In this document: piece by piece, positions 1 to 11,928 of the stretch
Layout of the letters: every line of letters starts with the position of its first letter
Numbering within the stretch: the stretch's first letter is position 1
Translations under genes and position numbers: made by a program
Assembly (NCBI GenBank): GCA_030696435.1
Contig: JAUYSF010000192.1
Coordinates: 1 to 11,928, forward strand
Direction of reading: 5' to 3'
Source of the DNA: Desulfoprunum sp.
Lineage (GTDB): Bacteria; Desulfobacterota; Desulfobulbia; Desulfobulbales; Desulfocapsaceae
Length of the DNA: 11,928 nt
Notes under the pieces: generated by a model
Seen by the model: only the letters and a program-made list of their open reading frames with translations
Databases searched by the model: none
What the model was told of the DNA's origin: nothing

Positions 1-740
1 GCCCGGCCGAGGACAACAACGCCCATTTGATGGCGGAGGCGGGGACAAATCCGGAACTGTTCTATTACGACGCGGTGGTCGGCGATAAAATCGATCTGTA
101 TATCGATGGCAAGACCTTGCATATCCCCGATTTTCAGACCCCTGAGGCCGATGACTATATCAAGCTGATCGCCACTACCCTGCACCAGGTCCATAACTGC
201 GGCAAGGAATTCAAAGGGAAATTTGATTTCTTTGAACAGGTCCACAATTATGTGGAGTTGCTGAAAGCGAATACACTCGACATCTATGTCGGCCATGAGC
301 AGGTGATGGCGAAATTGGCCGAGATCGAACAGATCTTGAGCCACAATCCCCGCCGCCAGACCCCGACCCACAACGATCCGTTGCCGGAAAACTGGATCGT
401 CAAGGACAGCCGGATCTATCTGATCGACTGGGAGTACGGTGGTGTTGGTGACCCCTTGATGGACGTCGCGGCCTTTAGCCTCGAGGTTGGCTTGAGCAAG
501 GCCCAGGAGCAATTGCTGATCAGCACCTATTTCGGCCGGCCCGCCACCGACAAGGAATATGCGATGATCCTTATCAACAAATTCGTCAACGACCTGCTCT
601 GGTACATGTGGGCACCGATCCAGATTTTCAACGGCAAGCCAAAGGACTGGTACTGGAATTACGGCCTGGGGCGGTTTGATCGCTGTGTGGCCTTGATGAA
701 CAGTGAGCTATTTAATCGCTCTTTGGGCTGTCTCGATTAA
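1..740 (+). CDS. Choline/ethanolamine kinase-like phosphotransferase (LicA-like), 5' truncated by window edge
   Basis: This is the C-terminal 245 residues of an APH/choline-kinase fold protein. The frame is open to the left edge, so the true start and the ATP-binding N-lobe lie outside the window. The catalytic-loop motif HNDPLPENW (His codon at 369) and the metal-binding segment IDWEYGG (Asp codon at 426), followed by GDPLMDVAAFSLE, are the classic pattern of LicA-type choline kinases. Family members move the ATP gamma-phosphate to choline or a related amino alcohol in the cytoplasm. The substrate cannot be fixed from sequence. The gene ends 142 bases before an EamA-type permease on the same strand, an arrangement like licA-licB in bacterial phosphocholine loci. 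A cytidylyltransferase (LicC-like) domain or gene could lie upstream but is not visible. An aminoglycoside or other small-molecule kinase is a less likely alternative, because the HND..PEN and DWEY motifs fit choline kinases best. Confidence 0.85.
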   Translation, partial: PAEDNNAHLMAEAGTNPELFYYDAVVGDKIDLYIDGKTLHIPDFQTPEADDYIKLIATTLHQVHNCGKEFKGKFDFFEQVHNYVELLKANTLDIYVGHEQVMAKLAEIEQILSHNPRRQTPTHNDPLPENWIVKDSRIYLIDWEYGGVGDPLMDVAAFSLEVGLSKAQEQLLISTYFGRPATDKEYAMILINKFVNDLLWYMWAPIQIFNGKPKDWYWNYGLGRFDRCVALMNSELFNRSLGCLD

Positions 741-882
741 TTGAGCCTTCACTTGGCTGAGTTGGTTGGATTGATTGGCTATATTATTGAATTAACAAAT
801 AAAAATTAATGATTTATAGCAAAGACAATGTTTGAGGCCGGTATTTCTGACAACCAGAAAATATTTTAGGAAAGGAGCAAGA
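741..882 (+). other. AT-rich leader before the permease gene
   Basis: These 142 bases separate the kinase from the permease. The first part is rich in TTGG repeats and the middle (about 780-825) is very AT-rich. Several weak -10-like hexamers occur, for example TATATT near 780, but none pairs with a good -35 at normal spacing. No intrinsic terminator is visible after the kinase stop codon, so read-through into the permease is possible. Confidence 0.35.
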
Positions 883-1965
883 ATGGATGCAATTGCAGCG
901 AAACAAAAAATTTCCGCTAGTTTTCTTAGAAAAGGCGTTATTGTCGCGATTTTGTCAGGAATGAGCTATGGCCTCTTCACTGCCTTCATGTTTTATGTTG
1001 CCATGGCGAAGGGGGTGTGGCCTGGTTTATATGAAAAAGCTGGTAGTACTGTAATCTTATTGTGTTTATTATCTGCTCTAGCCGCCGCCATAAACGATAG
1101 CATAAGTGCTGTATGGTGTATTACTATTGCCGCCATCAAAGGTAAAGCTGGAGACTTTTTCAGGAGTATTCCTACCAAACCGGGCCGAATGATGATCTTG
1201 GCGGCTCTGTGTGGAGGTCCTATAGCAAGTACCGCTTACGTCTTGGCGTTAAACTACGCTGGCTCCCTGGCCGCGCCCATTTCCGCGCTTTGTCCGGCAA
1301 TAGGCGCAATACTTGCCAGATTCATCTTCAAGCAGGCATTAACTCCTCGTATGCTGCTGGGTATCGTCATTTGCTTCATCTCCGCAGTGATGATAGGGGG
1401 AATTTCCTTTCAAGCTGACGCCAGTCCAACCATGTTGTTGGGAGTTTTGATTGCACTGATTGCCGCCTTTGGTTGGGGGCTTGAAGGTTGTGTTGCCGGT
1501 TACGGAACCTCAATGATCGACTATGAAATCGGCATTACCATTCGACAGTTTACCTCGGGACTCTCAAACTTTATTATTTTGATTCCACTGTTTGGAATGC
1601 TTACGGACGGCGGACTTGGTTTGACTTTTGATTATATTGGTAAAGCGATTACAGATACTGAAGCAATGCCCTGGTTCATTGTGAGCGGCTTCTTCGCGGT
1701 GTTTGCCTTCAGTCTTTGGTATAAAGGAAACAGCATGTGCGGTGCGGCCCTTGGTATGGCGTGCAACGGCGCGTTTTCGTTCTGGACACCGCTCTTCTGT
1801 TGGCTTATTCCGGGAATCTTCCTGGGCAAGTTTGGTGCGCCAATCCCTACCATCGGCTGGTTTGCCGCTGTGTTAATGGCATTCGGCATTTTGGTTATTG
1901 CCAGAAATCCTTTGGATCTCTTCAGAAAACAAGCCGTTGTATCACTTCAAAAACAGGGGGCATGA
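883..1965 (+). CDS. EamA/DMT-family permease, candidate LicB-like choline transporter
   Basis: A 360-residue, strongly hydrophobic inner-membrane protein with about ten predicted helices (roughly residues 18-42, 52-70, 72-86, 102-123, 127-148, 155-173, 182-203, 222-240, 264-310 as two, 322-341). Two halves each carry small-residue-rich helices typical of the drug/metabolite transporter superfamily (for example GGPIASTAYVLALNYAGSLA near residue 111). The ATG at 883 is chosen because AGGAAAGGAG lies just upstream; an in-frame start at 832 lacks such a site. Following a LicA-like kinase, a role in uptake of choline or a related amine is plausible, as for LicB, but this is inference from context because DMT proteins carry many substrates. 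Base composition is lower in G+C than the neighbours (19 of 60 at 1021-1080). The stop codon is followed after only 4 bases by the next gene, suggesting translational coupling. Confidence 0.8.
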   Translation: MDAIAAKQKISASFLRKGVIVAILSGMSYGLFTAFMFYVAMAKGVWPGLYEKAGSTVILLCLLSALAAAINDSISAVWCITIAAIKGKAGDFFRSIPTKPGRMMILAALCGGPIASTAYVLALNYAGSLAAPISALCPAIGAILARFIFKQALTPRMLLGIVICFISAVMIGGISFQADASPTMLLGVLIALIAAFGWGLEGCVAGYGTSMIDYEIGITIRQFTSGLSNFIILIPLFGMLTDGGLGLTFDYIGKAITDTEAMPWFIVSGFFAVFAFSLWYKGNSMCGAALGMACNGAFSFWTPLFCWLIPGIFLGKFGAPIPTIGWFAAVLMAFGILVIARNPLDLFRKQAVVSLQKQGA

Positions 1966-1969
1966 CACC

Positions 1970-2236
1970 ATGAAACCATTGAACTTTGCTATACTCAAGC
2001 ATTTCACTACGGTAAAAGAAGCGTGTGCCGATGATGTTATCAAAGCATTGAAAAGTGAATACGGTTCCTTTAAGGCATTGAGCAAGAATGCTGTGATCGA
2101 GGCATTGATGACAGCAGAGCAAAACGGACTTATGCAAGAATCCAAATACGATATGGATAGCAAGGGCGAATTACGGGTTTATTGGCGTGCACATGAAGAA
2201 GGCGCTGCGACTATTAACAAATACATTCCAAACTAA
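1970..2236 (+). CDS. Small 88-residue protein, possible winged-helix fold, coupled to the permease
   Basis: An 88-residue protein that I do not recognise as a named family. The ATG at 1970 follows AGGGGG at a usable distance and lies 4 bases after the permease stop, so it is probably translated with it. The pattern suggests a small winged helix: a helix at about residues 3-10, a second at 16-28 (ACADDVIKALKSE), a third at 35-52 (LSKNAVIEALMTAEQNG), a possible wing at 59-73 (YDMDSKGELRVYWRA) and a final helix near 76-85. It has no signal peptide, membrane segment or cysteine cluster (one Cys). It could be a DNA-binding regulator of this transport unit or an accessory protein for the permease. 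No function is assigned. Its composition is AT-richer than the operons to the right, like that of the permease. Confidence 0.65.
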   Translation: MKPLNFAILKHFTTVKEACADDVIKALKSEYGSFKALSKNAVIEALMTAEQNGLMQESKYDMDSKGELRVYWRAHEEGAATINKYIPN

Positions 2237-2252
2237 CATCTGTTTCAGATGT
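2236..2252 (+). repeat. Perfect inverted repeat (hairpin 1) at the end of the permease unit
   Basis: ACATCTG, a three-base TTT loop, then CAGATGT: seven perfect pairs, starting on the last base of the small gene's stop codon. No T-run follows it directly, so it is not a terminator by itself. It may protect the mRNA 3' end or be part of a compound terminator. Confidence 0.6.
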
Positions 2253-2262
2253 ATCGTTTGGA

Positions 2263-2282
2263 AGTAGGTTGTACTACCTACT
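2263..2282 (+). repeat. Perfect inverted repeat (hairpin 2) at the end of the permease unit
   Basis: AGTAGGT and ACCTACT pair over seven bases around a six-base loop. It lies ten bases after hairpin 1 and six bases before the terminator stem. There is no T-run, so an RNA-stability or compound-termination role is more likely than termination alone. Confidence 0.55.
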
Positions 2283-2288
2283 GATCAG

Positions 2289-2321
2289 CCTCCTGGAATT
2301 GTATTTCGGGAGGTTTTTTTT
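2289..2321 (+). terminator. Intrinsic terminator after the permease/small-protein unit
   Basis: CCTCCTG (2289-2295) pairs with CGGGAGG (2307-2313), seven pairs including one G-T, around an 11-base loop. A run of eight T follows at 2314-2321. This is a standard rho-independent terminator for the plus strand and separates the unit from the HAD gene. Confidence 0.85.
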
Positions 2322-2368
2322 GTCGTCGATATTCTGTTGCTATTAATTAAAGACTTTTGGGAGGAATC

Positions 2369-3058
2369 ATGGCTCTGGCCCTTTTTGATCTGGATCATAC
2401 ACTGTTGAACGGATGCAGCACCTATACCTGGAATGTGTTCGTGGGTGAAGAAGTCCTGGCTGGGGATCGCGAGCATCTGGCGATGGCTGATGCCCTGCAT
2501 AACAATGATAAGGGTGGTAAAAGTGTCTACACCATTGACGACTACTACCAGTTTATCCTGAAGATTTACCCACAGTACAGTGTGCAGGATCTGCACGCAC
2601 TGACGGCGAGGTTTATTGCCCAGCGGATTGAACCGATCGTCCACCCCCGTGCTCGGGCGATTGTCGCCGAGCATCGTCGCCGTGGCGATGTTGCGGTCAT
2701 GATCACCGCCACCAATAAGGTGATTGCCGAACCGATCAGCAGGTTGTTTGGCATGGATGCGCTGATCTGCACCCTTCCCGAGCTGGTCGAGGGACGGTAT
2801 ACGGGCAAGGTCAGTGGCGTGCCCTGTTACCGGGAAGAGAAATTGACCCACCTCGATGGATGGCTGGCCACCCAGGGTTTGACTCTCCACGGTGCGCACT
2901 TTTACAGCGATTCCCATAACGATCTGCCCTTGCTGCTCAAGGTTGATCATCCGGTGGCGGTGGATCCGGATCCGGTGCTTTTGGAACACGCCCGGCAAAA
3001 GGGCTGGCAGGTGCTGCGCTTTAAAGCGGATGAGTTGTGGAGGGAGGAATCGTTGTGA
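2369..3058 (+). CDS. HAD-superfamily subfamily IB phosphatase (SerB-like)
   Basis: A 229-residue soluble hydrolase with all four HAD motifs. Motif I is DLDHT (residues 7-11; Asp7 nucleophile, Asp9 general acid). Motif II is MITATN (Thr113), motif III has Lys158 in REEKLTHL, and motif IV is DSHNDLP (Asp181, Asp185) for magnesium. The helical cap between motifs I and II (about 15-95) places it in subfamily IB, which includes phosphoserine phosphatase, but it best fits the generic IB hydrolases whose substrate is unknown. The ATG at 2369 is preceded by GGGAGG at 2359-2364; an in-frame start at 2357 would put that site inside the gene. It appears to be a single-gene unit, lying after a terminator and facing the etf operon tail-to-tail. 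Phosphoserine, a sugar phosphate or a phospholipid head group are all possible substrates. Confidence 0.85.
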   Translation: MALALFDLDHTLLNGCSTYTWNVFVGEEVLAGDREHLAMADALHNNDKGGKSVYTIDDYYQFILKIYPQYSVQDLHALTARFIAQRIEPIVHPRARAIVAEHRRRGDVAVMITATNKVIAEPISRLFGMDALICTLPELVEGRYTGKVSGVPCYREEKLTHLDGWLATQGLTLHGAHFYSDSHNDLPLLLKVDHPVAVDPDPVLLEHARQKGWQVLRFKADELWREESL

Positions 3059-3066
3059 CCTGATCC

Positions 3067-3108
3067 AAAAAAACGGGGCTGGCGCGCGAATGGCTGCACC
3101 GGCCCCGT
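3067..3108 (-). terminator. Intrinsic terminator of the etfB-etfA-Fe-S oxidoreductase operon
   Basis: ACGGGGCTGG (3073-3082) and CCGGCCCCGT (3099-3108) form a ten-pair GC-rich stem with one G-T pair. Read on the minus strand, the stem is followed by seven T (the A-run at 3067-3073). It therefore terminates transcription arriving from the gene ending at 3155. On the plus strand there is no T-run, although the stem could still slow transcription leaving the HAD gene. Confidence 0.85.
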
Positions 3109-3154
3109 CAGGCTCTCTGTGGCTTGTGGTGACCCGGTTCTTATTGATGCTTTC

Positions 3155-5173
3155 TTAGCTGCAGACCTCGTCAAGCACTTCGGCCAGATCCTTGACCTTC
3201 ATGCTGCCGCCACCATCACGGATGCCATCGCTGAACATGGTGACACAGAATGGACAAGCGGCGACAACGGTGTCGGCACCGGTGGCCATGGCCTCCAGGG
3301 CCCGCTCGTTGTTAATCCGGGTGCCGACTGTCTCTTCCATGAACATTCTTGCCCCTCCAGCGCCGCAACACATGGCGTTGTCATGATGTTTGCCGATTTC
3401 CAGTGGCGCCCCGTTCTGGTTGGCAAGGGCCAATAGCTGGCGAGGACTGTCGTACAAACCGTTCCAGCGGCCAAGATAGCAGGAGTCGTGGAAGGTGAGC
3501 TTGCCCAGATCGGCTGGATTCACCCGGAGTTTGCCGGCCTCTACCAATTCTTTCAAAAAATCGGTGTGGTGCACAACAGCGAAGGTGGCGCCGAACTGAG
3601 GGTATTCGTTCTTTAGGGTATTGAAGCAATGGGGGCAGCCGGTCAGGATGCGCTTGGGCTGGTACTGATTCAAGGTGGCGACGTTTGCCTGGATCATCAT
3701 CTGGGCCAGGTATTCGTTGCCGCATCGCCTGGCCAGATCACCATTGCAGCGCTCTTCCTCACCAAGGATTGCAAAGTTCACCCCGGCCTTGGTGAGCAAG
3801 CTGGCAATGGCCCGCGAGATCCTGATACCCGAATCCTCGTAAGAACCGGCGCAGCCGACGAACCAGAGAATGTCGGCATTCGGCGTATCCTTCATCAGCG
3901 GTACATCCAGATCCTTACACCAATGGGCGCGGTTTTCAACCGGGAACCCCCAGGGATTGGACTGGTTTTCGATACTGGCGAAGGTATCCTGCATTTCCGC
4001 CGGAAAGTCGGCCTGCATCAGCACCATATTCTTTCTGGCTTCCATAATGATATCGAGATGCTGAATATCCACCGGACAGATATTCTCGCAGCCACGGCAG
4101 GTGGTGCAGGCCCAGAGGGCATCCCTGGTCAACGCGCCACATTCATCATCAACTATGGCCGGCAGTGACGAAAAATCATCACCGTTGATGAGGGTATCGG
4201 CATTGGCCAGCAGGTTGACCTTGAGACTATGAATCATCTCTTTGGGCGAAAGCGGTTTGCCGGTGGCCGTGGCCGGGCAGCGTTCCTCGCAGCGGCCGCA
4301 TTCGGTGCAGGCGTAAAGATCGAGCACCTGTTTCCAATTCAGTTCATGCAGATGGGCAAGACCGAAGGTCTCGGCCTCCTCGTTTTCGATATCGGTGACG
4401 ATCATCGGCTTTTCGATATCAAGCGGTTTGTAAAAGACGTTCGGAATGCTGGCCAGCAGGTGCAGATGTTTTGATCCCGGGATATAAATCATGAAACCGA
4501 GAATAGTAAGGAGATGCAGCCAGTAAAAGACCTCCAGTCCGGTGTATTTACCGGCTTCGGATAAGTTGGCAAGGTTAAGCCCCTGGGAAAAAACGGCCGA
4601 TACGGTGAAATACTTGTTGTAATCGAAGCCGTGCGTCGGCAGAACCAGATGAAAGGCATTATAGATATGGAAGGTGATGATGATCACCGAGGTGAACATG
4701 ATGATCATCTTGGCATCCATGCCGTTGGTAAGGTATTGCGGTTTGAGGACGGTTCGCCGATAGAGTCCGTAACCAAGGCCGACCAGGACCAGGAAACCGA
4801 GTACATCGGCAATGCTCAGATAGAACCCGTAAAGGCCTGGGAAAAGATGGGCGACGCTGAACGGATGATAGATACCCTGAATCATCATTTCAAAGGAGTG
4901 GGGCTGCACCGCCAGAAATCCAAAGAAAATCATGGTGTGGGCAATACCCGGCCAGGGTTTGCGTCGGACATTTTTTTGCCCCAGGATATCGATCCACAGC
5001 ACTTTCAGACGCTCAGCGATCCGGTCGACGGCGAAGCTGCGTTTGCCCTGGACTGACAGCATCAATTTGATCAGATAGCTGACCCGGTAGAAGAAATAGC
5101 TGAAACCGGCGGATAGCAGAACGGCGACCACGATCGCCTTTGTGATGAAAAACTGACTCGAATGGTATTCCAT
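3155..5173 (-). CDS. Membrane-bound Fe-S oxidoreductase, EtfAB:menaquinone oxidoreductase (EMO) type
   Basis: A 672-residue protein with a membrane N-terminus and a cytoplasmic HdrD-like C-terminus. Hydrophobic helices lie near residues 8-38, 76-97, 108-137, 153-178 and 212-232, with histidines (His79, His92, His108, His169, His175, His220) that could bind b-type haem as in NarI-like domains. Two [4Fe-4S] ferredoxin motifs follow (Cys289/292/295/299 and Cys356/359/362/366). Then come two CCG-type domains: Cys441, Cys476 and Cys513/516, then Cys565, Cys602-603 and Cys640/643. In the first, the usual CC pair is reduced to Cys476-Asn477, with an additional Cys484. Proteins of this build next to etfBA pass electrons from reduced ETF to menaquinone, which matters in fatty-acid and aromatic-acid oxidation by anaerobes. 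The ATG at 5173 has CAGGA upstream. It follows etfA by 62 bases on the same strand and is the last gene before the terminator. A glycolate-oxidase-like or heterodisulfide-type partner is less likely given the ETF neighbours. Confidence 0.9.
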   Translation of the reverse strand: MEYHSSQFFITKAIVVAVLLSAGFSYFFYRVSYLIKLMLSVQGKRSFAVDRIAERLKVLWIDILGQKNVRRKPWPGIAHTMIFFGFLAVQPHSFEMMIQGIYHPFSVAHLFPGLYGFYLSIADVLGFLVLVGLGYGLYRRTVLKPQYLTNGMDAKMIIMFTSVIIITFHIYNAFHLVLPTHGFDYNKYFTVSAVFSQGLNLANLSEAGKYTGLEVFYWLHLLTILGFMIYIPGSKHLHLLASIPNVFYKPLDIEKPMIVTDIENEEAETFGLAHLHELNWKQVLDLYACTECGRCEERCPATATGKPLSPKEMIHSLKVNLLANADTLINGDDFSSLPAIVDDECGALTRDALWACTTCRGCENICPVDIQHLDIIMEARKNMVLMQADFPAEMQDTFASIENQSNPWGFPVENRAHWCKDLDVPLMKDTPNADILWFVGCAGSYEDSGIRISRAIASLLTKAGVNFAILGEEERCNGDLARRCGNEYLAQMMIQANVATLNQYQPKRILTGCPHCFNTLKNEYPQFGATFAVVHHTDFLKELVEAGKLRVNPADLGKLTFHDSCYLGRWNGLYDSPRQLLALANQNGAPLEIGKHHDNAMCCGAGGARMFMEETVGTRINNERALEAMATGADTVVAACPFCVTMFSDGIRDGGGSMKVKDLAEVLDEVCS

Positions 5174-5235
5174 AGGGATATCCTGAAAGACACTGATCCG
5201 TTGATGGGTTGAGCCGAGATTGCCGGTCAGGTTCC

Positions 5236-6186
5236 TTAGCGTTTGGCGAGGGCTTCCGTTAAGGCCGGTACGACTTCAAAGAGATCACCGATGATACCGT
5301 AATCGCATTTCTGGAAAATCGGCGCGTCCTTATCGTTATTGATGGCGACGATAACCTTGGCGGTTTTCATGCCGGCAAAATGCTGGACAGAACCGGACAG
5401 TCCGCAGGCGACATATAAGCGAGGGCTGACCGTCTTGCCGGTCTGGCCGACCTGCATCGAATGGGATGCATACCCCAGATCGACGGCCACTCGACTGGCA
5501 CCAACCGCACCGCCCAGGGTATCGGCGCATTTACCGAGGATTTGAAAATTGTCGGCTGAACCCAAGGGGCGGCCACCGGTAATAATGATGTTTGCTTCTG
5601 AGATATCTACCCGACCTGATGGGTTTTTCTTGACCTCTTTAATAACCAGGCGACCGTCATTCGACCGTGCTGAAGAAAAGACGGCGGCCCCGGCTGTGAC
5701 CGGCGCTTCTTTTTCCTCGATAGCGTTGGGGCGGATTGTGCACAGTACGAGGGAACCGTTCAACTGGAGAGTGGCCGTTGTCCTGCCTGAGAAAAAAGGT
5801 TTGACCACGGTACGCGCGGCAACGTCGACGGATAAACAGTCCTGGGCGAGGGGTGCGCCTGTTTGGGCTGCAACCCGCGCCATGATGTCCTTGCCCTTGC
5901 TGCTGCAAAGGCCAAAGAGAAAGTCAATGTGGTATTCCTTGACCGCGTCGATGATCAGGCCGGCCTGCAGATCCGGACTTTTGGCCAGGTTTTCGCCCTG
6001 GGAGCTCAGCTCAATCACCTGGGTTGCCCCGTAACGGCCGAGGATTTCTGTGCAGGCCGTCGCTGCTATCCCCATAACAAAGGCGATAATCTGGTGGCCC
6101 TCGCCCTGGGCGGCTGTCATCACTCCGTAATTGGCGATTTTTACGCCTGTGCTGTCTGTTTCAATGAGTACACCTATGTTGGCCAT
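5236..6186 (-). CDS. etfA: Electron transfer flavoprotein, alpha subunit
   Basis: A 316-residue ETF alpha subunit. The FAD-binding C-terminal domain is clear: GGRPLGSADNF (residues 204-214), GASRVAVDLGY, QVGQTGKTVSP (245-255), CGLSGSVQHFAGM (261-273), VAINNDKDAPIF and DYGIIGDLFEVVP. These match the family signature almost throughout; Pro207 replaces the common Gly after GGR. The N-terminal domain (1-190) is the usual less conserved ETF fold. With EtfB it forms a soluble heterodimer that accepts electrons from acyl-CoA or other dehydrogenases through FAD. The ATG at 6186 is preceded by AAGGGAG. It lies 58 bases after etfB and 62 before the membrane oxidoreductase, all on one strand, so the three are probably one transcript. 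Sequence alone does not show whether this ETF can bifurcate electrons. The non-bifurcating role is favoured because its partner is a quinone-linked Fe-S protein. Confidence 0.96.
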   Translation of the reverse strand: MANIGVLIETDSTGVKIANYGVMTAAQGEGHQIIAFVMGIAATACTEILGRYGATQVIELSSQGENLAKSPDLQAGLIIDAVKEYHIDFLFGLCSSKGKDIMARVAAQTGAPLAQDCLSVDVAARTVVKPFFSGRTTATLQLNGSLVLCTIRPNAIEEKEAPVTAGAAVFSSARSNDGRLVIKEVKKNPSGRVDISEANIIITGGRPLGSADNFQILGKCADTLGGAVGASRVAVDLGYASHSMQVGQTGKTVSPRLYVACGLSGSVQHFAGMKTAKVIVAINNDKDAPIFQKCDYGIIGDLFEVVPALTEALAKR

Positions 6187-6244
6187 GATAATTCTCCCTT
6201 ATGGTAGGATGGCAATTGCAATGTAGTTGTGATGAGAGTTGTCG

Positions 6245-7012
6245 TTAATCGAGGACTTTTTCTTCCTCGCGAAGAATGCGGACCAGCTCGCGGACCGCTT
6301 CCCCGGTGCTGCCACCGATGATCTTGGCTTTCGAGCGTTCCGATACCGAATCGAGGTGGATAACCTGGACCGAGTTGTCGAGTTGCAGATTAAGGCTTTT
6401 CAGATCGATTAGTTTGACATCCTTTTTCTTGGCCTTCATGACATCGGGAAGCTTCGGAAAGCGCGGTTCATTGAGCCCCTTGGTGGCTCCGATGACACAG
6501 GGAAAACTGATCTCGATGACCTCTTTTTCGCCGCCGCCGATCTCCCGCTCAACCATTGCCTTGCCCTCTGCCGGATCAAAACGCACGACGTCGGTGACCA
6601 CCGGCATATCGAGTGCCGCACCGAGTCGGTAACAGGTCTGCATGCCTTCCGTATCCATGGCCTGCTTGCCGGCAAAGATGATGTCGGCCGGGCCGTCATC
6701 GGCGATGACTTTGGCGAGAATCCGGGCGGTATCCTGGCTGTCGAGGAAGGTCTGGTCGATCCTGACCAGAATCGCTCGATGGGGGCCAAGGGCCAGGGCT
6801 GTACGAATGGTGGCCATGGCCGCCTCCTTTGCCAGGGTGACCAGCACGACTTCGCCACCTTTCTTTTCAACGAGGCGGACTGCTTCCTCAATCGCGTATT
6901 CGTCATGGGGGCTGATGATGTATTTGACCGTTTCATCAATCTGCTTGCCGCCGACTATCTTTATACTCGCTGCCGTATCAGGGACATGTTTCATGCATAC
7001 ATACGCTTTCAT
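6245..7012 (-). CDS. etfB: Electron transfer flavoprotein, beta subunit
   Basis: A 255-residue ETF beta subunit, normal for the family. The start MKAYVCMKHVPDTAASIKI is typical. The nucleotide (AMP)-binding loop is GKQAMDTEGMQT (residues 115-126), and the family signature VIGATKGLNEPRFPKL, followed by PDVMKAKKK, spans residues 173-197. It pairs with EtfA to carry electrons in the cytoplasm. The ATG at 7012 is preceded by AAGGAG at good spacing. It is the first gene of the etfB-etfA-oxidoreductase operon, with a recognisable promoter upstream. The identity of the donating dehydrogenase is unknown because no acyl-CoA dehydrogenase lies in the window. Confidence 0.96.
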   Translation of the reverse strand: MKAYVCMKHVPDTAASIKIVGGKQIDETVKYIISPHDEYAIEEAVRLVEKKGGEVVLVTLAKEAAMATIRTALALGPHRAILVRIDQTFLDSQDTARILAKVIADDGPADIIFAGKQAMDTEGMQTCYRLGAALDMPVVTDVVRFDPAEGKAMVEREIGGGEKEVIEISFPCVIGATKGLNEPRFPKLPDVMKAKKKDVKLIDLKSLNLQLDNSVQVIHLDSVSERSKAKIIGGSTGEAVRELVRILREEEKVLD

Positions 7013-7048
7013 GGTTGCTCCTTGTGGATGGGATCTATATAGTGTAGA

Positions 7049-7070
7049 TGTCTATACAGATAATTAGACA
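7049..7070. promoter_or_regulatory. Candidate operator palindrome over the etf promoter -10
   Basis: TGTCTA (7049-7054) and TAGACA (7065-7070) form inverted half-sites six bases long with a ten-base centre. The element covers the -10 region of the predicted etf promoter, where a dimeric repressor (TetR- or GntR-like) would block RNA polymerase. The half-sites are short, so chance is possible. No regulator gene is adjacent. Confidence 0.35.
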
Positions 7071-7089
7071 AAAACAAACCCTTTGTCAA
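7060..7089 (-). promoter_or_regulatory. Sigma70-type promoter for the etf operon
   Basis: On the minus strand a perfect -35 TTGACA (7089-7084) is followed, after an 18-base spacer, by AATTAT (7065-7060), which matches the -10 consensus at four of six positions. It lies 48 bases upstream of the etfB ATG with a ribosome-binding site between, which is the right placement. Expression has not been shown; this is a sequence match only. Confidence 0.6.
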
Positions 7090-7192
7090 CAGTATTTGTA
7101 GATTGTCTGGAAAATGCCCCGCCATCTTCCCAGCTTATGGTTATCTGAGGTAGATTGAAAAATTGTAATTCAGAGGGTGTTGCTTGACTAAT
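7071..7192. other. Spacer between the XdhC gene and the etf promoter
   Basis: It holds the -35 end of the etf promoter and about 100 bases downstream of the XdhC stop codon. An imperfect five-base pairing (TCTGA with TCAGA on the minus strand) is visible, but no stem plus T-run is. Transcription from the XdhC operon may therefore continue into etfB. Confidence 0.4.
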
Positions 7193-8206
7193 TCATCCGT
7201 TCATTCCCGCCCGAACCTGGACCAGTTCGGCCATGATGCTGAGGGCTATCTCCTCCGGGGTATCCGCCCCGATGGCAAGGCCGATGGGACAATGCACCCG
7301 CGCCAGATCCACCTCGGTGAAGCCTGCACTGCGGAGCGAATCATAGACGGCCTCTCGTTTTTTCCGGCTGCCGATCATGCCGATATATCCGGAGCCGGTG
7401 CGCAGGGCCTGGGCCAGCACCTCCCGGTCATGGAGGTGGCCGCGGGTGACGATGATCACATAATCGTCTGGTCCAAGATCGTTCAGGCAAGCGGCGAAGG
7501 AGTCAAGAACCCGGACTTCCCGGGCCTCGGGATAGCGATCGGTGTTGGCAAACTCCTGCCGATCATCCATGACTACCACCTCAAACCCGACGAAGGCGGC
7601 GATCCTGGCCGTGGCCAGGGCCACGTGTCCGGCACCCGCCAGGTGGACCCGCCCCGGGTATACCAGCGGTTCGACGAACACCTCCCGGCCTTGATGCTCG
7701 ATTAGAAACGGCGCCCTTCGGCTCTTACGGAGGATCTCCGCCAGCAGCTCTGCGGGTACATCACCGTCTTCCTCGGAATCCAGGAAGAGCAACCGGGGCG
7801 GTACGCCATCTTGGGGTAATAGGGTCAGCAGCATTGGTCGTTTGCCCCGGATGAATTCTCTGCGCATCTGTTGAAACAGCTCAAGCATAACGGGTTCCAC
7901 GCGATGCAGCAGTACCGATACCGAACCGCCGCAGACCATGCCTTGCTCGGCGGCGGAGGTGGCATTCAGGGCAAAATTCAGCACGGCAAAGGAGGGTGGG
8001 CCTTGAAAAAGCTCCCTGGCCTTCACCTGGCAGTCCCCTTCCAGAGCGCCGCCGCCGACACTGCCGGCAATAGTACCGTCGGCCAGGACGAGCATCCGCG
8101 CGCCCGAGGTCCTGGGTGCCGAGCCGAGGTTGCGGACAATGGCACAGAGCACCACCGCTTGTCCCTGTTCCAGGGTATTGATAAGTTGATCAAGAATATG
8201 CTGCAT
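7193..8206 (-). CDS. xdhC: XdhC-family molybdenum hydroxylase maturation factor
   Basis: A 337-residue protein with both domains of the XdhC/CoxI family. The N-terminal part has NLGSAPRTSGARMLV (residues 26-40), the glycine-rich GTIAGSVGGGALEGDC (44-59) and MVCGGSVSVLL (90-100) with conserved Cys92. The C-terminal Rossmann domain has HLAGAGHVA (188-196), an acidic strand end VVMDDR (211-216), GYIGMIGSRKK (273-283) and HCPIGLAIGADTPEEIA (305-321). Family members bind the molybdenum cofactor and help insert its sulfurated form into xanthine dehydrogenase or aldehyde oxidoreductases. The start at 8206 is chosen because AAAGGAG precedes it; a longer in-frame start at 8275 would lie mostly inside the upstream gene. 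It overlaps that gene by 17 bases, so the two are probably coupled. No Mo-hydroxylase structural gene is in the window. No clear terminator was found after its stop codon. Confidence 0.9.
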   Translation of the reverse strand: MQHILDQLINTLEQGQAVVLCAIVRNLGSAPRTSGARMLVLADGTIAGSVGGGALEGDCQVKARELFQGPPSFAVLNFALNATSAAEQGMVCGGSVSVLLHRVEPVMLELFQQMRREFIRGKRPMLLTLLPQDGVPPRLLFLDSEEDGDVPAELLAEILRKSRRAPFLIEHQGREVFVEPLVYPGRVHLAGAGHVALATARIAAFVGFEVVVMDDRQEFANTDRYPEAREVRVLDSFAACLNDLGPDDYVIIVTRGHLHDREVLAQALRTGSGYIGMIGSRKKREAVYDSLRSAGFTEVDLARVHCPIGLAIGADTPEEIALSIMAELVQVRAGMNG

Positions 8207-10856
8207 ACACTTCTCCTTTATTGCGTTGATCAAGGATGGTTCGTTTGACCGTATGGGTGGCAGCAAAGCTCGCAACCCTACGAATCATCCCGATTAGTAT
8301 CTTGCCGCCGGCAAAACTCTCTCGAACGGCCGGAAGCTGTAAGAGCATCCGGCGGATTTCCTCTTCGATGGGACTTTTTCCCGGAACAGCCACAAAATCC
8401 ACCTGCAGCCGGTCCATACCGTCTTGCGCCATGGTCACGCGGTAATCAAGCAGACCGGGGATCCGGAACAGCAGGTCGTCCAGATCCTGGCTGTACAGGA
8501 GACCGCCGCCCGGCAGCAGGCAGCCGGCTAGACGGCCACGGATAGTAGTTAGTCGGGCGGTCACCCCGCCGCAAGGGCAGGGAGAGCGGTCGAGAGTGGC
8601 CATATCTCCGGTCCGGTAGCGGATGAGCGGCATGGCCTTACGGCCAAGCGTTGTCAGAACCACCTCACCGGCCTCACCCTCAGAAAGGATATTGCCGGTG
8701 CATGGATCCACAATCTCCACTAACAGTTCCGATTCGCGGATATGGCAGCCTTTATGGGCCGAGCATTCCACCGCGCCGCCGAGGCCGGATTCCGTCGCCC
8801 CGTAATGAAGAAAGGTCTCGCAGCCGCAGGCCGCCTCGATACGGCTACGCAAGGCCGGTGCGGCATAATCGGAACAGAGGAGCATTGATTTCAGCAGACC
8901 CGGTCCGATTTCCTCGGCCAGGGCCAGCAGATGCTGGGGCAGGCCGACCACACAGGTCAGCCGCTGCTGGCGAATGATCCCGGCTATATCCGTTGCCGAC
9001 TCCGGCGGCCACATGCCGCGGGCCTCTATCCCTCCACCCTGCAGAGCCCGGATAAGCAGGTCGCCGACACTGTCCGGCTGGGCAAAAGGGAGCAGCACCA
9101 GCAGCCGGTCATCGTTGCCAACGAGGCTGTGCATGCCGTGGAGAAAGAACTCCGAGGTGGCGGCCAGATCGGCTGCCGTGAACGACAAACGTTTGGGAAC
9201 TCCGGTGCTGCCCGAGGTCTGCAAGGTAATGACCCGGTGCACCAGACTTTGGGAGACCGAGAGCAGACGATGGCCCTGACTGGCAATATCGCTGCCGGTG
9301 AGCAGCGGCAGCCGGGCCAGGTCGGCAAGGGTCAGCAGGGAGTTCGGCTCCAGTCCGGCGAGGCGCTCCCGGTACAACGGACTGTTTGCTCTGGCATGAC
9401 GGATTGTCCGTCGCAGCGCCTCCAGCTGAGAGCGTTCCAGCTCATCCCGGCAGAGCGGCGTACCGATGCCGAGCCGTGCTGCCACCAGGCCATCGACCGG
9501 GGTTCGCTTTATTGCCGTTGCTTGCGGGCGACGGGAACGGTTCAGGCTCCGGCCGTCTCGGGCGGTCAGGTTGAAGCTGCAGAAGGGGATGAGGCGGCCA
9601 TCGGGTTGGGCGACATGGATGCAGCAGCCCTTAAGCCGCTCAAGATTCAGACTCCAAGCGTCCTGAAAGGCCATGGCCGAGATGGAAAAGGTATGGCTGC
9701 GGGCCCGGCGCAGGAAATGGTCGAGATCATTGTCCGGTTCGGAACCGGCTGTATCGCTGCTCTCCTGTGCCCTCCCCCATTGCCGGGCGGTGATGGCGAT
9801 GGAAGTCAGCGCCCCTTCCTCGGCAGGCTTTGGCGTGCAGTCACAGCTGGTGCTGCCGAGCCGCTGCAGCCGACCGTCCTCTTGCACCAGGTATTTGGCC
9901 GAAAACGAACAGAGGGCATGCTCGCAGCCCGGCGGCCGAAAATCGTCCAGGTTGAGGAGCCCCTGGCTCTGGTTGCAAAGGCCGCTCATAATTTCGGGAA
10001 GGGTCACATGGTCGGGGCGAAAAGTTGCCGGAAATCGACCCAAATAGCTCATCGGCTGAAAATGGACACCGCGCACATGGGGTTGTCGGTCGAGGCCGAA
10101 GCGCACCACCTCCCAGAGCTGATCGGTATTGACGCCACGCGCCACCGTCGGTACCAGGACAATGCCCAGTCCGGCCGCAGCCAGATTGTCGATGGCCCGC
10201 CGTTTTTCGGCAAGCAACTTGCGACCGCGCAGGGTGGCAAAGACCTCGTCGCGCACCCCGTCAAACTGGAGAAAGACCGAGGAGAGCCCCTCGTCGCGCA
10301 GTCTTACGGCAAGTTCCGGGTCGCTCGCAAAGGCGAGCCCGTTACTGTTCAGTTGAATGAAGGTGAAACCGGCCTTTCTGGCCGATCCGACGATTTGGGG
10401 GAGATCGGGACGAATGGTCGGCTCGCCGCCGGAGAGCTGCAGGTTGCAGCCGCCGGTCTGGGTTATGATGCGGGCAAACATCAGGTCCAATGTTGCCGGA
10501 TCGGGATCTGCCATGGAGCCGCCGCTGTCGGCAAAACAGACGGGGCAGCCCAGATTGCACCGGGAAGTGATCTCAACAAGGGCGGTGCAGGTCCGCTGGC
10601 CATGGTCCTCGCACAGGCCGCAGTCGAGCGGACAGCCCCGGCCTGTCGGCCTGCGGCTGCCGCCGGAGAAGGGCAGTTTGGGACGGAACCAGGAAAGAAA
10701 GGGCGGTTCACCCCGCCACACCGTGGCCGAAAACGAGCCGTGTTCCGGACACGTCTTCTCCAGCCGGACGACGTCCCCATCGCCGACCAGTCGTCCGGTC
10801 AGGCGCTTAAGACATTCCGGACAGACGCTTTCTACCTGACCAAGGAATTTAATCAT
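8190..10856 (-). CDS. Fusion of a radical SAM protein (TrsS-like/MJ0619-like) with an AMP-dependent CoA ligase (DVU_1553-like)
   Basis: An 888-residue protein with two enzymes in one chain. The N-terminus has a zinc-ribbon-like start (Cys12/Cys15, Cys36/His39) and then GCPLDCGLCEDHGQRTC (residues 74-90). The radical SAM motif CNLGCPVC follows (Cys100, Cys104, Cys107), with SGGEP at 142-146. This pattern is typical of the group containing the MJ0619-type pterin methylase. More cysteines follow at 311, 316, 338, 340, 411, 412 and 426. After a short Arg/Lys-rich linker (about 440-452) comes a phenylacetate-CoA-ligase-like domain: ATP loop TSGSTGVPKR (547-556), YGATESG (685-691), YRTGD (747-751), CPCGG (760-764) and a C-terminal catalytic Lys candidate in TVKRT (Lys871). 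I recall close homologues as two separate genes near XdhC, named TrsS and DVU_1553 family; some TrsS members are called selenoproteins, but no UGA interrupts this frame. The ATG at 10856 overlaps the upstream stop by 8 bases. Substrates are unknown. Confidence 0.88.
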   Translation of the reverse strand: MIKFLGQVESVCPECLKRLTGRLVGDGDVVRLEKTCPEHGSFSATVWRGEPPFLSWFRPKLPFSGGSRRPTGRGCPLDCGLCEDHGQRTCTALVEITSRCNLGCPVCFADSGGSMADPDPATLDLMFARIITQTGGCNLQLSGGEPTIRPDLPQIVGSARKAGFTFIQLNSNGLAFASDPELAVRLRDEGLSSVFLQFDGVRDEVFATLRGRKLLAEKRRAIDNLAAAGLGIVLVPTVARGVNTDQLWEVVRFGLDRQPHVRGVHFQPMSYLGRFPATFRPDHVTLPEIMSGLCNQSQGLLNLDDFRPPGCEHALCSFSAKYLVQEDGRLQRLGSTSCDCTPKPAEEGALTSIAITARQWGRAQESSDTAGSEPDNDLDHFLRRARSHTFSISAMAFQDAWSLNLERLKGCCIHVAQPDGRLIPFCSFNLTARDGRSLNRSRRPQATAIKRTPVDGLVAARLGIGTPLCRDELERSQLEALRRTIRHARANSPLYRERLAGLEPNSLLTLADLARLPLLTGSDIASQGHRLLSVSQSLVHRVITLQTSGSTGVPKRLSFTAADLAATSEFFLHGMHSLVGNDDRLLVLLPFAQPDSVGDLLIRALQGGGIEARGMWPPESATDIAGIIRQQRLTCVVGLPQHLLALAEEIGPGLLKSMLLCSDYAAPALRSRIEAACGCETFLHYGATESGLGGAVECSAHKGCHIRESELLVEIVDPCTGNILSEGEAGEVVLTTLGRKAMPLIRYRTGDMATLDRSPCPCGGVTARLTTIRGRLAGCLLPGGGLLYSQDLDDLLFRIPGLLDYRVTMAQDGMDRLQVDFVAVPGKSPIEEEIRRMLLQLPAVRESFAGGKILIGMIRRVASFAATHTVKRTILDQRNKGEVYAAYS

Positions 10857-11301
10857 TGCAGGCACTCGCAGGATCGAAGCCATTTTCCATGAGGATGGCC
10901 ATGGCCCGGCCAAAGCACTCGGAGACCAGACCGCCGCAGATGGCGGTGTCCGGTTGGTTGTCCTTGACGATATCGGCGCAGTTGATGCCGCCAAACCGGG
11001 ACGTGCCGTATTCTTCGAACCAGACTGCCAGTTCGGAGAGCATCAGCGGCAAGTGGTTATCGGCCTCATCATCCGCTTTTCCCTTGCCCGCATAGTAGGC
11101 GATAAGACAGGCCGCCCCGGTCAGGGCGCCGCAGGTCCCGCGGGTATCGTAAATGCCATGGCACAGCCCCGACATGGCCCGAATCAGGCCGGGGTTGCTT
11201 TGCCCCTGCAGGTCGAGAGCCAGCTGCATGACGATCTGGCTGCAGCAGAAGCCATGGTGCGCCAGTTTCAAGATATCCAGAGCAAAATCGTTCGTGTTCA
11301 T
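10849..11301 (-). CDS. C-GCAxxG-C-C family protein (DVU_1555-like)
   Basis: A 150-residue soluble, cysteine-rich protein. The motif GTCGALTGA (residues 55-63, Cys57) with flanking Cys19-Cys20, Cys47, Cys65, Cys108, Cys122 and Cys129 matches the C_GCAxxG_C_C family, often annotated as putative redox-active or metal-binding proteins of unknown function. The FCCSQIV start (residues 18-24) and the INCADIV and ICGGLV segments near the C-terminus are also typical. The ATG at 11301 is preceded by GAGG; a TTG six codons earlier lacks this. Its last codons overlap the start of the radical SAM fusion gene by 8 bases, so translation is probably coupled. It would act in the cytoplasm, perhaps as an electron or sulfur carrier for its neighbours, but this is inference from context. 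Confidence 0.85.
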   Translation of the reverse strand: MNTNDFALDILKLAHHGFCCSQIVMQLALDLQGQSNPGLIRAMSGLCHGIYDTRGTCGALTGAACLIAYYAGKGKADDEADNHLPLMLSELAVWFEEYGTSRFGGINCADIVKDNQPDTAICGGLVSECFGRAMAILMENGFDPASACND

Positions 11302-11928
11302 ACGTGGATTTCCTCGCAATAAGCAAAAAAAGACCGGGCCGGATGGCGGCAGTGGCGGTACAGGCGGCGGTCGCCTGGTTCGGATCTCCGGTTACGGCCT
11401 GCCAGAATGCCTGCAGGGAGCCATGGGCAAAGACAAACTCGGCGGCGGTCTGGTTGAGCAGCCGGGTATGATCTTCCAGCACTTCGATACTAAATCCCGC
11501 CTCAAGGAAGAGCTCCTGCACCTCGTCCAGATCCGTAGCCTGGGAAAAACAGCACTGCACCGGCCATTTTCCGGTCCAGTCCGCTGCGTTGCCGGTTCGG
11601 GCATAGATGTCGGTCAGTGAGACGTGGGAACCGGGTCTCAGCACCCGGGCAAACTCGGCAAGTACCCCCTTCCGGTCGGTTAGATTCCAGACACATTCGC
11701 AGAGCACCATATCAAGACATGCATCCGGCAAAGGCAAATGGGCCAGATCGGCTTGGGCCACGGTCCGACTTCCCTGCCCGGCTTCCTGCAAGAGTCCCGG
11801 GTCCAGATCAAGCCCCAGTACGGTTTTAACGCCATATTCCCGCAGAATGGTCATGCTCGCGCCGGTTCCACAGCCCGCATCGAGAATGAGAGCATCCGGG
11901 GTGGGCTCAAGCAGATCGAGAATGCGTC
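11069..11928 (-). CDS. SAM-dependent class I methyltransferase (DVU_1556-like), 5' truncated by window edge
   Basis: The open frame enters from the right edge with RILDLLEPTPDALILDAGCG, continuing TGASM. DAGCGTG is motif I of Rossmann-fold methyltransferases and binds S-adenosylmethionine. GLDLDP follows with the acidic residue for the ribose. ADLAHLPLPD, then DMVLCECVWNLTDR, and FARVLRPGSHVSLTDIYAR are the later motifs of the UbiE/MenG-like subgroup. The core ends at about LFLLIARK (near 11330). Only about 35-45 N-terminal residues seem to be missing. The frame then continues without a stop for about 80 codons, running out of phase through 233 bases of the next gene to a stop at 11069. Either the C-terminus truly overlaps or a frameshift lies near the seven-base homopolymer at 11325-11331. 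It is the first visible gene of this operon. The methyl acceptor is unknown; a small molecule is likelier than protein or nucleic acid. Confidence 0.8.
   Translation of the reverse strand, partial: RILDLLEPTPDALILDAGCGTGASMTILREYGVKTVLGLDLDPGLLQEAGQGSRTVAQADLAHLPLPDACLDMVLCECVWNLTDRKGVLAEFARVLRPGSHVSLTDIYARTGNAADWTGKWPVQCCFSQATDLDEVQELFLEAGFSIEVLEDHTRLLNQTAAEFVFAHGSLQAFWQAVTGDPNQATAACTATAAIRPGLFLLIARKSTYEHERFCSGYLETGAPWLLLQPDRHAAGSRPAGAKQPRPDSGHVGAVPWHLRYPRDLRRPDRGGLSYRLLCGQGKSG

Follow-up and report, generated by a model that had tools for sequence, protein, structure and literature searches.

The question raised by this locus is what a methyltransferase, a small cysteine-rich protein, a radical SAM enzyme fused to a ligase, and an XdhC-family maturation factor, encoded side by side on the minus strand, do together and on behalf of which enzyme. 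The window, by which we mean the whole stretch of 11,928 bases that was analyzed, is a complete contig (C470) of a genome assembled into 494 contigs (3.82 Mb). The four minus-strand genes that the earlier note had recognized stand as described there, each of them scoring above a curated NCBIfam cut-off (table 1), with their starts, overlaps, and 5' truncation corrected here; as the whole-protein E-values against these models range from 1.5e-51 to 9e-186, chance is ruled out as a source of the family matches.

Table 1. Features of the minus-strand gene set in the window, with the evidence for each assignment
Feature	Coordinates	Strand	Evidence
DVU_1556-family SAM-dependent methyltransferase (MT), 5' end lost at the contig end	11306..11926	-	NF045667, 192.5 bits, above the cut-off of 155 despite the 5' truncation; residues 1-205
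Run-on of the methyltransferase frame into the next gene, absent in relatives	11069..11305	-	75 residues beyond the aligned end
DVU_1555-family C-GCAxxG-C-C protein (CGA), 150 aa	10849..11301	-	NF045669, 173.8 bits (cut-off 103); PF09719
TrsS part of the fusion gene (gene 8190-10856)	9537..10856	-	NF045646, 617.7 bits (cut-off 490); ligand conservation; Tes fold
TrsS sites: rubredoxin-type site, N-terminal cluster motif CPLDCGLC, radical SAM CX3CX2C, C-terminal cluster	within 9537..10856	-	sequence
DVU_1553-family AMP ligase part of the fusion gene, in one frame with TrsS	8190..9503	-	NF045666, 398.8 bits (cut-off 300); TSGSTG, YGATE, YRTGD; Lys870
XdhC-family aldehyde oxidoreductase maturation factor, 337 aa	7193..8206	-	NF045664, 399.8 bits (cut-off 350)

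In the fusion protein, which ends at residue 887, TrsS occupies residues 6-439 and the match to the DVU_1553 ligase residues 451-775. Its gene, which begins with an ATG at 10856, shares 8 bases with the gene before it, and the XdhC gene, starting at 8206, overlaps the fusion gene by 17 bases. The overlap between the methyltransferase and CGA genes is far longer (233 bases) and is a peculiarity of the window sequence, because the frames of relatives end far sooner: the run-on of 75 residues compares with at most 43 in 84 of 86 rows (median 4), and only one row besides the window exceeds 40 residues (43, in L114). A stop present in the methyltransferase frame of relatives is missing from the window at 11069-11305.

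By gene order, these genes form the downstream half of an operon that belongs to an aldehyde oxidoreductase (AOR) of the D. gigas MOP type. In relatives, the usual order is AOR, PNDR/dicluster protein, DVU_1557 small protein, MT, CGA, TrsS, ligase, XdhC, MocA-like NTP transferase, and His-phosphatase. Within the class, 34 TrsS matches exceed the cut-off in 33 of 192 genomes, one of the 34 being the window itself, and gene maps were drawn by ORF clustering over up to 20 kb around the 33 others, around three weaker matches, and on three contigs of the window's genome. Among the 40 loci clustered, AOR was found in 31, PNDR in 29, the transferase and XdhC in 27 each, and MT in 26, the counts for CGA (19), phosphatase (15), and small protein (14) coming from a simple ORF caller that overlooks some small genes. 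Representatives were assigned by NCBIfam to NF045668 (AOR), NF045663 (PNDR, which has a GltD-like start followed by dicluster and CCG domains), NF045645 (small protein), and NF045665 (a MocA-like transferase with an HD domain), and the phosphatase exceeded the TIGR03162 cut-off in one of two representatives. A second set of loci was obtained by searching with the D. gigas AOR and keeping the best 80 of 281 named loci; the block recurs there in sulfate-reducing Desulfobacterota and also in loci labeled Bacillota, Desulfosporosinus, Desulfotomaculum, Chloroflexi, Anaerolineae, and Actinomycetota. TrsS is present in 50 of these best 80, many of the other 30 ending at a contig edge, and the 50 loci carry AOR and PNDR without exception, together with MT (49), ligase (49), CGA (48), the small protein (47), XdhC (40), the transferase (33), a MoeA-like gene (31), and the phosphatase (29).

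The operon thus consists of three blocks: one with the AOR, the PNDR/dicluster/CCG oxidoreductase, and a small protein with two CxxC motifs; a molybdenum-cofactor block with XdhC, the MocA-like transferase with its HD domain, a MoeA-like protein, and the His-phosphatase; and a Trs block with the methyltransferase, the C-GCAxxG-C-C protein, TrsS, and the acyl-adenylating ligase. The last two are separable, because XdhC was not detected downstream in the TrsS-bearing loci of Chloroflexi, Anaerolineae, and Actinomycetota among the best 80 of 281. In Desulforhabdus the blocks lie apart, one locus (L093) holding AOR, PNDR, small protein, XdhC, transferase, and phosphatase, and another (L173) small protein, MT, CGA, TrsS, and ligase. 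All of this corresponds to the DVU_1551-DVU_1557/TrsS/AOR neighborhood of NCBIfam (NF045645, NF045646, and NF045663-NF045669), for which each of the four genes is over a cut-off and whose set and order recur around the AOR in relatives. The families matched by the four genes take their names from a single Desulfovibrio vulgaris neighborhood (DVU_1553, 1555, 1556) or from the AOR. Unlike that neighborhood, the window has TrsS and ligase fused in one protein and has no NTP transferase after XdhC but an ETF-like gene instead: ETF-beta-like, ETF-alpha-like, and membrane CCG/4Fe-4S genes lie directly downstream of XdhC at 3155-7012, where the NTP transferase is usual.

The earlier note had suggested looking for a Mo-hydroxylase gene beyond position 11,928, and the same genome provides one: the first gene of contig C20 is a truncated PNDR/dicluster gene, which an AOR gene adjoins, both on the minus strand and oriented as expected past the right end of the window. 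The join between C20 and the window is deduced from gene order, being absent from the assembly, and the AOR is adjacent in relatives. The C20 AOR aligns over its full length with D. gigas MOP (1522 bits). As for the MocA-like transferase and the small redox protein hoped for in the same direction, both occur in this operon in relatives. Elsewhere in the genome, positions 81-5760 of contig C210 (L073) hold a second cassette with CGA, XdhC, and NTP transferase and, by sight, a shortened PNDR-like gene, the small protein, and a methyltransferase, its TrsS-ligase gene being reduced to a 263-aa remnant with large internal deletions (decay or misassembly). A second AOR-like gene, which scores 759 bits and thus stays under the cut-off of 1100, lies on contig C450 (L072), together with a CobC-like phosphatase and what by sight looks like an aminotransferase/desulfurase; in a genome of the same genus (G186), an L072-type gene set adjoins the Trs operon.

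The co-occurrence check that the earlier note had proposed as a test of the link to molybdenum hydroxylases came out in its favor, TrsS going almost always with AOR across the 484 genomes searched. In the class (n = 192), TrsS exceeds its cut-off in 33 genomes, AOR in 34, and both in 33 (at E<=0.001 the TrsS model matches 192/192 genomes through other radical SAM proteins, and 14/14 control genomes also match below the cut-off). Eight genera of the class mix genomes with and without TrsS, a better control for relatedness than pooled counts, and the AOR status agrees in every genome but one (G120). There, at locus L181, the AOR frame is broken by stops and the cassette is nearly all gone, with only the MoeA-like gene and the His-phosphatase left of it within 18 kb, which is a case of natural decay of AOR and cassette. 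In the family of Solidesulfovibrio alcoholivorans (G199, L151; n = 247), where AOR was scored from hits of the D. gigas piece at E<=1e-100 and TrsS from TrsS hits at E<=1e-50, AOR occurs in 170 genomes, TrsS in 169 (166 over the cut-off), both in 164, and neither in 72; the 11 discordant genomes (AOR only in 6, TrsS only in 5) are draft genomes. In the family of Desulfosporosinus (G447; n = 45), TrsS is over its cut-off in 21 genomes, AOR in 20, and neither in 24, and with the AOR of G474, which is split in two pieces on two contigs, 21/21 TrsS genomes have an AOR.

Among 11 genomes without TrsS at the AOR locus, 10 carry it elsewhere, the exception being a Spirochaetia MAG, and TrsS was found in four of five further genomes (three of them already known to have it), the fifth being G338, one of the six AOR-only genomes. 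These exceptions and the discordant genomes count against the reading favored below, as do second AOR copies without the module nearby, seen at L108, L152, and L183. The AOR model matches 89 of the 192 class genomes at E<=0.001, 34 of them over the cut-off, and TrsS over the cut-off was found in 0 of the other 55. In one genome of the same genus as the window (G106), an AOR paralogue of 775.5 bits (cut-off 1100) occurs with no TrsS. A role in the maturation of molybdenum hydroxylases in general was thus rejected, as none of the 55 genomes with more distant Mo hydroxylases has TrsS over the cut-off. Of the link to a Mo hydroxylase drawn in the earlier note, the part that stands is that a small-molecule or maturation module accompanies an aldehyde oxidoreductase; its breadth was excessive, since the link concerns the D. 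gigas MOP type only. Overall, TrsS is retained and lost with the MOP-type AOR and not with more distant Mo hydroxylases. Such co-retention speaks for dependence without fixing its direction, and the AOR could act on the product of the module.

As to the chemistry, the closest solved relative of TrsS is the tetraether lipid synthase Tes (GDGT-MAS; PDB 7tol, 7tom), matched by 7tol at E 2e-72 and, with an 18-sequence profile, at 4.4e-121. An AlphaFold2 model of TrsS (pLDDT 84.6, pTM 0.90) superposes on 7tom/7tol in Foldseek over 479-486 columns at TMq 0.80-0.81, with an rmsd of 6.1-6.7 A; MoaA comes next at TMq 0.42. Tes has been described as holding a rubredoxin iron and three [4Fe-4S] clusters, and the residues expected at these places recur in TrsS: the rubredoxin ligands C11, C14, C35, and H38 in 82/82 relatives (H38 in 81/82), the N-cluster residues C74, C78, C81, and H84 and the radical SAM cysteines C99, C103, and C106 in 82/82, and the C-terminal cluster residues M394, C410, C411, and C425, assigned by sequence alignment, in 76-77 of 82. 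Judging from the model and from conserved residues, TrsS thus has the fold and the predicted metal ligands of Tes, sharing with it the rubredoxin site, the N-terminal cluster, the radical SAM site, and the C-terminal cluster residues. By analogy, TrsS is expected to work like Tes, which joins carbon to carbon by way of a substrate carbon bonded to the sulfur of a cluster and, when SAM is limiting, accumulates a thiolated lipid.

Unlike Tes, TrsS is tied to an AOR and a ligase, and it is not filed as Tes because it reaches 299.7 bits against the cut-off of 450 of the Tes model (NF045702). It also has an additional cysteine, Cys89, in 82/82 relatives, and where archaeal Tes conserves Tyr459 the window sequence has Val, according to an alignment whose 20-residue offset was deduced from C9. 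Further cysteines are Cys310 (70/82), Cys315 (78/82), and Cys337 (77/82), the Tes stretch opposite Cys315 and Cys337 lying outside the alignment. For the radical SAM half, the earlier note had invoked enzymes that methylate a pterin in methanopterin synthesis, a precedent that has fallen away: the pterin methylase proposed, MJ0619, has in the sources available not been corroborated as such and is now regarded as a tetraether lipid synthase.

The ligase half shares its adenylation motifs and C-terminal lysine with phenylacetate-CoA ligase (PaaK) and coenzyme F390 synthetase, and its best match to a solved PaaK has E 3e-33. It differs from both in scoring far below their cut-offs (118.6 of 646.3 for PaaK, 65.2 of 458.7 for F390). 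TSGSTG, YGATE, and YRTGD, all present in the window, are recovered by pattern in 74, 53, and 85 of 89 rows of relatives, and Lys870 is kept in 79 of 82 ungapped rows. The fusion of TrsS with the ligase supports successive steps on one molecule; it occurs in 5 of 87 rows with both genes, that is, at four distinct loci (L060 and L088 being one contig), some other rows being repeats too, with 83 distinct TrsS sequences in all.

What the Trs block makes can be proposed tentatively. We infer, with a confidence a little short of even, that it builds a small organic factor that serves AOR activation or electron transfer from AOR to PNDR and that does not lastingly change the pterin. In such a scheme, the ligase would adenylate a carboxylate, with CoA as only a putative acceptor; TrsS would functionalize an unactivated C-H of the same molecule, forming a C-S or a C-C bond (both seen with Tes); the methyltransferase would cap the product; the C-GCAxxG-C-C protein might lend redox or sulfur support; and the product would serve AOR activation or the flow of electrons to PNDR, the candidate electron partner that the operon offers. 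The TrsS-ligase fusion would then keep two successive steps together. A more precise version, which we regard as speculative and on the whole unlikely, is that the product would be a new low-molecular-weight factor, at its boldest an alkyl thiol made by Tes-type insertion of sulfur into an unactivated C-H, that would activate the Mo-dithiolene site of MOP-type AORs or carry electrons to the PNDR/CCG protein. Were it true, it would account for an AOR type that functions with no sulfido ligand and rarely persists where TrsS is absent, and it would mean that many of the bacterial "Tes homologues" serving as lipid-biomarker genes have been misinterpreted.

The reading of the earlier note, according to which the cluster modifies the molybdenum cofactor at its pterin or at a ligand, has in its favor that XdhC and the MocA-like transferase belong to the operon, and its testing ground is D. 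gigas, whose MOP (PDB 1sij, 1vlb) has a history of almost 40 years and was the first member of the xanthine oxidase family with a crystal structure. A protein of genome G217 matches the D. gigas MOP piece of 618 residues with 100% identity, and a MoeA-like gene precedes mop there, with a nitroreductase/BluB-like gene (L172, 9918-10571), PNDR, small protein, MT, CGA, TrsS, ligase, XdhC (338.9 bits of 350), and phosphatase after it. This operon has the window's gene set around an AOR that the one in the window's genome matches at full length, and unlike the window it has TrsS and ligase as separate genes and the nitroreductase/BluB-like gene between mop and PNDR; an NTP transferase was not detected at the D. 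gigas mop operon. D. gigas thus has the module just downstream of mop, and yet its MOP is described with the ordinary cytosine-dinucleotide cofactor (MCD), the pterin rings being very well defined at 1.28 A (2023 review), and the available part of that review mentions neither an extra group on the MOP cofactor nor a protein modification of the AOR. A lasting pterin change is therefore unlikely, unless the module was silent in the cells used for purification, which came in large masses (2023 review), and alteration of the pterin, as first proposed, is probably wrong. The same review reports that D. gigas MOP shows activity even in the absence of the usual sulfido ligand and that, unlike xanthine oxidase, it is activated in a dithiolene-based manner, so that a role at the Mo ligand, the dithiolene, or activation is possible; this exceptional activation counts for the pterin or ligand reading as well, which with the loss of its MJ0619 precedent we nonetheless hold to be quite improbable as a whole. 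Since purified D. gigas MOP is active in vitro, the factor that we favor is not needed as a permanent part of the AOR, and the putative electron partner named for MOP from in vitro work is flavodoxin (2023 review).

Protein modification is frequent among radical SAM enzymes, and the Trs block might thus post-translationally modify a protein of the AOR chain, whether PNDR, the DVU_1557 protein, or the AOR itself. The near-constant company of PNDR (50/50) and the small protein (47/50) at the TrsS-bearing loci among the best 80 of 281 agrees with this, but TrsS has the fold of Tes, whose known substrate is a lipid, an acyl-adenylating ligase fits a small molecule better, and the silence of the available review text on any modification of D. 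gigas AOR counts against it too, so that we deem it unlikely, if worth keeping in view. Alternatively, the module could be catabolic, the AOR yielding an acid that the ligase activates and whose product TrsS and the methyltransferase process: iron alcohol dehydrogenases neighbor 13 of the class loci, and the source available places D. vulgaris DVU_1559, named Aor there, in ethanol metabolism. However, the conserved block includes no gene of beta-oxidation or other degradation, and a methyltransferase and a Tes-type enzyme would be odd in aldehyde breakdown, which makes this reading rather improbable. Finally, bacterial Tes homologues have been proposed to make membrane-spanning lipids, and as Tes is the nearest solved relative of TrsS, the latter might be such a synthase lying beside the AOR by chance; set against the near-perfect tie to one aldehyde oxidoreductase across the 484 genomes searched, the score below the Tes cut-off, and the Val in place of Tyr459, this is very improbable.

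The gene families of the operon are already catalogued in NCBIfam, a 2026 review that refers to Haft and Tolstoy 2025 places TrsS with the selenoprotein families, and the 2025 paper may already describe the neighborhood, so we do not claim the co-occurrence of TrsS and AOR as unpublished. Within the open-licence PMC literature, we found no functional study of the TrsS/AOR-operon module, no mention of the locus tags DVU1551 and DVU1553-1557, and nothing evidently related to a radical SAM enzyme linked to an AOR. D. gigas MOP has long been studied, yet its operon encodes an undescribed set of radical SAM enzyme, ligase, and methyltransferase that is retained and lost with it, and the product of this module would show how MOP is activated or where its electrons go. 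Knowing the product would, moreover, caution that the counts of Tes homologues in Desulfobacterota, Chloroflexota, and Actinomycetota may partly reflect aldehyde metabolism and not membrane-spanning lipids: bacterial homologues were, in the source available, collected by BLASTP at E<1e-50 and identity >20%, and TrsS matches Tes at E 2e-72.

Other TrsS-like genes were encountered as well. Tandem copies at L075 and L076 (G071, G107), of about 200-240 bits and thus below the cut-off, had no AOR detected nearby and represent another Tes-like group. In the Desulfosporosinus family, partial-length TrsS matches of ~340 bits occur in G452, G456, G459, and G467, and G459 also has a second TrsS copy over the cut-off.
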